From Dongia deserti (GTDB lineage Bacteria; Pseudomonadota; Alphaproteobacteria; Dongiales; Dongiaceae), in NCBI RefSeq assembly GCF_003574735.1, contig NZ_QORW01000003.1, positions 1-64,000 on the forward strand: 64,000 nt of DNA, written 5' to 3'. Every line of letters begins with the position of its first letter. Positions within the stretch are counted from its first letter, which is position 1. Below are positions 1 through 64,000 of the stretch, one piece after another. Under the pieces are notes generated by a model. The model had not been told where the DNA came from, searched no databases, and saw only the letters and a program-made list of their open reading frames with translations. Made by a program: the position numbers and the translations under genes.

Positions 1-26
1 ATGCCAATGCGGATAAGCTTATCCAT
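1..26 (-). CDS. Possible 5' end of a gene leaving the left edge
   Basis: Reading leftward from an ATG at 24-26 gives the peptide start MDKLIRIG, open to the edge of the window. A GGGAG ribosome-binding-like motif lies about six bases upstream of this ATG on the minus strand. Only eight residues are visible, so the product cannot be named. The gene would be divergent from the sulfatase operon at 266. Confidence 0.3.
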
Positions 27-107
27 GGACGGCTCCCTTCAATGAGATCTGCAACGACCTCATTCTGGCACATCGATGCCGCGCGGGGGCCGTCCACACC
101 ATCACGA

Positions 108-175
108 GTTTGCCTGCAACAGCGTCACTTGACCCAATGAAACTTGTGGATGGTCGTGCCAAGCACGACCATGAC
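108..175. repeat. Dispersed palindromic repeat, family R1, partial copy
   Basis: The segment shares an ordered set of motifs with the copy at 26107-26206: CACGAGTTT, a spacer of about 30 bases, AAACT(T/C)GTGGATGGTCG, then a hairpin ending CGACCATGAC. The hairpin arms here are GGTCGTGC and GCACGACC around CAA. The left hairpin of the full element is missing. It is intergenic, upstream of the sulfatase gene. No other feature is evident in 27-265. Confidence 0.75.
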
Positions 176-265
176 AAAACCACTGCACGGTGACACATGA
201 CCGGTTGCGGAGTCGGACGGCTTTGTTGACAATCGCGGCTCCCGCCAACCCTCCGGTCAAGGTCC

Positions 266-1849
266 ATGAGCGAGCAGATCCGCAAAGTCCTCTACATCAG
301 CGTCGATCAGTGGCGCGGCGAGTGCCTGTCGGTGGTCGGGCATCCTGTCGTGAAGACGCCCCACCTCGATGCGCTGGCGGCCGATGGTGTGCTGTTCAAG
401 CGGCACTACACCGTCTGCGCACCCTGCGGACCAGCCCGCACCAGCCTGCATACCGGCTGCTATCTCATGAACCACCGCTCGGGGCGCAACGGCACGCCGC
501 TTGATGACCGCTTTACCAATGTCGCGCGCGAGGCGCGCAAGGCCGGCTTCGATCCGACCTTGTTCGGCTACACCGATACCAGCATCGATCCGCGCACGCG
601 CCATCCCGACGATCCCGCGCTCAGGACGTATGAAGGATTCTTGCCTGGATTCACCGTCGGGATGCCGTTGCCGGAGCACATGGCAAACTGGATCGCGGAT
701 TTGAAGGCGCGCGGCTATGACCTGCCGAACGGGCGCTGGGATGTCTACAAGCCGCGGCCCGGTTTCCGGAAACCGGCCGATCGCGGGCACAGCTTCACCC
801 CGCCGGTGTTCACCGCGGAGGAAAGCGAGACCACGTTCATGGCGAACGCGATCCTGCGCTATCTGTCGGTGCGGCGGGACGAGAACTGGTTCGTGCACGG
901 CGTGTTCCTGCGGCCGCACCCGCCGGTGATCGCACCGGAGCCATACAACGCGATGTACGATCCGGCCGAAGTGCCGATCGTTCAGCGCAAGAAGACGCCG
1001 GAGGAAGAAGCGGAGCAGCATCCGTTCCTGAAGATGAAGATCGCCGCGCTCGCGGCCACGAGCGGCGTCGACGAGCACAATCCCAACAACGCCGTGCATA
1101 TGCCGGAGCTGGAACTTCGGCAGATGCGCGCGACTTACTACGGCATGATCTCGCAAGTGGATGACCAGATCGGGCGCCTGATCGCGCATCTGAAAGAGAC
1201 CGGCGAATACGACGAGACGCTTATCATCGTGACCTGCGATCACGGCGAGATGGGCGGCGACCATTATTGCTGGGGCAAGGAAGTCTATTTCGACCAGAGC
1301 TTCCACATCCCGCTGATCATCCGCGACCCACGCCGCGTTGCAGACCGCAATCGCGGCCGCCAGGTCGGACACTTCACGGAATCGGTCGACGTCCTGCCAA
1401 CAATTCTGGAGTGGCTGGGCCGGCCGATTCCAGACCAGTGCGACGGACGGTCACTGCTACCCTTCATCGAGGGCGCGTCGCCGCCGGATTGGCGCACCGA
1501 GGTGCATTACGAGCTCGATTTCCGCACCTCGCCGAACGCGCCGAACATCGATCCGGAAGCCGCGCTCGGCATCGCCCCGGACGAATGCTATCTGACGGTG
1601 CTGCGCGACGAGCATTACAAGTATGTTCATTTTGTTTCCCTGCCGCCGCTTTTGTTCGACCTCAAGAATGATCCGTATGAAATGACCAATCTTGCCGATG
1701 ATCCCGTCTATCGCGACGTGCTGCTAACCTACGCGCAGAAGATGCTGTCCTGGCGCATGCGCTATGTCGACCGCACGCTGGTCAACTTTCATCTCAGCCC
1801 CGCAGGCGTAACCGACGGCCGCCGTCGACGCGCGTGGAGTGCGGTATGA
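266..1849 (+). CDS. Type I sulfatase / phosphonate monoester hydrolase family protein
   Basis: A 527-residue alkaline-phosphatase-superfamily hydrolase. The formylglycine motif C-x-P-x-R is present as Cys54-Gly-Pro-Ala-Arg58. N-terminal metal residues fit the Asp14-Gln15 pair in YISVDQWRGE, and a second metal site fits DHGEMGGDH in the middle of the protein. Known relatives cleave sulfate esters or phosphonate and phosphodiester bonds after the Cys is converted to formylglycine. No signal peptide is seen, so it is probably cytoplasmic. Its stop overlaps the Pgi start as ATGA, so the two are translationally coupled. The substrate cannot be told from sequence; PMH-like arylsulfatase is my best guess. 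Confidence 0.88.
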   Translation: MSEQIRKVLYISVDQWRGECLSVVGHPVVKTPHLDALAADGVLFKRHYTVCAPCGPARTSLHTGCYLMNHRSGRNGTPLDDRFTNVAREARKAGFDPTLFGYTDTSIDPRTRHPDDPALRTYEGFLPGFTVGMPLPEHMANWIADLKARGYDLPNGRWDVYKPRPGFRKPADRGHSFTPPVFTAEESETTFMANAILRYLSVRRDENWFVHGVFLRPHPPVIAPEPYNAMYDPAEVPIVQRKKTPEEEAEQHPFLKMKIAALAATSGVDEHNPNNAVHMPELELRQMRATYYGMISQVDDQIGRLIAHLKETGEYDETLIIVTCDHGEMGGDHYCWGKEVYFDQSFHIPLIIRDPRRVADRNRGRQVGHFTESVDVLPTILEWLGRPIPDQCDGRSLLPFIEGASPPDWRTEVHYELDFRTSPNAPNIDPEAALGIAPDECYLTVLRDEHYKYVHFVSLPPLLFDLKNDPYEMTNLADDPVYRDVLLTYAQKMLSWRMRYVDRTLVNFHLSPAGVTDGRRRRAWSAV

Positions 1850-3477
1850 CCATTGCGGACTTGACTCGTTCGCCCGAATGGGCGGCGCTGAAGCGCCACC
1901 GCCAGTCTCTCGCCAAGACCCGCGTCGCCGACCTGTTCAAGGATGATCCGCAGCGTTTCACGGATTTTTCGCTGACGCTGGACGAGTTCGCGTTCGATTT
2001 TTCGAAAAACCTCGTGACCGCGAAGACTATGCGGCTGCTGCACGACCTGGCGAGCGCGGCGGATGTGGCCGGATGGTGCGAGCGCATGTTCGCCGGAGAG
2101 CGCATCAACACGACGGAAGACCGCGCGGCCTATCACGTCGCGCTGCGCCATCAGGGGCCGGAGCCCATGATGGTGGACGGCAAGGACGTGATGCCGGACG
2201 TGCGTAAGGTGTGGGAGCAGATGCGCGGCTTCGCCACGTCGGTCCGCGAGGGGACTTGGCGCGGCGCGACCGGCGAGCGCATCAGGACCGTGATCAATAT
2301 CGGCATCGGCGGTTCCGACCTCGGCCCCGCGATGGCGGTCCAGGCGCTCCGCCCCTTCTGCCATCCGGAGATGCACTTCTATTTCGTCTCCAACGTCGAT
2401 GGCGCGCATCTGCAGGCAGCCCTGGCCCATGCAGATCCGGCGTCTACTCTCTTCATCGTCTCCTCCAAGACCTTCACGACTCAGGAGACCTTGGCGAATG
2501 CGAACGCCGCTCGCGACTGGCTGACGGCGCGCCTATCGCCCGGCGCGGTGCCGAAGCATTTCGTCGCGGTCAGCGCCGCGGTCGACAAGGCCAGCACCTT
2601 TGGCATCGCGCCGGAGAACGTGTTCGGCTTCTGGGACTGGGTCGGCGGACGCTATTCCATGTGGTCGGCCATCGGCTTGCCGATCGCGGTGGCGTTGGGC
2701 TGGGACGGGTTCGAACGGCTGCTGGCCGGCGCGCACGCGATGGACCAGCATTTCAGAAGGGCGCCGGCGGAACAGAACATCCCGTTGACCATGGGCCTGA
2801 TCGCGCTCTGGAACATCGACTTTCTCGACGCCGATGCCTATGCCGTTCTGCCTTATGCGCAGGATCTAGCGCGGCTGCCGGCCTATCTGCAGCAGCTGGA
2901 GATGGAGAGCAACGGCAAGACCACGCGCCGCGACGGCAAGCGGGTGAAATGCGCGACCGGTCCCGTCCTGTTCGGTGAGCCCGGCACCAACGGGCAGCAT
3001 GCCTTCTATCAGCTGATCCACCAAGGCACGCAGCGGGTGTTCTGCGACTTCATCCTTGCGGCGCGCGACCGGTCCGGCTACCCGGATCTCCATCGGCTGC
3101 TGGCCGCGAATTTCCTGGCGCAAAGCCAGGCGCTGATGTTGGGCAAGAGCGCCGCTGAAGCGATGGCCGAGATGCGCCAGGCCAAGATGAAGGCCGGCAA
3201 GGCGCGCGCTCTGTCAACCCATCGCAGCTTCGCCGGCAACCGGCCGAGCAACAGTATCCTGCTGGGCGAGCTCGACCCATATCATCTCGGCAAGCTGGTC
3301 GCGCTCTATGAGCACAAGACCTTCGTGCTCGGCATCCTGTGGGGGATCAATTCCTTCGACCAGTGGGGCGTGGAGCTCGGGAAACAGCTCGCAAACGACA
3401 TTCTGGGCGGGCGTGGTGTCGCCCGCGACGGCTCGACAGCGGGTCTCAAGGCTCTCTATGATGCCTGGCAAGGATAG
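1846..3477 (+). CDS. pgi: Glucose-6-phosphate isomerase
   Basis: A 543-residue protein of normal Pgi length that interconverts glucose 6-phosphate and fructose 6-phosphate in the cytoplasm. Family signatures are clear: GIGGSDLGPAMA, the SSKTFTTQET sugar-phosphate loop, GGRYSMWSAIGLPIA, NGQHAFYQLIHQGT with the conserved His, and the C-terminal FDQWGVELGKQLA with the conserved Lys. A GTG at 1834 is possible, but the ATG at 1846 overlapping the sulfatase stop is the natural start. Its place between a sulfatase and dimethylformamidase-like genes is unusual for Pgi. Confidence 0.97.
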   Translation: MTIADLTRSPEWAALKRHRQSLAKTRVADLFKDDPQRFTDFSLTLDEFAFDFSKNLVTAKTMRLLHDLASAADVAGWCERMFAGERINTTEDRAAYHVALRHQGPEPMMVDGKDVMPDVRKVWEQMRGFATSVREGTWRGATGERIRTVINIGIGGSDLGPAMAVQALRPFCHPEMHFYFVSNVDGAHLQAALAHADPASTLFIVSSKTFTTQETLANANAARDWLTARLSPGAVPKHFVAVSAAVDKASTFGIAPENVFGFWDWVGGRYSMWSAIGLPIAVALGWDGFERLLAGAHAMDQHFRRAPAEQNIPLTMGLIALWNIDFLDADAYAVLPYAQDLARLPAYLQQLEMESNGKTTRRDGKRVKCATGPVLFGEPGTNGQHAFYQLIHQGTQRVFCDFILAARDRSGYPDLHRLLAANFLAQSQALMLGKSAAEAMAEMRQAKMKAGKARALSTHRSFAGNRPSNSILLGELDPYHLGKLVALYEHKTFVLGILWGINSFDQWGVELGKQLANDILGGRGVARDGSTAGLKALYDAWQG

Positions 3478-3494
3478 CCGGGGAATCATCATTC

Positions 3495-3800
3495 ATGCTG
3501 TCGATCGACCCATCGCGCACCGATCTGTGCGAGGAGTTCAAGCGCAAGCCGTTCGGCCGGCATAGCGCCGATCTGCACAAGCTGCTGGATCTCATGCGCT
3601 GGGGCTTCGCGCGCGGGCGCACCGTCATTCTGTGCACCGTTCCGCACAAGGAGTGGCGCCTGGCGAAGTTCGGTCCGCGCCGCGGCACGCCGATGCAGAT
3701 CGACGAGAACCGCGCCTTCAATAGCTATCAAGATGCGGTCTGGGCCTGCTTCCGCGCGCGCTGGAAGGAAATGACCGGCCGCGACTGCCCCATCGAGTGA
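3495..3800 (+). CDS. Small subunit-like protein of an N,N-dimethylformamidase-type amidohydrolase
   Basis: A 101-residue protein that looks anonymous alone but sits 24 bases before a DMFase large-subunit homologue. From memory, the C-terminal part of Paracoccus/Alcaligenes DmfA1 aligns with it in order: NPFG against KPFGRHS, a helix then FGRYYIYSEREWDAYR against FARGRTVILCTVPHKEWRLAK, and EEAMHAVFLRR against QDAVWACFRAR. It lacks about 30 N-terminal residues of DmfA1. In characterised DMFase the small subunit packs on the large one. Assignment rests on context plus a remembered alignment; the exact substrate is unknown. Confidence 0.6.
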   Translation: MLSIDPSRTDLCEEFKRKPFGRHSADLHKLLDLMRWGFARGRTVILCTVPHKEWRLAKFGPRRGTPMQIDENRAFNSYQDAVWACFRARWKEMTGRDCPIE

Positions 3801-3824
3801 TGTCACAACCATATCTGCCGCATC

Positions 3825-6008
3825 ATGCCTGACCGCCTATTGGCCTATACCGACAAGTTGAGCTTAGAGCCCGGCGACCTCGTCGAGGTGAAGGTGAGCT
3901 CGCCGCGCCCCGGCAGCTATCGCGCGTCCTTGGTGCGCATGATCTGCGGCGATGATTCACCGGAAGGGCCGGGCTACAAGGCGGAGCCCGTCGCCGGCGT
4001 GCCCAGCAACGAGTATCCCGCCCGGCATCAGCCGATCCCCTGCGGCTCCTATGTCGAGATCGACGACCGCAACGCCTTTGCCTTGCAGAGCTTCTCGATC
4101 CGCACCTTCATCTGGCCGACCTGGCTGGACAAAAGCAGCGAGCAATGCATCCTCGGCAACTGGGATGCGGCGAGCAAGACCGGTTACGCGTTGTATCTCG
4201 ATGCAGCTGGCCGGTTGGCTCTGCGCATTGGAGACCAGGCCCCGCTGCTGCTGCCGCATGACCTTGTCTCGCGTCATTGGTACTTGGTCGCCGTCGCTTT
4301 CGATGCCAAGAGCGGGCGCGCAACCCTCGGCTCGCGCCGGCTCATGGCCTACGGGCATTCCGGCCAGCGACACTTCGTCGAAGGACAGCTTGCGCCCTCC
4401 GCTGTGGCCAACCGCTTCCTGATCGCAGCGTGGAACAACGCGAAGAAAGTCGCTGCGCACTTCAACGGCAAGATCGATTCGCCCGCCATCTATGGGGAGG
4501 CACTGAAGCTGGAAGCGCTGCTGGCGTTTCCCGGCACGCGCGACGAGGTGCCGCCGGAGCGCGCGGTGGCGGACTGGGACTTCTCGCAGGATGTCGGCGG
4601 GACCTGGGTCATCGATTCCTCGCGTCACCGCCGCAACGGCCATACCGTCAACCTGCCGACCCGCGGCATGACGGGATGGAACTGGGACGGCAGCGAGATG
4701 AACTGGAAGCGCAAGCCGGAGCAGTACGGCGCGATCCATTTCCATGATGACGATCTCTACGATTGCGCCTGGCAGACGGATTTCTCGATGCGCCTGCCGA
4801 AGGACCTGAAGAGCGGCGTCTATTGCGTCCATCTCATGCAGGATGAGCTGGAGGAATTCGCGCCGCTGTTCGTGCGACCGGCAAAAGGCAAGCCGACCTC
4901 TTCGCTCGCGTTCCTGGTGCCGACCGCGAGCTATCTCGCCTATGCCAATCACCAGATGGATACCAGCTGGAGCTTCGATGAGCTGAGCTCCGCGCGCTTC
5001 ACCTCGATCAACCGCACCGATCAGTTCCTGGAAGAGATCTACTCGCTCGGCCTCTCGACCTACGACCTGCATGGCGACGGCAGCGGCGTGTGCCACTCCT
5101 CGCGCCTCAGGCCAATCCTCAACATGCGGCCCAAGGGCGATCTGTGGCAGTTCAACGCCGACACCCACATCATAGACTGGCTGGCGGCGAAGGGGCTCGA
5201 CTGCGACATCATCACCGACGAGGACCTGCATCGCGATGGGCTCGATTGCCTAAAGCCGTACCGCTGCGTCATCACCGGCACCCATCCCGAATACTACAGC
5301 CTGAAGATGCTGGACGCGGTGCAGGACTACACCGACCGCGGTGGGCGCCTGATGTATCTTGGCGCCAACGGCTTCTATTGGCGCATCGCCTGGCACCCTT
5401 CCCTGGAAGGCGTCATCGAACACCGCCGGTCCGAGGACGGCATGCGTGCCTGGATGACCCAACCCGGCGAAAGCTACATGGCGTTCACCGGCGAATATTC
5501 CGGCCTTTGGCAGCGCAATGGCCGGCCGCCCAACATGCTGGTCGGCGCCGCCTTCAGCGGACAAGGGTTCGACGTCGCCTCGTACTACAAGCGCCTGCCG
5601 GCCAGCCGAGATCCGCGCGCCGCTTTCATCTTCGAAGGCGTGACAGAGGATCGCATCGGCGATTTCGGATCGATCGGTGGCGGCGCGGCTGGCTGGGAAC
5701 TGGATCGCGCTGACACTTCCCTCGGAACGCCGCCGCATGCGCTGATCGTGGCAACCGCCGATGACTTCCCCGCCAGCTATCACTGGGTGAACGAAGAGCT
5801 CAACCACACCCACTCTGCCGTGAACGGCGACACCTGTCCGATGATCAAGGCGGACATGGTGTTCTTCGAGACTCCTCATGGCGGCGGCGTGTTCTCGGTC
5901 AGCTCGATCTCCTGGGCAGGATCGCTGGCGCATAACGGCTACGACAACAACGTCAGCCGCATCACCGAGAACGTGGTCCGCCGCTTCCTCGATGCGAAGC
6001 CGTTGTAG
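3825..6008 (+). CDS. N,N-dimethylformamidase large-subunit (DmfA2-like) family protein
   Basis: A 727-residue protein. Residues about 80-215 look like a laminin-G/concanavalin-type domain (FIWPTWLDK, then a WYLVAVAFD strand). The C-terminal half carries the family core: SYLAYANHQ, STYDLHGDGSG, THPEYYS and YLGANGFYW. As I recall, the iron site of Paracoccus DMFase uses Tyr399, Tyr440 and Glu521 with His519 and Asn547 nearby. Here His487, Glu489 and Asn515 keep exactly that spacing, and Tyr370/373 and Tyr413 are candidate ligands. Known members hydrolyse dimethylformamide to dimethylamine and formate; this one's amide substrate is inferred only. It closes the sulfatase-pgi-dmfA1-like operon. 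Confidence 0.8.
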   Translation: MPDRLLAYTDKLSLEPGDLVEVKVSSPRPGSYRASLVRMICGDDSPEGPGYKAEPVAGVPSNEYPARHQPIPCGSYVEIDDRNAFALQSFSIRTFIWPTWLDKSSEQCILGNWDAASKTGYALYLDAAGRLALRIGDQAPLLLPHDLVSRHWYLVAVAFDAKSGRATLGSRRLMAYGHSGQRHFVEGQLAPSAVANRFLIAAWNNAKKVAAHFNGKIDSPAIYGEALKLEALLAFPGTRDEVPPERAVADWDFSQDVGGTWVIDSSRHRRNGHTVNLPTRGMTGWNWDGSEMNWKRKPEQYGAIHFHDDDLYDCAWQTDFSMRLPKDLKSGVYCVHLMQDELEEFAPLFVRPAKGKPTSSLAFLVPTASYLAYANHQMDTSWSFDELSSARFTSINRTDQFLEEIYSLGLSTYDLHGDGSGVCHSSRLRPILNMRPKGDLWQFNADTHIIDWLAAKGLDCDIITDEDLHRDGLDCLKPYRCVITGTHPEYYSLKMLDAVQDYTDRGGRLMYLGANGFYWRIAWHPSLEGVIEHRRSEDGMRAWMTQPGESYMAFTGEYSGLWQRNGRPPNMLVGAAFSGQGFDVASYYKRLPASRDPRAAFIFEGVTEDRIGDFGSIGGGAAGWELDRADTSLGTPPHALIVATADDFPASYHWVNEELNHTHSAVNGDTCPMIKADMVFFETPHGGGVFSVSSISWAGSLAHNGYDNNVSRITENVVRRFLDAKPL

Positions 6009-6036
6009 GGCGCAGGTGGACGTACTTCTCTAACTG

Positions 6037-6141
6037 TCACCCCGGCCAAGCGTAGCGTGAGCCGGTGTCCATCCCGACGGTCACTGCGACGGATGAATGG
6101 ACGCCGGATCATGCCGCTTCGCGGCTGTCCGGGGTGACGGG
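6037..6141. repeat. Long imperfect intergenic palindrome, family R3
   Basis: A left half beginning GTCACCCCGGC and containing AGCCGG then GTCCAT is mirrored by a right half with ATGGAC, GCCGG and a final CCGGGGTGAC. It could fold into a cruciform about 100 bases long. It fills most of the gap between two convergent genes, 3825-6008 and 6166-6705, and may act as a bidirectional terminator. A related copy is at 48186-48267. Confidence 0.7.
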
Positions 6142-6165
6142 AGAACGGTATCCAGAATGCGTGAC

Positions 6166-6705
6166 TTACCCGACCGGCAGAGCGCCCGGCCGTGTATCCA
6201 GATAGTGCGAGTAGACCAGTATGTCGGTGACTGCGACGCCGACATCGGAGAACGGCAAGAACAGCACTTCCGTTGCGATGAACCGCTTGCTGCTGTTGAT
6301 GTCGACGGAAAGATCGAGCAATCCATCGCCGGCCGTCACAACGCGGTCGTAGTTCTCCAGCACGAAGTCCAGGATCTCGCCCTGGTGGCACTGACGCACC
6401 GTGCGGCCGGTCGGATCCTCGCCGCGCACGTCCATCTCGCGCTGGCCGCAATAGCGATAGCGGTAGTCGTGCGCCGCCTCGAGCACCTCGACCATCAGCA
6501 TGTTCGGCATGAGGTCGGAGATCGGCTCCAGTGAGAAGTCGGCGAGCTTGAGAAGGCCGTGCGCCTGCCCAGCCTGTCGCCACAGTTCGAACGCGCGCCG
6601 CGTCTCGTTGCTGACGCGGCCCAGCCCTTCGACCACGCTGAGCTTTTCGCCGATCCCGAGAAGGCTCCCGTCGGGGCCGATCAATGTGCGTCGGCTGATA
6701 TGCAC
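6166..6705 (-). CDS. PAS_5-type PAS-domain protein
   Basis: A 179-residue protein starting at a GTG. The core resembles the alphaproteobacterial PAS_5 family: ISDLMPNMLMVEVL, then YRYRYCGQREMDVRGEDPTG, a helix, and a final strand set (EVLFLPFSDVGVAVTDILVY). There is no kinase, cyclase or DNA-binding domain, so it is a single-domain protein of unknown ligand. It follows the hisD-like gene by 15 bases and is probably co-transcribed with it. A paralogue lies on the other side of that gene at 8164-8796. Confidence 0.72.
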   Translation of the reverse strand: MHISRRTLIGPDGSLLGIGEKLSVVEGLGRVSNETRRAFELWRQAGQAHGLLKLADFSLEPISDLMPNMLMVEVLEAAHDYRYRYCGQREMDVRGEDPTGRTVRQCHQGEILDFVLENYDRVVTAGDGLLDLSVDINSSKRFIATEVLFLPFSDVGVAVTDILVYSHYLDTRPGALPVG

Positions 6706-6720
6706 GCCGGATCGTCCATC

Positions 6721-8055
6721 TTATGAATCATCTGCCATCAGGCGATCGCGCGTTGCGGACACCGCATTGGCGTGGCCGTCGAAGCCTTCATAGGTCGCCA
6801 GCCGACCTGCATGGCGCGCCGCCTCGGGATAGCCCAATGTCGTCACATACGCTACCGAGCTGCGCTTCACAAAATCGTAAACGCTGAGTGCCGAACTGGT
6901 CTTGGCCGCGCCGGAGGTCGGCAGAACGGCATTCGGTCCCAATACGAAGTTGGCCAAGGTGTTGGGCGTGCGGTCACCCAGCAGGATTTCCGCGGCATTG
7001 CGGATCTTGCCCATGTGGCGCCAGGGATCCTTGGCATGGATCGTCAGATGTTCGGGCGCATAATCGTTCACGAAGTCGCAGGCTGCGTCGAAGTCCGGGG
7101 ACAGCACGATGCCGCCTTGTGGCCCGCCCAGCACGGTCGCCGAGAAATCGACCCGCTGCTGCGACATCTGCGCCCAGAAGCCCGGGATGGCGGCGCGCGC
7201 CGCCTCCGCCACCGGCCGGGAGTTGGTGACCAGGAAGCAGGAGGAATCCGGCCCGTGCTCGGCCTCGATCAGCAGGTCGAGGGCCGCCAGCCGGCCATCC
7301 GCCGTCTCATCGGCCAGGATGATGGATTCTGAGGGGCCTGCCAGGATGCCAGGATCAATGCAGTGGGAGAGCAGCTTCTTCGCCGCCACCAGATAAGGGC
7401 TGCCCGGCCCCACCATCTTCAGCACTCGCGGTACAGTCTGCGTGCCATAGGCAACCGCCGCGACCGCCTGGGCGCCACCGCAGCGGTAGACCTCAGTGAC
7501 ACCGGCGAGCTTCGCCGCCACCAAGGTCGCAGGATCAGTACGGCCATCGGGCAATGGCGGCGTGCAGATGATGACGCGCGGCACCTTGGCAACCATCGCC
7601 GGCACTGCGGTCATCACTGCAACCGAGGGAAACGAGCCCTTGCCGCGCGGCACATAGCAAGCAACGGAATCGATCGGCGACCAGCGCTCGCCCGCGAAAA
7701 TGCCGGGGCGCATCTCCTTCATCCACATCTCTTCCGGCATCTGCGCTTCGTGATAGCGGCGGACGTTGTCGACCGCATATCGGATCGCTTCGACCACCTC
7801 GGGCGCGACGCTCTCCATCGCTTCATCGAATTCGCGCTCCGGCGTGCGGATGGCGTCGGGCTTGAGACCGGTCGCCCCATCGAAGCGCGCCCCGAAGCGC
7901 GCCAGGGCGGCATCACCGTCGCGCCGCACGTCCTCGATGATCGGCTTCACGCGCTCCTCAAAAAGCGCGAGGTCGGCCTCCGAGCGCACCAGCAAGCGCG
8001 CACGCGCCTCCGCCGACAGCGTGGCAAGCTCGAACAGGGCAATGGGCCGATCCAT
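6721..8055 (-). CDS. Divergent histidinol dehydrogenase (HisD) family protein
   Basis: A 444-residue NAD-dependent dehydrogenase of the HisD fold. The catalytic Glu335-His336 pair (APEHL), the LAGPSES loop and Glu266-His267 are conserved. Several zinc or substrate positions are changed. The Gln that precedes AEH in HisD is Glu264. The metal Asp of the GDY motif is Asn369 (LANF), and the His of GPNHVLPT is Ala376. His428 is kept. No other his gene is nearby. It is therefore more likely a paralogue acting on another alcohol, as HpsN does on dihydroxypropanesulfonate, than the biosynthetic enzyme. The start is the ATG at 8055, which gives the family N-terminus. Confidence 0.8.
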   Translation of the reverse strand: MDRPIALFELATLSAEARARLLVRSEADLALFEERVKPIIEDVRRDGDAALARFGARFDGATGLKPDAIRTPEREFDEAMESVAPEVVEAIRYAVDNVRRYHEAQMPEEMWMKEMRPGIFAGERWSPIDSVACYVPRGKGSFPSVAVMTAVPAMVAKVPRVIICTPPLPDGRTDPATLVAAKLAGVTEVYRCGGAQAVAAVAYGTQTVPRVLKMVGPGSPYLVAAKKLLSHCIDPGILAGPSESIILADETADGRLAALDLLIEAEHGPDSSCFLVTNSRPVAEAARAAIPGFWAQMSQQRVDFSATVLGGPQGGIVLSPDFDAACDFVNDYAPEHLTIHAKDPWRHMGKIRNAAEILLGDRTPNTLANFVLGPNAVLPTSGAAKTSSALSVYDFVKRSSVAYVTTLGYPEAARHAGRLATYEGFDGHANAVSATRDRLMADDS

Positions 8056-8163
8056 GGGCAGACTCCGTTCTGCGGGGCCTGAGCGCCCGGTTGTCGCGGT
8101 TCCAATAGGGAAATTCGGCCGGCATGACAATGAGAGATCCCTCCCCAAAAAGGAGGATGCTGG

Positions 8164-8796
8164 CTACTCGCCGCTCTGGACCAGCTTCCGGGCCGGGGCC
8201 GCCTGCTGGCCGAAGGTCAAAATGTCGCGCTCCATCCGCTCGTAATCCTCGATGGAGATGCTGCGATTGACGGTCACGCCGTCATCGGACAGGGGGAAGA
8301 GAGCGAACTCGCACTGTCCGAAATGGCGCGACCGCACCAGCCAGGCATAGTGGCCGAAGATCGGACGCTTTTCCTCCAGCATGCGGCGATAGCACTGCTC
8401 GATGAAGTCGCGGCCCTGAAACACCATCTCGTCCAGGCAGCGTCCGGTGAAATCGAAGCCGGTATATTGCACCACCCGGGTACCGACCAGCCGATATCGG
8501 AACCGCACCGGGTCGCCGATCGCGTCGATCATCATGAGGTTGGGCAGCAGCTCGCGCACATCGACCGGGTCGATCTCGGCGCGCGACGGCACCCCTCCCT
8601 TTGCTTTCGCTTGCCAATAAGTGTTGAGCCTGCCAATCCGCTCCGATCGCACAATCGAGCGGTCAAAACTGCTTGCCATCTTCTGGGCAGCGGTCGTGAC
8701 ATTGTCCAGCGGCCGCAGATCCATCTGAGTGTTTGGACCGCCTTCCGGCCGCGCCGTTTCGCTTCCTTTGGACTCTGATATCGGATCGATCATCAT
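8164..8796 (-). CDS. PAS_5-type PAS-domain protein
   Basis: A 210-residue single-domain protein. The PAS_5 signature is seen as DVRELLPNLMMIDAI, FRYRLVGTRVVQYTGFDFTG, a helical segment, and CEFALFPLSDDGVTVNRSI. About 60 residues precede the domain, including a polar tail with no recognised motif. The start could be either of two adjacent ATGs at 8796 and 8793. It is about 108 bases upstream of the hisD-like gene in the same direction. Related to 6166-6705 by family, not by close identity. Function unknown; probably sensory. Confidence 0.7.
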   Translation of the reverse strand: MMIDPISESKGSETARPEGGPNTQMDLRPLDNVTTAAQKMASSFDRSIVRSERIGRLNTYWQAKAKGGVPSRAEIDPVDVRELLPNLMMIDAIGDPVRFRYRLVGTRVVQYTGFDFTGRCLDEMVFQGRDFIEQCYRRMLEEKRPIFGHYAWLVRSRHFGQCEFALFPLSDDGVTVNRSISIEDYERMERDILTFGQQAAPARKLVQSGE

Positions 8797-8931
8797 GGAA
8801 CCCGCCGCCCCTCAGAGCGGACAGGCGCCGGACCGGCGCTCGGGACGTTCACTCTGAGCAATCTCCCACAATATGCGGGGGAATCTTAGGAAAGGCTTGC
8901 CACGCTTGGCAAGGTTGATCAACCAAGGGCG

Positions 8932-9465
8932 TCATCGGCTCGCTACGTTCGCCAGGCAGGCGCGGTAGAGCTGAGCCGTGGCTGAGTCAAAACAGCAGAA
9001 AATCACACTCCGCGGCCACGGATGGGCCATAAGCCAGTTTCCGACCGTGGTGACGGCCACCTCCGTCGCCTGGACCGGCGGATAACCAAACACGCCAGTG
9101 GAAATCGCCGGAAACGCGACATGCTCTGCCTCGATATCGGCGGCAAGCTCGAGCGACGTGCGATAGCAAGACGTCAGCAGGTCCGCCTCGCCGGATGAGC
9201 CGCCATGCCAGACCGGTCCCACCGCGTGGATGACGTGCCGCGCCTTCAGGCCAAAGCCGGGCGTCAGGACAGCGCCGCCGGTTGGGCAATAGCCGAGGCG
9301 GCGGCACGCCCTCTCGAGCTCCGGTCCAGCTGCGCGATGGATAGCGCCGCACACACCGCCGCCCGGAAGTAGACGCTCATTGGCGGCGTTGACGATCACG
9401 TCCACATCGAGGGCGGTAATATCTCCGACGTGCACGGACATGCGATCGGCGGCGGCTTGCGGCAT
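8932..9465 (-). CDS. Macrodomain protein, probable O-acetyl-ADP-ribose deacetylase
   Basis: A 177-residue protein consisting of one macrodomain. Motifs are VGDITALDVDVIVNAANE, the LLPGGGVCGAIHRAAG ligand loop, ARHVIHAVGPVWHGG, and FPAISTGVFGYPP. This pattern fits the YmdB/MacroD class that binds ADP-ribose and removes O-acetyl or mono-ADP-ribosyl groups. The start at 9465 has a strong AGGAGG site upstream; the longer reading from 9525 adds an unrelated N-terminus. It is divergent from the SRAP gene with about 60 bases between starts. Confidence 0.88.
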   Translation of the reverse strand: MPQAAADRMSVHVGDITALDVDVIVNAANERLLPGGGVCGAIHRAAGPELERACRRLGYCPTGGAVLTPGFGLKARHVIHAVGPVWHGGSSGEADLLTSCYRTSLELAADIEAEHVAFPAISTGVFGYPPVQATEVAVTTVGNWLMAHPWPRSVIFCCFDSATAQLYRACLANVASR

Positions 9466-9524
9466 CGCGACCTCCTTCGCTAAGCATAAGTATATCCCAA
9501 TCCAGTCCAAAGGCCCGAAGAACA

Positions 9525-10196
9525 ATGTGCGGCCGCTACAGTTTCAGCCTTCCGCCCGAAGCGATCCGCGAGCTGTTTCGCGTGGTGACCGTGCTCAACC
9601 TGCAGCCGCGCTACAACATCGCGCCGACGCAGATCGTGCCGGTGATCGGACTGGAGCCGAACGGCGAGCGCGCGCTGAGGATGTTTCGCTGGGGCCTCAT
9701 CCCATACTGGAGCAAGGCGATGCCGAAGAGCGCGCCGCTGATCAACGCGCGATCGGAAGGCATTGCCGACAACAAGATGTTCGGAGACGCGTTCCACAGG
9801 CGCCGGTGCCTGGTGCCGGCCGACGGCTTCTTCGAGTGGAACCAGGACAAGAGCCTCAAGGACAGGACGCCTTGGCGCATCGTCGATCCTGAGCGGCCGG
9901 CCTTCGCGTTCGCGGGCGTGTGGGAAGGTTGGCGCAGTCCGGAGGGCGAGATCGTCCGGAGCTTCGCGATCATCACGACCAACGCCAATGAAAAGCTTGC
10001 GCGGATCCATGAGCGCATGCCGGTCATCCTGAAGCGCGAAGACGAGGATGCCTGGCTCGATCCCAACAACGCTGAGCCCAAACTCAAGTCGCTGCTGGCA
10101 CCATACGATCCAACGAGGACTGAGCTCTATCGGGTCGATATGCGCGTCAACTCGTTCAAGTACGACGATCCCGCATGCCTAGCGAAGGTCGAGTGA
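9525..10196 (+). CDS. SRAP-domain protein (YedK/HMCES family)
   Basis: A 223-residue protein that begins MCGRYSF. After Met removal, Cys2 is the nucleophile that crosslinks to abasic sites in single-stranded DNA. Other active-site residues are visible: Asn75 (LINARSE), Glu104 (PADGFFEW) and His162 (KLARIHERMP). Family role: protection of abasic sites in single-stranded DNA at forks. Length is normal. It is divergent from the macrodomain gene, so the pair may share a promoter region. Confidence 0.93.
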   Translation: MCGRYSFSLPPEAIRELFRVVTVLNLQPRYNIAPTQIVPVIGLEPNGERALRMFRWGLIPYWSKAMPKSAPLINARSEGIADNKMFGDAFHRRRCLVPADGFFEWNQDKSLKDRTPWRIVDPERPAFAFAGVWEGWRSPEGEIVRSFAIITTNANEKLARIHERMPVILKREDEDAWLDPNNAEPKLKSLLAPYDPTRTELYRVDMRVNSFKYDDPACLAKVE

Positions 10197-10230
10197 CCCG
10201 CACAGCTCCATCGAGACCGAAAAGACGGAT

Positions 10231-10596
10231 CTAGCTTCGCACCGGCTCATCGTTGAGCCACTTCACGGCCGCGACGATATCGTTGTAGAAGACCCGATAG
10301 TCGCCTTCCCCGAACGCGAGACGCGCCAGATATGCGAGGCGGCTGTTCGGAACGACGATCGCCCGCTTCAGCTTGATGGCACCCAGCCCTTCATCGAGTT
10401 GGCGTTGGGCCAGGGGCACGTCGACCGGGGGTGGCTCCATTTCCAGGGCGTCGCACAGAACCTTGCCTCTCTCCGCGTCTTGTACCAGGAAGAGCACCTT
10501 TTCCTGACACTCCTGCAGCAAGGCAGCGGTCGGCTCGCCGCGGATGCGCGCCATCACAAGATCGCCGACGAGTTCGACCCACAATTGGCCCTGCAA
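10231..10596 (-). CDS. Small STAS/SpoIIAA-like protein of unknown function
   Basis: I choose a TTG start at 10596, giving 121 residues, because a GGGGAGG ribosome-binding site lies five bases upstream. Longer readings run into the next gene's upstream region. The order of alternating strands and helices (WVELVGDLVMARIRG, VLFLVQDAERGKVLCDAL, AIVVPNSRLAYLARLAFG, YRVFYNDIVAAVKWL) resembles the SpoIIAA-like/STAS proteins common in alphaproteobacteria. No catalytic motif is seen. Function not assigned. Confidence 0.6.
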   Translation of the reverse strand: MQGQLWVELVGDLVMARIRGEPTAALLQECQEKVLFLVQDAERGKVLCDALEMEPPPVDVPLAQRQLDEGLGAIKLKRAIVVPNSRLAYLARLAFGEGDYRVFYNDIVAAVKWLNDEPVRS

Positions 10597-10761
10597 TCTT
10601 GCCTCCCCATGCAGCTGATAGCCGGTCGTCCGGCCCAACCCGGCTGCAGGCGACCACGAGACTGAGCGTAACGCTTCACTGTGGTCTGCGCCATAGAGGA
10701 TTCGAACCGGGTCTACAGTTCGCAACGAGAGCCTGCTAAGGTGCGCGCCACGAGGGGTGAA

Positions 10762-12099
10762 ATGACCATCAACATCATCGATCCGAATGCGCCGGGTCAG
10801 GCGCACGTAGACAGTTATTGGGCTGCAACCGGCGGCGCCGAAATCACCGACGCAACACCTATCGCTGGTGACATGGACGTGGACATCGCCATCATCGGCG
10901 GCGGCTACACGGGCTTATCCACCGCCCTGCATCTGGGGCGCAAGTTCGGCGTGACGTCGCACGTGCTGGAGGCCAACCGTATCGGCTGGGGCTGCAGCGG
11001 GCGCAATGGCGGTTTCGCGACGCTGGGGATCGGTAAGACCAGCATGGCAGGCTGGATCAGGCGCTGGGGCGAAGCGGAGGCGCGGCGCATCTTCGATCAA
11101 TCCGGCGATGCCGTGCGGCTGGTCCGCCGATTGCTGACCGATGAAGGCATCGATGCGGAGGCAACGCCGGACGGCAATCTGGAGCTTGCGCATCTGCCTA
11201 ACCGCATGCGCACATTGGAACACGATCAGCGCATGCTGGAAGCGAAGTTCGGCGTGAAGTCGCGCCTGATCGGCAAGGCGGAGCTGGAACGCAACTACCT
11301 TATCAGCCGCGAGGCGCATGGCGCGCTGCTGTTCGAAACCGGCTTCGCACTGCACGCCATGAAGTACGTGCGCGGTCTCGCACGCGCGGCCCAGCGCGCC
11401 GGCGCCGTGCTGCATGAGTCTTCCCCCGTGCAAGGCTGGGCGCGAGACGGCAAGCGCCATGTGCTGTCGACGCCCGGCGGAAAGGTGCGCGCGAAGCAGG
11501 TCGTGATCGCCGGCAACGGCTACACGGGTGACCGGCTGCATCCGGCGATCGATGGACGCTTGCTGCCGGCGCTCTCCAACATCGTGGTCACGCGGCCGCT
11601 GACCGAAACGGAGCGCAAGGCGCTCAACTGGTCGACCACGCTGCCGATCAGCGATACGCGCAATCTGCTGTTCTATTACCGCCAGCTGCCGGATCATCGC
11701 ATCCTGTTCGGCGCACGCGGCGGCATCGAAGATACGGCCGCGAGCCGGATCGCACACAAACGCTGGCTGTTGGGCCGCCTGACCGACATGTTCCCGATCC
11801 TCAAGGACATCGAGACGACGCATTTCTGGAGCGGCTGGGTGTGCGTGCCGTTCGACAAGTCACCGCACGTCAATTCGATCGAAGACGGCACAGTGCACTA
11901 CGCGCTCGGCTATGTGGGTACCGGCGTCGCGCTAGCCACGTATTGCGGCCTCCTGCTAACCCATCGGCTGGCCGGGGACACCAGCTTGAAGCCGTCTCCG
12001 TTGCTGGCGCGACCGCTGCCGCGCTTTCCGTTCCCAGCTCTGCGTCGCACCTACCAGCGCGCGATGTATGCGTATTTCGGGCTGCAGGATCGGTACTGA
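10762..12099 (+). CDS. FAD-dependent amine oxidoreductase (DAO / PuuB-like)
   Basis: A 445-residue flavoprotein. The dinucleotide-binding site is IAIIGGGYTGLSTALHL near residues 38-54, followed by the RIGWGCSGRNGGF FAD loop and a C-terminal YVGTGVALATYCG segment. This is the pattern of the DAO family of gamma-glutamylputrescine oxidase-like enzymes, which oxidise secondary or primary amines with O2. The start at 10762 follows a GAGGGGTGA site; an upstream in-frame start adds 27 residues outside the family. A DMT exporter begins four bases after its stop. Substrate unknown. Confidence 0.85.
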   Translation: MTINIIDPNAPGQAHVDSYWAATGGAEITDATPIAGDMDVDIAIIGGGYTGLSTALHLGRKFGVTSHVLEANRIGWGCSGRNGGFATLGIGKTSMAGWIRRWGEAEARRIFDQSGDAVRLVRRLLTDEGIDAEATPDGNLELAHLPNRMRTLEHDQRMLEAKFGVKSRLIGKAELERNYLISREAHGALLFETGFALHAMKYVRGLARAAQRAGAVLHESSPVQGWARDGKRHVLSTPGGKVRAKQVVIAGNGYTGDRLHPAIDGRLLPALSNIVVTRPLTETERKALNWSTTLPISDTRNLLFYYRQLPDHRILFGARGGIEDTAASRIAHKRWLLGRLTDMFPILKDIETTHFWSGWVCVPFDKSPHVNSIEDGTVHYALGYVGTGVALATYCGLLLTHRLAGDTSLKPSPLLARPLPRFPFPALRRTYQRAMYAYFGLQDRY

Positions 12100-12102
12100 C
12101 CC

Positions 12103-13050
12103 ATGGCGGAAGGCGCGCTGGAGCCCCTGACAGCTGCGCCCACGCCGCCGCGTTTGCGCCGCCTGGTGCTCGGGCCTCTGGCGCTGCTCGCCATGGGAGC
12201 AATCTGGGGCCTCGGCTTCGCACTCGCCAAGCTCGCAGGCGAAAACGGCGCGCATCCGATCGGGCTCGTGCTGTGGGAGACGATCGGCAGCGGTTCGCTG
12301 CTGCTGACAGTCTGCATCCTGCTTGGCCGCTTTCCGCGGAGGCAATGGAGCTATCTGCGCTACTACCTGATCAACGGTCTGTTGGGGTTCACCATTCCAG
12401 GGCCGCTGCTGTTCTGGGTGGCACCACATCTACCGGTCGCGGTACTCACCCTGATGATCCCCATGGCGCCGCTGCTGACCTATGTGCTGATTCTGTTCTT
12501 GCGCACGGAGCGGTTCGATATCTGGCGGGCCCTCGGCGTGTTGATGGGGTTCGTCGGCGTCGGCCTCATCGTGCTGCCGGAGGGCAGCCTGCCGGAGCCG
12601 GGCTTGATCGGCTGGGTGCTGCTGGGATTGGCAGCCTCGTGCTTCTATGCGCTGCAGAATCTCTATATCGCGCTGCGCTCGCCGCCCGATGCCGACGTGC
12701 TGACGCAGACCACCGGCATGCTGATGCTGGGCGGGTTGGCCGCCATTCCACTGGCGGCCGGCGTCGATGGCTTCCTACTGCCCGTCTTTCCCATGACTGT
12801 TGCGGTCAAGGCAGCCTCGGCCATGCTGCTGATCAACGCCGCGATGATGTTGATCTTCGTCTGGGTGGTGCGGGCGATCGGGCCGGTCTTCGCCTCGCAA
12901 ACGGCCAATGTGATCGTGCTCGCCGGCGTGTTCTGGGGCTGGGTGATCTTCGACGAAATTCTCAGTCCATGGGTCTGGGGCGCCATCCTCGCCATGGCGG
13001 CGGGCGTGGCGCTGGTGACCTTGCGCCACACCACACCAGCCGGAAAATAG
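12103..13050 (+). CDS. EamA-family (DMT superfamily) permease
   Basis: A 315-residue inner-membrane protein with about ten hydrophobic segments arranged as two EamA repeats. The first repeat starts at LAMGAIWGLGFALAKLAG and the second at GWVLLGLAASCFYALQNLY. Members export amino acids, amines or nucleotides. Its start lies four bases after the flavin oxidase stop, so the two are co-transcribed and may handle the same compound (inference). It ends two bases before the stop of the convergent hupE. Confidence 0.87.
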   Translation: MAEGALEPLTAAPTPPRLRRLVLGPLALLAMGAIWGLGFALAKLAGENGAHPIGLVLWETIGSGSLLLTVCILLGRFPRRQWSYLRYYLINGLLGFTIPGPLLFWVAPHLPVAVLTLMIPMAPLLTYVLILFLRTERFDIWRALGVLMGFVGVGLIVLPEGSLPEPGLIGWVLLGLAASCFYALQNLYIALRSPPDADVLTQTTGMLMLGGLAAIPLAAGVDGFLLPVFPMTVAVKAASAMLLINAAMMLIFVWVVRAIGPVFASQTANVIVLAGVFWGWVIFDEILSPWVWGAILAMAAGVALVTLRHTTPAGK

Positions 13051-13051
13051 C

Positions 13052-13645
13052 CTACGCGCCGAGCAGCAATCCGCCGCCGACAGCCCCCATCGCCGCGCCG
13101 GCGAAGCGGAATGGCATTTTCGTCGCATGGCGATGCACCACGCACGCGATGGCGAAACCGGCCGCATGCAGCAGCGCCGTCGCGGCGACGAAGCCGGCGC
13201 CGTAAGCGGCCGGATGCGCAAAGCCCGGCAGCTCCGTGCCATGGGCAAAGCCGTGGAACACGGCAAAGGCGCCGACCAATCCCATGGCCAAGCCAAGCGA
13301 CATGCGCGCGCTGAACGCGATCAGGCCGCCGATCACGAGGACAGAGCCCGCGATCCCGAACTCGACCATCGGCAAAGCCGCGCCCGAGAGCGCCAGGGCC
13401 GCGCCACCGATCATGACCGCGACAAAAGCCGCTGGCACCAGCCAGCCCGCGCGCCTGCCGAGTTGCGCCGCCCACACACCAATACCGAGCATGGCCAGCA
13501 TGTGATCGAGGCCCATCAGCGGATGGGCGAAGCCGGCCACTAGACCGTTGCCGTGCGCGCCGATGCCGGTATGCGCCAAGGCCGGGGCGGCAGACGCAGC
13601 GCCCATGATTGCGGCAAAAGCCACGATACGTGTCAGTCCATTCAT
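13052..13645 (-). CDS. hupE: HupE/UreJ family metal permease, probably for cobalt
   Basis: A 197-residue protein with a cleavable-looking N-terminus (MNGLTRIVAFAAIMGAASAAPALA) followed by about six membrane segments. The two family signatures are present: HPLMGLDHMLAMLGIG and FHGFAHGTELPG. HupE/UreJ proteins take up nickel or cobalt. The cobalamin cluster and the CbtAB genes just downstream point to cobalt here. The start at 13645 gives the signal peptide; an upstream in-frame GTG or ATG would bury it. Confidence 0.85.
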   Translation of the reverse strand: MNGLTRIVAFAAIMGAASAAPALAHTGIGAHGNGLVAGFAHPLMGLDHMLAMLGIGVWAAQLGRRAGWLVPAAFVAVMIGGAALALSGAALPMVEFGIAGSVLVIGGLIAFSARMSLGLAMGLVGAFAVFHGFAHGTELPGFAHPAAYGAGFVAATALLHAAGFAIACVVHRHATKMPFRFAGAAMGAVGGGLLLGA

Positions 13646-13728
13646 GATCCCTGCATCCCTCTCTAGAACTTTCATTGCCTGATCCGCCCTTGTTATACCA
13701 GGGCAACCCTCGCGGCCCAAGGATCGCC

Positions 13729-14304
13729 ATGCTCCATCTGCCCCATCGCACCGTTCTCATCCTCATCGACCTGCAGCGTGCGATCGACGACCCGCGCTGG
13801 GCCAAGCATGGGCCGCGCAACAATCCCGGCGCCGAGGCGGCGGCAGCCGCGCTGCTCGGCCGTTGGCGTCGACTGGGCTGGCCGATCATCCACGTCCGCC
13901 ACGATTCGACGGAGCCGGACTCGACCTACAGGCCCGGCACTCCTGGCCATCTCTTCAAAGCTGAAGTTGCGCCGGTCGCAAGCGAGACGGTTATCGCCAA
14001 GCAGGTAAACAGCGCCTTCATCGGCACCGACCTCGATCGCCATCTCCGCGACATCAGCGCGCCGGCTCTGGTAATGCTCGGCGTCATTACCAACAACTCG
14101 TTCGAAGCCACAGTCAGAAACGGGGGCAATCTCGGGCATGCGGTCTTTGTGCCCGAGGATGCGTGCTTCACCTATGCAAAGCTCGATTTGCGCGGGCGAG
14201 TGTGGGCGGCGGAGGATGTTCATGCGCTCTCGCTCGCCAACTTGCATGGCGAATATGCAACCGTCACCAGCAGCACCGACATCTTGTCGGCGGTGCCGCA
14301 CTAG
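13729..14304 (+). CDS. Isochorismatase-like hydrolase family protein lacking the catalytic Cys
   Basis: A 191-residue protein with the isochorismatase/nicotinamidase fold. Asp14 (LILIDLQ) and Lys91 (IAKQVNSAF) match two members of the Asp-Lys-Cys triad. At the nucleophile position the motif reads GVITNNSFEATVR, so the Cys is Ser124. True isochorismatases also lack the Cys, so this may be that chemistry rather than amide hydrolysis. It is divergent from hupE and its stop overlaps that of convergent cbtA by four bases. Substrate unknown. Confidence 0.75.
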   Translation: MLHLPHRTVLILIDLQRAIDDPRWAKHGPRNNPGAEAAAAALLGRWRRLGWPIIHVRHDSTEPDSTYRPGTPGHLFKAEVAPVASETVIAKQVNSAFIGTDLDRHLRDISAPALVMLGVITNNSFEATVRNGGNLGHAVFVPEDACFTYAKLDLRGRVWAAEDVHALSLANLHGEYATVTSSTDILSAVPH

Positions 14305-15005
14305 GCGGCGACACCCGTCTCGTTCGCGTAGCGCTTGAAGAAGGCGCCGGTGAGGAGGCCCAGCACCAGCCAGAACACCAGGCTGGAGGCGATCGCGACC
14401 AGGATGAACTTGTGCTCGAGCTCGGCCGGAGCGAGGCCGCCCGGCACCTCCGGCTGCGGCGCGCCGATGATGTGAGGCAGCGCGATCAGCATCACGGCAG
14501 CCGCATAGCCATAGACGTTGCGCAGCCGCGCCGCGGCGAACAGGCCACCTGCCGTTGCGACCACAGTGCCGATCCACCACAGCTGGCGATCGAGCAACGG
14601 CGCCGCCTCGGTGCCGGGCAGTTCCGGCGGCAGGCCGATCGACGGCGCCAGCGTGAAGCTGGCGAAGCCGGCCAAGCCCCACAGCAATCCGCGGCGCCAG
14701 TCCGCGCCCTTGCCGAGGAAAACGATCGCGGCGGTCAGCAGGAAAGCAAAGCCCACGCCGGTGATGATCTGCGCGCCGAGGCTATAGGCATTGCGCTCCC
14801 ACCCGTCGGCCGGGGCCCATGCTTCTGCTTCGTGCTGATGATCATGCCCGTCGGCCGCGATGGTCGATTCAGCCGCGCCTTCATACACCTCGGCCTGGAG
14901 GATGAGCGGCGTGGTGCCGATCATGTGCAGGCCCCAGCCGACCAGACCGGCGCTGATGCCGGCAAGCAAAGCGACTGTCAGAAAGATCCGGAGATAACCG
15001 AACAT
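14301..15005 (-). CDS. cbtA: CbtA cobalt transporter subunit
   Basis: A 234-residue membrane protein with about six hydrophobic segments. It starts MFGYLRIFLTVALLAG, typical of CbtA. The first periplasmic loop contains a His-rich stretch, DGHDHQHEAEAW, suited to binding cobalt. CbtA works with CbtB, whose gene is 79 bases upstream in the same direction. The start at 15005 excludes a 50-residue upstream extension that does not look like a membrane protein. Confidence 0.85.
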   Translation of the reverse strand: MFGYLRIFLTVALLAGISAGLVGWGLHMIGTTPLILQAEVYEGAAESTIAADGHDHQHEAEAWAPADGWERNAYSLGAQIITGVGFAFLLTAAIVFLGKGADWRRGLLWGLAGFASFTLAPSIGLPPELPGTEAAPLLDRQLWWIGTVVATAGGLFAAARLRNVYGYAAAVMLIALPHIIGAPQPEVPGGLAPAELEHKFILVAIASSLVFWLVLGLLTGAFFKRYANETGVAA

Positions 15006-15084
15006 GGCAGAATCACGGCCGATCAGGCCGCCCCTTCGCTTGAATGCCGAAATACGAAGCCCGGACGGAGGCCGGGCGGCTGCC

Positions 15085-15273
15085 TTAATGGCAGGGGAAG
15101 TTGTTGGCGTGACGGGCGTCGTGCGCCGCGTTGTGCAACACATCCGCGCCGGCAAAGCCGATGCCGTAGGTGAACACGGCGCCGAACACGGCCACGATCA
15201 TGGCGGCCGCCAATGCCGCGGTGCGGCTGTTCAGCTTGGCTTGGGTTTGAGTAGCGGTGCGAATCTGCGACAT
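15085..15273 (-). CDS. cbtB: CbtB cobalt transporter subunit
   Basis: A 62-residue protein with one membrane segment (AALAAAMIVAVFGAVFTYGI) and the signature C-terminal histidine tail HNAAHDARHANNFPCH. The ATG at 15273 has a GGGGA site upstream; an ATG at 15285 would add four residues. CbtA and CbtB together form a B12-linked cobalt uptake system. I looked for a cobalamin riboswitch in 15274-15399 and found none of its boxes. Confidence 0.85.
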   Translation of the reverse strand: MSQIRTATQTQAKLNSRTAALAAAMIVAVFGAVFTYGIGFAGADVLHNAAHDARHANNFPCH

Positions 15274-15399
15274 GTCGATCCCCATCTGCCGCGCCTGCCC
15301 ACCGGAACGGGACGCCTGACGCGCGGATTGTCCTTCGAGTGCTAAAGTGCCCGATTTCCGTTGCCCTGGCAAGACTTAGCGCCTGCCGGGGATGCGGAC

Positions 15400-16731
15400 T
15401 CAGGCCTCATCGATAAGGTGCAGGAACGATCCGAAGACACTGCCCTGCCGGCGACCTTGGCTCCCCAGATTGCGACAGGCTGCATCCTCCACCGCGAACA
15501 GCGAATCGCCAGGCCCTTCCGAAGCCACGGTCGCGTAGTGGAACTCGTGCCCCTTGAAGGCCTGTCGGGCCGCGCCCAGCGGGCCGTCGGCCAGCAGCGT
15601 GCCCTGGCGATAGCCGAGATGCAGCTTGCGCTCGGCAAAGGACGTGACGACGGGCAGCAGGCCGGCCATCGCGTGGCGCTCGCCTTGAGCATCGATGAGC
15701 CCTTCGCCCAGGGTCATGTAACCGCCGCATTCGCCATAGATCGTCGTTCCTTTGCGCGCGGCATTTCTTAGGCCGTTCATGAAGGTGTGGTTGGCTGCCA
15801 GCTTGCCCGCATGCAGCTCGGGGTAGCCGCCCGGAAGAAAGACCGCATCCGCAGCGCGATCGGGCGCCTGGTCAGCCAGCGGCGAGAACCTCTTGATCTC
15901 GGCGCCTGCCGCCCGCCAGCCGAGCAACGTCGCCGCATAGGAGAATCCAAACGCCACATCATCGGCGACGGCAATGCGCTGGCCGAGTGGCGGAACAATC
16001 GGCGCCGGCGCGACTTCAGCGATGGCCGGTTCCGCTGCGAGCGCCCGGAGCGCCGATAGATCGAGATGCGCCGCAACGTGCGCGCTCAGCCCGTCCAGAT
16101 AGTGATCGAACGCCTCATGCTCGCGCGCCTGTACCAGACCGAGATGCCGGCTCGGCAGCGCGATGTCGTCGAAGGCCGGCAGGTAGCCGAGCACCGGCAG
16201 ATCGGCGCGCACGGCCGCTTGTGCAAGCATCGCGCGATGACGCTCACCGCCAACTTCGTTGAAGATGACGCCCGCGACGCGGACATCCGGATGATGGCGC
16301 GTCATCCCTTGCAGCAAAGCCGCGGCGGTCGAGCCGATTCCTTTGGCGCGCAGCACCAGCACGACCGGCAGCTTCGTGAGCGCTGCGATCTCCGCAGTCG
16401 AGCCCGGCGCGAGCGCAGCATCGCTGGGTGCGCCATCGAACAGGCCCATTACGCCTTCGACAACCAACAGCTCCGCATCGCGCGCTGCTTGCCACACCAA
16501 TCGCGCCAGCGTCGCGGAGCGCATCGCCCAGCCATCGAGATTGAAGCAAGGCAGCCCCGTCGCGCGCGCATGGAACTGCGGATCGATGTAGTCCGGCCCC
16601 ACCTTGCACGAGGTGACCGCGATGCCGCTCCGCTTCAGCAACGCAAGCAACGCCAGAGTCACCGTGGTCTTGCCGCTGCCGGAGGATGATGCGGCGATAA
16701 TCAGGCCTTTGGCGGAGCGAGTGGCGTCCAT
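15400..16731 (-). CDS. cobB: Cobyrinate a,c-diamide synthase (CobB/CbiA)
   Basis: A 443-residue amidotransferase that amidates the a and c side chains of the corrin ring with glutamine and ATP. The N-terminal P-loop is ASSSGSGKTT. KVGPDYIDPQFH, FNLDGWAM and VEGVMGLFDG follow. The C-terminal class I glutaminase domain has FLPGGYPEL, the nucleophile Cys in YGECGGYMTLG, and a final SFLHLI segment. The ATG at 16731 is preferred over the adjacent TTG. It lies between cobA and cbtB in one minus-strand run. Confidence 0.94.
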   Translation of the reverse strand: MDATRSAKGLIIAASSSGSGKTTVTLALLALLKRSGIAVTSCKVGPDYIDPQFHARATGLPCFNLDGWAMRSATLARLVWQAARDAELLVVEGVMGLFDGAPSDAALAPGSTAEIAALTKLPVVLVLRAKGIGSTAAALLQGMTRHHPDVRVAGVIFNEVGGERHRAMLAQAAVRADLPVLGYLPAFDDIALPSRHLGLVQAREHEAFDHYLDGLSAHVAAHLDLSALRALAAEPAIAEVAPAPIVPPLGQRIAVADDVAFGFSYAATLLGWRAAGAEIKRFSPLADQAPDRAADAVFLPGGYPELHAGKLAANHTFMNGLRNAARKGTTIYGECGGYMTLGEGLIDAQGERHAMAGLLPVVTSFAERKLHLGYRQGTLLADGPLGAARQAFKGHEFHYATVASEGPGDSLFAVEDAACRNLGSQGRRQGSVFGSFLHLIDEA

Positions 16732-16743
16732 CAACGCAGCACA

Positions 16744-16859
16744 TCACTCCCTCCCCCAAGTTGGGGGAGGGTTGGGGTGGGGGTTGTTCTCTCAAGCGAA
16801 GGCTGAGCCGAGCGGAAGCAGCGCCCCCACCCTATCCCTCCCCCGGCTCGGGGGAGGGA
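16744..16859. repeat. Pair of CCCTCCCCC palindromes, family R2
   Basis: Two hairpins stand in the cobA-cobB gap. One, around 16749-16771, is CCCTCCCCCAA followed by TTGGGGGAGGG. The other, around 16836-16858, is CCCTCCCCCGG-CTC-GGGGGAGGG. They flank a spacer whose ends, GGGTGGGGG-like and CCCCCACCC, also pair, so the whole can fold as one long stem. It lies between two genes of the same run and could terminate or stabilise transcripts. A related core is inside cobN. Confidence 0.75.
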
Positions 16860-16906
16860 ACGAGCGCAGATGGCGGTAGCAGAGATCGCACGATGAGGCA
16901 CGCTCG

Positions 16907-17746
16907 TTACCCCGTCTGCCCCTGTCGGCGCGTTCCCAGCGGATCCGCTGCCAGCGCGCGGCCGTCAAGCGCGCCGAGCCAATCGAGTGCGGCGCGCAGG
17001 CGCACGACTTCGCCGACCACCACGATCGCAGGCGGCTCGATGCCACTCTGGACGACGTCCGCGGCGCAGGTGCCGAGTGTTGATTCCAGCACGCGCTGAT
17101 CGGGGCCGGTCGCCTTGCTCACCACCGCGACCGGCTCGCTCGGCAGCCGGCCAGCGGAGACCAGGCGCGTGGCGATCGGCTCGATATGCTTCAGCGCCAT
17201 ATACATCACGACTACCGGCGAGCCCTTGGCGATCGCATTCCAATCTATTCCGTCGGGCACCACGCCGCCGGCATCATGGCCGGTCAGGAACGTGACGGCG
17301 TGATTGCAGTCGCGATGCGTGACCGGAATACCGGCGTAAGCGAGTCCGCCGATGCCGGCGCTGATTCCCGGCACGATGCGAAACGGAACGCCGGCTTCCA
17401 CCAGCGACATCGCCTCCTCGCCGCCGCGGCCGAACACGAAGGGATCGCCGCCCTTGAGGCGCAGCACGCGCTGGCCTTCGCGCGCAAGCTGCACGAGACG
17501 CAGGGAAATGTCAGGCTGCTTGGCGGACGGCTTGCCGCCGCGCTTTCCGGCATATTCCAGCTGGGCGCCGGGCCGCGCGAGCTTCAGCACGTCCTGATCG
17601 ACCAGCGCATCGTAGACCACGACATCGGCGGTGGTGAGCCCGCGCAGGGCCAGCAAGGTCAAGAGGCCTGTTGTTCCAGGACCTGCGCCGACCAGCCACA
17701 CCCAGCCCGGCTCGATTCCGGGCAGCTTTTCCAGTAATTCATTCAT
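16907..17746 (-). CDS. cobA: Uroporphyrinogen-III C-methyltransferase (SUMT)
   Basis: A 279-residue SAM-dependent methyltransferase that converts uroporphyrinogen III to precorrin-2. The N-terminal loop is VWLVGAGPGTTGLLT, followed by VVVYDALV, YAGKRGGKPS, VLRLKGGDPFVFGRGGEE, and GIPVTHRD with VTFLTGHD. Length matches stand-alone CobA rather than the CysG fusion. It starts the cobA-cobB-cbtB-cbtA run and is divergent from cbiD with 68 bases between starts. Confidence 0.96.
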   Translation of the reverse strand: MNELLEKLPGIEPGWVWLVGAGPGTTGLLTLLALRGLTTADVVVYDALVDQDVLKLARPGAQLEYAGKRGGKPSAKQPDISLRLVQLAREGQRVLRLKGGDPFVFGRGGEEAMSLVEAGVPFRIVPGISAGIGGLAYAGIPVTHRDCNHAVTFLTGHDAGGVVPDGIDWNAIAKGSPVVVMYMALKHIEPIATRLVSAGRLPSEPVAVVSKATGPDQRVLESTLGTCAADVVQSGIEPPAIVVVGEVVRLRAALDWLGALDGRALAADPLGTRRQGQTG

Positions 17747-17814
17747 GTCCCGATCCTACGGAGCCGCTGCCCGCCGACTAGCCAGATTCAGACCCCAAAC
17801 GCTAGAATAGCGCC

Positions 17815-18903
17815 ATGACTCGCAAGCCAGAAGGCCCGTTGCGCCGCGGCTGGACCACCGGGGCTTGCGCCACCGCCGCGGCCAAGGCCGCCTTCACCGC
17901 CCTCCTCACCGGCGAATTTCCCGATCCGGTGGAAATCGTCCTGCCGAAAGGCGAGCGGCCGAGCTTCGCGCTCGCGCGCCGCGACCGCGGCGAGGACTGG
18001 GCGCAGGCCGGCATCATCAAGGATGCGGGCGATGATCCCGACGTGACGCATCTGGCGCTGATCCAATCCAAGGTGCGCGCCTTGCCGTCACGCAGCGGCG
18101 TGCAATTCAAGGCGGGGGAAGGGGTCGGCACCGTCACCAAGCCGGGGTTGCCGATCGAGGTGGGCGAGCCGGCGATCAATCCTGCCCCGCGGCGCATGAT
18201 GGCGGAAGTGATCGAAGAAGTGGCTATAACTTATGGCGCGGAGCCGGATGTGGAGATCGAGATCTCCGTGCCCGGCGGCGAGGAGCTGGCGAAGCAAACC
18301 TGGAACCCGCGCCTCGGCATCATCGGCGGCATCTCGATCCTTGGCACCACCGGCATCGTACACCCGTTCTCCTGCTCCGCCTGGATCGCGTCGATCCATA
18401 GTGGCATCGATGTCATCCGCGCGGCCGGGTTGGAGCATGCAGCGGCCTGCACCGGCTCCACCACCGAAAGCGCGGTTCAGCAGCTTTATCGCTTGCCGGA
18501 TTTCGCCTTCATCGACATGGGCGATTTCGCCGGCGCAGTGCTCAAATATCTCCGCCATCATCCGATCAAGCGCCTCACTCTCGCGGGCGGGTTCGGCAAG
18601 TTCTGCAAGCTGGCGGATGGATTCCTCGATCTGCATTCCGGGCGCAGCCAGGTGAACTTGGAACGGCTGGCGCGCTGGGCTGGCGAGCAAGGTGCCAGCG
18701 ATCTGACCCAGCGCCTGATCAGGGAAGCGAATACGGCGAGTGAAGCGCTGACCATGGCGCAGCAACAGAACGTGCCATTGGCCAAGGTGGTGGTGGAGAA
18801 GGCGCAGCAGGTCGCGCTGGAGGAGGTGAACGGCAAGGTGGCGATCGAGGTCCTGGTCTATGACCGCGATGGCAACATGGTCGCCGGTACGGGGTTCTCG
18901 TAA
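17815..18903 (+). CDS. cbiD: Cobalt-precorrin-5B C1-methyltransferase
   Basis: A 362-residue CbiD. The N-terminal RRGWTTGACATAAAKAAF, the GEGVGTVTKPGLP strand-loop, GGISILGTTGIV and GGFGKFCKLADG are family hallmarks. CbiD methylates C1 during ring contraction in the cobalt-early (anaerobic) route and replaces CobF of the aerobic route. The downstream cobK starts one base after its stop. It is one of the strongest signs that this cluster uses anaerobic-type chemistry. Confidence 0.95.
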   Translation: MTRKPEGPLRRGWTTGACATAAAKAAFTALLTGEFPDPVEIVLPKGERPSFALARRDRGEDWAQAGIIKDAGDDPDVTHLALIQSKVRALPSRSGVQFKAGEGVGTVTKPGLPIEVGEPAINPAPRRMMAEVIEEVAITYGAEPDVEIEISVPGGEELAKQTWNPRLGIIGGISILGTTGIVHPFSCSAWIASIHSGIDVIRAAGLEHAAACTGSTTESAVQQLYRLPDFAFIDMGDFAGAVLKYLRHHPIKRLTLAGGFGKFCKLADGFLDLHSGRSQVNLERLARWAGEQGASDLTQRLIREANTASEALTMAQQQNVPLAKVVVEKAQQVALEEVNGKVAIEVLVYDRDGNMVAGTGFS

Positions 18904-18904
18904 G

Positions 18905-19651
18905 ATGCGCATCCTCATCCTGGGCGGCACGGAGGAAGGCTTTCAGCTCGCCGAACGACTGGCGGAGCTGCCCGGTCTCGAGTTCATCTCATCTCTCGCC
19001 GGGCGGACAAAGGAACCGCGCATGCCCAGGGGCGCAGTGCGCCTGGGCGGCTTCGGGGGCCCGGAAGGCCTCGCGCACTATCTGCGAGAGGAGCGCATCA
19101 CGCATATCATCAACGCCGCCCACCCCTTCGCCGAGCACATCAGCGCCAATGCGGTCGCTGCTGCCGAGGCAGTCGGCATTCCGCTGCTGCGACTGCTGCG
19201 TCCGGCCTGGACGGCGCGTCACGACGATCATTGGGTCACGGTGCCTGACGTGGCGGAAGCAGCGGAACTGTGCCGCCGCGTGGGAGGTCGCATATTGCTG
19301 ACCCTGGGATCGAGCGACCTCGAGGCATTCGCGCACATCCACAACGCCCATTTCGTCGTACGCATGATCGACGTGCCGGAGCGCTTGCCGCTCAGGGACT
19401 ATCGCACCATCGCCGCCCGCGGCCCGTTCTCGCTGCAGGGCGAGTTGCGCCTGCTCGCCGAGCATCACATCAGCCTCATCGTGACGAAGAACAGCGGTGG
19501 CGACGCCACGTTCGCCAAGATCGAAGCGGCGCGCAAGACCGGACTTCCCGTCGTCATGATCGAGCGTCCGCCCATCGCCCTCGATCCACGATCGCCTGTG
19601 GTCGCAACCGTCGAGGATGTCATCGCCTGGGTGCAGCGAGGGGCCGGCTAG
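18905..19651 (+). CDS. cobK: Precorrin-6A/cobalt-precorrin-6A reductase
   Basis: A 248-residue NAD(P)H-dependent reductase of the CobK/CbiJ family. It begins RILILGGTEEGFQLAERL, with a nucleotide-binding loop, then THIINAAHPFAEHISANA, LLTLGSSDL and IVTKNSGG, all family-typical. It reduces the macrocycle after methylation at C1. It is coupled to cbiD (stop TAA, then one base, then ATG). Its last bases overlap the stop of a convergent MFS gene. Confidence 0.93.
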   Translation: MRILILGGTEEGFQLAERLAELPGLEFISSLAGRTKEPRMPRGAVRLGGFGGPEGLAHYLREERITHIINAAHPFAEHISANAVAAAEAVGIPLLRLLRPAWTARHDDHWVTVPDVAEAAELCRRVGGRILLTLGSSDLEAFAHIHNAHFVVRMIDVPERLPLRDYRTIAARGPFSLQGELRLLAEHHISLIVTKNSGGDATFAKIEAARKTGLPVVMIERPPIALDPRSPVVATVEDVIAWVQRGAG

Positions 19652-20886
19652 GCCGCTTCAACCCGCGGCAGGGCCCGGATCGGCGAGCACAGCAGCACCA
19701 CCGGCGAGAGCGCATAGCCGGCGACGCAGATCCATAGAACCGGCGTCAACCCGAATTGCTCTGCCGCGATGCCGGCGAGAACGGCGCCGATCGGGCCCGG
19801 CGCATTGCCGCACATGGAGATGACGGTAGCGGCGCGGCCGAGCACGGCGTTCTCGATATGGTGCTGGCGCAAGGCGCGCTCCAGCGAGAATGCGTAAGCC
19901 AGCCCGAAATCGCTGATGAGCTGGCCCAACATCAGCAGCGGAATGACAGCCCAGGTGCCGACAAAGAGACCGGCGAGCGGTAGCAACATGTGCCCCACAG
20001 CAGCCGCGGCGATGCCGGCGACCATGCCGGGCCCGGCGGGCGTGACCGCGGCTATGCGCGTCGTCACGACGGCGGCGGCGAACGCGGCCGCGCCGCCGCA
20101 TCCGACAATAATGCCGAGCTCGGCCGGCGAGACCTTCAGGTCGCGAAACAGGTAGAGCACGTAGAAGGCGCCGATCGCGCCGCCGCAGATGGCGCGGATG
20201 GTCTTGGCGATGGCGAGCGGCCGGAACAGGCGATGGCGGAAGACGATACGAAAGCCCGCCTTGAGATCGTCCCAGGTGACGCGGGCGCTACCGCTTCCCG
20301 CCGGCGGCGGCTCCTTGTGCGGCACACGCCAGAGCAGCAATGCGGACGCGACATAGCTGACGGCGTCGCACAGGATGGCGATCGGCGCCCCTAACGTTTG
20401 CACCAGCAGGCCGCCAATGGGCGGGCCGATGACTTCGGACGCGGCGGAAGTCGATTCCTGCTTGGCGTTGGCGTCGAGCAGCCAGCGCTTCTCGATCAGA
20501 ACCGGAACGTAGCTCTGGTGCGCCGCGTCGAACACGAGCGTGCAGGCGGTGACCAGGAAGACCACGATGAGCAGCTGCGCCAGAGAGAAATCACCAATCC
20601 ACGCGGCGAGCGGAATGGTGACGAGCAGGCCGGCGCGCAGCAGGTCGGTCGCGATCAGGAGCGGCCGCCGCCGCACGCGATCGATCAGGAGTCCCGCCGC
20701 CAGGCCCAAAATCAGGTAAGGCAGCGAGACAGCAAGGTTGAGCCAGGCCAGGTCCAACGGCCCCGCGCCCAGCAGCATGACAGCGCTCAACGCGATGGCC
20801 TCGCGCCCGATGCGCGTGCCGAAGGTCGAGGTCGCCTGCGCGCCCCACAGGTGCAGGAAACCGCGATGCCGCCAGAGACTCGTCAT
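19648..20886 (-). CDS. MFS transporter (EntS-like, MFS_3 type)
   Basis: A 412-residue permease with about twelve hydrophobic segments. The N-terminus MTSLWRHRGFLHLWGAQATS and the LLIDRVRRRPLLI loop after the second segment fit the MFS_3/enterobactin-exporter class. A final basic-free tail ends PRVEAA. It is convergent with cobK and 65 bases upstream of cobM in the same direction. It may export or import a corrinoid or a metal, but nothing in the sequence shows this. The start at 20886 is the family-like Met; 15 more residues are possible upstream. Confidence 0.85.
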   Translation of the reverse strand: MTSLWRHRGFLHLWGAQATSTFGTRIGREAIALSAVMLLGAGPLDLAWLNLAVSLPYLILGLAAGLLIDRVRRRPLLIATDLLRAGLLVTIPLAAWIGDFSLAQLLIVVFLVTACTLVFDAAHQSYVPVLIEKRWLLDANAKQESTSAASEVIGPPIGGLLVQTLGAPIAILCDAVSYVASALLLWRVPHKEPPPAGSGSARVTWDDLKAGFRIVFRHRLFRPLAIAKTIRAICGGAIGAFYVLYLFRDLKVSPAELGIIVGCGGAAAFAAAVVTTRIAAVTPAGPGMVAGIAAAAVGHMLLPLAGLFVGTWAVIPLLMLGQLISDFGLAYAFSLERALRQHHIENAVLGRAATVISMCGNAPGPIGAVLAGIAAEQFGLTPVLWICVAGYALSPVVLLCSPIRALPRVEAA

Positions 20887-20951
20887 TTCAGTAGAGGCCA
20901 CCTTCCCCTCCGCAGTTCCGGAAGGGAACATCGCCCGAAGGAGATTGCAAG

Positions 20952-21725
20952 CTACGACCGCGCTTTGGCCTTGGGGCGCAGGATGTGGCGGTGGTCGGCG
21001 TGGTAGAGGCGGCTGTCCTCGAAATCGCGCTTGCCGAACACGCGTCCGACCAGGATCAAGGCGGTGCGGGTGATCTTCGTTTCCTTCACCTTGGCCTTGA
21101 TATCGCCAAGCGTGCCGAAGATCGCCTCCTGGTCCGGCCAGCCGACACGGAACGCAACGACAACTGGACAGTCGGGGCCGTAATGCGGTGTCAGCTCCGC
21201 CACGACCTTGTGGATGTTGCGCACGGAAAGATGGATGGCGAGGGTTGCGCCGGATCGGCCGAGCGTCGCGAGGTCCTCCCCCTCGGGCATGGGCGAGGCC
21301 GCGCCGTCGGTGCGCGTCAGGATGATGGTCTGGCTCACCTCCGGCAGTGTCAGCTCGGTCTTAAGCATCGCGGCCGCAGCGGCGAATGCCGGCACGCCCG
21401 GCGTCACATCGTAGGGAATACCGAGTTCGTCCAAGCGCCGCATCTGCTCCGCGATCGCGCCGTAGATCGAGGGATCGCCGGAATGCACGCGCGCGACCGT
21501 CTTGCCGGCCGCAATCGCGTCTTTCATGTGCGCGATGATTTCGTCGAGAGTCAGCGGCGCGGTGTCGATCACCAGCGCCTCGCTGCGCGCCATCGCGATT
21601 ACCGCAGCCGGAACCAGCGAACCCGCATAGAGCACCACCGGCGCTTCCTCGATCAGACGCTTGCCGCGGACGGTGATGAGCTCCGGATCCCCCGGCCCGG
21701 CACCGATGAAATGCACGATGCTCAT
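20952..21725 (-). CDS. cobM: Precorrin-4 C11-methyltransferase
   Basis: A 257-residue tetrapyrrole methyltransferase. Motifs are VHFIGAGPGDPELITVRG, VVLYAGSLVP, VARVHSGDPSIYGAIAEQ, PYDVTPGVPAFAAAA and LTLPEVSQTIILTRT. It methylates C11 of precorrin-4 or its cobalt form (CobM/CbiF). The ATG at 21725 overlaps the cobJ stop by four bases. It is the last gene of the operon that begins with cbiX. Confidence 0.95.
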   Translation of the reverse strand: MSIVHFIGAGPGDPELITVRGKRLIEEAPVVLYAGSLVPAAVIAMARSEALVIDTAPLTLDEIIAHMKDAIAAGKTVARVHSGDPSIYGAIAEQMRRLDELGIPYDVTPGVPAFAAAAAMLKTELTLPEVSQTIILTRTDGAASPMPEGEDLATLGRSGATLAIHLSVRNIHKVVAELTPHYGPDCPVVVAFRVGWPDQEAIFGTLGDIKAKVKETKITRTALILVGRVFGKRDFEDSRLYHADHRHILRPKAKARS

Positions 21726-23545
21726 GCAGCCCCCTTTCCCGCGTCCATCTTCTTGGCGTAGCCGCGGGGTGTATAGACCCAGACACCGCCATCGGGCCGC
21801 GCCACGGCGCGCGTCGCGCTCGAGCCCACGATCACCAGGGTGAGCATGTCGACATCCTCGACCTTGAGGTCGCGAAGCGCCACCACCGTCACCGTCTCTC
21901 CCTCGCGCCCGAGATTGCGCGCCAGCACGACCGGTGTATCGGAGGGGCGATGACGCAGCAGAATCTCCTTCGCCGCCGCCAATTGCGTGCGGCGGCGCTG
22001 CGACACCGGATTGTAGAACGCCACCACGAAGTCGCCGGCCGCCGCCGCGAGGAGCCGCTGCTCGATCGCCTCCCACGGCGTCAGCAGGTCGCTTAGCGAG
22101 ATGGCGCAGAAATCGTGACCGAGCGGTGCGCCGATGCGTGCGGCCGCGGTCTGCATGGCGGACACGCCGGGCAGGCCGGTGATCGCCACCCGCGCCCAGT
22201 CGGCATTGCCTTCTCGCTCGATCAGCTCGAACACCAGGGTCGCCATGGCATAGATGCCCGCATCGCCAGAGCAGACCAGCGCCACGTCCCGCCCCTCGGC
22301 GGCCAAGCCGAGCGCGATGCGCACGCGCATCTCCTCCTCACCCAGCTCGTAACCGTGCCGCGCCTTGTGCTCCGCCAGCGGGCCGAGCAAATCGAGATAG
22401 AGCTTGTAGCCGACCAGGTCGGTGGCGGCGCGGATCGCCGCCTCCACCTCGTGCGTGCGCGCAGCCGGCGCGCCGGGTCCGATGCCGACAATGGCGAGCG
22501 AGCCACGCGCGCGGCCGATGAGCTTCGGGTCGACGATCTCCGATGATCGTGCCAAGGCGCAGGTCGCGCGTTGCGACCGCTGTTTCGGCAGGATGAGTTC
22601 GCCACCCGTACCCACACCCGCGAGCGCCGCGCCTTCGGCGACGCCGTGACAGCCGGTCTCACGATAGACGAGGTCCGACGGGTTCTTGAGACGCGGTGTT
22701 TCGCGCTCCAGGCGTGCGGCATCGAAGAAACGGGCGGGCACGCCGAGCCGCCGCGCGACGCCATGGATCGCGGGCTCCGCCGCCTTCAGCGCGATGGAGG
22801 TCACGCACGCGATCGCTTCCCGAGCGATGTTCGCCTTGGCGAGCGACCGTTCGACCAGATCCCAGACTTCACTTTCTTCAGCCAACCGCTCACAGCCGAC
22901 GCCAAGCACCACCGTCTGGGGCGCGTAGACCAGATCGGCTTTCGCATCGGTGCGCTCGCTCACCAGAACGGTAATTGGCGCATCCGCCGCTTGCGGCAGC
23001 TCCAGCAGCCACTCCGGTATTGGCCCCGCCTCCACGATGATGCGCGCCGATGCGCCGGCCAATAGCTCTGCCGCGACGCGCTTGTAGTCGGCAGTCTCGC
23101 GCAAGCGCCAGCCGACCGGCGGCGCGTCGAGCGGCACCCGCAGGGTCACGTCGCTCGCGGTGGTCAGCGCCGCGACGCCGCCCAGCGCGTCTGCCAGCCG
23201 CGTGGCCAGCACATTGGCGCCGTGATGGCCGCCAAGCAGCGGCACAACGACCGAGGCATCCTCTGCCACCGCCAGCACCGGTGGATCGTTTTCCTTCGAG
23301 ATCAGGAACGGCGCGAGGGTGCGGATCAGGATGCCCGTCGCGCAGATGCCGATGATCGGCCGGCCGGCGGCGAAGACATCGTGCAGGATGGCGGCGACCT
23401 TGCTGAAGGCGCGGTCGCAATCGGCGACGCGGCCTTCGAGCCCGAACACTTCGCCGGCATGCAGAACAGTCTGGATGCGGCGCGCCAACGCGGCACCGGT
23501 CTCCGACAAGGCAATGATGGCGGGATCGTTCCGCAGGTCGGTCAT
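21722..23545 (-). CDS. cobJ: CbiG-CobJ fusion: lactone-opening protein plus precorrin-3B C17-methyltransferase
   Basis: A 607-residue two-domain protein. Residues 1 to about 345 are CbiG: ATGILIRTLAPFL and LLGGHHGANVLATRLA in the N-terminal part, then VLGVGCERLAEE and GVGTGGELILPKQR in the C-terminal part. Residues about 355-607 are the ring-contracting methyltransferase CobJ/CbiH: AIVGIGPGAPA, VGYKLYLDLL, VALVCSGDAGIYAMA, and FVVAFYNPVSQRR. CbiG opens the delta-lactone formed after ring contraction in the anaerobic route. Both neighbours overlap it by four bases, so the operon is tightly coupled. Confidence 0.94.
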   Translation of the reverse strand: MTDLRNDPAIIALSETGAALARRIQTVLHAGEVFGLEGRVADCDRAFSKVAAILHDVFAAGRPIIGICATGILIRTLAPFLISKENDPPVLAVAEDASVVVPLLGGHHGANVLATRLADALGGVAALTTASDVTLRVPLDAPPVGWRLRETADYKRVAAELLAGASARIIVEAGPIPEWLLELPQAADAPITVLVSERTDAKADLVYAPQTVVLGVGCERLAEESEVWDLVERSLAKANIAREAIACVTSIALKAAEPAIHGVARRLGVPARFFDAARLERETPRLKNPSDLVYRETGCHGVAEGAALAGVGTGGELILPKQRSQRATCALARSSEIVDPKLIGRARGSLAIVGIGPGAPAARTHEVEAAIRAATDLVGYKLYLDLLGPLAEHKARHGYELGEEEMRVRIALGLAAEGRDVALVCSGDAGIYAMATLVFELIEREGNADWARVAITGLPGVSAMQTAAARIGAPLGHDFCAISLSDLLTPWEAIEQRLLAAAAGDFVVAFYNPVSQRRRTQLAAAKEILLRHRPSDTPVVLARNLGREGETVTVVALRDLKVEDVDMLTLVIVGSSATRAVARPDGGVWVYTPRGYAKKMDAGKGAA

Positions 23546-24246
23546 TTCCAGGCATCCCCACGGCGATGCACCAGCAGCATGGAGAAATAAGGCGCTGCAT
23601 CCGCCGGCACCTCGTGCAGCGGCAGCACGCGTTCATTCGCCAAGGTCGCGTGCTCCACATAGCGCGTGCGGTCGGCGAGCTTGAGATCGGTCAGCACCTT
23701 GCGCACCTTGGCGAAATGGCGGCCGACCTTGATGATGGCGGCGGCCTCGATCTCCGCCAGGCGCCGACGCAGATCCTCTTCCGGCAAGGGCGCCGGGATG
23801 ATGGTGAGCACGTCATTGCGCGCCGCCAACGCACCACGAGTCGCGGTCGCGCAGGCCATCAAGGACGAGACTCCCGGCACCACTTCCACCCGGCAGCGAT
23901 CCGCCAGCCGCGCGAACAGATACATGAACGAGCCATAAAAGAACGGATCGCCTTCGCACAGCACCGTTACCTGCTGGCCGCGCGCCACGGCCTCGGCGAT
24001 CGTCTGCGCGGCGCCGTCATAGACATCGTCCTTCGGGAAGCGCCCATCGCCGATGTTCATGCGGATCGGCAACTCCGGCATGCCGGACGGGATATGGGTC
24101 GCTGCGATCTGCCGCGCGAAGCTCGGCCCTTCCTCCGGTGCCGGATAGGCGATGAGGTCAGCGGAGCGGATCAGCCGCGCCGCTTTCAAAGTTAGCAGCT
24201 CCGGGTCGCCCGGCCCCACGCCGATGCCATAGATGATGCCGGTCAT
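23542..24246 (-). CDS. cobI: Precorrin-2 C20-methyltransferase
   Basis: A 234-residue CobI/CbiL. Motifs are IIYGIGVGPGDPELLTLKA, ADLIAYPAP, VTVLCEGDPFFYGSFMYLF, VEVVPGVSSLMACA and NDVLTIIPAPL. It adds the C20 methyl group to precorrin-2 or cobalt-precorrin-2, the first committed B12 step. Its stop overlaps the cbiG-cobJ start by four bases, and its start overlaps the cobL stop likewise. Confidence 0.95.
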   Translation of the reverse strand: MTGIIYGIGVGPGDPELLTLKAARLIRSADLIAYPAPEEGPSFARQIAATHIPSGMPELPIRMNIGDGRFPKDDVYDGAAQTIAEAVARGQQVTVLCEGDPFFYGSFMYLFARLADRCRVEVVPGVSSLMACATATRGALAARNDVLTIIPAPLPEEDLRRRLAEIEAAAIIKVGRHFAKVRKVLTDLKLADRTRYVEHATLANERVLPLHEVPADAAPYFSMLLVHRRGDAWK

Positions 24247-25448
24247 GTCTTATCCACCCAATATTGCGTGACGGGCATCAGCGGTTTCCAGCCGTGCAGC
24301 TCGCCCACCGGCGCGAGGCGCGCGACGGAGAGGCGCGTCATTTCCCCACCCAGCTTGCCGCGCCAGGCGAAGAGATGAGCTTCGCCTTCAGCGGTCACGG
24401 CGTTGGCAACCAGGCGCCCGCCCGTTTTCAAGCGTCGCCAGGCTTGTTCGATCACGCCCGCATCGGCAAGCCCACCCCCGATGAAGACGGCATCGGGATC
24501 AGGCAGGCCGTCATAGGCCTGCGGTGCCGTGCCTTTCACGAGCTTCAGGTGCGGCGTGCCGAGTGCCGCCATGTTTTTCTCGATCAGGCCTAGCCGTTCT
24601 TCATCCGACTCGATCGCGATGGCCGAGAGCGAGCGATGAGCCCGCAGCCATTCGATGGCGATAGATCCGCAGCCGGCGCCGACGTCCCACAGCAATTGGC
24701 CGGGCAAAGGCCGGAGCACCGAAAGGGTCGCCGCACGGATCTCGCGCTTGGTCAACTGACCGTCATGCTGAAAGGCTTCGTCCGGCAAACCTGGCGACTG
24801 CGACAAGGCGCGCGCGCCATCTGTCCCATGGCACTCGACCGCCAGCGTGTTGAGATCGGCAGCGCGCGGGTGAGACCAGGAATCGGCGCGGCCGGCATAG
24901 ATGCGTTCGCGCGTGCCGCCCATATGCTCGAGTACAGTCAGTACGCTCGCGCCATAGCCGAGCTCGATGAGGCGTCGCGCGACTTCAGTTGGCGAAGAGC
25001 CATCATGTGACAGCAGCAGCAGCTTGCGCTTCGGTGCAAAGGCGCTTGCCAGCAGATCGAGCGGGCGGCCATGGATGGTGAGGCACTCAACCTCCGACAG
25101 GGACCAAAGCATACGTGCGGCCGCCAGCGAAAAGGCCGAGATGTGCGGATAGACCGCCATCTCCTCTGCCGGCACGCGCTTGGCAAGGGCGACGCCGATG
25201 CCGAAGTGCATCGGATCGCCGGTCGCCAGCACCACAACCGGCCGGCCGCGCCGCGACCAGATGTCGTCGAGCGTGAGCGATAATGGCGAGGCCCAGCTTT
25301 TCTTTTCGCCATGCGCATGCGGCACCATCGCAAGATGACGTTCCCCGCCAATGATCAGCTCGGCGCGCTCAATAAGCGCCCGCAGAGTGCGCGGCAGGGC
25401 TTCGATGCCGTCCTCGCCTATGCCGATGACATTGAGCCAAGCACTCAT
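24243..25448 (-). CDS. cobL: Precorrin-6Y C5,15-methyltransferase (decarboxylating), CbiE-CbiT fusion
   Basis: A 401-residue two-domain enzyme. The N-terminal CbiE part begins LNVIGIGEDGIEALP, with VVLATGDPMHFGIG. The C-terminal CbiT part, from about residue 215, has LTKREIRAATLSVLRP and LLWDVGAGCGSIAIEWLR. Together they methylate C5 and C15 and remove the C12 acetate carboxyl. The ATG at 25448 overlaps the cobH stop; a much longer upstream reading is only the cobH antisense frame. Confidence 0.95.
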   Translation of the reverse strand: MSAWLNVIGIGEDGIEALPRTLRALIERAELIIGGERHLAMVPHAHGEKKSWASPLSLTLDDIWSRRGRPVVVLATGDPMHFGIGVALAKRVPAEEMAVYPHISAFSLAAARMLWSLSEVECLTIHGRPLDLLASAFAPKRKLLLLSHDGSSPTEVARRLIELGYGASVLTVLEHMGGTRERIYAGRADSWSHPRAADLNTLAVECHGTDGARALSQSPGLPDEAFQHDGQLTKREIRAATLSVLRPLPGQLLWDVGAGCGSIAIEWLRAHRSLSAIAIESDEERLGLIEKNMAALGTPHLKLVKGTAPQAYDGLPDPDAVFIGGGLADAGVIEQAWRRLKTGGRLVANAVTAEGEAHLFAWRGKLGGEMTRLSVARLAPVGELHGWKPLMPVTQYWVDKT

Positions 25449-26092
25449 GCTTCGGCTCCCGGCTTGTCGTCGGCGAGCGCATTGATGGCAGCGGCCGCGA
25501 TCGCGCTGCCGCCCCGCCGGCCGCGCAACGTCAGATAAGGAATGCCGAGATTGGCGTCGATCAGCGCCTGCTTGGATTCGACCGCGCCGACGAAGCCGAC
25601 AGGGAATGCGAAGATCGCGGCCGGGCGCGGCCCGCGGGCTTCGACGAGGTCGAGCAGATGGTACAAGGCAGTCGGCGCATTGCCGATGGCGACGATCGCG
25701 CCCTGCAGATGCTCGCGCCACAGTTCCACGGCGGCGGCAGAGCGCGTTGTGCCGAGACGGTGCGCAGTCTCTGCGACCTCATCCTCGGTGATCACGCAGA
25801 GGATGTCGTTCTTCGGGAAGCGCCCGCGGATGATGCCGGACGCGACCATCTGCGCATCGGTCAGGATCGTCGCGCCCGCTTGCAAGGCCTGATGCGCGGC
25901 CATAACGGGATCCCCGCCCCAGGACAGGTCGTCGACGAGGTCCGTCATGCCGCATGCATGGATCATGCGCCGCGCCACCGCGCGCAGCGATACCGGCAAT
26001 GCGTCCAGCCGCGCCTCCGCCTCGATGGTCGCAAAGGACTGCCGATAGATCTCCGCCGGGTCTTTGACGTAGTCGCGGGGCATGGGAGTCAC
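25445..26092 (-). CDS. cobH: Precorrin-8X methylmutase
   Basis: A 215-residue CobH/CbiC. It migrates the C11 methyl group to C12, giving hydrogenobyrinate or cobyrinate. The catalytic His lies in RMIHACGM. Other family motifs are DDLSWGGDPV, ILTDAQMVASGI, IGNAPTALYHLLDL and FPVGFVGAVESK. A GTG at 26092 with an AGGGG site five bases upstream is a better start than the ATG at 26083. It follows cbiX after 154 bases that contain an R1 repeat. Confidence 0.95.
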   Translation of the reverse strand: MTPMPRDYVKDPAEIYRQSFATIEAEARLDALPVSLRAVARRMIHACGMTDLVDDLSWGGDPVMAAHQALQAGATILTDAQMVASGIIRGRFPKNDILCVITEDEVAETAHRLGTTRSAAAVELWREHLQGAIVAIGNAPTALYHLLDLVEARGPRPAAIFAFPVGFVGAVESKQALIDANLGIPYLTLRGRRGGSAIAAAAINALADDKPGAEA

Positions 26093-26106
26093 GCACCCCT
26101 TCAGTC

Positions 26107-26206
26107 GTCATGGTCGTGCTTGGCACGACCATCCACGAGTTTCCCTGATGCAGCGCGCTCTCGCCCAACGAAACTCGTGGATGGTCGGACCAAGTCCGAC
26201 CATGAC
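26107..26206. repeat. Dispersed palindromic repeat, family R1, full copy
   Basis: The element begins GTCATGGTCGTGC and ends GTCCGACCATGAC. It has a left hairpin (GGTCGTGC/GCACGACC), a CACGAGTTT arm matched by AAACTCGTG further on, and a right hairpin (GGTCGGAC/GTCCGACC). The whole can form a cruciform of about 100 bases. It lies between cbiX and cobH inside one operon. Partial copies are at 108-175 and 38101-38123. Confidence 0.8.
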
Positions 26207-26246
26207 GGAAAAAAGAGCGAATAGCCGCAGGCCAACATGGTGCGCC

Positions 26247-27329
26247 TCACAGCCGCTCCGGATTGCGCTTGCCAGGGCCGTGGGGGTGGTCCGGGAAAGG
26301 CGGCGGGAAGTGCGTGTGGGTGTGGTCGTGATCGTGCGCATGATCATGATGAACATGAGCATGCGTGTGATCATGATCGTGGTCATGATGGTGGTGGTGC
26401 CCGTCATGCCCATGGTGATGATGGTCGTGGCCATGATCATGCCGATGCGCCTTGCCGGTGCCGATGCCTTCCACGTGGTGATGGTGGCTTTCCTGGATGC
26501 GGCCGACTTCGGCTTCGTAGCCGATCGCCTGCTCGCGGTATTTGCACATCTGGCAGTTCATCGCGTTGTCGCCGTCCAGGATCTCGCGCACCCGCGCGGC
26601 GAAGGCATCCAGCACCAGCGGATGGTCGTTGAGGTAGCTCGCCTTCAGGAACTCGATCTCCGGATGGAGCGCGGCCATCTCGTCGGTGATGTCGTAGATC
26701 CGCTTCACGAGCACGCCGGTGAACAGGAAATAGGGGAACACGATGATGCGCTTGTAGCCGAGCTTCACCGCATGCTCGAGGCCCGGTCCCACCAGCGGAA
26801 AGGCGACGCCGGAATAGCAAACCTCCGTCCAGCCGAAGCCCATGCCTTCCCACAGCATGCGCGCCACTTTGCTGATGTTGGAATTGGCATCAGGATCGGA
26901 CGTGCCACGGCCGACCACCACCAGCAGCGTCTCGTCGCGCGGCACCTTGCGGCTCACGGTACGCTCCGCCTGCTCGATCCGCTCACGCGCGGCCCGCAGC
27001 AGCTTCAGGTCGACAGCAAGATCGCGGCCGTATTCGATGTGAAAGCCGGGATGGTCCGCCTGGTATTTGTTGAGCACCGAGGGGATGTCGTCCTTGGCAT
27101 GGCCGGCCGCAAACAGCATGCCGGGCACGGCGAGACAGCGCGTGACACCCTGCTTGCGCAAGGCATCGAGCCCGTCGCGGATGATCGGCCGGGCGAATTC
27201 CAGGAAACCATAATCGGCGGGGAATTCCGGCAGGCGCTGGGCAATGCCGCGCGCCACTGCCTGGAACTCGGTGATCGCCTCCTCATCGCGGCTGCCGTGG
27301 CCGCACACCATCACGCCGATCTTGCTCAT
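26247..27329 (-). CDS. cbiX: Sirohydrochlorin cobaltochelatase CbiX with Cys motif and long His-rich tail
   Basis: A 360-residue long-type CbiX. Two chelatase halves are seen, with catalytic histidines in MVCGHGSRDEE (His11) and FAAGHAKDDIP (His77). An M-x-C-x-x-C motif (Met257, Cys259, Cys262) matches the Fe-S site known in Bacillus megaterium CbiX. Residues 282-350 are mostly His, Asp and Gly and should bind metal. CbiX inserts Co2+ into sirohydrochlorin at the start of the anaerobic route. It heads the operon cbiX-cobH-cobL-cobI-cobJ-cobM. Confidence 0.93.
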   Translation of the reverse strand: MSKIGVMVCGHGSRDEEAITEFQAVARGIAQRLPEFPADYGFLEFARPIIRDGLDALRKQGVTRCLAVPGMLFAAGHAKDDIPSVLNKYQADHPGFHIEYGRDLAVDLKLLRAARERIEQAERTVSRKVPRDETLLVVVGRGTSDPDANSNISKVARMLWEGMGFGWTEVCYSGVAFPLVGPGLEHAVKLGYKRIIVFPYFLFTGVLVKRIYDITDEMAALHPEIEFLKASYLNDHPLVLDAFAARVREILDGDNAMNCQMCKYREQAIGYEAEVGRIQESHHHHVEGIGTGKAHRHDHGHDHHHHGHDGHHHHHDHDHDHTHAHVHHDHAHDHDHTHTHFPPPFPDHPHGPGKRNPERL

Positions 27330-27400
27330 TGCTTATCACTCCCCCAGTCATTCCTTGAGGCCGATTGACGGGCCGCGCCAAATCGGCCAATGAACCCCGG

Positions 27401-28375
27401 ATGTTTCTGTTCGCTCGTCCCGAATCCCTGCTGCTTGCTCTCGCTCTCGACGCCGTGTTCGGCGATCCGGAGGCGTTGAACCGGCGCCAGCTCCATCCGA
27501 TCCAGCTGATCGGGCGGGTCATTGCATGGGCGGATGCCCGGTTCAATCTTGAAAGCGACACGCCCGGTCGCCGCCGCAATCGCGGCGCTTGGACCATTGC
27601 GGCGTTGCTCCTGGCTGCGCTGATCTTCGGCCATCTGATCCAGGAAGTGTTGCTGGCCTTGCCGCTCGGCTGGCTGTGGCTGGCGCTGGTCATGTCGACC
27701 TTGATCGCGCAGAGGAGCCTCTATGACCACGTCGCCGCGGTGGCCTCGGGCCTGGAGACCGGCGGGATCGGCGGCGGGCGGCTCGCGGTCTCGCGCATCG
27801 TCGGGCGCGATCCGGAGGCACTGGACCAAGCCGGTGTGTCGCGGGCCGCGATCGAATCGCTGGCTGAGAATTTTTCGGATGGCGTGGTGGCGCCGGTGTT
27901 CTGGGCGGCGTTGTTTGGCCTGCCCGGCCTGCTGGCCTACAAAGTGATCAACACTGCCGACAGCATGATCGGCCACAAGACACCGCGCCATCTGCAGTTC
28001 GGCTGGGCGGCGGCGCGGCTGGATGACCTGCTCAACCTGGTCCCAGCCCGCCTTTCCGGGCTCATCGTATGCCTGGCGGCGATGCTGCTGCCCGGTGCGA
28101 ATCCACGCAGCGCTTGGCGCGCGATGCGGCGGGATGCGAACAAGCATCGCTCGCCCAATGCCGGCTGGCCGGAAGCGGCCTTTGCCGGCGCGCTTGGGCT
28201 CGCCATCGCAGGCCCACGCGTCTATCACGGCAAGCTGGTCGAGGATCATTGGATGAATGACGGCGGCCGGCCGCACGCCGCCGCCCCGGACATCCGGCTG
28301 GCGCTGCGGCTGTTCGTCCGCGCCTGCATCGTGCAGGCGGCGCTCCTCATCGCGCTTATCTGGCTGTTCGACTAG
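27401..28375 (+). CDS. cobD: Adenosylcobinamide-phosphate synthase (CobD/CbiB)
   Basis: A 324-residue membrane protein that attaches aminopropanol or its phosphate to adenosylcobyrate. Family motifs are [39 protein letters not shown] with [25 protein letters not shown] and [14 protein letters not shown]. About four or five hydrophobic segments place it in the inner membrane. The ATG at 27401 is chosen over an upstream reading that adds 12 non-family residues. It is on the opposite strand from its neighbours and overlaps the cobQ 3' end by 20 bases. Confidence 0.93.
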
Positions 28376-29834
28376 CAAGGTCCAGGATCCGTTCGGTATC
28401 GAGGTGGCGCGCGAGGTGGTCGGCGAGCTCGTCCAGCACCTGATCCACCAGCGATTCATAGGCGACGCCGCTCGCCGCACGCGCGCGCAGTGAGTTCAGG
28501 AACGCATGGCGAAACCCGTCGCTCGCAAAGATGCCGTGCACGTAGGTCCCCATGATGCGTCCATCTGCTGAGATTGCGCCGTCGGGCCTACCCTGCAGAT
28601 CGAGCATTGGCCGTGCGCAATCGGCGCCACGCGTCTGGCCAATATGCATCTCATAGCCGCGCACAGATTGACCGCTCGCACGATCTTGCCCGGCCACTTC
28701 GACCAGCGCCTTGTCGCCACCGAGGCGCGTTTCCACCTGCAGCATCCCCAAACCATCGATAGCGCCGGCGGGCCCTTCCGTTCCGTCGGGGTCATCCAGC
28801 CGAACACCCAGCATCTGATAGCCGCCGCACAGACCGAGCACACGCCCGCCGCGCCGCACATGGGCCTTGATGTCGATATCCCAGCCGGCATCACGCAACG
28901 CCTGCAAGTCACCGATGGTGGATTTGGAACCCGGCAGCAGGACAAGATCGACATCGGCGGGCAGTGGATGGCCGGGCTCGATGAGCTCCAACCGCACATC
29001 CGGCTCCGCGCGCAGCGGGTCGAGATCGTCGAAATTGGAGATGCGCGGCAGACGCGGCACGGCGATCTTGATCTCGCCCTCGGACTTGGCGCGATAGCCG
29101 TTCAGGGCGACGGCGTCTTCCGCCGGCAGCAGATGCGCTTGGCTGAACCATGGCACCACGCCCACGCTTTTGAGCCCGGTTGCACGGTCGATGGTCACCA
29201 AACCATCCTCGAACAACAGTGGATCGCCGCGGAACTTGTTGATGAGATAACCTTTGATGCGTGCGGCCTCGGCCTTCGGCAACAGCGCCATGGTGCCGAC
29301 GATCGAGGCGATGACACCGCCGCGATCGATGTCGCCGACCAGCAGCACCGGCACATCGGCTGCTTCTGCAAAGCCCATGTTGGCGATGTCGCCGTCGCGC
29401 AGGTTGACTTCCGCGGGGCTGCCCGCGCCTTCCACCAGGACGAGATCGGCTTCCTCCGACAGGCGCGCGAAGCTGTCGAGCACCGCTGGCAGCAGCTGCG
29501 GCCTGAGCGCGCGATAGTCGCGTGCCTTCGCCTGGCCCCAGACTCTGCCCTGCACCACCACCTGCGCGCCGATTTCGCTCTGCGGCTTCAGCAGCACCGG
29601 GTTCATGTGCACCGACGACGCAAGGCCGCAAGCCCGCGCCTGCAAGGCCTGAGCACGCCCGATCTCGCCGCCCTCCGCTGTCACCGCCGCATTGTTCGAC
29701 ATGTTCTGCGGCTTGAACGGCCGCACGCGCTTACCCTGCCGCGCATAGAACCGGCACAGGCCCGCGACGATCAGCGACTTGCCGACATCGGAGCCGGTGC
29801 CCTGGAACATGATGGCGCAGCAACGAGCGCTCAC
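28356..29834 (-). CDS. cobQ: Cobyric acid synthase
   Basis: A 492-residue glutamine-dependent amidase that amidates side chains b, d, e and g of adenosylcobyrinate a,c-diamide. The N-terminal nucleotide-binding part has [27 protein letters not shown] and [13 protein letters not shown]. The C-terminal glutaminase domain has [15 protein letters not shown], the Cys of [12 protein letters not shown], and the His of GTYVHGIF. I prefer the GTG at 29834 after a GAGG site; a TTG two codons earlier is also possible. Confidence 0.95.
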
Positions 29835-29868
29835 GTGCAATCACCTCGCTCGTGGCAGGCATACCCCT

Positions 29869-29966
29869 CATCCCAACCATTCTCCCTCAAGGGGAGAAGG
29901 GCGTTAGTGCACGAACCCAGCAACAGCATCCCCTCTCCCCTCGAGGGAGAGGGACAGGGTGAGGGG
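29869..29966. repeat. CTCCCTC-type intergenic palindromes, family R4
   Basis: Two short hairpins, TTCTCCCTCAAGGGGAGAA near the left end and CCCTCTCCCCTCGAGGGAGAGGG near the right, lie between cobO and cobQ. Outer arms CCCTCATCC and AGGGTGAGGG also pair. It could fold as one long stem. It separates cobO from cobQ and may attenuate or process the transcript. Confidence 0.7.
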
Positions 29967-29988
29967 GTGTCGATGCAGCGCGACGCCG

Positions 29989-30600
29989 TCAAAACTCGAT
30001 CCCCTTCTGTGCCTTCACACCGTCGCGGAACGGGTGCTTCACCAGCTCCATCTCGGTCACAAGATCGGCGACCGCCATCAACTCGTCCTTGGCGTTGCGG
30101 CCAGTCACGATGACATGGAGATGGGGACGGCGCGCCCTCAGCGTTTCAACCACCTCTTCGATCGGCAGATAATCGTACCGCAACGCGATGTTGAGCTCGT
30201 CGAGCAGCACCAGCTTGATGGTGGGATCCGCCATCAGCTTCTTCCCCTCTTCCCAGGCCGCGCGCGCATGGGCGACATCGCGTGCGCGGTCCTGCGTTTC
30301 CCAGGTGAAGCCTTCGCCCAGGGCCTTGATGGTGCAGAGGTCCGGGAACTTCTCCAGCACCCAGCGCTCGCCGGTATCCCACCTGCCTTTGATGAACTGG
30401 ATCACGCCCACCTTCATGCCATGGCCGATGCAACGCATGACCATGCCGAAGGCCGCCGTCGACTTGCCCTTACCCTTGCCGGTATGGACGATCAGAAGAC
30501 CTTTCTCGATAGTCTTGGTCGCCATCATCTTGTCGCGCGCTTCCTTGCGCTTGGCGGATTTCTCGTCGGCCCGGCGGTTGATGTCGGCTTCGTCGCTCAT
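29989..30600 (-). CDS. cobO: Cob(I)yrinic acid a,c-diamide adenosyltransferase (CobO/BtuR)
   Basis: A 203-residue adenosyltransferase that adds the upper 5'-deoxyadenosyl ligand to the reduced corrinoid using ATP. The P-loop HTGKGKGKSTAAFG is intact, followed by GVIQFIKGRWDTGE, EGFTWETQD, LVLLDELNIALRYDYL and HVIVTGRNAKDEL. A charged N-terminal extension of about 30 residues precedes the fold. The start at 30600 overlaps the cobN stop by four bases. Confidence 0.95.
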   Translation of the reverse strand: MSDEADINRRADEKSAKRKEARDKMMATKTIEKGLLIVHTGKGKGKSTAAFGMVMRCIGHGMKVGVIQFIKGRWDTGERWVLEKFPDLCTIKALGEGFTWETQDRARDVAHARAAWEEGKKLMADPTIKLVLLDELNIALRYDYLPIEEVVETLRARRPHLHVIVTGRNAKDELMAVADLVTEMELVKHPFRDGVKAQKGIEF

Positions 30601-33600
30601 GAGGCTGCTCGCGTTGCAGGGTTTCGCCCAGACCACTCGTTAAGTTGGGCATGGGCCATATTGGACCGGGGGCGCCACAGATCGCGTTCCTGCGCTTCCA
30701 GCAGGCGCTCGGCGATCTCCTTCAAGGCGGCGGCATTGTGGCGTTCGATGAAATCGCGCACCGTCTCGTCGCTGAGATAGGCGTCGAACACCAGGTCGAA
30801 ATGGTGATCGGCGACGCAGTTGGCCGTGGCAGCGAAGGCGAACAGGTAGTCGACGGTCGCCGCCATCTCGAACGCGCCCTTATAGCCGTGGCGCATCACA
30901 CCCTTGATCCACTTCGGATTGACGACACGCGCGCGCACGACCCGTGCGATCTCTTCTTCGAGGCTGCGCACCTGCGGATTCTGGGGGCGCGAATGGTCGT
31001 TGTGCCAGACCTGCGCCTTGCGGCCGGTGAGGTGCTTGACGGTCGCGGCGAGCCCGCCTTCGAACTGGTAGTAATCGTCGCTGTCAAGCAGATCATGCTC
31101 GCGATTGTCCTGGTTGTGCAGCACTGCATCGACCTGCGTGAGACGATGCGAGAAAGAGGATTGCGCCGCCTCCCCCGCAGCTCCGTTGCCATACGCGTAT
31201 CCACCCCAGGCGAGATAGGCGCGCGCGAAGTCGCCTTCGTCGGACCAGCCGCGCTCGTCGATCAGCGCCTGCAGACCCGCACCGTAAGCGCCCGGCTTGG
31301 AGCCGAACACGCGGAACGCGGCCTTGCGGCGGGCAGCCTTCTGATCGGCGCCCTGGGCGATCAGCTCTGCGCTCTCAGCGCCCACGCGGGCGGCGATCGG
31401 GTTGAGATGCTCCGGCTCGTCCAGCTCGGCGATCGCGCGCACGGCGCTGTCGAACAGATCGACCTGCGCCGGAAACGCGTCGCGGAAGAAGCCGGAGACG
31501 CGCAGCGTGACATCGACGCGTGGCCGGTCGAGCAGGCTGAGCGGCAGGATCTCGAATCCCGCCACGCGACCCGAGGCGCCTGCGTCCCAGGTCGGCCGCG
31601 CGCCGATCAACGCCAGGGCCTGCGCGATATCGTCGCCGCCGGTACGCATGTTGGCCGTCCCCCAAGCGGACAGCACTAGCGCGCGCGGCCAGCTGCCGTG
31701 CTCCTGCCGGTGGCGATCGAGAATCAGGCCCGCCGACTTCCAGCCCAGGGCCCAGGCGCTCGGAGTCGGGATCGCGCGGGTGTCGACGGAGTAGAAGTTG
31801 CGGCCTGTCGGCAGCGCATCGATGCGCCCGCGCGTGGGCGCGCCGGAGGCACCCGGCGCCACGAAGCGGCCGCCAAGACCGCGCAGCAGGCCATCGAGTT
31901 CCGCATTGCCGCAGCGATCAATGGTCGGCGCGAGGGTCTGGTGGACGAACTCAAGCACCGCGCCGCTGCACTTCCAGTCCGGCGGACAATGCGCACGGGT
32001 CACCAGCTTCAATGCCAAGAGCTCTAGGCGCTCGACGGTATCGCCGTTGGTGCGCCAAGCATCCGCCGTGATCTCGACCAGTACCGCCGGTCGCGGCCCG
32101 GTCCATGCATCTCCAAGATGTGCGGCAAGCGGATCGAATTCTTCGCCCAGCTCCAGGTCGACCGCGAGGGCGCGAATCAGCGACTGGTCCCTTCCCTCGC
32201 CCTTGCCGCGCGGCAAGCGCGTGAGTGCCACCAGCAATGCGTCGCGCTCGGTGCCGGCAGGCGAGCGCCCGAAGACGTGCAGACCGTCGCGGATCTGCAA
32301 TTCCTTTAGCTCGCACAGCTGGTTGTCGAGCTTCGCCAGCGCGGTGTCGGCGTCATCGCCCTTGGTGATACCGCAATCGGCGGCGAGGCCGGAGCCCTGC
32401 GCCAGATCGAGGATGCGGTCGCGCAGATCGCGGCAGCGCCGCGGATCCAGCTGCGCCGCTTCGTAATATTCGTCGACCAGCAGCTCGAGATCGCGCAGCG
32501 GACCATAGCTCTCGGCGCGTGTGAGCGGCGGGGTCAGGTGATCAACGATGACCGCGCCGGCACGCCGCTTCGCCTGCGTGCCCTCGCCGGGATCATTCAC
32601 AATGAAGGGATAAAGATGCGGCAGCGGCCCCAGCATCGCTTCGGGATAGCAATCCTCGCTCAAGGCCAGCGCCTTGCCAGGCAACCATTCGAGATTGCCG
32701 TGCTTGCCGAAATGCACAACGGCGTCGACCCCGGCAACTTCGCGCAGATAGGTGTAGAGGGCGAGATAATTGTGCGGCGGCACGAGATCCGGATCATGGT
32801 AAGACTTGACCGGATCGATGTTGTAGCCGCGCGCCGGCTGGATACCGACATAGACATTGCCGAGCCGGATCAGCGGCAGACGGAACGCGCCGTCGATACA
32901 GTGGGGATCTTGGTCCGATAGTCCCCAGCGTTTCGCCATCTCACCAGGCACACGCGCGAGACGGCGATAGTTTTCCGTCCCTAAGAGCAAACCCCCTCCC
33001 CCAGCTTGGGGGATCCGCACATCGGCTGCGTCAGAGCCGATTGGAGATTTCTTTGAGGGGAGCGCGTTGGTGGGACCTTCCAACAAGCGCGCGATCAGCG
33101 CGTCGCCATGCTCCGGCACCTCCTCAACCGCATAGCCTGCGTTCTTCATCGCCCTCAGCGCTTCCACCACACCGGCAGGCGTATCCAGGCCAACACCATT
33201 GCCGATGCGGCCGTCGCGGTTGGGATAGTTCGCGAGGATGATGGCGACCTTGCGTTCGCTCGCGGACTTCCGGCGCAGCTTTACCCAGTTGGCGGCGAGC
33301 TCAGCGACGAAGGCGACGCGGCTGTGCTCGGGCTGCGGCTCGACGATGGTGCATTGAGTGGCCTGGTCGTAGCGGCCAGCCGCCTTGAAGGAGATGGCAC
33401 GGGTCATGATGCGGCCGTCGACCTCAGGCAGCGCGACCTGCATCGCGAGGTCGCGCGGGCTGAGGCCGTTCTTCCCTGCCTGCCAGTCGTCGAGCGTGCC
33501 GCTGCTCAGCACCACCTGCAGGACAGGCGCATCCGCAGCATCCAACGGCGTTGCGGCCTGCGCCGCGCCGGGCTGGGAGATCGCGAAGCCGGTGCAATTG

Positions 33601-34388
33601 AGCGTGATGTCGGGCTTCGTCTCTGCATAGAAGCGCGCGATCAAGTCGGCGGCTGCCTGCTCCTTGAGGCCGGCCGCATAGATCGGCAAAGGATTGAGGC
33701 CGCGCGCTGTCAAAGCTTCGATGAGAGCGTCGATCGGCGCAGTCTGGCCCGCCTGCATCAATGCGCGATAGAAGACAATGCCAGCAACCGGCGCGCCCTC
33801 ACTCCACTCGCGACGCAGATCGTCGAGGGACAATACGGTCTTGCCCGGCCAGTAGAGCCCCGCGCGCAGCAACGGGCGTGGCTCCTGCCACGTGACTTCG
33901 CTGCCGATCAGGCTCGCGGCGTAGCGCAGGAACTCGGACGCATTCTCCAGCCCGCCTTGGACCAAGAACTGCCACAGGCGATGCGCCGCAGCCGCCGGAA
34001 GGGTGCTGTGATCGTTGAGCTCCGGATCCGGCTGATCGTCGCCGGGCAGGCACGCGAGGGCGATGCCGCGCCTGCGGCACTCCGCGGAAATCTGCTCGAT
34101 ACCATAGGGCCAATAGCGCACGCCGCCCAGGAGGCGCACCACCACGAGCCTTGCCTTCGCGACGATGTCCTCGACATACGAATCCACCGAGAGGTGGTGC
34201 GACAACTGCAGCAGGTTCGCGAGGCGCAGGCTCGGCTTCGGATCGGCAAGGTGCCCATAGGCCCGCGACAGGCACGCCAGCTCGCTGTCCGCCGCCGACA
34301 GCACGATGATCTCGCCGGGAGTCTGGCCGAGATCAATGGCCTCGCTGCCATCGATGATCTGACCAGGCTTGGCGGCGAGCAGATGCAT
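30597..34388 (-). CDS. cobN: Aerobic cobaltochelatase large subunit
   Basis: A 1263-residue CobN. Hallmarks are QPARGYNIDP, YHDPDLVPPHNYLA, VVHFGKHGNLEWLPGKALAL, PHLYPFIVNDPGEGTQAKRR and HLTPPLTRAESYGPL. In the aerobic route it inserts Co2+ into hydrogenobyrinate a,c-diamide with CobS and CobT, neither of which is in this window. Around residues 443-466 an extra glycine-rich stretch (from KKSPIGSDAADV to AGGGGLLL) coincides with a palindromic DNA repeat. It lies between cobW and cobO, coupled to cobO by an ATGA overlap. Confidence 0.95.
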   Translation of the reverse strand: MHLLAAKPGQIIDGSEAIDLGQTPGEIIVLSAADSELACLSRAYGHLADPKPSLRLANLLQLSHHLSVDSYVEDIVAKARLVVVRLLGGVRYWPYGIEQISAECRRRGIALACLPGDDQPDPELNDHSTLPAAAAHRLWQFLVQGGLENASEFLRYAASLIGSEVTWQEPRPLLRAGLYWPGKTVLSLDDLRREWSEGAPVAGIVFYRALMQAGQTAPIDALIEALTARGLNPLPIYAAGLKEQAAADLIARFYAETKPDITLNCTGFAISQPGAAQAATPLDAADAPVLQVVLSSGTLDDWQAGKNGLSPRDLAMQVALPEVDGRIMTRAISFKAAGRYDQATQCTIVEPQPEHSRVAFVAELAANWVKLRRKSASERKVAIILANYPNRDGRIGNGVGLDTPAGVVEALRAMKNAGYAVEEVPEHGDALIARLLEGPTNALPSKKSPIGSDAADVRIPQAGGGGLLLGTENYRRLARVPGEMAKRWGLSDQDPHCIDGAFRLPLIRLGNVYVGIQPARGYNIDPVKSYHDPDLVPPHNYLALYTYLREVAGVDAVVHFGKHGNLEWLPGKALALSEDCYPEAMLGPLPHLYPFIVNDPGEGTQAKRRAGAVIVDHLTPPLTRAESYGPLRDLELLVDEYYEAAQLDPRRCRDLRDRILDLAQGSGLAADCGITKGDDADTALAKLDNQLCELKELQIRDGLHVFGRSPAGTERDALLVALTRLPRGKGEGRDQSLIRALAVDLELGEEFDPLAAHLGDAWTGPRPAVLVEITADAWRTNGDTVERLELLALKLVTRAHCPPDWKCSGAVLEFVHQTLAPTIDRCGNAELDGLLRGLGGRFVAPGASGAPTRGRIDALPTGRNFYSVDTRAIPTPSAWALGWKSAGLILDRHRQEHGSWPRALVLSAWGTANMRTGGDDIAQALALIGARPTWDAGASGRVAGFEILPLSLLDRPRVDVTLRVSGFFRDAFPAQVDLFDSAVRAIAELDEPEHLNPIAARVGAESAELIAQGADQKAARRKAAFRVFGSKPGAYGAGLQALIDERGWSDEGDFARAYLAWGGYAYGNGAAGEAAQSSFSHRLTQVDAVLHNQDNREHDLLDSDDYYQFEGGLAATVKHLTGRKAQVWHNDHSRPQNPQVRSLEEEIARVVRARVVNPKWIKGVMRHGYKGAFEMAATVDYLFAFAATANCVADHHFDLVFDAYLSDETVRDFIERHNAAALKEIAERLLEAQERDLWRPRSNMAHAQLNEWSGRNPATRAAS
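32997..33041. repeat. R2-like double palindrome inside the cobN reading frame
   Basis: Two perfect inverted repeats lie close together: TCCCCC-AGCTT-GGGGGA at 32997-33013 and ATCGGCT-GCGTCAG-AGCCGAT at 33021-33041. The first matches the R2 core found between cobA and cobB. The frame is kept, and the repeat is read as residues rich in Gly inside CobN. This resembles the way palindromic elements of Rickettsia insert into proteins. Confidence 0.7.
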
Positions 34389-34389
34389 G

Positions 34390-35421
34390 TTAGAGCCCGA
34401 GATCGCGTGCGATCGCGGCGTGGTCGAGACCCTTGAGCCCGATCACCACCAGGCGCGAGGAGCGGACCTCACCCGGCGCCCAGGCGCGGTCGTAATAGTG
34501 CTGCAGACGCGGCCCGACGCCTTGCAGCACCAGCCGCATCTCCTTGCCCACGATGTTCAGGAACCCCTTCACGCGCAGGATGTCGTGACGCTCGATCGCG
34601 GGCAGCAGCTTGGCGACCAGATCCTCCGGCTTGCTCAGCTGCGGCAGATCGAGGCGAAAGGAAATGAATTCGTCGTGGTCGTGGTCCTCGCCCTCCAGCT
34701 CGTGATGCGAATAGCGGCTGTCGAGATCCGCTTCCGCGGCGGCGCCCAAGCCCAGCAGAACCTTGGGATCTATGGCACCGAAGCTGGCCGGCACCACCTT
34801 GGCCGCACGCTTCAGCTCGGCGGTGATCGCTGCCGTCGCGGCCGCGCGTGCCGTGTCATCCATCTGGTCGTTCTTGTTAAGCACGATCAGGTCCGCGCAG
34901 TTGATCTGATCCTCGAACAGCTCTGCGATCGGGCTGTCATGATCCAGTGCCGCGTCGGCGGAGCGCTGGGCCGCGACGGCGTCGGGATTGTCAGCGAAGC
35001 GCCCCGCTGCGGCTGCAGGTCCGTCCACCACCGCAACCACGCCATCGACCGTCACGCGCGTGCGCACTTCCGGCCAGTTGAAGGCCTTCACCAGCGGCTT
35101 GGGCAGCGCGAGGCCTGAGGTCTCGATCACGATGTGCTCGGGAGGGTTGGGCCGGTCGAGCAGCGCGCGCATGGTGGGCAGGAAATCGTCCGCCACCGTG
35201 CAGCAGATGCACCCGTTGGCGAGCTCGACGATGTTCTCCTCCGGACAGCCTTCGATCTTGCAGCCCTTCACGATCTCGCCGTCGACCCCGGTCTCGCCGA
35301 ACTCGTTGATGATGAGCGCGATGCGGCGGCCATTGGCATTGCGCAGCAGGTTCTGGATCAAGGTCGTCTTGCCGGCGCCGAGAAAGCCCGTCACCACGGT
35401 CGCCGGAATCTTGCCGCTCAT
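34390..35421 (-). CDS. cobW: CobW-type G3E GTPase
   Basis: A 343-residue metallochaperone GTPase. The Walker A motif is TGFLGAGKTTL; the metal motif is ANGCICCTVADD (C-x-C-C); the guanine-specificity motif is VLNKNDQ. A His/Asp-rich segment (SHHELEGEDHDHDEF) may bind Co2+ or Zn2+. The C-terminal CobW_C domain follows. CobW is thought to deliver cobalt to the chelatase CobN, whose gene starts one base after its stop. Confidence 0.94.
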   Translation of the reverse strand: MSGKIPATVVTGFLGAGKTTLIQNLLRNANGRRIALIINEFGETGVDGEIVKGCKIEGCPEENIVELANGCICCTVADDFLPTMRALLDRPNPPEHIVIETSGLALPKPLVKAFNWPEVRTRVTVDGVVAVVDGPAAAAGRFADNPDAVAAQRSADAALDHDSPIAELFEDQINCADLIVLNKNDQMDDTARAAATAAITAELKRAAKVVPASFGAIDPKVLLGLGAAAEADLDSRYSHHELEGEDHDHDEFISFRLDLPQLSKPEDLVAKLLPAIERHDILRVKGFLNIVGKEMRLVLQGVGPRLQHYYDRAWAPGEVRSSRLVVIGLKGLDHAAIARDLGL

Positions 35422-35434
35422 TCTTTCAATCCCC

Positions 35435-35977
35435 TCATTTCAGGCGCAGCGGCAAGCCCGCCGCCACGAAAAACACATTATCTGCGACCTCCGCCACGCG
35501 CTGGTTGAGGCGGCCGGCGTGATCGCGGAAAGCGCGCGCCAGCGCGTTGTCCGGCACGATGCCGAGGCCGACTTCGTTGGAAACGAAGACAACCGGACCG
35601 CCGGCCTGCCCCAGCGCGCGGACAAGGTCTTCACTCTCTTTCGCCGGATCGCGGCCCGCCGCCATCAGATTGCTGAGCCAGAGCGTCAGGCAATCCACCA
35701 GGACCGCCGCGCCCTGTTCTGTTTCGGCCACGATCGCAGGCCCAAGCTCAAGCGGCGCTTCGACGGTGCGCCAATGAGCCTCGCGCCGCGCCTGGTGCTT
35801 ACGCACGCGCTCGGCCATCTCCTCATCGCCGATCTCGGCGGTCGCGACATAGACGCAGCCGCGCGGATGCGCGACGGTGATCCGTTCGCCGAAACTGCTT
35901 TTGCCGGAGCGCGCGCCGCCCAGCACCAGAGTGACCGGCGGCAATGGTTGCGTGGTGCCAGCCGTGATGGCTGCCAT
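35435..35977 (-). CDS. cobP: Adenosylcobinamide kinase / adenosylcobinamide-phosphate guanylyltransferase
   Basis: A 180-residue bifunctional CobP/CobU. The P-loop is TLVLGGARSGKSSFGE. The guanylyl-accepting His is expected in the ARREAHWRT segment. VDCLTLWLSNLM and VFVSNEVGLGIVPDNALARAFRDHAGRLNQ are family hallmarks. It phosphorylates and then GMP-activates adenosylcobinamide. The ATG at 35977 has a GGAGGAAGGG site upstream. A longer in-frame reading to 36214 only crosses the riboswitch. First gene of the operon cobP-cobW-cobN-cobO. Confidence 0.95.
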   Translation of the reverse strand: MAAITAGTTQPLPPVTLVLGGARSGKSSFGERITVAHPRGCVYVATAEIGDEEMAERVRKHQARREAHWRTVEAPLELGPAIVAETEQGAAVLVDCLTLWLSNLMAAGRDPAKESEDLVRALGQAGGPVVFVSNEVGLGIVPDNALARAFRDHAGRLNQRVAEVADNVFFVAAGLPLRLK

Positions 35978-36027
35978 GAATGTGGTCCCTTCCTCCCGCC
36001 GAGGCGGCCGACAAACCGAGCGTCCGT

Positions 36028-36205
36028 TGAGGTCTCCTGGCTTGATCGCGGGACTTTGGTCGCGCCTTCCCAGCCTGAAAGGCCAGTGGCCGATGCGCCG
36101 TCCTTGATTCCGCCGGAGTGCGGCGGGCGATCCTACAGTTGCGGGGGCAGCGCCGGATTTACGCCTCTGACCTTTGCGCGCACCGGCTTCCCTCACGACG
36201 GACAA
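36028..36205 (-). promoter_or_regulatory. Cobalamin (AdoCbl) riboswitch upstream of cobP
   Basis: On the minus strand the conserved boxes come in the right order: GGGAAGCCGGTG (36181-36192), CTGCCCCCGCAACTGTAGG (36132-36150), GCCACTGG (around 36083-36090), GGCTGGGAAGG, and the 3' box AGCCAGGAGACCT (36030-36042). The cobP ribosome-binding site lies about 35 bases further on, beside a GC-rich stem. No U-tract follows, so control of translation is more likely than termination. It should repress cobP-cobW-cobN-cobO when B12 is plentiful. Confidence 0.95.
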
Positions 36206-36452
36206 GCGGACCATAGCGGAGAGATCGGCCGCTTTCCATCCCTCTTGATCGGGCCTCTGGCAAGCGGAGCAAGACGCCCAGTAGGATCAACTAACCATCG
36301 GATTTGTCACGCTTTTGGCTGGTCGCCAGCACTCCTGCCACGTTCCGCGGAAAAGCTCAAAATCACACACCCCAATATCAAAGATGCGTCATCCGGCGAT
36401 CTGGAAAGGCGGCTGTACCCTGCCAACATTCTTTTCTGTCGCTGCGTCGACT

Positions 36453-36488
36453 CCGCGTTCGGGGATAGGTTCAGGCCCCCGAACGCGG
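36453..36488. promoter_or_regulatory. Perfect 12-bp inverted repeat just upstream of a histidine kinase
   Basis: Arms CCGCGTTCGGGG (36453-36464) and CCCCGAACGCGG (36477-36488) enclose a 12-base loop. It ends 30 bases before the chosen kinase start. It has no T-tract, so a simple terminator is unlikely; an operator or a leader hairpin is possible. In the rest of 36206-36518 I see no gene and no other clear signal. Confidence 0.6.
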
Positions 36489-36518
36489 AACACCTTGAGC
36501 GAAGCGGCGAACGAGGGC

Positions 36519-37685
36519 ATGGCGTCCAACGAACCTTTCAGCGGGCCGGCCGACGAAGAAATCAGCCGATTGCTGCGCTTGTCATCTGTTGTGCCGGTCA
36601 CCATCGCCGCGTGGGAAACGGGCGCGCTGCTTCATGCCAACGATGCGGCGGCAGCCATGTTCGGCACGTCAGCCGAGGCGTTGAGTGGCCGCTCCATTCT
36701 CGAATTCTATGTCGAGCCGGAGCGACGCGGTGCGCTGCTGCGTGACATCGATGCCGGTACCGGCGGCACACAAAAGCAAGTGCAGCTGCGGCGCGCCGAC
36801 GGTAGCACGATCTGGGTCAAGGTCGCGGCGCAGCGCGTCTCCTATCGCGGCACGCCGTCCGTCTTCAAGATCAGCCACGACATCACCGAGCATATGGATC
36901 GGGCGCGCCAGTTGGCCGAGGCGCAAGAGAAACTGAGCCGGCAGGCCAGCAACCTGAACAGCAGCGCGCAGACTTCCGCCGAAGCCGCCAGCCGCGCGAA
37001 GAGCACCTTCCTCGCTCAAATGAGTCACGAGTTGCGCTCGCCCTTGAATGCGATCCTGGGATTCTCGGAGGTTGTCCGCGGCTTGCATTTCGGGCGCGAT
37101 CAGGTCGACAAATACGCGGAATATGGCGGCTATATCCACCAGGCCGGCACGCACCTGCTGGCCTTGATCGACGACATCCTGGACCTGGCGAAGGTGGAGG
37201 CGGGCAAGCTGGAACTGAAGCGCACGCCCTTCGACCTCGTCGAACTGCTTGACGAATGCGCGCGCATGATGCGGCCGATGATCGACGGTCGCGGGCTCAA
37301 GCTCCAGGTCTACGGCACCGCGGCGAGCCTGATGCTGACTGCGGATCGTCGCCGCACCAAGCAGATGGTCATCAACCTGCTCTCCAATGCCATCAAGTTC
37401 ACCCACCCTGGCGGCAAGGTGGAGATGGCCGTGCAACGCACGCCCGATCAGGCGATCGCCGTGACGGTCTCAGACACCGGTATCGGCATGAGCCAGGCAG
37501 AGATCGCCGTGGCGCTGGAGCCATTCGGCCGCGTTGGCAACGCGGCCGCAACCGATCCGACCGGCAGCGGCCTCGGCCTGCCGATCGTCAAGAACCTGAT
37601 CGAGGCGCATGGCGGAAAGCTGCAAATCCTGTCCGAACTCAATCGCGGCACCATCGCGCGGCTGATCTTTCCCGCGCAGAGCTAG
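36519..37685 (+). CDS. PAS-domain sensor histidine kinase, probably cytoplasmic
   Basis: A 388-residue kinase from the ATG at 36519; longer in-frame starts exist upstream. An N-terminal PAS domain (about residues 20-130) ends with the GTPSVFKISHDITE motif. A short coiled segment leads to HisKA with His170 in FLAQMSHELRSPLNAILGFSE. The ATP domain has the N box INLLSNAIKFT, the G1 box VSDTGIGM, and GSGLGLPIVKNLIE. No membrane segment is seen. No response regulator is adjacent, so it is an orphan in this window. The input signal is unknown; the nearby B12 cluster is on the other strand. Confidence 0.87.
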   Translation: MASNEPFSGPADEEISRLLRLSSVVPVTIAAWETGALLHANDAAAAMFGTSAEALSGRSILEFYVEPERRGALLRDIDAGTGGTQKQVQLRRADGSTIWVKVAAQRVSYRGTPSVFKISHDITEHMDRARQLAEAQEKLSRQASNLNSSAQTSAEAASRAKSTFLAQMSHELRSPLNAILGFSEVVRGLHFGRDQVDKYAEYGGYIHQAGTHLLALIDDILDLAKVEAGKLELKRTPFDLVELLDECARMMRPMIDGRGLKLQVYGTAASLMLTADRRRTKQMVINLLSNAIKFTHPGGKVEMAVQRTPDQAIAVTVSDTGIGMSQAEIAVALEPFGRVGNAAATDPTGSGLGLPIVKNLIEAHGGKLQILSELNRGTIARLIFPAQS

Positions 37686-38026
37686 ACGACATCCCATACC
37701 TTCTCCGGTGGACGGCACAGCGCGGCGCCCTTGTCCGTAACGACGATGGGCCGCTCGATCAGCACCGGGTCCTCCAGCATCTTACCGATCAGCGCGTCGG
37801 CATTGAGCTTGCTCACATCGCCCAGCGCTTCATACGCTTCACCCTTGCGACGCAGGATGTCGTGTGGCTTGGCATTCATCTGCTTCAGGATGCGCTTCAG
37901 CTCCCCCGCGCTCGGCGGAGTCTTCAGATACTCGATTACCTTGGGCTCGATGCCCTTGTCCTTGAGCCAGCCCAGCACCTTGCGCGAGGTTGAACAATTG
38001 GGATTGTGATAGATGGTGACGGCCAT
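37682..38026 (-). CDS. arsC: ArsC-family reductase (glutaredoxin-coupled arsenate reductase type)
   Basis: A 114-residue thioredoxin-fold protein. It begins VTIYHNPNCSTSRKVLGWL, where Cys in NPNCSTSR is the arsenate-reactive residue, and ends with LIERPIVVTDKGAALCRPPEKV, with the conserved Arg. The family either reduces arsenate with glutaredoxin or, as YffB/Spx-like members, does something else. No other ars gene is near. Its stop overlaps that of the convergent histidine kinase. The ATG at 38026 is the family start. Confidence 0.85.
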   Translation of the reverse strand: MAVTIYHNPNCSTSRKVLGWLKDKGIEPKVIEYLKTPPSAGELKRILKQMNAKPHDILRRKGEAYEALGDVSKLNADALIGKMLEDPVLIERPIVVTDKGAALCRPPEKVWDVV

Positions 38027-38100
38027 GCCTTGCCTCCTGCAGCAGGCGGCGACGGTAATGCAGCGCAATTGTTTGAGCAAGCCATGCACTTGCAACCTTG

Positions 38101-38123
38101 TCAGACCAAGTCCGACCATGACG
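38101..38123. repeat. R1 repeat fragment
   Basis: The string TCAGACCAAGTCCGACCATGAC matches the right hairpin of the full R1 copy at 26107-26206 apart from one or two bases. Only this end is present. It lies in the gap between arsC and the chemoreceptor gene. Confidence 0.6.
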
Positions 38124-38157
38124 ATTAAGAGTGCGAGAGAAGAACTCAGACGCGCCG

Positions 38158-39588
38158 TTATACCTTATACCCGCAGCGCACACCGCCCCAGTGGCGCCCT
38201 TTGACGCAGATCGGGGCGGAGGCGTCCTTCATCAAAGCGAAGTTGCCACCGCCCATATCGCGGCGATAGGTCTGGACTACAAAGGGCTTTTCGTTGCGGC
38301 CGGCCTTCAGGCCAACGCGATCGTTGAAGATGCGGCGGTTGCGGCAGTTGGCGGTGTTCCACAGCACGTCGCCCTTGCGTTGCGGCTGTGAGAACTTGCG
38401 ATTGTGCGTCGGCAGATAACCGTTGCGGTCCACCGTCGCGCAGAACACGACGCGGGCATCCACCTCCAGCGCCGCCTCCTGGATCGGCGGCAGGAGCCGG
38501 TCGGTCAGAGCGGTGAACTTCGCCATCACCTGCTGCGGCTCAGTGCCCACGATGGGTTCATAGCGCTCGTCGAACAGGTCCTGCAGCGTGATCTCGCCGC
38601 GATCAATCGCCTGCTCGAACAAGGCGCCGATCTTGGCCGCGTTCTCCACCACCAGGCGGATCATCGGCATGTCGGTAGTCTCGACCCCGGCATCGGCGGT
38701 CGCCTCGATCAGGTCCTCCGCCACATCCAGCAGATGATTGATGCGATCCTTGGCCTGGCTCAGATCGCCGGTCGATTTCTTGACTCCGCCCGAGAGCCCC
38801 ACGAACGCACTGGTCAGCACGCTACCGCGCTCGCGGATCTGCCGCGTCTCGCCGGCGATGGCTTCGGCCTGGGCGGCGATGTCGCTAATGGCGCGCGCGG
38901 ACTTCTCGACCACATCGCCGATCGCCGCGGTGCCCGACTCGACCTTTGCAGCGCGCTTGGTCGCTTCGGCGCCCTCGCGGCTCAGTTCCCCGGTCTGCTG
39001 CGTCAGCTGTCCGACTGTTCCGGCGATCTGCTGGGTGGCGTCTGCCGTCTGGCGCGCCAGCGCCTTGACCTCGCCCGCGACCACGCCGAAGCCGCGGCCG
39101 GCATCGCCCGCACGTGCCGCCTCGATCGTCGCGTTGAGAGCGAGAAGGTTGGTCTGCTTGGCGATCGCATCGATGGTCTGCGCCACCTTGGCGATCTGCT
39201 CCAGCGCCTGGCGCAGGCCAGTGATCTTGCTTTCGATCGCGGTGGCGCTGGCGGCAAGGCTGCGCACGTCGGCGAGAGAGGATTCGAGCGATCCGCGCGA
39301 GGCGGACATTTCGGCAGCGGCGTGACCTGCGTTCCTGGCCGCGGTCTCGACCTCGCCCGCGATGCGTTCGTTGGCTGCGACCATCGCATCGGCGGCGACG
39401 CGCAGTTCCTCGAACTGTTGCGCCTGGTTGGCGACGACCTTGGCCACATCGTCGATCGAGCCGGCCGCATCGGCCAGCTGCACGCCCAGCGAGCCCGCCT
39501 TTTCGGCGATCCTCTGGGCAAAGCCGGAATCCGCCACGGAAGCCGAGTCCCCTGCCTCAACCATCTTGCGAAGATCCAAAGCTTTCAT
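38158..39588 (-). CDS. Soluble methyl-accepting chemotaxis protein with C-terminal sensory domain
   Basis: A 476-residue chemoreceptor without any membrane segment. The signalling hairpin tip is at about residues 131-190 ([24 protein letters not shown]). The coiled coils run to about 300. The C-terminal 150 residues form a conserved globular domain with [43 protein letters not shown] and [14 protein letters not shown]. So the order is signalling domain first and sensor last, the reverse of classic receptors. Such MCPs are known in alphaproteobacteria; the ligand is unknown to me. No che genes are adjacent. Confidence 0.88.
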
Positions 39589-39753
39589 CGGTGAAACCTA
39601 GGAGACTATGCGTTAAGTAGGGGTAAAATTCAGACCTAGACAAAGGTCGGATCGCATGGAAATCGTGTGGCTGGGCCGAAATGCCCAACGATGGCGCGAG
39701 CCGCGATTTGACATTATCTGTATCTGTGGTCCGAGAACTCGGACGGAGGTTTC

Positions 39754-40005
39754 ATGAAGCTGCTGTACTTTGCTTGGGTCAGAACCAACATCGGCAAAGC
39801 CGAGGAAGAGCTGGTTGCCCCCGATCACGTCCAGACCGTGGAGGGGCTCCTCGACTGGCTCGCGACGCTGGGCCCGCAATACGCCGCCGCCCTCGACCGG
39901 CGCAACGTGATCAAGGTCGCGATCAACCACGAATATGTCGAGCACGATCACCCGGTCCGGCCCGATGACGAGATCGCACTTTTCCCGCCGGTGACCGGCG
40001 GCTGA
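39754..40005 (+). CDS. moaD: Molybdopterin synthase sulfur carrier subunit
   Basis: An 83-residue ubiquitin-fold protein ending PPVTGG. The terminal Gly-Gly is thiocarboxylated and supplies sulfur to molybdopterin. Typical beginning KLLYFAWVRTNIGKAEEEL. moaE follows after eight bases. Divergent from the chemoreceptor gene, with about 165 bases between starts. Confidence 0.95.
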   Translation: MKLLYFAWVRTNIGKAEEELVAPDHVQTVEGLLDWLATLGPQYAAALDRRNVIKVAINHEYVEHDHPVRPDDEIALFPPVTGG

Positions 40006-40013
40006 GAGCAGCC

Positions 40014-40463
40014 ATGATCAGAGTCCAGCGCGAGGATTTCGACATCGGCACGGAATTGGCGCTGCTGACCGAAGGCAACAGTAAAATCGGCGGCCTCGCC
40101 AGCTTCGTGGGCCTGGTGCGCGACCTCGCGGACCAGGGCGCGGTCAGCGCGATGACGCTGGAGCATTATCCCGGGATGACCGAGAAGCGGTTGGCCGAGA
40201 TCGAGGCCGAAGCGCGGTCACGCTGGCCGCTCGACGGCGTGCTCATCATCCATCGTTACGGGCGGCTGGAGCCCGGCGATCGCATCGTGCTGGTCGCGAC
40301 GACATCGGCGCATCGCCAGGCCGCGCTCGAATCGTGCGCCTTCCTCATCGACTGGCTGAAGACCAAGGCGCCGTTCTGGAAACTGGAAGAAGGCGCCAAG
40401 GGCACCGCGTGGGTCGAAGCCAAGGAGAGCGACGACCGCGCGGCGGAGAAATGGAAGCGATAG
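40014..40463 (+). CDS. moaE: Molybdopterin synthase catalytic subunit
   Basis: A 149-residue MoaE. Conserved features are GGLASFVGLVRDL, MTLEHYPGMTEKRL, IIHRYGRLEPGDRIVLV and the Lys in WLKTKAPFWKLE. With MoaD it converts precursor Z (cPMP) to molybdopterin. moaD and moaE form a two-gene operon; no other moa gene is in the window. Confidence 0.95.
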   Translation: MIRVQREDFDIGTELALLTEGNSKIGGLASFVGLVRDLADQGAVSAMTLEHYPGMTEKRLAEIEAEARSRWPLDGVLIIHRYGRLEPGDRIVLVATTSAHRQAALESCAFLIDWLKTKAPFWKLEEGAKGTAWVEAKESDDRAAEKWKR

Positions 40464-40636
40464 GCTCCGCCATCTGAATCCAACACCAGAAGGGTCCGAA
40501 AATTTGCCGGCTCTCTCGCGAGGACCGCAGGGTGGCGGCATGTTCCATCGTTCCAGGCCCAACGGGACAGATGCCGCCACGGCCGACAGCCATCCCGGAT
40601 GATGCCTCGCACCCGCGCCTGAAGGAGAGCATCCAG

Positions 40637-41407
40637 ATGGCCGACTTGCCCCCCTATCCCGGGACCCCGCGCTGGGTAACTGTGTCTGGCACCGTTATCG
40701 GCGGTCTTGTCATGCTGGTCGCGGTCTTGGCCCTGGCTGGCGTCGCTGGTCCCCACGGTCCCGGCCGCCACGCATCACCTGATCAAGCGGGTAGCCATGC
40801 AGGCTGGGGGCTTCTGGCGCTTCTGGGGGTCTTCGCCGCGATCGGCGCGGCGGTCAACTGGAGCGGACTCGTCGATCGCTGGCCGCCGACCGCCTCGACT
40901 ACCATGGCGCCACAGCTCCGCAAGCCGGTGCTGATGGCGCACATCATCGCGTCCATCAGCTCGCTCGGCGCAGTCGCCGTTTTTCTCCTGCTCGCGATCG
41001 TCGGTCTGAGCAGCACAAACGGCCAGGTGGTACGTGCGGCCTACATCGCAAATGAACTGATTGCCTGGTACGTCATCCTTCCCCTGATTCTCGCTGCGCT
41101 CGCCATCGGCATCATCCAATCGCTCGGCACGCCGTGGGGCCTGTTCCGACACTATTGGGTCCTGGCGAAGCTCCTGCTCACGGTCGTCACCATCTATGTG
41201 CTGCTGCAGCAAATGGATGGAATCAGCCACATGGCAGGCGTTGCAGCAGACGGCGCGGTGACCGACGCCGATCTGCTCGGCTTGAGGCGCTCGATGCGGA
41301 TGCATGCCGCCGGCGGCTTGGTGATGCTGCTCTTGCTCGTTGCGCTATCGATCTACAAGCCGCGAGGGATGACGCGCTACGGATGGCGCAAGCAGCATGA
41401 ACAATGA
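40637..41407 (+). CDS. Polytopic membrane protein of unknown function
   Basis: A 256-residue protein with about six hydrophobic segments: near residues 17-36, 55-75, 97-125, 137-162, 170-190 and 225-243. A GGAGAG site precedes the ATG at 40637. A His- and Pro-containing loop (GPHGPGRHASPDQAGSHAG) joins the first two segments. A histidine sits at the start of the third (LMAHIIASISS) and another in MRMHAAGG. These could be haem or metal ligands, as in DUF2269-like proteins, but I cannot confirm a family. Confidence 0.7.
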   Translation: MADLPPYPGTPRWVTVSGTVIGGLVMLVAVLALAGVAGPHGPGRHASPDQAGSHAGWGLLALLGVFAAIGAAVNWSGLVDRWPPTASTTMAPQLRKPVLMAHIIASISSLGAVAVFLLLAIVGLSSTNGQVVRAAYIANELIAWYVILPLILAALAIGIIQSLGTPWGLFRHYWVLAKLLLTVVTIYVLLQQMDGISHMAGVAADGAVTDADLLGLRRSMRMHAAGGLVMLLLLVALSIYKPRGMTRYGWRKQHEQ

Positions 41408-41410
41408 CAG

Positions 41411-41443
41411 GCACCCGCCGCCGCAAGCTGCCGCGACGGGTGC
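41411..41443. terminator. Possible bidirectional terminator hairpin
   Basis: GCACCCG (41411-41417) pairs with CGGGTGC (41437-41443), and inner GCGG/CCGC-like bases can extend the stem. It lies in the 56-base gap between two convergent genes. There is no T-tract on either side, so an intrinsic terminator is only tentative. Confidence 0.35.
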
Positions 41444-41463
41444 TGTGAGGCAGTCCGCGTTCG

Positions 41464-42360
41464 CTATTCCGCAGCCGCGCTGGTTGCCGGTTGGCGCACT
41501 TCCTTGAGGTAGTCTTCGCGCAGCTGTTTGGTCACCGAGCCTACGGTGAACTTGTATTCGCCGATCTGGCCGACCGGCGTCACTTCAGCGGCGGTGCCGA
41601 CCAGGAACACTTCCTGCGTCTTGCCGAGCTCATCCGGCATGATGGCGCGTTCCACCACCTTGATCTGGCGCTTGCGCGCAAGGTCGATCACCGTCTGGCG
41701 CGTGATGCCGTTAAGGAAGCAGTCGGGCGTCGGCGTGTGGAGCTCACCGTTCTGCACCAGGAATACGTTGGCGCCGGTCGCCTCGGCCAGCTGGCCGCGA
41801 TAATCCAGCATCATGGCGTCCTGGTAGCCTTCGCGCTCCGCATCGTGCTTGGCGATGGTGCAGATCTGGTACAGGCCCGACGCCTTCGAGGCAGTCGGCG
41901 CGGTGTCGGGCGACGGCCGGCGATAGATCGCCCACTTCAGGCGGATACCCTTTTCCAGCAGCTCCGGCGAGAAATACGACGGCCAAGCCCAGGCCGCGAT
42001 CGCGAGGTGGATCTTCGCCTGCTGCGCCGCCACGCCCATCTGCTCGCTGCCGCGCCAGGCAATAGCACGCACATAGAGGTCTCCGCCGCCCATGGCCTTC
42101 ACGACTTCGGCCTTGGCCTTTTCGATCTCATCGACCGAGTAGGGAATCGTGTAGCCCAGGATCTCCGCCGATTTGTGCAGCCTCTCGGAATGTTCCCGCG
42201 ACTTGAAGACCCGGCCCCCATAGGCCCGCTCGCCCTCAAAGGCTCCGCCGGCATAATGCATGGCATGGGTCAGGACATGGAGCTTGGCATCGCGCCAGGG
42301 GATTAACTTTCCGTCGAACCAGATGACTCCGTCACGGTCATCGAATGGGACTAAACTCAT
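41464..42360 (-). CDS. ilvE: Branched-chain amino acid aminotransferase
   Basis: A 298-residue class IV PLP enzyme that transaminates leucine, isoleucine and valine. The PLP Lys is expected to be Lys159 in TASKASGLYQ. Other signatures are HYAGGAFEGERAYGG, LYVRAIAWRG, AEATGANVFLV and CFLNGITRQTVIDLA. The ATG at 42360 gives the family N-terminus (MSLVPFDDRDGVIWFDGK). Divergent from the MarR gene, with 91 bases between starts. Confidence 0.93.
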   Translation of the reverse strand: MSLVPFDDRDGVIWFDGKLIPWRDAKLHVLTHAMHYAGGAFEGERAYGGRVFKSREHSERLHKSAEILGYTIPYSVDEIEKAKAEVVKAMGGGDLYVRAIAWRGSEQMGVAAQQAKIHLAIAAWAWPSYFSPELLEKGIRLKWAIYRRPSPDTAPTASKASGLYQICTIAKHDAEREGYQDAMMLDYRGQLAEATGANVFLVQNGELHTPTPDCFLNGITRQTVIDLARKRQIKVVERAIMPDELGKTQEVFLVGTAAEVTPVGQIGEYKFTVGSVTKQLREDYLKEVRQPATSAAAE

Positions 42361-42451
42361 CGCTGACAACTCCACGGGAGGGGGGTAGGGATTGTATTAT
42401 GGTTCATCGTAGTCCAGACCAGCGTTAGAACAATCGAACAAATAAGTCAAC

Positions 42452-42943
42452 ATGGCTGACATAAAATCACCGGCAAATCCGCTGTTTCTGCGCGAAGATG
42501 AGCTGCGCCAGGGCATCGAGATGCTGTTTTTCGCCTACCGCGATTTCACCGCGAAAGCCGACCAGACCCTGGCCCAGTTCGGCTTCGGACGGGCCCACCA
42601 CCGGGTCATCTATTTCGTCGGCCGCAATCCGGGCATGACCGTGTCCGAACTGCTCGGCATCCTCCACATCACCAAGCAGAGCCTGAGCCGGGTGCTCGGC
42701 CAGCTGGTGCGCCAGGGGTTCATCACCCAGAAGCCGGGCTCCACGGACCGGCGTCAGCGGCTGCTCAGCCTCACCGAAAAGGGGTCGGAGCTGGAGCGCA
42801 AGCTGACGGAGGAGCAGCGGGCGCTGATCGCTCGCGCCTATCGCTCGGCCGGCGCGGATGCCGTCGACGGCTTCCGCAAGGTGCTGCTGGGCATGATCGA
42901 GGAAGGCGATCGGCGGCGCTTCCGCCCGAGCCTGCCGCGCTAG
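42452..42943 (+). CDS. MarR-family transcriptional regulator
   Basis: A 163-residue winged-helix protein. The DNA-binding part reads LAQFGFGRAHHRVIYFVGRNPGMTVSELLGILHITKQSLSRVLGQL, then the wing STDRRQRLLSLTEKG (each a contiguous part of one MarR domain). A direct repeat GAACAA-TC-GAACAA at 42428-42441, just before the start, may be part of a binding site. It is followed by a response regulator after 12 bases and is divergent from ilvE. Confidence 0.9.
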   Translation: MADIKSPANPLFLREDELRQGIEMLFFAYRDFTAKADQTLAQFGFGRAHHRVIYFVGRNPGMTVSELLGILHITKQSLSRVLGQLVRQGFITQKPGSTDRRQRLLSLTEKGSELERKLTEEQRALIARAYRSAGADAVDGFRKVLLGMIEEGDRRRFRPSLPR

Positions 42944-42955
42944 TCGGCGAGCACG

Positions 42956-43651
42956 ATGAGCGAAGCCCAGCCGCACATCCTGGTCGTCGACGACGACAAG
43001 AGGCTGCGCGATCTGCTCGGCCGCTATCTGACCGAGCAAGGCTATCGCGTCACCACTGCGGTCGACGCTGCCGATGCCCGCGCCAAGATGGCCGGCATCA
43101 CTTTCGACCTGCTGGTGCTCGACGTGATGATGCCGGGGGAGAGCGGGGTCGATCTCGCGCGCAGCCTCCGTGAGAGCAGCCTGGTGCCGATCCTTCTGCT
43201 GACCGCGATGGGCGAAGCCACCGACCGGATCGCGGGCCTGGAAACCGGCGTCGATGATTACCTGGTGAAGGGGTCGTTCGAGCCGCGCGAGCTGGTGCTG
43301 CGGATCAGCGCCATCCTGAAGCGCGCGCAGGCGCGGAGCGAGCGCCAGACCAGCGTCGGCGCGGTGAAGTTCGGCGCATTCGTGTTCGAGATCGAGCGGC
43401 GGCGGCTGTTCAAGTCGGGTGAACCCGTGCATCTGACCGAGGCGGAATCAGAGCTGCTGTTCCAGCTGGCGCGCCGCGCGGGCGAGCCGGTCTCCCGCGA
43501 GGACCTGTCGCCGCAGGGCGAGGAAGGCGGCGAGAGCAGGCAGATCGACGTGCAGATGACGCGGCTGCGCCGCAAGGTCGAGGACGATCCGCGCTTTCCG
43601 CGTTTCCTCCAGACCGTGCGCGGGCGCGGCTATGTCCTGCAGCCGGACTGA
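42956..43651 (+). CDS. OmpR-family response regulator
   Basis: A 231-residue regulator. The receiver domain has the acidic pocket VVDDD, phospho-acceptor Asp56 (LVLDVMMPG), Thr in LLLTAMG and Lys105 (DYLVKGSFEP). The C-terminal winged helix ends with the RGRGYVLQP motif. It is the partner of the kinase gene that starts ten bases after its stop. Target genes are unknown. Confidence 0.93.
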   Translation: MSEAQPHILVVDDDKRLRDLLGRYLTEQGYRVTTAVDAADARAKMAGITFDLLVLDVMMPGESGVDLARSLRESSLVPILLLTAMGEATDRIAGLETGVDDYLVKGSFEPRELVLRISAILKRAQARSERQTSVGAVKFGAFVFEIERRRLFKSGEPVHLTEAESELLFQLARRAGEPVSREDLSPQGEEGGESRQIDVQMTRLRRKVEDDPRFPRFLQTVRGRGYVLQPD

Positions 43652-43660
43652 TCGTATCCC

Positions 43661-45001
43661 ATGCTGATGGCACTGCGTGCACTGCTGGTGGAGTTTGAGG
43701 CGATGCTGCCGCGCTCGCTGCTCGGCCGCTCGATCATGATCATCGTGACGCCGGTGGTGCTGCTGCAGGTGGTGTCGGCCTGGGTGTTCTATGACAGCCA
43801 CTGGAACACGGTGACGCGTCGCCTGGCGCAGAGCGTGGCCGGCGACATCGCCGCTGCCATCCAGCTGATGCCGCATCCGATCAGTGAAGAGCGCGCCAAG
43901 CGCATCTTCCGCGTCGCCAGCTCCACCATGCGCATCGATTTCAATTTCAACCTCGGCCAGATCCTGCCCAACGATCCCACCATCATGCGCCAGAACCTGG
44001 TCGACCGGCAGCTGTCGGATGCGTTGGAATCGCGGGTCGAGCGGCCGTTCATCATCGACAGCCGATCGCTGGAGAAGGAGGTCGAGATCCACGTGCAGCT
44101 CCCGGAAGGCGTGCTGCAGGTGGTCGTGGAGCGCAGACGCCTGTTCTCCTCCACGACGTACATATTCTTCCTGTGGATGCTCGGCACCTCGCTGGTGCTG
44201 CTCTCACTGGCGACCTTGTTCATGCGCGGGCAGGTGCGGCCGATCAGGCGCCTGGCCCAGGCGGCGGACGATTTCGGCAAGGGCCGCGACGTGGGCGAGT
44301 TCGTGCTGGACGGCGCGGCCGAGGTGGAGGTGGCGGGCCGTGCCTTCAACCAGATGCGCAACCGCATCCGCCGGCAGATGCAGCAGCGCACAGAGATGCT
44401 GGCGGGCGTCAGCCACGATCTCAGGACCCCCCTCACCCGCATGAAGCTCCAGCTTGCGATGATGGGACAGACTCCGGCGATCGAGGACCTGAAGCGCGAC
44501 GTGGAGGACATGGAAGGCATGGTCAATGCCTATCTCGCCTTTGCGCGCGGCGAAGGGACCGAGCTGCCGACCGAGACCGACATCGTGGCGGCGGTCGAGG
44601 ATGTCGTGAGCGGCGCTCGGCGCAACGGCGCACGCATCGGCTTCGCCGCAACCGACTCCGAGATCACGGTTCCGCTGCGGCGCGACGCCTTCCGCCGCGC
44701 GGTGGCCAACATCGTCGGCAATGCGCAGCGTTACGCCGGCCGCGTCGAGGTCGCGCTCAATCGCCGCCGCGGCAGCGTGGAGATCGTGGTGGACGATGAC
44801 GGGCCTGGCGTGCCGATCGACAGCCGCGAGGACGTCTTCAAACCGTTCTTCCGTCTTGATGCCTCGCGCAACGAGGAGACCGGCGGAACCGGTCTCGGGC
44901 TCACGATCGCGCGCGACATCCTGCGCAGCCATGGCGGAGATCTGACGCTCGGCGATTCACCGCTCGGCGGCCTGCGCGCGGTGCTGAGGGTGCCTGTCTA
45001 G
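43661..45001 (+). CDS. EnvZ-like membrane sensor histidine kinase
   Basis: A 446-residue kinase. Membrane segments are at about residues 18-40 and 167-187, with a periplasmic domain of about 125 residues between. A HAMP domain follows. HisKA has His252 in MLAGVSHDLRTPLTR, and the ATP domain has VANIVGNAQRYAG, VDDDGPGVP and GTGLGLTIARDILRSHGG. Adjacent to its OmpR-type partner and the MarR gene. The signal is unknown. Confidence 0.93.
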   Translation: MLMALRALLVEFEAMLPRSLLGRSIMIIVTPVVLLQVVSAWVFYDSHWNTVTRRLAQSVAGDIAAAIQLMPHPISEERAKRIFRVASSTMRIDFNFNLGQILPNDPTIMRQNLVDRQLSDALESRVERPFIIDSRSLEKEVEIHVQLPEGVLQVVVERRRLFSSTTYIFFLWMLGTSLVLLSLATLFMRGQVRPIRRLAQAADDFGKGRDVGEFVLDGAAEVEVAGRAFNQMRNRIRRQMQQRTEMLAGVSHDLRTPLTRMKLQLAMMGQTPAIEDLKRDVEDMEGMVNAYLAFARGEGTELPTETDIVAAVEDVVSGARRNGARIGFAATDSEITVPLRRDAFRRAVANIVGNAQRYAGRVEVALNRRRGSVEIVVDDDGPGVPIDSREDVFKPFFRLDASRNEETGGTGLGLTIARDILRSHGGDLTLGDSPLGGLRAVLRVPV

Positions 45002-45011
45002 CGATCAATCG

Positions 45012-45688
45012 ATGACCCGACGCCTGATTCAGAAATCGGTGATCGGCCTCGTGATCATGCTCGTGCTGCTATTCGTGTCCGCCGGAACGCTGGCGTGGCC
45101 CGCCGGCTGGGTTTTTCTCCTCGAGTTCAGCATCGCAAGCGCCCTCATCACGGGCTGGCTGGGGCGCCACAATCCCGCCCTCCTCGAAGAGCGGCTGAAG
45201 CCTCTGATCCAGCGCGAGCAGAAGCCGTGGGACGGGGCGTTGATAGCGACGTTCCTGCTCCGCTGGTGCGGCTGGTTCGTGGTGATGAGCCTGGACGCCG
45301 CGCGCTTCGGCTGGTCCGAGGTGCCGCTCTGGCTCCGAGCGATCGGCGCCGTCGCGATCGCAGTCTCCTTGTACATCATGTTCCTGATCATGCGCACGAA
45401 CAGCTTCGCCGTCCCGGTGGTGAAGATCCAGGCCGAGCGCGGGCACCGCGTGATCAGTGCGGGACCATATGCGATCGTGCGGCATCCGATGTACGGCGGC
45501 ACGCTGCTGCTGATCGCCGGCATTCCGCTGCTGCTCGGACATGGTGGGGCCTGGCGCTCGCGCCGGTCATCATCCTGCTGTTCGCCATCCGCGCGGTGAT
45601 GGAGGAGCGCACATTGATGGCGGAACTGCCGGGCTACGCCGACTACGCCACACGCGTGCGCCATAGGCTGGTTCCCGGCGTGTGGTAG
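45012..45688 (+). pseudogene. Isoprenylcysteine carboxyl methyltransferase-like membrane protein, frameshifted
   Basis: The frame from 45012 encodes several membrane segments and the family motif GPYAIVRHPMYGGTLLL. At about 45540 it turns into a Ser/Arg-rich tail and stops at 45599. The expected ending continues in another frame from 45542 (WWGLALAPVIILLFAIRAV, then EERTLMAELPGYADYATRVR), stopping at 45688. One missing base near GGACATGG explains it. The intact protein would be about 225 residues and is of the ICMT/PEMT-like family. It may be a real mutation or a sequencing error. Confidence 0.8.
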
Positions 45689-45754
45689 CGCCATCAATCC
45701 GACACCATTCGGCCGCAATCAGGATGGAAGCTCAGGGCGTCGAAGGAGACGACC

Positions 45755-46318
45755 GTGAGCCGGCGAATCCTGATCGTTTTCATCCTGCTGTTGTCCATTG
45801 TGCCGACCCCGCAGGCCGGTGCCGATCCCGAGCCGAAGCCGCGAAGCCGAATCGTCGCAGCGATCCTGGAACGTTTCGCTCCGGGCTATGATCGATTCTG
45901 CTTCATCGGAAGCGAGGTGAGCCGAGAGTTCAAGCCTAGGCCATTCGAGCTGCCGCCGACCTTTCATGAGCGCTTTACCGATGGCAGGTTCGATGAGGCG
46001 CAGGTCAATGATACCGGATGCCCGACACCTGAGCGCACAAGAGACGACTGTCATTGGGGTTGCGTCGTCGTCTTAGTCTTCGACTCTACCGCTTTTGGCT
46101 ACCCCACACATTGGGAACCGTGGCCCGGTTGCAATGAGGAGACGATTTCATTCAGCAGCAGCTATCGAGAAGGTCCGAACGCCAGGCTGATCCTATGGGC
46201 AAATATCTATCGCGACGGTCTGTTCCACGCGAGCGACTACGGATCTCACAATTATCTGACAATCGTCGAGATCGCACCGTGCACATACAACGTCCACGAC
46301 AAGCGTGGGATCGAATGA
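45755..46318 (+). CDS. Secreted protein of unknown function
   Basis: A 187-residue protein starting at a GTG after a GAAGGAG site. Residues 1-24 look like a signal peptide (RRILIVFILLLSIVPTPQAGA). The mature part has five or six cysteines (in YDRFCFIG, DTGCPTPE, DDCHWGCVVV, PGCNEE and APCTYN), suggesting disulfide bonds outside the cytoplasm. No family is recognised. Its base composition looks less GC-rich than its neighbours, which may mean transfer. Confidence 0.7.
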   Translation: MSRRILIVFILLLSIVPTPQAGADPEPKPRSRIVAAILERFAPGYDRFCFIGSEVSREFKPRPFELPPTFHERFTDGRFDEAQVNDTGCPTPERTRDDCHWGCVVVLVFDSTAFGYPTHWEPWPGCNEETISFSSSYREGPNARLILWANIYRDGLFHASDYGSHNYLTIVEIAPCTYNVHDKRGIE

Positions 46319-46322
46319 GCCT

Positions 46323-47087
46323 CTACACCAACCCGATCACCGACACGTGGCGGCCGTAGTCCGGCTCCTTGCGCAGGACGGAGCGGCGGTAGCTGAAGAA
46401 GGTACCCGCTTCGGCGCAGGTGTCGCGGTGTGCGACCTCGATCTCCGCAAGATTCATCGCTTCGAGCGCGGCAGCGACGTAGGATTCGAGGTCGAACATG
46501 TAATGACCGTCGCGCTGAGCAGGCCGGAAGTACCGCGCGTTGGCCGGGTCCTGCGCGAGGAACGGTGCCGGGAACTCCGGACCGACTTCGTAGCTCGCCG
46601 GACCGATGCACGGGCCGACCCCGGCGCGGATGCGCTCCGGCCGCGCGCCTAGCGCGCACATCTGCTTCACCGTCGCCTGCAGCACGCCGCTGACCGCGCC
46701 GCGCCAACCCGCATGGGCGGCTCCCACGACGCGTGCCTCCGGATCGGCGAACAGGATCGGCACGCAATCGGCCGATGACGCGGCGATGGCGATATTGCTG
46801 CGCCTGGTGACCAGCGCGTCGACCTTTGGCCGCGGCCCGTCGCGCCATTCCTCTTCGACCACCAACACGTCCGGCGAATGCACCTGATAGGCGGTCAGCA
46901 GCGTGTTCGCGGGAATATCGGCCAGCTTAAGCACGCGCCGGCGATTCTCACGCACGCGCTCTGGCTCATCGTCGGAGCCGAGACCGCAATTGAGCGAATC
47001 GTAGATGCCTTCGCTGACACCACCGGCGCGCGTCATGAAGCCGTGGCGGATGCCGGGCAGAGTTTCGAAAACGCTGAGTTTGATCAT
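46323..47087 (-). CDS. pgeF: Peptidoglycan editing factor PgeF (laccase-domain, YfiH family)
   Basis: A 254-residue protein. Metal-site motifs are SADCVPILFAD and VVGAAHAGWRGAVSG, and IGPCIGPASYEVG is a further family mark. Known members remove L-Ser-containing muropeptide errors or oxidise purine nucleosides; it was long called polyphenol oxidase. It overlaps midA by four bases and ends the lgt-midA-pgeF run. Confidence 0.92.
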   Translation of the reverse strand: MIKLSVFETLPGIRHGFMTRAGGVSEGIYDSLNCGLGSDDEPERVRENRRRVLKLADIPANTLLTAYQVHSPDVLVVEEEWRDGPRPKVDALVTRRSNIAIAASSADCVPILFADPEARVVGAAHAGWRGAVSGVLQATVKQMCALGARPERIRAGVGPCIGPASYEVGPEFPAPFLAQDPANARYFRPAQRDGHYMFDLESYVAAALEAMNLAEIEVAHRDTCAEAGTFFSYRRSVLRKEPDYGRHVSVIGLV

Positions 47088-48157
47088 GGGAAGCCGGCAA
47101 GCTCCTGCAGGTCCGGATGCGAGATGGCGAGCGCCTTGAATAAACTGCCCATTTGCCGGGGATCGATCAAGCGGGTCATGGCTTGCGCGATGGCGCTGCG
47201 GTCGGCCTCGCTTGCTTTCGCGGACAGCAGCGCTGCGCGCGTGCGGATGCCGAGTGTTTCCAGGAAGGTCGCCTGTGCCAACGCGCCGTGGGTACGCGCG
47301 CCGGCCTCGCGCGCGGCGTTCGCCACCGCCGCAAAATCGACGTGGCCGGTGAGATCGGCGGCACCGATCTCGGCCAGCGGATCGCAGAAGCGGTGCGCCT
47401 TCACGGCTTGCAGCGACTCGCCGACGGCGCTGTCGGCGGGTCCATAATCGATGAACAAGGCCGCGATGCCCTCCTCAGCCATTCGCGCACCGACCGTGCT
47501 GGCAATGGACAGGGCGGCTGGACAGACTTCCGCGATCTCGTCCGGCTTCGCACGCTTGTGCGCCGCCTGCAACAGGGCGAGTTGCGGGCCGGGCGGCAGC
47601 AACGTCCAGGCGAGCGTGTCGTTCACGAGATCGACGCCGCGCTCGCGCCAACCCCGCTCCGTCATCTGGAACTGGTGGATCGGCAGAGCATCCAGGAACT
47701 CGTTGCCGACGATCAGGGCCGGTCCGTCGGGCAAGGTCGTCAGATCGTCGTGCCACAGCGGATGAAAGGCACCGAGCCTCTGCTCCTGCAACGCGCGCAA
47801 GGGCCGGCTGATCTCCACCAGATGCAGCCGCATGGCGGAGAGGAATGGCCGCCGCACCTTGGCGGCGCGCAGGGCATCCGCCATCAGCGTGCCGCGACCC
47901 GGACCCAGTTCCACCAGCAGGAACGGATCAGGCGCGCCTGCGCGCTCCCACGAGTCGACGCACCAGAGGCCGAGCAGCTCCCCGAACATCTGGCTGATTT
48001 CCGGCGCGGTGATGAAGTCGCCCGCACCGCCAAGCGGATCGCGCGTCGCGTAGTAGCCGGTCCCCTGCTCCGCCAACGCGATGCGCATGAACTCCGCGAC
48101 CGTGACCGGCCCACTCGCCGCGATGCGCCGCTTCAGAAGATCGAGGGCGGAGGTCAT
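47084..48157 (-). CDS. MidA/NDUFAF7-family SAM-dependent methyltransferase
   Basis: A 357-residue protein. The family motif GYYATRDPLGGAGDFITAPEIS-type region is complete (split here as GYYATRDPLGGAGDF and ITAPEISQMFGELLG). The SAM site is LVELGPGRGTLMADAL. Mitochondrial NDUFAF7 methylates an Arg of complex I; the bacterial substrate is not settled. The start is the ATG at 48157; an upstream reading crosses an R3 palindrome. Coupled to pgeF by an ATGA overlap. Confidence 0.9.
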   Translation of the reverse strand: MTSALDLLKRRIAASGPVTVAEFMRIALAEQGTGYYATRDPLGGAGDFITAPEISQMFGELLGLWCVDSWERAGAPDPFLLVELGPGRGTLMADALRAAKVRRPFLSAMRLHLVEISRPLRALQEQRLGAFHPLWHDDLTTLPDGPALIVGNEFLDALPIHQFQMTERGWRERGVDLVNDTLAWTLLPPGPQLALLQAAHKRAKPDEIAEVCPAALSIASTVGARMAEEGIAALFIDYGPADSAVGESLQAVKAHRFCDPLAEIGAADLTGHVDFAAVANAAREAGARTHGALAQATFLETLGIRTRAALLSAKASEADRSAIAQAMTRLIDPRQMGSLFKALAISHPDLQELAGFP

Positions 48158-48185
48158 TGCCCCTGCACTTTCCGCTACTCCATCC

Positions 48186-48267
48186 GTCATCCCGGCCTTG
48201 AGCCGGGGTCCATTCCGCAGTCGCACGCGCGGCTGGACCATGGGTCCCGGCTCAAGGCCGGGATGAC
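48186..48267. repeat. Intergenic palindrome GTCATCCCGGC..., family R3
   Basis: Left arm GTCATCCCGGCCTTGAGCCG and right arm CGGCTCAAGGCCGGGATGAC are perfect inverted copies enclosing about 42 bases, within which TCCA/TGGA also pair. It lies in the lgt-midA gap. This sequence type is common between genes in alphaproteobacteria. A diverged relative is at 6037-6141. Confidence 0.85.
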
Positions 48268-48305
48268 AGTGAGAGAAGAACGTGCACTGCTGGCGAATAT
48301 CGCGC

Positions 48306-49097
48306 TCACTTGCCTCCTTCCGCCATGCGCGGTTTGCGCATCACGAGATAGAGGCCGAACAGGAACATGGGGACGCTCAGGATCTGGCCCCAGGTCACGA
48401 AGCTGTAGGCGCCGAGGCTCACTTCCGGCTCGCGGAAGACCTCGCCGATCGAGCGCGCGATGGCGTAGCCGATCAGGAACAGGCCGGTCATCATGCCGAG
48501 CCGCTCGCGGATCCGTTGCTGGCGGGCGGCCCAGAACAGGAAGAGGAAGAGCACGATGCCTTCGAGCGCAGCCTGATACAGCTGGCTCGGGTGGCGCGGC
48601 ACATTGTCGATGTGCGGGAAGATGAAGGCCCAGGGCACATCGGTTGGCCGGCCGACCAGCTCGCCATTAACAAAGTTCGCAACGCGGCCGAGAAAGAGAC
48701 CGATTGGGGCCGAGACAGCGATCACGTCGGAGAAGGCAAACGGACTGAGCTTCTGGCTACGAGCATAGAGCACGATCGCAACGATTACGCCGATGAGGCC
48801 GCCATGGAACGCCATGCCGCCCTTCCAGATCTTGAAGATCTCCAGCGGATTGGCGAGATAGACGCTGGGCTCCCACAGCAGCACCTGCCCCAGCCGTCCC
48901 CCGGCGATGATGCCGATAGTGACCCAGAACAGGAGGTCGTCGAACTGCGTGCGCGACACGCGCTGCGGCGGCAGCTGCGCCTGCCAAATGCAATAGCGCC
49001 AGGCCAGGAGAATGCCGACGATATAGGCGAGGGCATACCAGCGAATGGCAATAGGTCCGATCTGCAACGCAACCGGATCGAACTCGGGAAACATCAT
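48306..49097 (-). CDS. lgt: Prolipoprotein diacylglyceryl transferase
   Basis: A 263-residue inner-membrane enzyme with about seven hydrophobic segments. It transfers diacylglycerol from phosphatidylglycerol to the lipobox Cys of lipoproteins. Signatures are GGRLGQVLLWEP, GGMAFHGGLIGV, LGRVANFVNGELVG and RHPSQLYQAALEG. First gene of the lgt-midA-pgeF run. Divergent from the BMFP gene, with about 80 bases between starts. Confidence 0.96.
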   Translation of the reverse strand: MMFPEFDPVALQIGPIAIRWYALAYIVGILLAWRYCIWQAQLPPQRVSRTQFDDLLFWVTIGIIAGGRLGQVLLWEPSVYLANPLEIFKIWKGGMAFHGGLIGVIVAIVLYARSQKLSPFAFSDVIAVSAPIGLFLGRVANFVNGELVGRPTDVPWAFIFPHIDNVPRHPSQLYQAALEGIVLFLFLFWAARQQRIRERLGMMTGLFLIGYAIARSIGEVFREPEVSLGAYSFVTWGQILSVPMFLFGLYLVMRKPRMAEGGK

Positions 49098-49178
49098 GTG
49101 CGGAACCGATGGAATGGATGGAAACGGCCGGCGATCGGTTTATAAGTGGAGCCATCGACAGCGGCAAGCGAAGCGACC

Positions 49179-49493
49179 ATGCAGACCGACAACCGATTTC
49201 TCGATGACCTAGCCAAAGTGGCCAGCGGCGCCTTGGGTTCCGTCAGCGGCGTGAAGCATGAGGTCGAGGTCCGCGTCCAGCAGCAGCTGGAAAGGCTGCT
49301 CGCCCGCATGAATCTGGTGCCGCGCGAGGAGTTCGACACCATGAAGGCGGTCGCCCAGGCGGCACGCGAGGCGCAGATCCGGCTGGAAGCGCGCGTTGCC
49401 ACCTTGGAAGCCCGACTGGCAGCCGAGGATGCCATCGCGGCCGCGAACCGCACCGACGCGCCTCCACAAGAGTTCGAGTCTGAACAGCCTTAG
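49179..49493 (+). CDS. BMFP-domain protein, UbiK/YqiC-like accessory factor
   Basis: A 104-residue protein. The pattern RFLDDLAKVASGALGSVSGVK, then VEVRVQQQLERLLARMNLVPREEFD, and a C-terminal coiled coil (LEARVATLEARLAAE) match the BMFP family, given here in pieces. In E. coli UbiK assists the ubiquinone-biosynthesis complex. Start chosen at 49179 for the family-like N-terminus. Five GANTC sites begin in its 3' end and run into the next gene. Confidence 0.85.
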   Translation: MQTDNRFLDDLAKVASGALGSVSGVKHEVEVRVQQQLERLLARMNLVPREEFDTMKAVAQAAREAQIRLEARVATLEARLAAEDAIAAANRTDAPPQEFESEQP

Positions 49494-49683
49494 GCGCTCT
49501 TCTTAGACTGGGACTCGAAATTTCCTTAATTCCCCGCTTGCGCTGGAGTCCCAAATTTGCAACTCTATTTGTTGTGGGGATTCACTGTTCTGTCATCTAG
49601 TCCTGGGGGCGCGGCCCCACCTGCGGGCCTCCGGGGGGCGACGCATGGAGGGCGCTAGCAATGGCATTGCTCCGAGTTGAGTC
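49476..49683. promoter_or_regulatory. Cluster of five GANTC sites around the ybjN promoter region
   Basis: GANTC occurs at 49476 (GAGTC), 49512 (GACTC), 49546 (GAGTC), 49579 (GATTC) and 49679 (GAGTC). GANTC is methylated by CcrM in alphaproteobacteria, and GcrA reads it at promoters. A GGGACTC/GAGTCCC inverted pair (49510-49552) is made of two of the sites. The gap 49494-49660 is relatively AT-rich on its left side and otherwise holds only a GC-rich hairpin-prone stretch near 49605-49640. Confidence 0.5.
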
Positions 49684-50164
49684 GACCCAAACCCGTCACA
49701 ATCCCATCGACATGCTGGAAGAGCTGGTGGCCGTCAATGAATGGCGGCACGAGCGTTCGGCTGACGAAGAGATGGTGGTCGAGTTCCGTGGTCAGTGGTG
49801 CGAATACCGCATGTTCTTTGTTTGGCAGGAGGATTTGGGGGCCCTGTATTTCTCGTGCTTGTTCGACATGAAGATTCCGGCCGGCAAGCGCCTGCTGGTT
49901 TCTGAATTGCTAGCCATGATCAACGAACGGCTTTGGCTCGGCCATTTCGACCTCTCCTCCGAGGAGATGTCGCCGATGTACCGCCATACCGTCCTCTTAC
50001 GCGGCACCAGTGGGATCGTCGCCGAGCAGCTTGAGGATCTGCTTGAAACCGCGATCGGCGAATGCGAGCGTTTCTACCCTGCCTTCCAATTCGCGCTGTG
50101 GGGCGGTAAGAAGCCCCATGAGGCGATGGAAGCCGCCATGTTGGAGACGGTCGGAGAGGCCTAA
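49661..50164 (+). CDS. YbjN-domain protein
   Basis: A 167-residue protein of the YbjN (type III chaperone-like) family, seen as MLEELVAVNEWRHERSADEEM, WCEYRMFFVWQEDLGALYFSC (pieces) and MINERLWLGHFDL. In alphaproteobacteria this gene commonly stands before proC. Role unclear; in E. coli YbjN is linked to stress and motility. proC starts ten bases after its stop. Confidence 0.85.
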   Translation: MALLRVESTQTRHNPIDMLEELVAVNEWRHERSADEEMVVEFRGQWCEYRMFFVWQEDLGALYFSCLFDMKIPAGKRLLVSELLAMINERLWLGHFDLSSEEMSPMYRHTVLLRGTSGIVAEQLEDLLETAIGECERFYPAFQFALWGGKKPHEAMEAAMLETVGEA

Positions 50165-50173
50165 AACTCAACG

Positions 50174-51013
50174 ATGAGCGATCAGAAGATCGTCTTGCCC
50201 GGCCCGCTTCTGCTGGTGGGTTGCGGCAAGATGGGTGGTGCGTTGCTGCGCGGCTGGTTGGGGCGCGGCGTCGCCGGCAAGAACGTGTTCGTGGTGGATC
50301 CGGCGCCGCGGGACCTGGAGGATGTCCAGGCCCGCGGCGTCACCATCGCGGCCGCGATTGATCAGCTGCCGGCCGGACTGCAGCCCGGCATCGTGCTCCT
50401 GGCGATCAAGCCGCAATTCATGGACGAGGCCCTGCCCGCCTATCGGCGATTCGCCAAGGCGGGCACGGTCTTTCTCTCGATCGCTGCCGGCAAGACCGTC
50501 GCTTATCTCAAGAGCAAGCTCGGTGCTGATGCAGCGATCGTCCGCTCCATGCCCAACACGCCGGCCGCGGTCGGGCGCGGCATGAGTGTCATCCTCAAGG
50601 ACCCCAGCATCCCGGCCGCCACGCTCGAATTGTGCGGACAGCTCTTGTCTGCCGTCGGCAAGGTCGGCTGGATCGACGAAGAGGACCAGATCAACGCCGT
50701 CACGGCGCTCTCGGGCGGCGGGCCGGCCTATGTCTACCTACTGATAGAATACCTGGCGGAAGCGGGCCGCGCAGCGGGCTTGCCCGCCGACCTTGCCATG
50801 CAATTGGCGCGAGAGACGGTGGTCGGCTCCGGCGAGCTGGCGTACCAATCGAGCGAATCCGCCACCAAGTTGCGCGAGGCGGTGATGAGCCCCAAGGGCA
50901 CGACCATCGAGGCGCTGGCCGTCCTGATGGCGCCGGATGGATTGCAGCCCTTGCTCACCAAGGCCATCGCCGCCGCCACGACGCGCGGGCGCGAGATCGC
51001 CGAAGGAAAGTGA
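50174..51013 (+). CDS. proC: Pyrroline-5-carboxylate reductase
   Basis: A 279-residue enzyme that reduces pyrroline-5-carboxylate to proline with NAD(P)H. The nucleotide site is LLLVGCGKMGGALLRGWL. VRSMPNTPAAVGRGMSV and the C-terminal signature TALSGGGPAYVYLLIEYLAEAG with SPKGTTIEAL are conserved (given in parts). Its stop overlaps the next start as TGATG. Confidence 0.96.
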   Translation: MSDQKIVLPGPLLLVGCGKMGGALLRGWLGRGVAGKNVFVVDPAPRDLEDVQARGVTIAAAIDQLPAGLQPGIVLLAIKPQFMDEALPAYRRFAKAGTVFLSIAAGKTVAYLKSKLGADAAIVRSMPNTPAAVGRGMSVILKDPSIPAATLELCGQLLSAVGKVGWIDEEDQINAVTALSGGGPAYVYLLIEYLAEAGRAAGLPADLAMQLARETVVGSGELAYQSSESATKLREAVMSPKGTTIEALAVLMAPDGLQPLLTKAIAAATTRGREIAEGK

Positions 51014-51498
51014 TGGACGCTGCGCCGGGGGCCAGGGGTAGCATCGCCCGCGTGCGCGACGCGCTCGCGCGCCACGGCCTCGAAACCGAGATCAAGGAAT
51101 TCGATGCGTCGACCCGCACCTCCGCGGATGCGGCAGCTGCCATCGGCTGCACGGTTGCGCAGATCGCCAAGTCGGTGATCTTTCGGGCCAAGGGCGCCAA
51201 CCAGCCGGTGCTGGTGATCGCGAGCGGCGTCAACCGGGTGGACGAGAAGAAGCTGGAAGCAGTGCTGGGCGACAAGATCGGCCGGGCCGATGCGGAGTTC
51301 GTGCGCGCCTCGACCGGGTTTGCCATCGGCGGCGTTGCGCCGGTCGGCCATACCGGACCGGTGCGCGTTTTCATCGACGCAGACCTCAACCAATATGACG
51401 AGATCTGGGCTGCAGCAGGGTCTCCGAATGCCGTCTTTCGCCTCACGCCGGCGGATTTGCGGCGCATCACCGGGGGCCACGTGCTGAAGGTGAGTTAG
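51013..51498 (+). CDS. YbaK/ProX-type aminoacyl-tRNA deacylase
   Basis: A 161-residue YbaK-domain protein. Features are the KSVIFRAKGANQPVLVIASG strand region with its conserved Lys, a middle GRADAEFV segment and the loop GFAIGGVAPVGH. Members clear mischarged Cys- or Ala-tRNA(Pro). Being coupled to proC by a one-base overlap fits a tie with proline charging (inference). The start at 51013 is taken from the overlap. Confidence 0.9.
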   Translation: MDAAPGARGSIARVRDALARHGLETEIKEFDASTRTSADAAAAIGCTVAQIAKSVIFRAKGANQPVLVIASGVNRVDEKKLEAVLGDKIGRADAEFVRASTGFAIGGVAPVGHTGPVRVFIDADLNQYDEIWAAAGSPNAVFRLTPADLRRITGGHVLKVS

Positions 51499-51572
51499 GA
51501 GTCCAGCCCTCTCAAAGCCTTGCTCTCGTCCTCTTCCCGCGCCAAAGTGCTTATTAAGGTTCGGCGCAAGGA

Positions 51573-52244
51573 ATGGAGCAGGTCATGGCCAAATCCGCGC
51601 GCAAGGCAGCGAAGAAAGCTAGACCGAAGGCCCGGCCGCGTCCCCGGCCGAGACCATCGCCCAAGGGTCCCGCGGGCGACCCCAAGGCGGCCATGCGCGA
51701 GGCGCTGCTGCGCATGGTGGCAGCCGGTGGCTGGCGCAAACTCTCTTACGCCGAGATCGCGAAGGATGCGGGGCTAAGCCTCGCCGCCGCCTATGAAGCG
51801 TATCCGTCGAAGGCGGCGATCCTGACCGGGATCAGCCGAGACATCGACGCCCGGCTGTTCGCCAGCCTGGAGGAGGATCCGCTGGACGGCTCGGTCAAGG
51901 ACAAGCTCTTTGACCTGATCATGCGGCGGTTCGACATCCTCAGCGAGCACAAGGAAGCGTATGCGGCCCTGGTCTGGGAACTGCCGCATACGCCGTTCGA
52001 GGCCGGCTGCCTGATGTTCCAGCTTCGCCGGTCCCTGGCAAACATGCTGGAGGCAGCGGGCGTCTCCGCCTCCGGGCTGCGGGGCGCCTTCCGCATCGAG
52101 GGGCTCGGCGCCATCTATGCTTGCGCGCTTCGCGTCTGGCTCAAGGATGAGACTGCCGACCTATCTAAGACCATGGCAGAACTGGATAAACGTCTTGCGC
52201 AGATCGATCGGTGGATCGGTTTGACGCGCCGCGTCAGAGATTAA
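51573..52244 (+). CDS. TetR-family transcriptional regulator with a basic N-terminal tail
   Basis: A 223-residue regulator from the ATG at 51573 (a second ATG is at 51585). Residues about 5-35 are a Lys/Arg/Pro/Ala-rich tail. The HTH follows: MREALLRMVAAGGWRKLSYAEIAKDAGLSLAAAYEAYPSKAAILTG in the usual TetR layout (one contiguous region, residues about 41-86, key residues Leu-Ser-Tyr and Tyr-Pro-Ser-Lys). The ligand domain is not recognised. It is just upstream of the phasin gene, but whether it controls phasin is unknown. Confidence 0.83.
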   Translation: MEQVMAKSARKAAKKARPKARPRPRPRPSPKGPAGDPKAAMREALLRMVAAGGWRKLSYAEIAKDAGLSLAAAYEAYPSKAAILTGISRDIDARLFASLEEDPLDGSVKDKLFDLIMRRFDILSEHKEAYAALVWELPHTPFEAGCLMFQLRRSLANMLEAAGVSASGLRGAFRIEGLGAIYACALRVWLKDETADLSKTMAELDKRLAQIDRWIGLTRRVRD

Positions 52245-52299
52245 TTGTATGATTAATATAGCTTAATCGCAGATTTTTTGCATCGCAGCAAAAATTCCC

Positions 52300-52328
52300 T
52301 TGACGTTCCTGTTGCACTGCACAATATT
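52300..52328 (+). promoter_or_regulatory. Phasin gene promoter with TGC/GCA operator-like motif
   Basis: A -35-like TTGACG (52300-52305) is 17 bases from a -10-like AATATT (52323-52328). The spacer contains TGCACTGCA. A second motif TTGC-N6-GCAA lies just upstream at 52278-52291. PhaR regulators of polyhydroxyalkanoate genes bind TGC/GCA-type sites, so PhaR control is likely. The region 52245-52330 is clearly AT-rich compared with its surroundings. Confidence 0.6.
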
Positions 52329-52400
52329 GGCCTTAAGAACAGTTCGGCGGCCCGGGACGGGGTCCGAACAAGTTTAACCATACCCCTGAGGAGATCAGAG

Positions 52401-52889
52401 ATGGCCAAGGCACAGACCGTCGAGACCGAGTTCGTGAAGGTTCCCGACTTTACCCAGTTTCAGGCCGAGTTCAGCAAGTGGGCTGGCGACTTCGGCAAGT
52501 ATTTCGTCAACGGCAAGGCGCCGGGCTTTGACTTCGACGCGGTCTTCGCGCTCCAGCGCAAGAACGTCGAGGCCCTGACCGCCGCCAACCAGCTCGCTTT
52601 CGATGGCGTCAAGGCGGTTGCGCAGCGCCAGGCCGAGATCGCCCGCAAGGCGTTCGAGGAGTTCGGCAAGGTCACCAAGGAGCTGACCACGGCCGGCACG
52701 CCGGAAGACAAGTTCGCGAAGCAGGCTGACCTCACCAAGGCGGCTTTCGAAGAGGCGCTCGCCAATCTGCGCGAGCTCGTCGACACCCTGCAGAAGTCGC
52801 AGGCTGAAGCGGTCGACGTGCTGACCAAGCGCGCGGTTGCCAACATCGAAGACGTCAAGGTGGCCGTCGCCAAGATCGCGAAGAAGTAA
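52401..52889 (+). CDS. phaP: Phasin family protein (PHA granule-associated)
   Basis: A 162-residue, nearly all-helical, lysine- and alanine-rich protein. It matches the TIGR01841-type phasins: VPDFTQFQAEFSKWAGDFGKY, the ALQRKNVEALTAANQLAFDG core, RQAEIARKAFEEF and a C-terminal EDVKVAVAKIAKK (parts of the protein). Phasins coat polyhydroxyalkanoate granules. The GAGGAG site before the ATG at 52401 and the intrinsic terminator downstream suggest a strong single-gene unit. Confidence 0.92.
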   Translation: MAKAQTVETEFVKVPDFTQFQAEFSKWAGDFGKYFVNGKAPGFDFDAVFALQRKNVEALTAANQLAFDGVKAVAQRQAEIARKAFEEFGKVTKELTTAGTPEDKFAKQADLTKAAFEEALANLRELVDTLQKSQAEAVDVLTKRAVANIEDVKVAVAKIAKK

Positions 52890-52959
52890 CGCTTACTCTC
52901 GAGTAGGCCCGAGAAGGTCTCCCCTTCCCCCCAAGTCGGCAGACCTTCTTAAAAACTGA

Positions 52960-52995
52960 CCGCCCGCTGTCCCCCACAGCGGGCGGTTTTGTTTT
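52960..52995 (+). terminator. Rho-independent terminator after phasin
   Basis: A perfect 11-bp stem CCGCCCGCTGT / ACAGCGGGCGG encloses CCCCC and is followed by TTTTGTTTT. It lies 71 bases after the phasin stop. This is the clearest intrinsic terminator in the window. Confidence 0.95.
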
Positions 52996-53014
52996 CCAAC
53001 CTGCCTTGTCAAGC

Positions 53015-53584
53015 CTAAGCTCGCCGGAGCCGGAGCATCAGCGACACGACGACAATTGCGGCGTCGCGCATCAAAAGAAACCCGAGAAACCCCGGACCAA
53101 GGATGATCAACGCCCACTTGACTGCAAGCGGCGTGGAACCAGCATCTTCGGCGAGCCATCCCTCTAGCGGGAAGTAGATAAGGGAGAAGATCAGAACTGC
53201 GGCCAACTTCGGTGCCAGCGCTTGGAGCCATTCGGCTGCCGGAAGGGACTGAAGCCGCGCAAGGTTGAACTGCCAGTAGCCGCCAGCATTGAGCTTCGGC
53301 CACGCCCGAACGTGTCTATAGTCGCGAATTATACTCGCACCCAAAACGATCACCATCCCGACCAGCAGGCCCCGAAGGAGATCGGGTTCGCCAATCCAGA
53401 ACGCGGCGGCAACGCCGGGGAAGAATCCCAAGGCGAGCACAATGTGTGTGCGTTCGTGGGCTCTTGCGAGTCGGCTTCCGTTCTCAGCCGACGGTACGAC
53501 ACGCAACGCGCCAAACCAAGGCACGAACACCCGTTGGCCCTGCCATTCGACGAACACTCTACTTAGGCAATCACCTCCGTTCAT
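53015..53584 (-). CDS. Membrane protein of unknown function, tandem paralogue A
   Basis: A 189-residue protein with an N-terminal cytoplasmic-looking stretch and about three or four hydrophobic segments. The N-terminus shares WQGQRVFVPWFGA and VVPSA with the upstream neighbour at 53581-54171. The rest is related in layout but weakly in sequence. The start overlaps the neighbour's stop by four bases. No family is recognised. The two genes look less GC-rich than the genes around them. Confidence 0.75.
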   Translation of the reverse strand: MNGGDCLSRVFVEWQGQRVFVPWFGALRVVPSAENGSRLARAHERTHIVLALGFFPGVAAAFWIGEPDLLRGLLVGMVIVLGASIIRDYRHVRAWPKLNAGGYWQFNLARLQSLPAAEWLQALAPKLAAVLIFSLIYFPLEGWLAEDAGSTPLAVKWALIILGPGFLGFLLMRDAAIVVVSLMLRLRRA

Positions 53585-54171
53585 GCGGACCTCGCGGTCC
53601 CTGCACGAGGCGGTAATGAGAACAGGGCCAGTACCGCATGACGGGCAGCAAGGAACGTCAACACGCTGAATCCGATCAGCATCGGACTAACCACGAACCA
53701 GTATTCGCGCCAACCTTCGCCCGGAGCCAACAACATCGAATAGAGCGCTTTTCCGCATATAGCGCCCCCAAGTGCGCCCCATCCAAGTTCCTTTACTCGA
53801 TCGAGGATCGGCAGCGTTCTGAAATAGCTGAGCATGAAGCGAATACGGCTAGACCACGCCGTCGTCAGAGGCAGCCAATCCCTTACCCAGCAATGCTCCA
53901 GGAGCATTCCGCATCCGAGGGCACTCAGGCCAGAAGCAATGGCTGCTCCGGTCGCTACGGCAAGAACATCACTATCACCAATCGAACGCGCGGCTACGAA
54001 GAACAGAATCAGCGTCGACGCAGTGATAATATCCATGCGGTAGCGCATTTTCAGCACCCGTGTTTCCTCTTGAGCCGACGGTACTATTCGCGGCGCGCCA
54101 AACCACGGCACAAAGACGCGCTGCCCCTGCCAGTTCACGAAACCCCTGTTCAGACGCGTGTAGTCGCTCAT
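53581..54171 (-). CDS. Membrane protein of unknown function, tandem paralogue B
   Basis: A 196-residue protein. It starts SDYTRLNRGFVNWQGQRVFV and continues PWFGAPRIVPSAQEET, the same N-terminal module as its neighbour. Hydrophobic segments follow at about residues 46-62, 68-90, 127-145 and 158-185. It is translationally coupled to paralogue A. A tandem duplication followed by divergence is the simplest origin. Function unknown; the shared module may bind a partner or ligand. The preceding gap 54172-54306 shows nothing clear. Confidence 0.75.
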   Translation of the reverse strand: MSDYTRLNRGFVNWQGQRVFVPWFGAPRIVPSAQEETRVLKMRYRMDIITASTLILFFVAARSIGDSDVLAVATGAAIASGLSALGCGMLLEHCWVRDWLPLTTAWSSRIRFMLSYFRTLPILDRVKELGWGALGGAICGKALYSMLLAPGEGWREYWFVVSPMLIGFSVLTFLAARHAVLALFSLPPRAGTARSA

Positions 54172-54306
54172 GCGGCCCTCTTTGGCACCATGAAGCTATC
54201 AGAGTTCAATCATTGCGGGAAGGTCCGGGGCTGGAGGCGGCCTCTTTGCAAGTGCACGCAAGTTCCGTAGTCTCCCGCCCTTGCGCAGTTAACCACGAGC
54301 CGAGGC

Positions 54307-54672
54307 ATGCCAGAGGGACAATCGGAGCCGCTTTCCGGGGAGATCAGCTACGATGACTTCCGCAAGATCGATATTCGCGCCGGGACCATCATCGCGGCGG
54401 AGCCGTTTCCCGAGGCGCGGCGGCCGGCCTACAAGCTGACCGTGGATTTCGGGCCTGCCATCGGCACGCGGCGAACCTCGGTGCAGATCACTCAGCGCTA
54501 CACGCTGGAGGAGCTGGTCGGCCGGCAGGTCGCGGCGGTGGTCAATTTCCCGAAGAAGCAGATCGGCAAGTTCATGTCGGAAGTGCTGGTGCTGGGCTTC
54601 CCGGATGAGAACGGCGCGGTCGTGCTGATCCAGCCGAGCCTCTCCGTGCCGAACGGCGGCCGGCTCTATTGA
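54307..54672 (+). CDS. csaA: CsaA-like tRNA-binding-domain protein
   Basis: A 121-residue OB-fold protein of the EMAP/tRNA-binding type. Motifs are FRKIDIRAGTIIAAEPFPEA, AYKLTVDFG, VAAVVNFPKKQIGKFMSEVL and the final SLSVPNGGRLY (parts). In Bacillus CsaA assists protein export; related proteins bind tRNA. It is 11 bases upstream of the M24-type gene. Confidence 0.9.
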   Translation: MPEGQSEPLSGEISYDDFRKIDIRAGTIIAAEPFPEARRPAYKLTVDFGPAIGTRRTSVQITQRYTLEELVGRQVAAVVNFPKKQIGKFMSEVLVLGFPDENGAVVLIQPSLSVPNGGRLY

Positions 54673-54683
54673 GGACGACATAG

Positions 54684-55835
54684 ATGGCGTTGCATTTCTC
54701 GGAATCGGAACTGGCGGCGCGGCGCGAGCGCGCGGTCGTGCTGATGCAGAAGCGCGGGCTCGATGGCCTGCTGATGTTCCGGCAGGAAAGCATGTACTAC
54801 CTGACCGGCTACGACACGTTCGGCTATGTCTATTTCCAATGCCTCTATCTCGGCGCCGACGGCAGGCTCATGCTGCTGACCCGCATGCCGGATCTGCGTC
54901 AGGCCGAGAACACCTCCGACATCAAGGACATCCGCATCTGGATCGACGCACCCAATGCCGACCCCTCGGCCGAACTGCGCGAGTATCTGCGGACCTTCGG
55001 CCTCGCCGGCAAGACGCTGGGAGTCGAATGGGAAGCCTACGGCCTCACCGCCCGCGGCGGCATGCGGCTGCAGGCGGCGTTCGACAGCTTTGCCGATCTG
55101 CAGGATGCCTCGGATCTCGTCTCGCGCCTCCGATTGGTCAAGAGCCCGCAGGAGATCGCGTATGTGCGAGAGGCCGCGCACCTCGCCGACCTGGCGCTGG
55201 ACGAAGCGCATCGCTTGACCAAGCCCGGCGCCGACGAGGGCGAGATCCTGGCCGCGATGCAGTCGATCATCATCCGAAATGGCGGCGACGATTCGGCCAA
55301 TGAGTTCATCATCGGCTCGGGCCCGGACGCCCTGCTCTGCCGCTACAAGACGGGGCGGCGCAAACTCGACGCGCAGGATCAGCTGACGCTCGAGTTCGCC
55401 GGCGTCTATCGCCACTATCATTCCTGCCTGATGCGCACGATTCCCGTCGGCAAAGTGTCGCGGCGCCAGATCGAGATGCACAAGGTCGCGGTCGAGGCGC
55501 TCGAAGCCTGCAAGGCAGCGCTGAAGCCCGGCCGTCCGATCGGCGCGGTGTTCGACGCGCACGCGCGCGTGCTGGATGCCGCCGGCTATCGCCAGCACCG
55601 CATGAACGCCACCGGCTACAGCCTCGGCGCCACCTTCGCGCCGAACTGGATGGATTGGCCGATGTTCTATCACGGCAACAGCGAGCCCGCGGCGCCGGGA
55701 CAGGTCTACTTTATCCACCTCATCATCTTCGACAGCGAGCACGGTCTCGCCATGACCAGCGGGCAGACCGTGCTGGTCAACGAAACCGGATGTGAGGCGT
55801 TATCCCAGCGCTCGCTGGAGCTGGTCGTGCGGTAG
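54684..55835 (+). CDS. M24 (creatinase/aminopeptidase P) family protein lacking the usual metal ligands
   Basis: A 383-residue pita-bread-fold protein with a creatinase-type N-terminal domain (GLDGLLMFRQESMYYLTGYD) and an M24 C-terminal domain. At the five ligand positions of prolidases it has Glu237, Cys248, Tyr312, His345 and Glu367 instead of Asp, Asp, His, Glu and Glu. Only the last is kept. Creatinase and ectoine hydrolase (DoeA) are metal-free relatives, so a hydrolase acting on a C-N bond of a small molecule is plausible. Substrate unknown. Confidence 0.82.
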   Translation: MALHFSESELAARRERAVVLMQKRGLDGLLMFRQESMYYLTGYDTFGYVYFQCLYLGADGRLMLLTRMPDLRQAENTSDIKDIRIWIDAPNADPSAELREYLRTFGLAGKTLGVEWEAYGLTARGGMRLQAAFDSFADLQDASDLVSRLRLVKSPQEIAYVREAAHLADLALDEAHRLTKPGADEGEILAAMQSIIIRNGGDDSANEFIIGSGPDALLCRYKTGRRKLDAQDQLTLEFAGVYRHYHSCLMRTIPVGKVSRRQIEMHKVAVEALEACKAALKPGRPIGAVFDAHARVLDAAGYRQHRMNATGYSLGATFAPNWMDWPMFYHGNSEPAAPGQVYFIHLIIFDSEHGLAMTSGQTVLVNETGCEALSQRSLELVVR

Positions 55836-55837
55836 CG

Positions 55838-56644
55838 TTAGCCTCGGCCGTCCATCGAATTGCGCTGACCGCTGACCACCAGGGCCCGCGCCGAAAGCTC
55901 AAACGAGCCATCCGACCGGATATTCTGCAGCTTCTTTCGATAGAGCCGTTCGAGCTCGCCGCCGGACTCGCGGTCGAGCTGAGCCGCAAAGGCGGAAAAC
56001 GGCGTGGCACTGGACCTGAACGGCAACCAGAACTCCTCGAAGGATCGGAACGGCATCCGGAATTCGAGATGCGCGGTCCTGACATTGGACAGTCCTGCCT
56101 TCATCCATCGTCTCGAGAATTCCTCGAGGTCGGCATTCCGGAGCGGCCGCGCCTTGGCCTGGTAGCCGGCGACTTCGTCCGGCGCCAACGCGGTCGCTGC
56201 TTCCCAGAACATCGCCATCATGGGCATTCCGCCGCGGAAGTCCCACTGGCAGGCCGCGACCCGGCCAAACGGCCGCGTCACGCGCACCATCTCGCCGATG
56301 GACCGATCGGGCTCGGCAAATTCCTGCAGCACCAGAAGGCCCAACGTTGCGTCGAATACGCCGTCCGGAAACGGTAACGCCTCTACGGAACCGACTTGAA
56401 ACTCGGCGCGCGAACTACTCGCCCGCCGCGCAAATGCGATGAAGCTCTCGACTGGGTCCACGCCGGTGATTCGGATGGTTCTCCCGTCTGCCAAGGCGGC
56501 ACGCGCCAGCACGCCCGTTCCGCAGCCAACATCGAGAATGTGTTGCCCATCCTCGAGACCCGCGAAGCGCAGGAACAGCGGAGCCAAGCGCGCGCTCCAG
56601 CGCCCCATGAATGCTTCATAGCCTTCGGGGTCGGAGTAGCTCAT
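55838..56644 (-). CDS. Class I SAM-dependent methyltransferase
   Basis: A 268-residue methyltransferase. The SAM site is HILDVGCGTGVLARAAL, with GVDPVESFIAFAR, GSVEALPFPDGVFD and the LVLQEFAEPDRSIGEMVRV helix (parts). The product resembles UbiE/Methyltransf_11-type enzymes. Its start overlaps the stop of the ArsR-rhodanese gene by four bases, so it is translated with that regulator. Substrate unknown; a sulfur-, selenium- or arsenic-related acceptor fits the context (inference). Confidence 0.85.
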   Translation of the reverse strand: MSYSDPEGYEAFMGRWSARLAPLFLRFAGLEDGQHILDVGCGTGVLARAALADGRTIRITGVDPVESFIAFARRASSSRAEFQVGSVEALPFPDGVFDATLGLLVLQEFAEPDRSIGEMVRVTRPFGRVAACQWDFRGGMPMMAMFWEAATALAPDEVAGYQAKARPLRNADLEEFSRRWMKAGLSNVRTAHLEFRMPFRSFEEFWLPFRSSATPFSAFAAQLDRESGGELERLYRKKLQNIRSDGSFELSARALVVSGQRNSMDGRG

Positions 56645-57324
56645 AGGCGCTGTGTGGTGGTTTCCACCGGCAATCCGGCGGCGCGCCATTCCGGCAGTCC
56701 GTCCTGCAGGCGCCGGACCTTGAAGCCGCGCGCCCTGAGCAGCGCGACCGCTTCATAGGACAGGACGCAGTAGGGGCCGCGGCAATAGGCGACGATCTCC
56801 TTGGATTTGTTGAGCTTGGTCAGGCGCCGCTCCAGCTCGCCGAGCTGCACATTGAGCGCTCCGGGCAGATGACCCAGCGCGAACTCGTCGGCCGGCCGGA
56901 CGTCCAGAACGGTGACCAGCCCCAGCTTCATACGCTCCAGGAGCTCGGCACGCGAAACCGGCTCCATGCTGTCGCGATCGTTGAAATAGCCGCGCACCAC
57001 GCGATCGACTTCGGCGAGGTTACGCTCCGCGACGCGCTGGATCGCGGCGAGCAGATCGAGGACCGAATCATCGGTCAGCCTGTAGAAAACGAACTTCCCG
57101 TCGCGCCGCCCGCTCACCAGGCCCGCCTGGCGCATGTGCTGCAAATGCTGGGACGCGTTGGCGATCGACAGATGAACACGGTCGGCAAGCAGTTCCACGC
57201 TGCGCTCGCCCTGTGCGAGTTGCTCCAGCAAGGCGAGGCGATGGGGGTGCGCCACCGCCTTCGCGACGGCAGCGAACTGCGCGAACAGGGCCTGTTTCGG
57301 ACTCTCGCTTGACTTCTGAGTCAT
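56641..57324 (-). CDS. ArsR-family regulator fused to a rhodanese domain
   Basis: A 227-residue two-domain protein. Residues about 10-100 are an ArsR winged helix (VAHPHRLALLEQL, HLSIANASQHLQHM, GRRDGKFVFYRL). Residues about 120-220 are a rhodanese domain with LDVRPADEFALGHLPGALNV and the active loop AYCRGPYCVLSY (Cys181, Cys186). These are the only cysteines, so any thiol sensing must be in the rhodanese part. It heads a two-gene unit and is divergent from the hydroxylase gene. An inverted repeat lies 12 bases before its start. Confidence 0.93.
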   Translation of the reverse strand: MTQKSSESPKQALFAQFAAVAKAVAHPHRLALLEQLAQGERSVELLADRVHLSIANASQHLQHMRQAGLVSGRRDGKFVFYRLTDDSVLDLLAAIQRVAERNLAEVDRVVRGYFNDRDSMEPVSRAELLERMKLGLVTVLDVRPADEFALGHLPGALNVQLGELERRLTKLNKSKEIVAYCRGPYCVLSYEAVALLRARGFKVRRLQDGLPEWRAAGLPVETTTQRL

Positions 57325-57335
57325 ATCATTCCATC

Positions 57336-57355
57336 ATTCAACAGATTTATTGAAT
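57336..57355. promoter_or_regulatory. Inverted repeat ATTCAA-N8-TTGAAT, candidate ArsR operator
   Basis: Perfect arms ATTCAA (57336-57341) and TTGAAT (57350-57355) are separated by eight bases. The site lies between the divergent ArsR-rhodanese gene (start 57324) and the hydroxylase gene (start 57397). AT-rich ATTC...GAAT-type repeats are typical of ArsR-class sulfide/persulfide regulators such as BigR. Binding here would repress both directions. Confidence 0.6.
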
Positions 57356-57396
57356 AATGCGCTGATCGCCTGCCCTCGTCAAGCGCTGTGGAGCCG

Positions 57397-58245
57397 ATGA
57401 CCTGGACCGAAACATTGCTCGCGCATGAAGCCGCGATCCGCCTCGGTGCCTTTGCCGGCGTGTTCGTCGCCATGGCGGCCTGGGAGCTGTTGGCGCCCAA
57501 GCGCCGCCAGACGATCGGACGCCTGCGTCGCTGGCCAGGCAATCTTGGCATCGTCGTTCTGAACACGGTGCTCATCCGTATCATCTTTCCCGTCGCGGCG
57601 GTGGGCACGGCGATCGCCGCAGCAGCGCACGATTGGGGACTGTTCAACTGGCTGCCGGTACCAACCTGGCTCGCGGTGATCGCATCCGTCGTCCTGCTGG
57701 ACCTCGCCATCTATCTGCAGCACGTCCTCGTCCACGCGGTGCCCGCGCTCTGGCGGCTGCATCGCATGCACCATGCCGACCTCGAGTTCGACGTGGCCAC
57801 GGGAGCGCGCTTCCATCCGCTGGAGATCGCCTTGTCGATGGTGATCAAGATCGGGATCGTGGCGGCACTCGGGGCACCGGCGGTCGCCGTGCTGCTCTTC
57901 GAGGTGGTGCTGAATGCCACGTCGATGTTCAATCACGGCAATGTGCGGCTCGCGCCGTGGCTTGACGGCGCACTGCGCAAGATCGTCGTCACGCCCGACA
58001 TGCACCGCGTTCACCACTCGGTCGTGCCGCGCGAAACCAACAGCAACTTCGGTTTCAATCTGTCCTGTTGGGATCGCCTGTTCGGCACCTACCGCGCAGC
58101 GCCGGCAGCGGGCCATGACGGAATGACGATCGGAATCGAGCAGTTTCGCAACCCGCGCGAGCTTCGGCTGGATCGGATGCTGATTCAGCCGTTCCGTGAC
58201 GATGACCGCCTTTATCCCCTCGGACGCCGGGAAAACGCGACATGA
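57397..58245 (+). CDS. Sterol desaturase / fatty acid hydroxylase superfamily protein
   Basis: A 282-residue diiron membrane enzyme. Histidine boxes are HVLVH (HxxxH), HRMHH (HxxHH) and HRVHH (HxxHH) in the expected order, with NHGN between. Hydrophobic segments are at about residues 10-30, 50-75 and 88-112. Members hydroxylate or desaturate lipids with O2. The ATG at 57397 is chosen; a GTG at 57388 is possible. Its stop overlaps the next start by four bases. Substrate unknown. Confidence 0.87.
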   Translation: MTWTETLLAHEAAIRLGAFAGVFVAMAAWELLAPKRRQTIGRLRRWPGNLGIVVLNTVLIRIIFPVAAVGTAIAAAAHDWGLFNWLPVPTWLAVIASVVLLDLAIYLQHVLVHAVPALWRLHRMHHADLEFDVATGARFHPLEIALSMVIKIGIVAALGAPAVAVLLFEVVLNATSMFNHGNVRLAPWLDGALRKIVVTPDMHRVHHSVVPRETNSNFGFNLSCWDRLFGTYRAAPAAGHDGMTIGIEQFRNPRELRLDRMLIQPFRDDDRLYPLGRRENAT

Positions 58246-59240
58246 CCCGGTGGAGCGTCTTTCTCCGCCTTCTGCTCGCGCTGGCCGTGGCAGGCGGCGC
58301 AGTCTTGTTGGCGGTCTATCGGGACCGCTTCGATCCAGCACTCATCGAGCAGGCAATTGTCGCGATCGAGCCCTGGGCGCCACTCGCGCATGTCCTGCTC
58401 TTCACGATCGCGACTGTGCTCTTCGTGCCCGGTGCGATCGTCGGTCTTGTCGGCGGCGTCTTATTCGGGCCGGTGTGGGGGACCCTTTTCAACCTCGTCG
58501 GCGCAACCCTCGGCGCGACGGCTGCCTTCCTGACGGCGCGCTACATCGCGTCCGACTGGGTCAGGCGCAAGGCGGGCGGACGGCTTCAACGGCTGATCAC
58601 CGGGGTCGAGGAGGAAGGCTGGCGCTTCGTCGCGTTCGCTCGGCTCGTACCGCTGTTCCCGTTCAATCTGCTCAACTACGCGTTTGGCCTCACACGCATC
58701 CGGCTCCTGCACTATGTCATCGCCTCTCTGGTCTGCATGTTTCCGGGAACGCTGGCATACACGTGGCTGGCCTATGCCGGACGCGAGGCGCTCGCAGGAC
58801 ATGACACGGCTATCCGCTACGGGCTGATTGCGCTTGCGCTGTTGGCCGCCATCGCCTTTGCGCCGCGCATCATTCGCCGTATTCGATCACGCATGCCGTT
58901 CCGCTGGATGGATGCGGCCGAGCTGTCGGGCGAGATCGATCATCTCCAGCCGACAATCATCGACGTACGCGGAGCGGACGAATTCGTGGGGCCGCTGGGG
59001 CACATTCCCGGCGCCCGTAACGTGCCTGTCGGAGAGTTGCCACGGCGGCTGCACGAGCTCTCCGCGGTTAGAGATCGTCCGATCGTCTTGGTTTGCCGGA
59101 CCGACAAGCGATCAGCCAGCGCGGCTGCCTTGCTTCACGATGCGGGGTTCCGCGATCTTCGCGTCCTGCGGGGCGGCATGGAGCAATGGGACAGGCACGG
59201 GTTCAACATTGCAGACCGGAACGCTCCCGTTGCGGCATAG
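58242..59240 (+). CDS. TVP38/TMEM64-family membrane protein fused to a rhodanese domain
   Basis: A 332-residue fusion. Residues 1 to about 215 form the DedA-like TVP38/TMEM64 part with the motif FVPGAIVGLVGGVLFGP, then FARLVPLFPFNLLNYAFGL and about six membrane segments. Residues about 223-325 form a rhodanese domain: IIDVRGADEFVG, HIPGARNVPV, active Cys285 in LVCRTDKRSASAA, and VLRGGMEQW. The rhodanese faces the cytoplasm if the basic RRIRSR linker is inside. It is coupled to the hydroxylase gene and is followed by a cysteine desulfurase, so persulfide transfer is likely. Confidence 0.92.
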   Translation: MTRWSVFLRLLLALAVAGGAVLLAVYRDRFDPALIEQAIVAIEPWAPLAHVLLFTIATVLFVPGAIVGLVGGVLFGPVWGTLFNLVGATLGATAAFLTARYIASDWVRRKAGGRLQRLITGVEEEGWRFVAFARLVPLFPFNLLNYAFGLTRIRLLHYVIASLVCMFPGTLAYTWLAYAGREALAGHDTAIRYGLIALALLAAIAFAPRIIRRIRSRMPFRWMDAAELSGEIDHLQPTIIDVRGADEFVGPLGHIPGARNVPVGELPRRLHELSAVRDRPIVLVCRTDKRSASAAALLHDAGFRDLRVLRGGMEQWDRHGFNIADRNAPVAA

Positions 59241-59291
59241 GGGAATATCCCACGCTGGAATCCGACAAGGTCATGACGCTTTGAGGTCCAT

Positions 59292-60419
59292 ATGACGCCG
59301 ATCTATCTGGACTACAACGCCAGCACGCCGATCGATCCTTCGGTAGCTGCAGCGATGCGGCCCTTCCTGGAGGACGCTTTCGGCAATCCGTCAAGCGGCC
59401 ACTGGGCGAGCATGCCGGCCAAGGTTGCGTTGGAAACAGCCCGGGGCCAAGTGGCGGCGCTCCTTGGTTGCGGGGCTGATGAAATTATCTTCACCAGCGG
59501 CGGAAGCGAAGCCAACAATCTCGCGCTCAAGGGCATCTTCTTTGCGAACAGGCACAAGGGCGATCACATTATCACCAGCCAGATCGAGCACCCCGCGATT
59601 CTCGGTCCCTGCAAGTTCCTGGAGCGGCTGGGCGCGCGGGTGACCTATCTACCCGTCGATGGCAGCGGCCGGGTGGACCCCGACCACGTGCAGCGCGCGA
59701 TCGTGCCCGGCACGATTCTGATCTCCGTCATGCATGCCAACAACGAGGTCGGCACGATCCAGCCGATCGACAAGATCGGGCGCATCGCACGCGAGCACGG
59801 AATCCTGCTCCATACCGATGCCGCGCAGTCGGTCGGCAAGATTCCGACCAAGGTCGACGCGCTGAACATCGATCTCCTGACGATGGCGGGGCACAAACTC
59901 TATGCCCACAAGGGGGTTGGCGCCCTCTACGTCAAGCGAGGGATCGAGCTCGAACCACTGATCCATGGCGCCGGGCACGAGCGCGGCCGGCGCGCCGGGA
60001 CAGAGAGTGCGCTGCTGGCCATCGGTCTCGGTGCGGCTTGTGCCCTGGTCGAGGACCTCGCACCGATGGCGCGTGTCCGGGCTCTGCGCGATCGGCTCTG
60101 GGAGGGACTGAACCGACAGTTCGGCGACGGGGTCGTCCTGAATGGTCACCACGAGCATCGTCTGCCCAACACGCTGAACGTTGCCTTCAGCGGCAAGATC
60201 GGCGCCGAGCTGCTACAGCGGCTGGATGGCCTTGCGGCATCAACGGGCTCGGCGTGCCATGCCGGACGCATCGAGCTCTCCCCGGTCTTGAAGGCCATGG
60301 GCGTACGCCCCGAGATCGGCGGCGGCGCAATCAGATTCAGCCTCGGCCGCAGCACGACGGAAGCCGAGATCGACCAGGTGCTGAAGCGTTTGGCCGACGA
60401 ACTGAAGCCGGTCGCCTGA
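59292..60419 (+). CDS. Cysteine desulfurase (NifS/IscS family)
   Basis: A 375-residue PLP enzyme that removes sulfur from cysteine and holds it as a persulfide. It begins IYLDYNASTPIDPSV. PLP-binding Lys202 is in TMAGHKLYAHKG, and the persulfide Cys322 is in ASTGSACHAG. The longer Cys loop of group I is present. There is no isc or suf gene nearby, so it probably serves the rhodanese proteins next to it. Third gene of the hydroxylase-TVP38/rhodanese-desulfurase operon. Confidence 0.93.
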   Translation: MTPIYLDYNASTPIDPSVAAAMRPFLEDAFGNPSSGHWASMPAKVALETARGQVAALLGCGADEIIFTSGGSEANNLALKGIFFANRHKGDHIITSQIEHPAILGPCKFLERLGARVTYLPVDGSGRVDPDHVQRAIVPGTILISVMHANNEVGTIQPIDKIGRIAREHGILLHTDAAQSVGKIPTKVDALNIDLLTMAGHKLYAHKGVGALYVKRGIELEPLIHGAGHERGRRAGTESALLAIGLGAACALVEDLAPMARVRALRDRLWEGLNRQFGDGVVLNGHHEHRLPNTLNVAFSGKIGAELLQRLDGLAASTGSACHAGRIELSPVLKAMGVRPEIGGGAIRFSLGRSTTEAEIDQVLKRLADELKPVA

Positions 60420-60479
60420 GCGAAGACGAGAAGGCAAGCGATGGCCGACAACGCGTGGCGGCGCGTGCCTGGCTGCGCT

Positions 60480-61313
60480 CTAGGCCTTGATCGGAATCCA
60501 GATCTCCAGGCCGCCGTTGCCGGTCCTCGGATCGAACTCCTCGCCGTAGCGTTCGAAATCCGGGCCGTCGACGACCTCGTGGCCGGATTCGGGCAGCCAT
60601 TTACTCCAGATCGTGTGCATCGTCCGGCGGATGGCCGAGATGTGATCGCGATGGCGGAACACAGCGTAGCGCTGCGGCGCGATGCGCAGGCGCGCGAACT
60701 CCGGCGGCACGTCGCTGAAGTCAGAGATCTCGACGCCGCAGACGTAGTCGAAGTTGCCGGACTCATCGGCATTGCAGCGGACGCCATAGGCGACCTTGCC
60801 GACCTGTCCCGGAATATTGTCGATGTGCGGCCCGAAACGCTGCCACTGCGCCGGAATCGCCTTGCTGGATTCGCAGGTGTAGCGCTCGCTCAAGCCCACG
60901 ATCAGCAGCGGCTTGCCGTTCTCGAAGCGCGGCGCATCCAGTTTCGCCATCAAGGTCTCATCCATTTTGATCGCCTCCACGAGCGGAAGATTGCCGAGAT
61001 GGCCTTGCGCGCGGACCTGCTCCGGCGTGCAGCCGAACTGGTCCCGGAAGGCCCTGGTGAATGCCTCGTGAGAGCCGTAGCCCGATGCGAGCGCGACCTG
61101 GAGAATGTCGGCCGCCCCGTTGGTCAGGGACCGCGCCGCCTCGGTCAACCGGCGGGCGCGCATGTAGCGCATCACCGAATGGCCGGTGGCATCCCCGAAA
61201 GCCCGGGTCAGGTGGTAGCGCGAGACGCCCGCCACGCCGGCGACATCGTCAAGCGTCATCTCGCCACTGAAGTGGCTTTCGATGAACCACAGGGCCTTTC
61301 CGATCGGGTCCAT
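60480..61313 (-). CDS. AraC-family regulator with GyrI-like effector domain (Rob-type)
   Basis: A 277-residue regulator. The AraC DNA-binding domain is N-terminal (residues about 5-105): MTLDDVAGVAGVSRYHLTRAF and ILQVALASGYGSHEAFTRAF mark its two helix-turn-helices (each part of one domain). The C-terminal half is a GyrI-like domain from about residue 125, ending GGLEIWIPIK. This layout is seen in Rob, which senses small hydrophobic compounds. It is convergent with the cysteine desulfurase gene. Confidence 0.92.
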   Translation of the reverse strand: MDPIGKALWFIESHFSGEMTLDDVAGVAGVSRYHLTRAFGDATGHSVMRYMRARRLTEAARSLTNGAADILQVALASGYGSHEAFTRAFRDQFGCTPEQVRAQGHLGNLPLVEAIKMDETLMAKLDAPRFENGKPLLIVGLSERYTCESSKAIPAQWQRFGPHIDNIPGQVGKVAYGVRCNADESGNFDYVCGVEISDFSDVPPEFARLRIAPQRYAVFRHRDHISAIRRTMHTIWSKWLPESGHEVVDGPDFERYGEEFDPRTGNGGLEIWIPIKA

Positions 61314-61548
61314 AGCAGCCTCATGTCAGCACGGGCTCACTCTCGCCCGCCCGCGTGCCGCCCGCTTGATCGGTCTTGCGCAATCGGCATTGTTTCGGCA
61401 GCCGGTTTGCAGGAACGGAATGGCGGTCCGGCCGAGTCGCGCGGACCGGCCATAAACCAGTATAGATCATAGGCTTAGTACTCATATCCCGACCCCGCCA
61501 AAGGCATTGCCAGCCCGTCATCGCGCTGTTACATTCCGCGCGCTTTTC

Positions 61549-61582
61549 GCCCCTCGACCGACATCGGGGTGGCGGTTTTTTT
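61549..61582 (+). terminator. Terminator-like hairpin in the prs leader
   Basis: CGCCCC and GGGGTGGCG can pair (one bulge) around a short loop and are followed by seven T residues at 61576-61582. It is 57 bases upstream of the prs start on the same strand. It may be an attenuator or the end of an upstream transcript. The stem is imperfect. The rest of 61314-61638 has an AT-richer stretch at 61455-61490 that could hold the prs promoter, and nothing else clear. Confidence 0.35.
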
Positions 61583-61638
61583 GTCTCCCGGTGGCGGCGG
61601 GGCGACGGGCGGGCAACTTAGGGCAGCGCGGCGTTACG

Positions 61639-62574
61639 ATGAAGATCCTGACGGGCAACAGCAACCGGCCGTTGGCCGAGGCCATTTCGGCCTATCTCAA
61701 CCTGCCGCTGGTGAATGCCAGCATCCGGCGCTTCTCCGACATGGAAGTGTTCGTCGAGATCCAGGAGAACATACGCGGCGAGGATGTGTTCGTCGTGCAA
61801 TCGACCTCCTTCCCCGCCAACGATAACCTGATGGAACTGCTGGTGATCATGGATGCGTTGAAGCGCGCGTCCGCGCGCCGCATCACCGCTGTCCTGCCCT
61901 ATTACGGCTACGCCCGCCAGGACCGCAAATCGGGGTCGCGCACGCCGATCTCCGCCAAGCTGGTGGCGAACCTGATCACGACGGCGGGAGCCAATCGAGT
62001 CCTGACGGTCGACCTGCACGCCGGACAGATCCAGGGCTTCTTCGACATCCCGACCGACAATCTGTTCGCAGCGCCCGTCCTCATCAAGGACATCAAGGAG
62101 CGCTTCCACGGCGAGAACAATCTGTGCATGGTGTCACCCGACGTCGGCGGCGTGGTCCGGGCTCGCGCGATGGCCAAGCGCCTGAATGCCGATCTTGCCA
62201 TCGTCGACAAGCGGCGCGAGCGCGCCGGCGTCTCCGAGGTCATGAACATCATCGGCGAAGTGAAGGACATGCGTTGCATCCTGGTGGACGACATCGTCGA
62301 CAGCGCGGGCACCTTGTGCAATGCGGCCGTCGCGCTCAAGGAAGCGGGTGCGGCCTCGGTCAGCGCCTATGTCACGCACGGCGTGCTGTCGGGCGGTGCG
62401 GTTGCGCGCGTCTCGGCCTCGCCCCTGGAATCCCTGGTGATGACCGACTCGATCCAAGGCACCGAAGCGGTGCGGGTCTCGCAGACGGTGCGCCAATTGA
62501 CGATCGCGCCCCTGCTGGCCGAGGCGATGGCCCGCGTCAGCGAGGAGCGTTCGGTCTCCAGTCTGTTCGACTGA
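61639..62574 (+). CDS. prs: Ribose-phosphate pyrophosphokinase
   Basis: A 311-residue PRPP synthase making phosphoribosyl pyrophosphate for nucleotide, His and Trp synthesis. Motifs are [36 protein letters not shown] (flexible loop), [15 protein letters not shown] and the PRPP loop [17 protein letters not shown]. The ATG at 61639 gives the family N-terminus. rplY and pth follow, a common alphaproteobacterial order. Confidence 0.97.
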
Positions 62575-62650
62575 AGACGCATTGCCCGGGTGGTTCGCGC
62601 CATCCGGTTCAAAATCCGTTCGGCACCCCTGGAGGCCGATCGGTTCCGCC

Positions 62651-62667
62651 GGGCGGATGGTCCGCCC
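62651..62667 (+). promoter_or_regulatory. Hairpin in the rplY leader
   Basis: GGGCGGA (62651-62657) and TCCGCCC (62661-62667) form a perfect 7-bp stem around TGG. It lies 32 bases before the rplY start and is followed by a strong AAAGGAGATAATC ribosome-binding region. There is no T-tract. It could be an L25-binding or RNA-processing site. Confidence 0.4.
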
Positions 62668-62699
62668 GCGGAGATGCTGCAGGATGAAAGGAGATAATC

Positions 62700-63440
62700 A
62701 TGCCCGCAGTTGAATCCATTCGCGCGGAGGCTCGCGACCGCGCTGGTAAGGGGGCTGCTCGTGCGACTCGTCGTGCTGGCCGCGTCCCTGCCGTGATCTA
62801 TGGCGAGAAGAAGGAGCCGACCTTGATCTCGCTCGATCCTAAGGAACTGGTCAAGCTGGTACACAGGAAGGCGTTCTTTGCGACCCTGCTCGACCTCGAC
62901 CTCAGCGGCACCAAGCATCGCGTGCTGCCGCGCGACGTGCATTTCGATCCGGTGACCGACAAGGTCTTGCATGCCGACTTCCAGCGCGTGAGCAAGGAAT
63001 CCAAGATCCGCGTCCACGTGCCGGTGGTGGTGAGGAACGAAGGCGCTTCGCCTGGGCTCAAGCGCGGCGGCGTGCTCAACCTGGTGCGGCACGAGATCGA
63101 ATTCCTGTGCTCGCCCGAGAACATTCCGCAGCAGATCGAGGTGGATGTGACGGGCCTCGAGATCGGCGGCAGCATCCATATCGGCAGTGTCGCACTGCCT
63201 GAGGGTGCCACGCCGACCGTCAAGGAGCGTGACTTCACCGTGGTCACCATCGGTGCCCCGTCCGGCCTCAAGGCCGAGATCGAGGCCGCTGCGGCGGCTG
63301 CCGCTGCGGCGGCGGGCGCTCCGGTTGCGGCTGCTGCACCGGTTGCCGGTGCTGCCGCGGCTGGTGCTCCGGCTGCCGGCGCTGCCCCGGCTGCGGGTGC
63401 CGCTGCTGGCGCCCCGGCAAAGGGTCCGGCGAAGAAGTAA
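62700..63440 (+). CDS. rplY: 50S ribosomal protein L25 (general stress protein CTC type)
   Basis: A 246-residue long-form L25. The N-terminal 5S-rRNA-binding domain begins VESIRAEARDRAGKGAARAT with RVPAVIYGEKKEP, and the TL5/CTC domain follows to about residue 190. The last 50 or so residues are almost only Ala, Gly and Pro and end KGPAKK, a low-complexity tail. Its start has a strong GGAG site. pth starts 26 bases after its stop. Confidence 0.96.
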   Translation: MPAVESIRAEARDRAGKGAARATRRAGRVPAVIYGEKKEPTLISLDPKELVKLVHRKAFFATLLDLDLSGTKHRVLPRDVHFDPVTDKVLHADFQRVSKESKIRVHVPVVVRNEGASPGLKRGGVLNLVRHEIEFLCSPENIPQQIEVDVTGLEIGGSIHIGSVALPEGATPTVKERDFTVVTIGAPSGLKAEIEAAAAAAAAAAGAPVAAAAPVAGAAAAGAPAAGAAPAAGAAAGAPAKGPAKK

Positions 63441-63466
63441 CGCGCTCCATCGGTTGGGAGCTGGCG

Positions 63467-64000
63467 ATGCGTCTGATCGTCGGCCTGGGCAATCCGGGCG
63501 CACAGCATTCAGGGCATCGCCACAATGTCGGCTTCATGGCGGCGGGCGCGATCGCTCGCCGCCATGGCTTTTCTCCAGCCCGCGAGAAGTTCCATTCGCT
63601 GGCCGCGGAGGGCACGCTGGCCGGCGACAAGGCTCTGATCCTCTGGCCGCAGACTTACATGAACGACAGCGGCCGCGCGGTGCAGGCGGCGGCGCAGTTC
63701 TACAAGCTCGACCCGGGCGACGTGGTCGTGCTGTATGACGAGATCGATCTGGAGTTCGGAAAGGTCCGCGTCAAGAAGGGCGGCGGCACGGCGGGGCACA
63801 ACGGCATCCGCTCCATCGATGCCCATATCGGCCCCGATTTCTGGCGCATGCGCATCGGCGTCGGCCATCCGGGCATCAAGCATCTCGTGAAGCACTATGT
63901 GCTGCACGATTTCGATGCCGAGGAGAAGCCGGAGGTCGAGAAGATCGTCGGCGCCATCGCCGACAATTTCCCGCTGCTGTTCGAGCGGGGCCACGAGCAT
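63467..64000 (+). CDS. pth: Peptidyl-tRNA hydrolase, truncated by the window edge
   Basis: The first 178 residues of Pth, open at the right edge. It begins RLIVGLGNPGAQHSGHRHNV with the catalytic His in this region, then PQTYMNDSG, LYDEIDLEFGKVRVKKGGG with its Asp, and TAGHNGIRSI. The enzyme releases tRNA from stalled peptidyl-tRNA. Standard third gene of prs-rplY-pth. Confidence 0.96.
   Translation, partial: MRLIVGLGNPGAQHSGHRHNVGFMAAGAIARRHGFSPAREKFHSLAAEGTLAGDKALILWPQTYMNDSGRAVQAAAQFYKLDPGDVVVLYDEIDLEFGKVRVKKGGGTAGHNGIRSIDAHIGPDFWRMRIGVGHPGIKHLVKHYVLHDFDAEEKPEVEKIVGAIADNFPLLFERGHEH

Follow-up and report, generated by a model that had tools for sequence, protein, structure and literature searches.

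In E. coli, the ArsR-type regulator YgaV is paired with a membrane rhodanese, YgaP. Together with BigR, SqrR, SoxR and HlyU, YgaV is counted among the persulfide-sensing ArsR repressors (PMC10509353, PMC10451225, PMC12423496), whose winged-helix core contains a pair of cysteines according to PMC10509353. The ArsR superfamily network presented there omitted proteins of more than 150 residues, and the ArsR-rhodanese branch is missing from it owing to this length limit. Fusions of DedA proteins to rhodanese are also on record, in some COG0586 members (PMC10127716) and in PA1209 of Pseudomonas aeruginosa (PMC12893004), their link to undecaprenyl phosphate being called unclear in the portion of PMC10127716 dealing with them. 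A search of open-licence PMC papers, with subscription papers and preprints outside its scope, found no description of an ArsR-rhodanese regulator or of the gene set reported here. The module seems to be a so far undescribed reactive-sulfur response, and is probably a sulfane-sulfur-responsive divergent operon in which a repressor with relocated sensing cysteines controls a membrane effector, both the inducer and the effector chemistry being what we infer.

The window, a stretch of 64,000 nucleotides from Dongia deserti, carries a regulator and a methyltransferase gene divergent from an arm of hydroxylase, VTT-rhodanese and desulfurase genes, with the following features:

55838..56644, minus strand: class I SAM methyltransferase, accessory, ATGA-coupled to the ArsR-rhodanese regulator
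56641..57324, minus strand: ArsR-rhodanese regulator, 227 aa, with ArsR HTH and rhodanese domains
57309..57337, plus strand: promoter-like site TTGACT-17-CATCAT, directed towards the hydroxylase operon, its second hexamer reaching the operator
57336..57355, no strand: predicted operator ATTCAA-N8-TTGAAT, with perfect 6-bp arms
57354..57382, minus strand: promoter-like site TTGACG-17-CATTAT, directed towards the regulator, its second hexamer meeting the operator
57397..58245, plus strand: FA_hydroxylase-family (diiron-type) membrane oxygenase, 282 aa, with conserved HxxxH, HxxHH and HxxHH boxes
58242..59240, plus strand: VTT (TVP38/DedA) membrane protein with a C-terminal rhodanese, loop CRTDKRS (C285)
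59292..60419, plus strand: NifS-like cysteine desulfurase, 375 aa, Aminotran_5, with the catalytic cysteine C322 in STGSACHAG and the PLP-lysine motif GHK

All the domains proposed in the sequence-only reading (ArsR HTH plus rhodanese, FA_hydroxylase, VTT_dom plus rhodanese, Aminotran_5 and methyltransferase) were recovered with Pfam and NCBIfam. The ATGA overlaps that it had reported between adjacent gene ends can be read at 56641-56644 (methyltransferase/regulator) and 58242-58245 (hydroxylase/VTT-rhodanese), and the perfect inverted repeat that it placed between the divergent arms corresponds to the operator at 57336-57355. By eye, the ATG at 57397, preceded by GGAG, is a better hydroxylase start than the GTG at 57388. 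Individually these domains are common; it is their joint control that is unusual.

Membership of the regulator in the ArsR/SmtB family is indicated by its match to HTH_metalloreg of NCBIfam (80.8 bits, cut-off 55), while the BigR equivalog was not reached (67.7 bits versus a cut-off of 155). Both rhodanese fusions match PF00581 (65 and 70.7 bits, cut-off 22.2), with C181 and C285 as the respective loop cysteines. The sole cysteines of the window regulator are C181 and C186, within the rhodanese loop CRGPYC. Its HTH domain is devoid of cysteine, as are those of 80 of the 97 regulators collected, and the alpha2/alpha5 cysteine pair of BigR/SqrR, when looked for in this domain, was not present. 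In 92 of the 97 proteins Glu stands where SqrR has its alpha2 cysteine; the alpha5 cysteine falls beyond the aligned stretch. This set comprises 95 distinct sequences, 80 of its loci being the best 80 of 583 obtained from contig scans with two motifs, AYCRG[PA]YC and ANxSQHL. C181 and C186 are kept in all 97 regulators, a figure biased by the picking of many loci through the loop motif, and the CRGPYC cysteines are present in 17 of the 17 regulators collected without use of that motif. The loop of arsenate-reductase-type (Cdc25-like) rhodaneses is CX5R, with an arginine. A loop of this kind was rejected for the regulator, as CRGPYCV does not have the CX5R arginine. In the structural model of the regulator, how the domains are placed relative to one another is uncertain (pTM 0.51).

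The operator ATTCAA-N8-TTGAAT was found at 11 or more of its 12 positions in 77 of 96 regulator loci (L188 was left out, having too little upstream sequence), against 2 of 1,920 controls made by shuffling these upstream stretches base by base, a procedure that preserved base composition alone and not dinucleotides. Counting against it, operator-like sites in 19 of the 96 loci reach just 8-10 of 12 positions. Two promoter-like sites were found between 55,800 and 61,400, against an expectation of 0.6 in shuffled sequence. They face one another, and the second hexamer of each (57332-57337 and 57354-57359) touches the repeat; one of the two -35 hexamers lies within the opening codons of the regulator gene. 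An operator-like site is present in 94 loci. Of these, 76 have the TTGAC of the hydroxylase-side, divergent promoter, 19-28 bases away from the operator, 39 have that of the regulator side and 4 a wrong-way TTGAC. In the 6.1 Mb genome of the window the operator occurs, with at most one mismatch, at three places, namely the window, a paralogous regulator, and a site between LysR-like and ABC-transporter-like genes (named by eye) that is probably a chance match. A wider operator-based regulon in this genome was rejected, the search having given only the two regulator loci and the probable chance site. Also, for 27 hydroxylase genes that have no regulator next to them, the operator never reaches 10 of 12 positions (best, 9), and its control of these genes was likewise rejected.

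The hydroxylase matches PF04116 (94 bits, cut-off 31), and across 33 sequences its residues H109/H113, H122/H125/H126 and H206/H207 are invariant and H203 nearly so. The FA_hydroxylase family is known for lipid oxidation. A sequence search of the PDB with the hydroxylase gave no match up to E=1, and Foldseek, run with the predicted model for an Scs7p-like fold, returned 4zr0 and 4zr1 on top (prob 0.18 and 0.13), the model being weak around several histidines. Coupling of the hydroxylase and VTT genes by ATGA or GTGA occurs in 16 of 26 loci, and in one of 48 (L032) the hydroxylase itself is fused to a rhodanese. The 27 hydroxylase loci without an adjacent regulator, taken from the best hydroxylase matches, include three in genomes that carry the regulator elsewhere (G181, G252 and G025). 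Searches of these 27 loci gave no match to a rhodanese or desulfurase, and none of the top 14 neighbour clusters occurs in more than three of them, so that a sulfur context for regulator-free hydroxylases was rejected. In G135, G208 and G300 the hydroxylase is paired, judging from coordinates, with a VTT gene that has no rhodanese match. Given these pairs and the regulator-free copies without sulfur genes, the chemistry of the hydroxylase need not concern sulfur. Hydroxylases of sulfur loci as a clade of their own were rejected, at least nine label changes being counted on the tree, three of them forced by strong branches.

The desulfurase matches Aminotran_5 with 249 bits and does not reach the NifS equivalog TIGR03402 (443 versus 530.75 bits). 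Its presence would be odd in a detoxification regulon, since a desulfurase makes sulfane sulfur. The VTT-rhodanese matches PF09335 (DedA/VTT) with 85.5 bits (cut-off 33.9), and from its sequence the VTT domain looks TVP38-like (COG0398), a DedA group which, according to PMC10127716, lacks the acidic residues of the re-entrant tips together with at least one of the two basic ones.

The regulator is encoded in 16 of 385 alphaproteobacterial genomes, in nine of which the hydroxylase lies divergent within 0.2 kb of it, and further loci come from records assigned to Alpha-, Beta- and Gammaproteobacteria, Magnetococcia and Myxococcia. Plasmids of Roseibium aggregatum carry the regulator along with a VTT-rhodanese match, the gene neighbourhood being visible in a sister record. 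That the locus might be a coincidence of unrelated housekeeping neighbours in one genome finds some backing in a search of 16 genomes from the genus and family, where the best regulator match reaches just 5.7e-12 and ArsR-like and rhodanese-like matches adjoin, weakly, in two (G006 and G014). However, the same operator and gene order recur in distant genomes, making this explanation extremely improbable, and a chance or one-genome artefact was rejected on account of recurrence and operator conservation. The idea of a real regulatory module is thus borne out, and the refuting outcome named in the sequence-only reading, a neighbourhood restricted to this genome, did not occur; the co-occurrence of all five families, which that reading had proposed as a check, stands only in part. 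The module recurs, but the full set is not usual, the desulfurase being an optional member (16 of 82 divergent operons) and a close methyltransferase match following the regulator in 1 of the other 96 loci (L105). Divergent-gene counts refer here and below to 82 loci, 15 of the 97 having been dropped for less than 2.5 kb on that side, and genes were named by similarity to the window proteins or to cluster representatives, Pfam and NCBIfam being applied to representatives only.

Frequent partners across the 97 regulator loci are rhodanese, DsrE, desulfurase, CstB/PDO-like MBL and SQR. Genes of these sulfur classes, to which the MBL is assigned solely via its CstB/PDO-like resemblance (best PDB matches, the MBL-rhodanese protein 3tp9, and 3r2u), occur in 58 of the 82 divergent operons, that is, 27 of 37 with the hydroxylase and 31 of 45 without it; 24 of the 82 hold none of the five classes. 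The hydroxylase is found in 37 of the 82 and the MBL in 23, never both (Fisher p 3.4e-8, in a test that ignores relatedness), and on the regulator tree the label changes from one to the other at least nine times, a count that leaves out 9 of the 97 loci with less than 1.5 kb on the divergent side. Both cassettes can be accompanied by DsrE and desulfurase, and they exchange under the same regulator type. It could thus be argued that hydroxylase and VTT-rhodanese form a disposal enzyme, a membrane diiron oxygenase burning (lipid-borne) persulfide in place of the iron enzyme persulfide dioxygenase. The window genome contains no PDO/CstB-like MBL at E<=1e-12, and among the 16 regulator-bearing genomes the close form (68-76% identity) was found in no more than two, those in which the regulator faces the MBL. 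Yet the two genes usually share the first position, so their exclusion is partly structural; one locus (L143) has an MBL cassette on one side of the regulator and the hydroxylase on the other; 4 of the 9 hydroxylase-type genomes have weaker MBL matches; and hydroxylases with and without an adjacent regulator, all of a lipid-oxidation family, are intermixed on their tree. A disposal enzyme is therefore considered unlikely. Alternatively, the regulator could sense Cu, Hg, As, Te or Se through CRGPYC, the operon repairing membrane and Fe-S damage, a role which the desulfurase and SHOCT genes would suit and with which the HTH_metalloreg placement agrees. Some plasmid copies adjoin merA plus an RND pump, a copper P-type ATPase or FTR1, and these keep a metal or thiol-reactive inducer in play. 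However, the usual ArsR cysteine site is missing from the cysteine-free HTH domain of the window protein and of 80 of the 97, and RND efflux-, copper ATPase- and mercuric-reductase-like clusters are few (7, 5 and 4 of the 97 loci, by eye) compared with the sulfur classes, so that metal resistance is distinctly unlikely. Regarding the inducers initially suggested, sulfane sulfur is strengthened by the hydroxylase-free loci facing a sulfur-class gene, whereas arsenic or selenium has little support given the scarcity of metal-like clusters.

In the favoured sulfane-sulfur-responsive operon, a dimer of the ArsR-rhodanese protein would bind ATTCAA-N8-TTGAAT over the -10 hexamers of the two opposed promoters, and so presumably repress its own gene and the methyltransferase as well as hydroxylase, VTT-rhodanese and desulfurase; the site, the promoter-like hexamers and their conservation are the observed part of this model. 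Persulfide or polysulfide sulfur may be loaded on C181 of the fused rhodanese, probably bridging to C186, and the change could be relayed along the long helix that connects the rhodanese to the winged helix, causing the repressor to release DNA. Once derepressed, hydroxylase and VTT-rhodanese would mount a joint, oxygen-dependent membrane response, probably directed at lipids, while sulfane sulfur may be handled or moved by the desulfurase, the rhodanese domains and, in loci that have it, DsrE. That the rhodanese-loop persulfide switch is combined with an oxygenase/VTT-rhodanese pair oxidising lipid-soluble or membrane-borne sulfane sulfur, and hence doing the job of a persulfide dioxygenase, seems quite unlikely. 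With a defined operator, the question of the inducer becomes directly testable.

Among described systems, the hydroxylase matches a single NCBIfam model, that of the ornithine-lipid hydroxylase OlsE (NF052566), yet far below its cut-off (91.3 versus 475 bits), and the CstB and Blh persulfide dioxygenase operons suggest a function for the alternative MBL cassette, of which the window has none. With the BigR/SqrR group the module shares the ArsR winged helix, rhodanese, PDO or SQR genes as neighbours and a sulfane-sulfur logic, but the cysteines of the window regulator reside only in the fused rhodanese loop and not in an alpha2/alpha5 pair. This branch thus appears to have moved persulfide sensing from the winged-helix core into a fused sulfurtransferase. 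YgaV and YgaP, both of which appear as solved relatives, likewise combine an ArsR regulator with a membrane rhodanese; here, however, the regulator has a rhodanese of its own, and the rhodanese in the membrane is part of a VTT fusion beside a hydroxylase. The ArsR-rhodanese branch ties to sulfur stress an uncharacterised hydroxylase and a VTT-rhodanese, which are annotated as lipid or membrane proteins. The known DedA-rhodanese proteins resemble the VTT-rhodanese in their fusion but differ in that the latter is operon-linked to FA_hydroxylase and to an ArsR-rhodanese regulator, which provides these fusions with a context.

The genes, end overlaps and inverted repeat described in the sequence-only reading were all confirmed at their positions by ORF, sequence and domain checks. 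The genes, assigned by domain search, and the operator, predicted from sequence, are as follows:

55838-56644, minus strand, methyltransferase
56641-57324, minus strand, ArsR-rhodanese regulator
57336-57355, between the regulator and FA_hydroxylase genes, predicted operator
57397-58245, plus strand, FA_hydroxylase
58242-59240, plus strand, VTT-rhodanese (TVP38/DedA membrane domain with rhodanese)
59292-60419, plus strand, NifS-like desulfurase

An AraC-type regulator with a GyrI-like domain (60480-61313) lies convergent with the desulfurase gene and has, among the other 96 listed loci, a weak match in L193 only. The sole Rfam match in the window at gathering scores is a cobalamin riboswitch (36009-36217, minus strand, 79 bits).

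The expectation that the neighbourhood occurs outside D. deserti was borne out, the divergent regulator-hydroxylase pair recurring in other genomes. Among 385 alphaproteobacterial genomes, matches at E<=1e-25 were found to the regulator in 16 and to the hydroxylase in 150, and in 9 of the 16 regulator genomes (G000, G150, G102, G108, G238, G326, G252, G200 and G043) coordinates place the two genes divergently, at most 0.2 kb apart. The hydroxylase is followed by VTT-rhodanese in G000, G102, G238 and G252 and by a stand-alone rhodanese match in G108; in G043 a single gene (locus L032, 7917-9083), running divergently to the regulator, encodes the hydroxylase with a C-terminal rhodanese, a fusion unique among the 48 regulator-linked hydroxylases. 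Matches to VTT-rhodanese covering its rhodanese end occur in G000, G238, G252 and G356, in the last on a different contig from the regulator and hydroxylase match. A motif scan of named genomes supplied 80 further loci (the best 80 of 583; 73 taxonomically rankable), labelled chiefly Alpha-, Beta- and Gammaproteobacteria, with one or few each from Magnetococcia, Myxococcia, Cyanophyceae and Actinomycetes, where metagenome-bin labels may be wrong. None of the 16 genus or family genomes closest to the window gave a strong regulator match, indicating a patchy distribution. D. deserti itself holds a second ArsR-rhodanese (L031, 7841-8494, contig C7; 62% identical), which has a variant operator, is divergent from an MFS gene and adjoins an RtcB-like gene (Pfam on a fragment) and genes resembling, by eye, RtcR, a Ro60/TROVE protein and RtcA.

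The regulator was also detected at E<=1e-30 in 74 of 72,556 plasmid records. In the six plasmid neighbourhoods examined it is accompanied by hydroxylase and VTT genes (Roseibium), hydroxylase (Thioclava), MBL, MFS, SHOCT, DsrE, desulfurase and methyltransferases (Methylocystis), MBL and MFS (Acidithiobacillus), or MFS (Phaeobacter and Paracoccus); the operator is complete (12/12) in five and matches at 9/12 in the remaining one. Neighbours of the plasmid copies also include methyltransferases at L202, a copper ATPase at L203, merA and RND efflux genes at L206, and FTR1 and cupredoxin genes at L207.

Scanning 5.6 kb for promoters recovered two opposed promoter-like sites, one per strand, whose second hexamers touch the repeat, so that a single repressor dimer could silence both. 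The motif ATTCAA-N8-TTGAAT occurs at 11 or 12 of 12 positions upstream of the regulator in 77/96 listed loci, as against 2/1,920 shuffled controls (20 per upstream stretch), and at >=10/12 in none of 27 hydroxylase genes lacking an adjacent regulator. In the 94 listed loci with at least 9/12 operator matches, a TTGAC of the divergent operon is directed into the operator from 19-28 bases off in 76, the regulator's own TTGAC is present in 39, both in 30, and a wrong-way TTGAC in 4. Such placement would be expected of a repressor whose predicted binding occludes the divergent promoter at its -10.

Genes facing the regulator were counted in the 82 listed loci whose divergent side spans 2.5 kb or more: hydroxylase in 37, DsrE in 28, MFS-a in 26, VTT in 23 (22 with hydroxylase; rhodanese match in 20 of the 23), MBL in 23, rhodanese in 22 (21 with hydroxylase), desulfurase in 16, SHOCT in 12, MFS-b in 10, and SQR and DUF2938 in 2 each. 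At least one of five sulfur classes (rhodanese, desulfurase, DsrE, MBL, SQR) is present in 58 loci and none in 24. The MBL protein, which we label CstB/PDO-like (PDO, persulfide dioxygenase), ranks nearest in the PDB to 3tp9 (an MBL-rhodanese) and 3r2u, followed by other MBL proteins including ETHE1 and the rhodanese fusion BpPRF, and misses both the GloB and Blh cut-offs. The SQR representative (L165) scores 246.6 bits against a type III SQR cut-off of 525, and L103 holds a similar gene. A DUF2938 membrane protein faces ArsR-rhodanese in L110 (Pfam and tblastn) and L033 (tblastn), an arrangement that offers a clue to DUF2938 function.

Hydroxylase and MBL never share a divergent operon (0/82 listed loci, about 10 expected under independence; Fisher p 3.4e-8, relatedness not taken into account). 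L143 departs from this separation: its MBL and MFS genes lie divergent to the regulator, and a hydroxylase occupies the side of the regulator gene itself. The regulator tree requires at least nine switches between the two labels, with at least five changes for each label forced by strong branches. In D. deserti no such MBL was detected at E<=1e-12, and among the 16 regulator genomes the close form occurs only in G181 and G367, facing the regulator in both, with weaker matches in G043, G326, G200, G081, G238 and G314. Exclusion, switching and distribution together suggest that hydroxylase (with VTT-rhodanese) and the PDO-like enzyme (with MFS) serve the same need.

The hydroxylase and PDO-like families are both iron enzymes that use O2. 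The hydroxylase might itself be a direct persulfide oxygenase, a reading we consider unlikely. It contains the diiron-family histidine boxes, scores far below the NCBIfam OlsE (ornithine-lipid hydroxylase) cut-off, has no PDB relatives found by sequence and gives weak structural matches only, to yeast Scs7p. Copies with and without an adjacent regulator are interspersed in its tree, and no sulfur neighbours were found for the 27 regulator-free copies examined. Some of the latter (G135, G208, G300, by coordinates) pair with a VTT gene lacking a rhodanese match, and L083 and L086 do so with a more distant VTT. Hydroxylase and VTT may thus represent a membrane pairing of earlier origin, joined by rhodanese chiefly in loci that carry the sulfur regulator. 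On this basis we favor as the probable reading a regulated sulfur module, in which a lipid- or membrane-directed effector is placed under sulfane-sulfur control.

No description of the ArsR-rhodanese class or its divergent operon was found in full-text searches of open-licence PMC papers; the DedA-rhodanese fusion is an already recorded domain arrangement (PMC10127716, PMC12893004) without clear meaning. Among the 30 of 74 plasmid matches listed, the regulator is annotated as a plain ArsR/SmtB metalloregulator in 23 and not at all in 7, and the ArsR network of PMC10509353 omitted proteins above 150 residues. In the AlphaFold model of the regulator the domains are predicted fairly confidently (mean pLDDT 85.8) and a helix (residues 87-117) connects them, their relative placement being unreliable (pTM 0.51). 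The window regulator's sole cysteines, C181 and C186 in CRGPYC, are invariant in the 17 sequences from the whole-protein search and in all 97 overall, 80 of which (the best 80 of 583) were chosen partly by a CRGPYC-type motif. Passages of PMC10451225 and PMC10509353 give a cysteine pair as the hallmark of the persulfide-sensing repressors BigR, SqrR and SoxR. Where SqrR has its alpha2 cysteine (literature numbering C41), 92/97 of the listed regulators align a Glu, and the HTH domain is Cys-free in 80/97, indicating that this pair is absent. ArsR-rhodanese regulators have another pair available, located in the sulfurtransferase loop.
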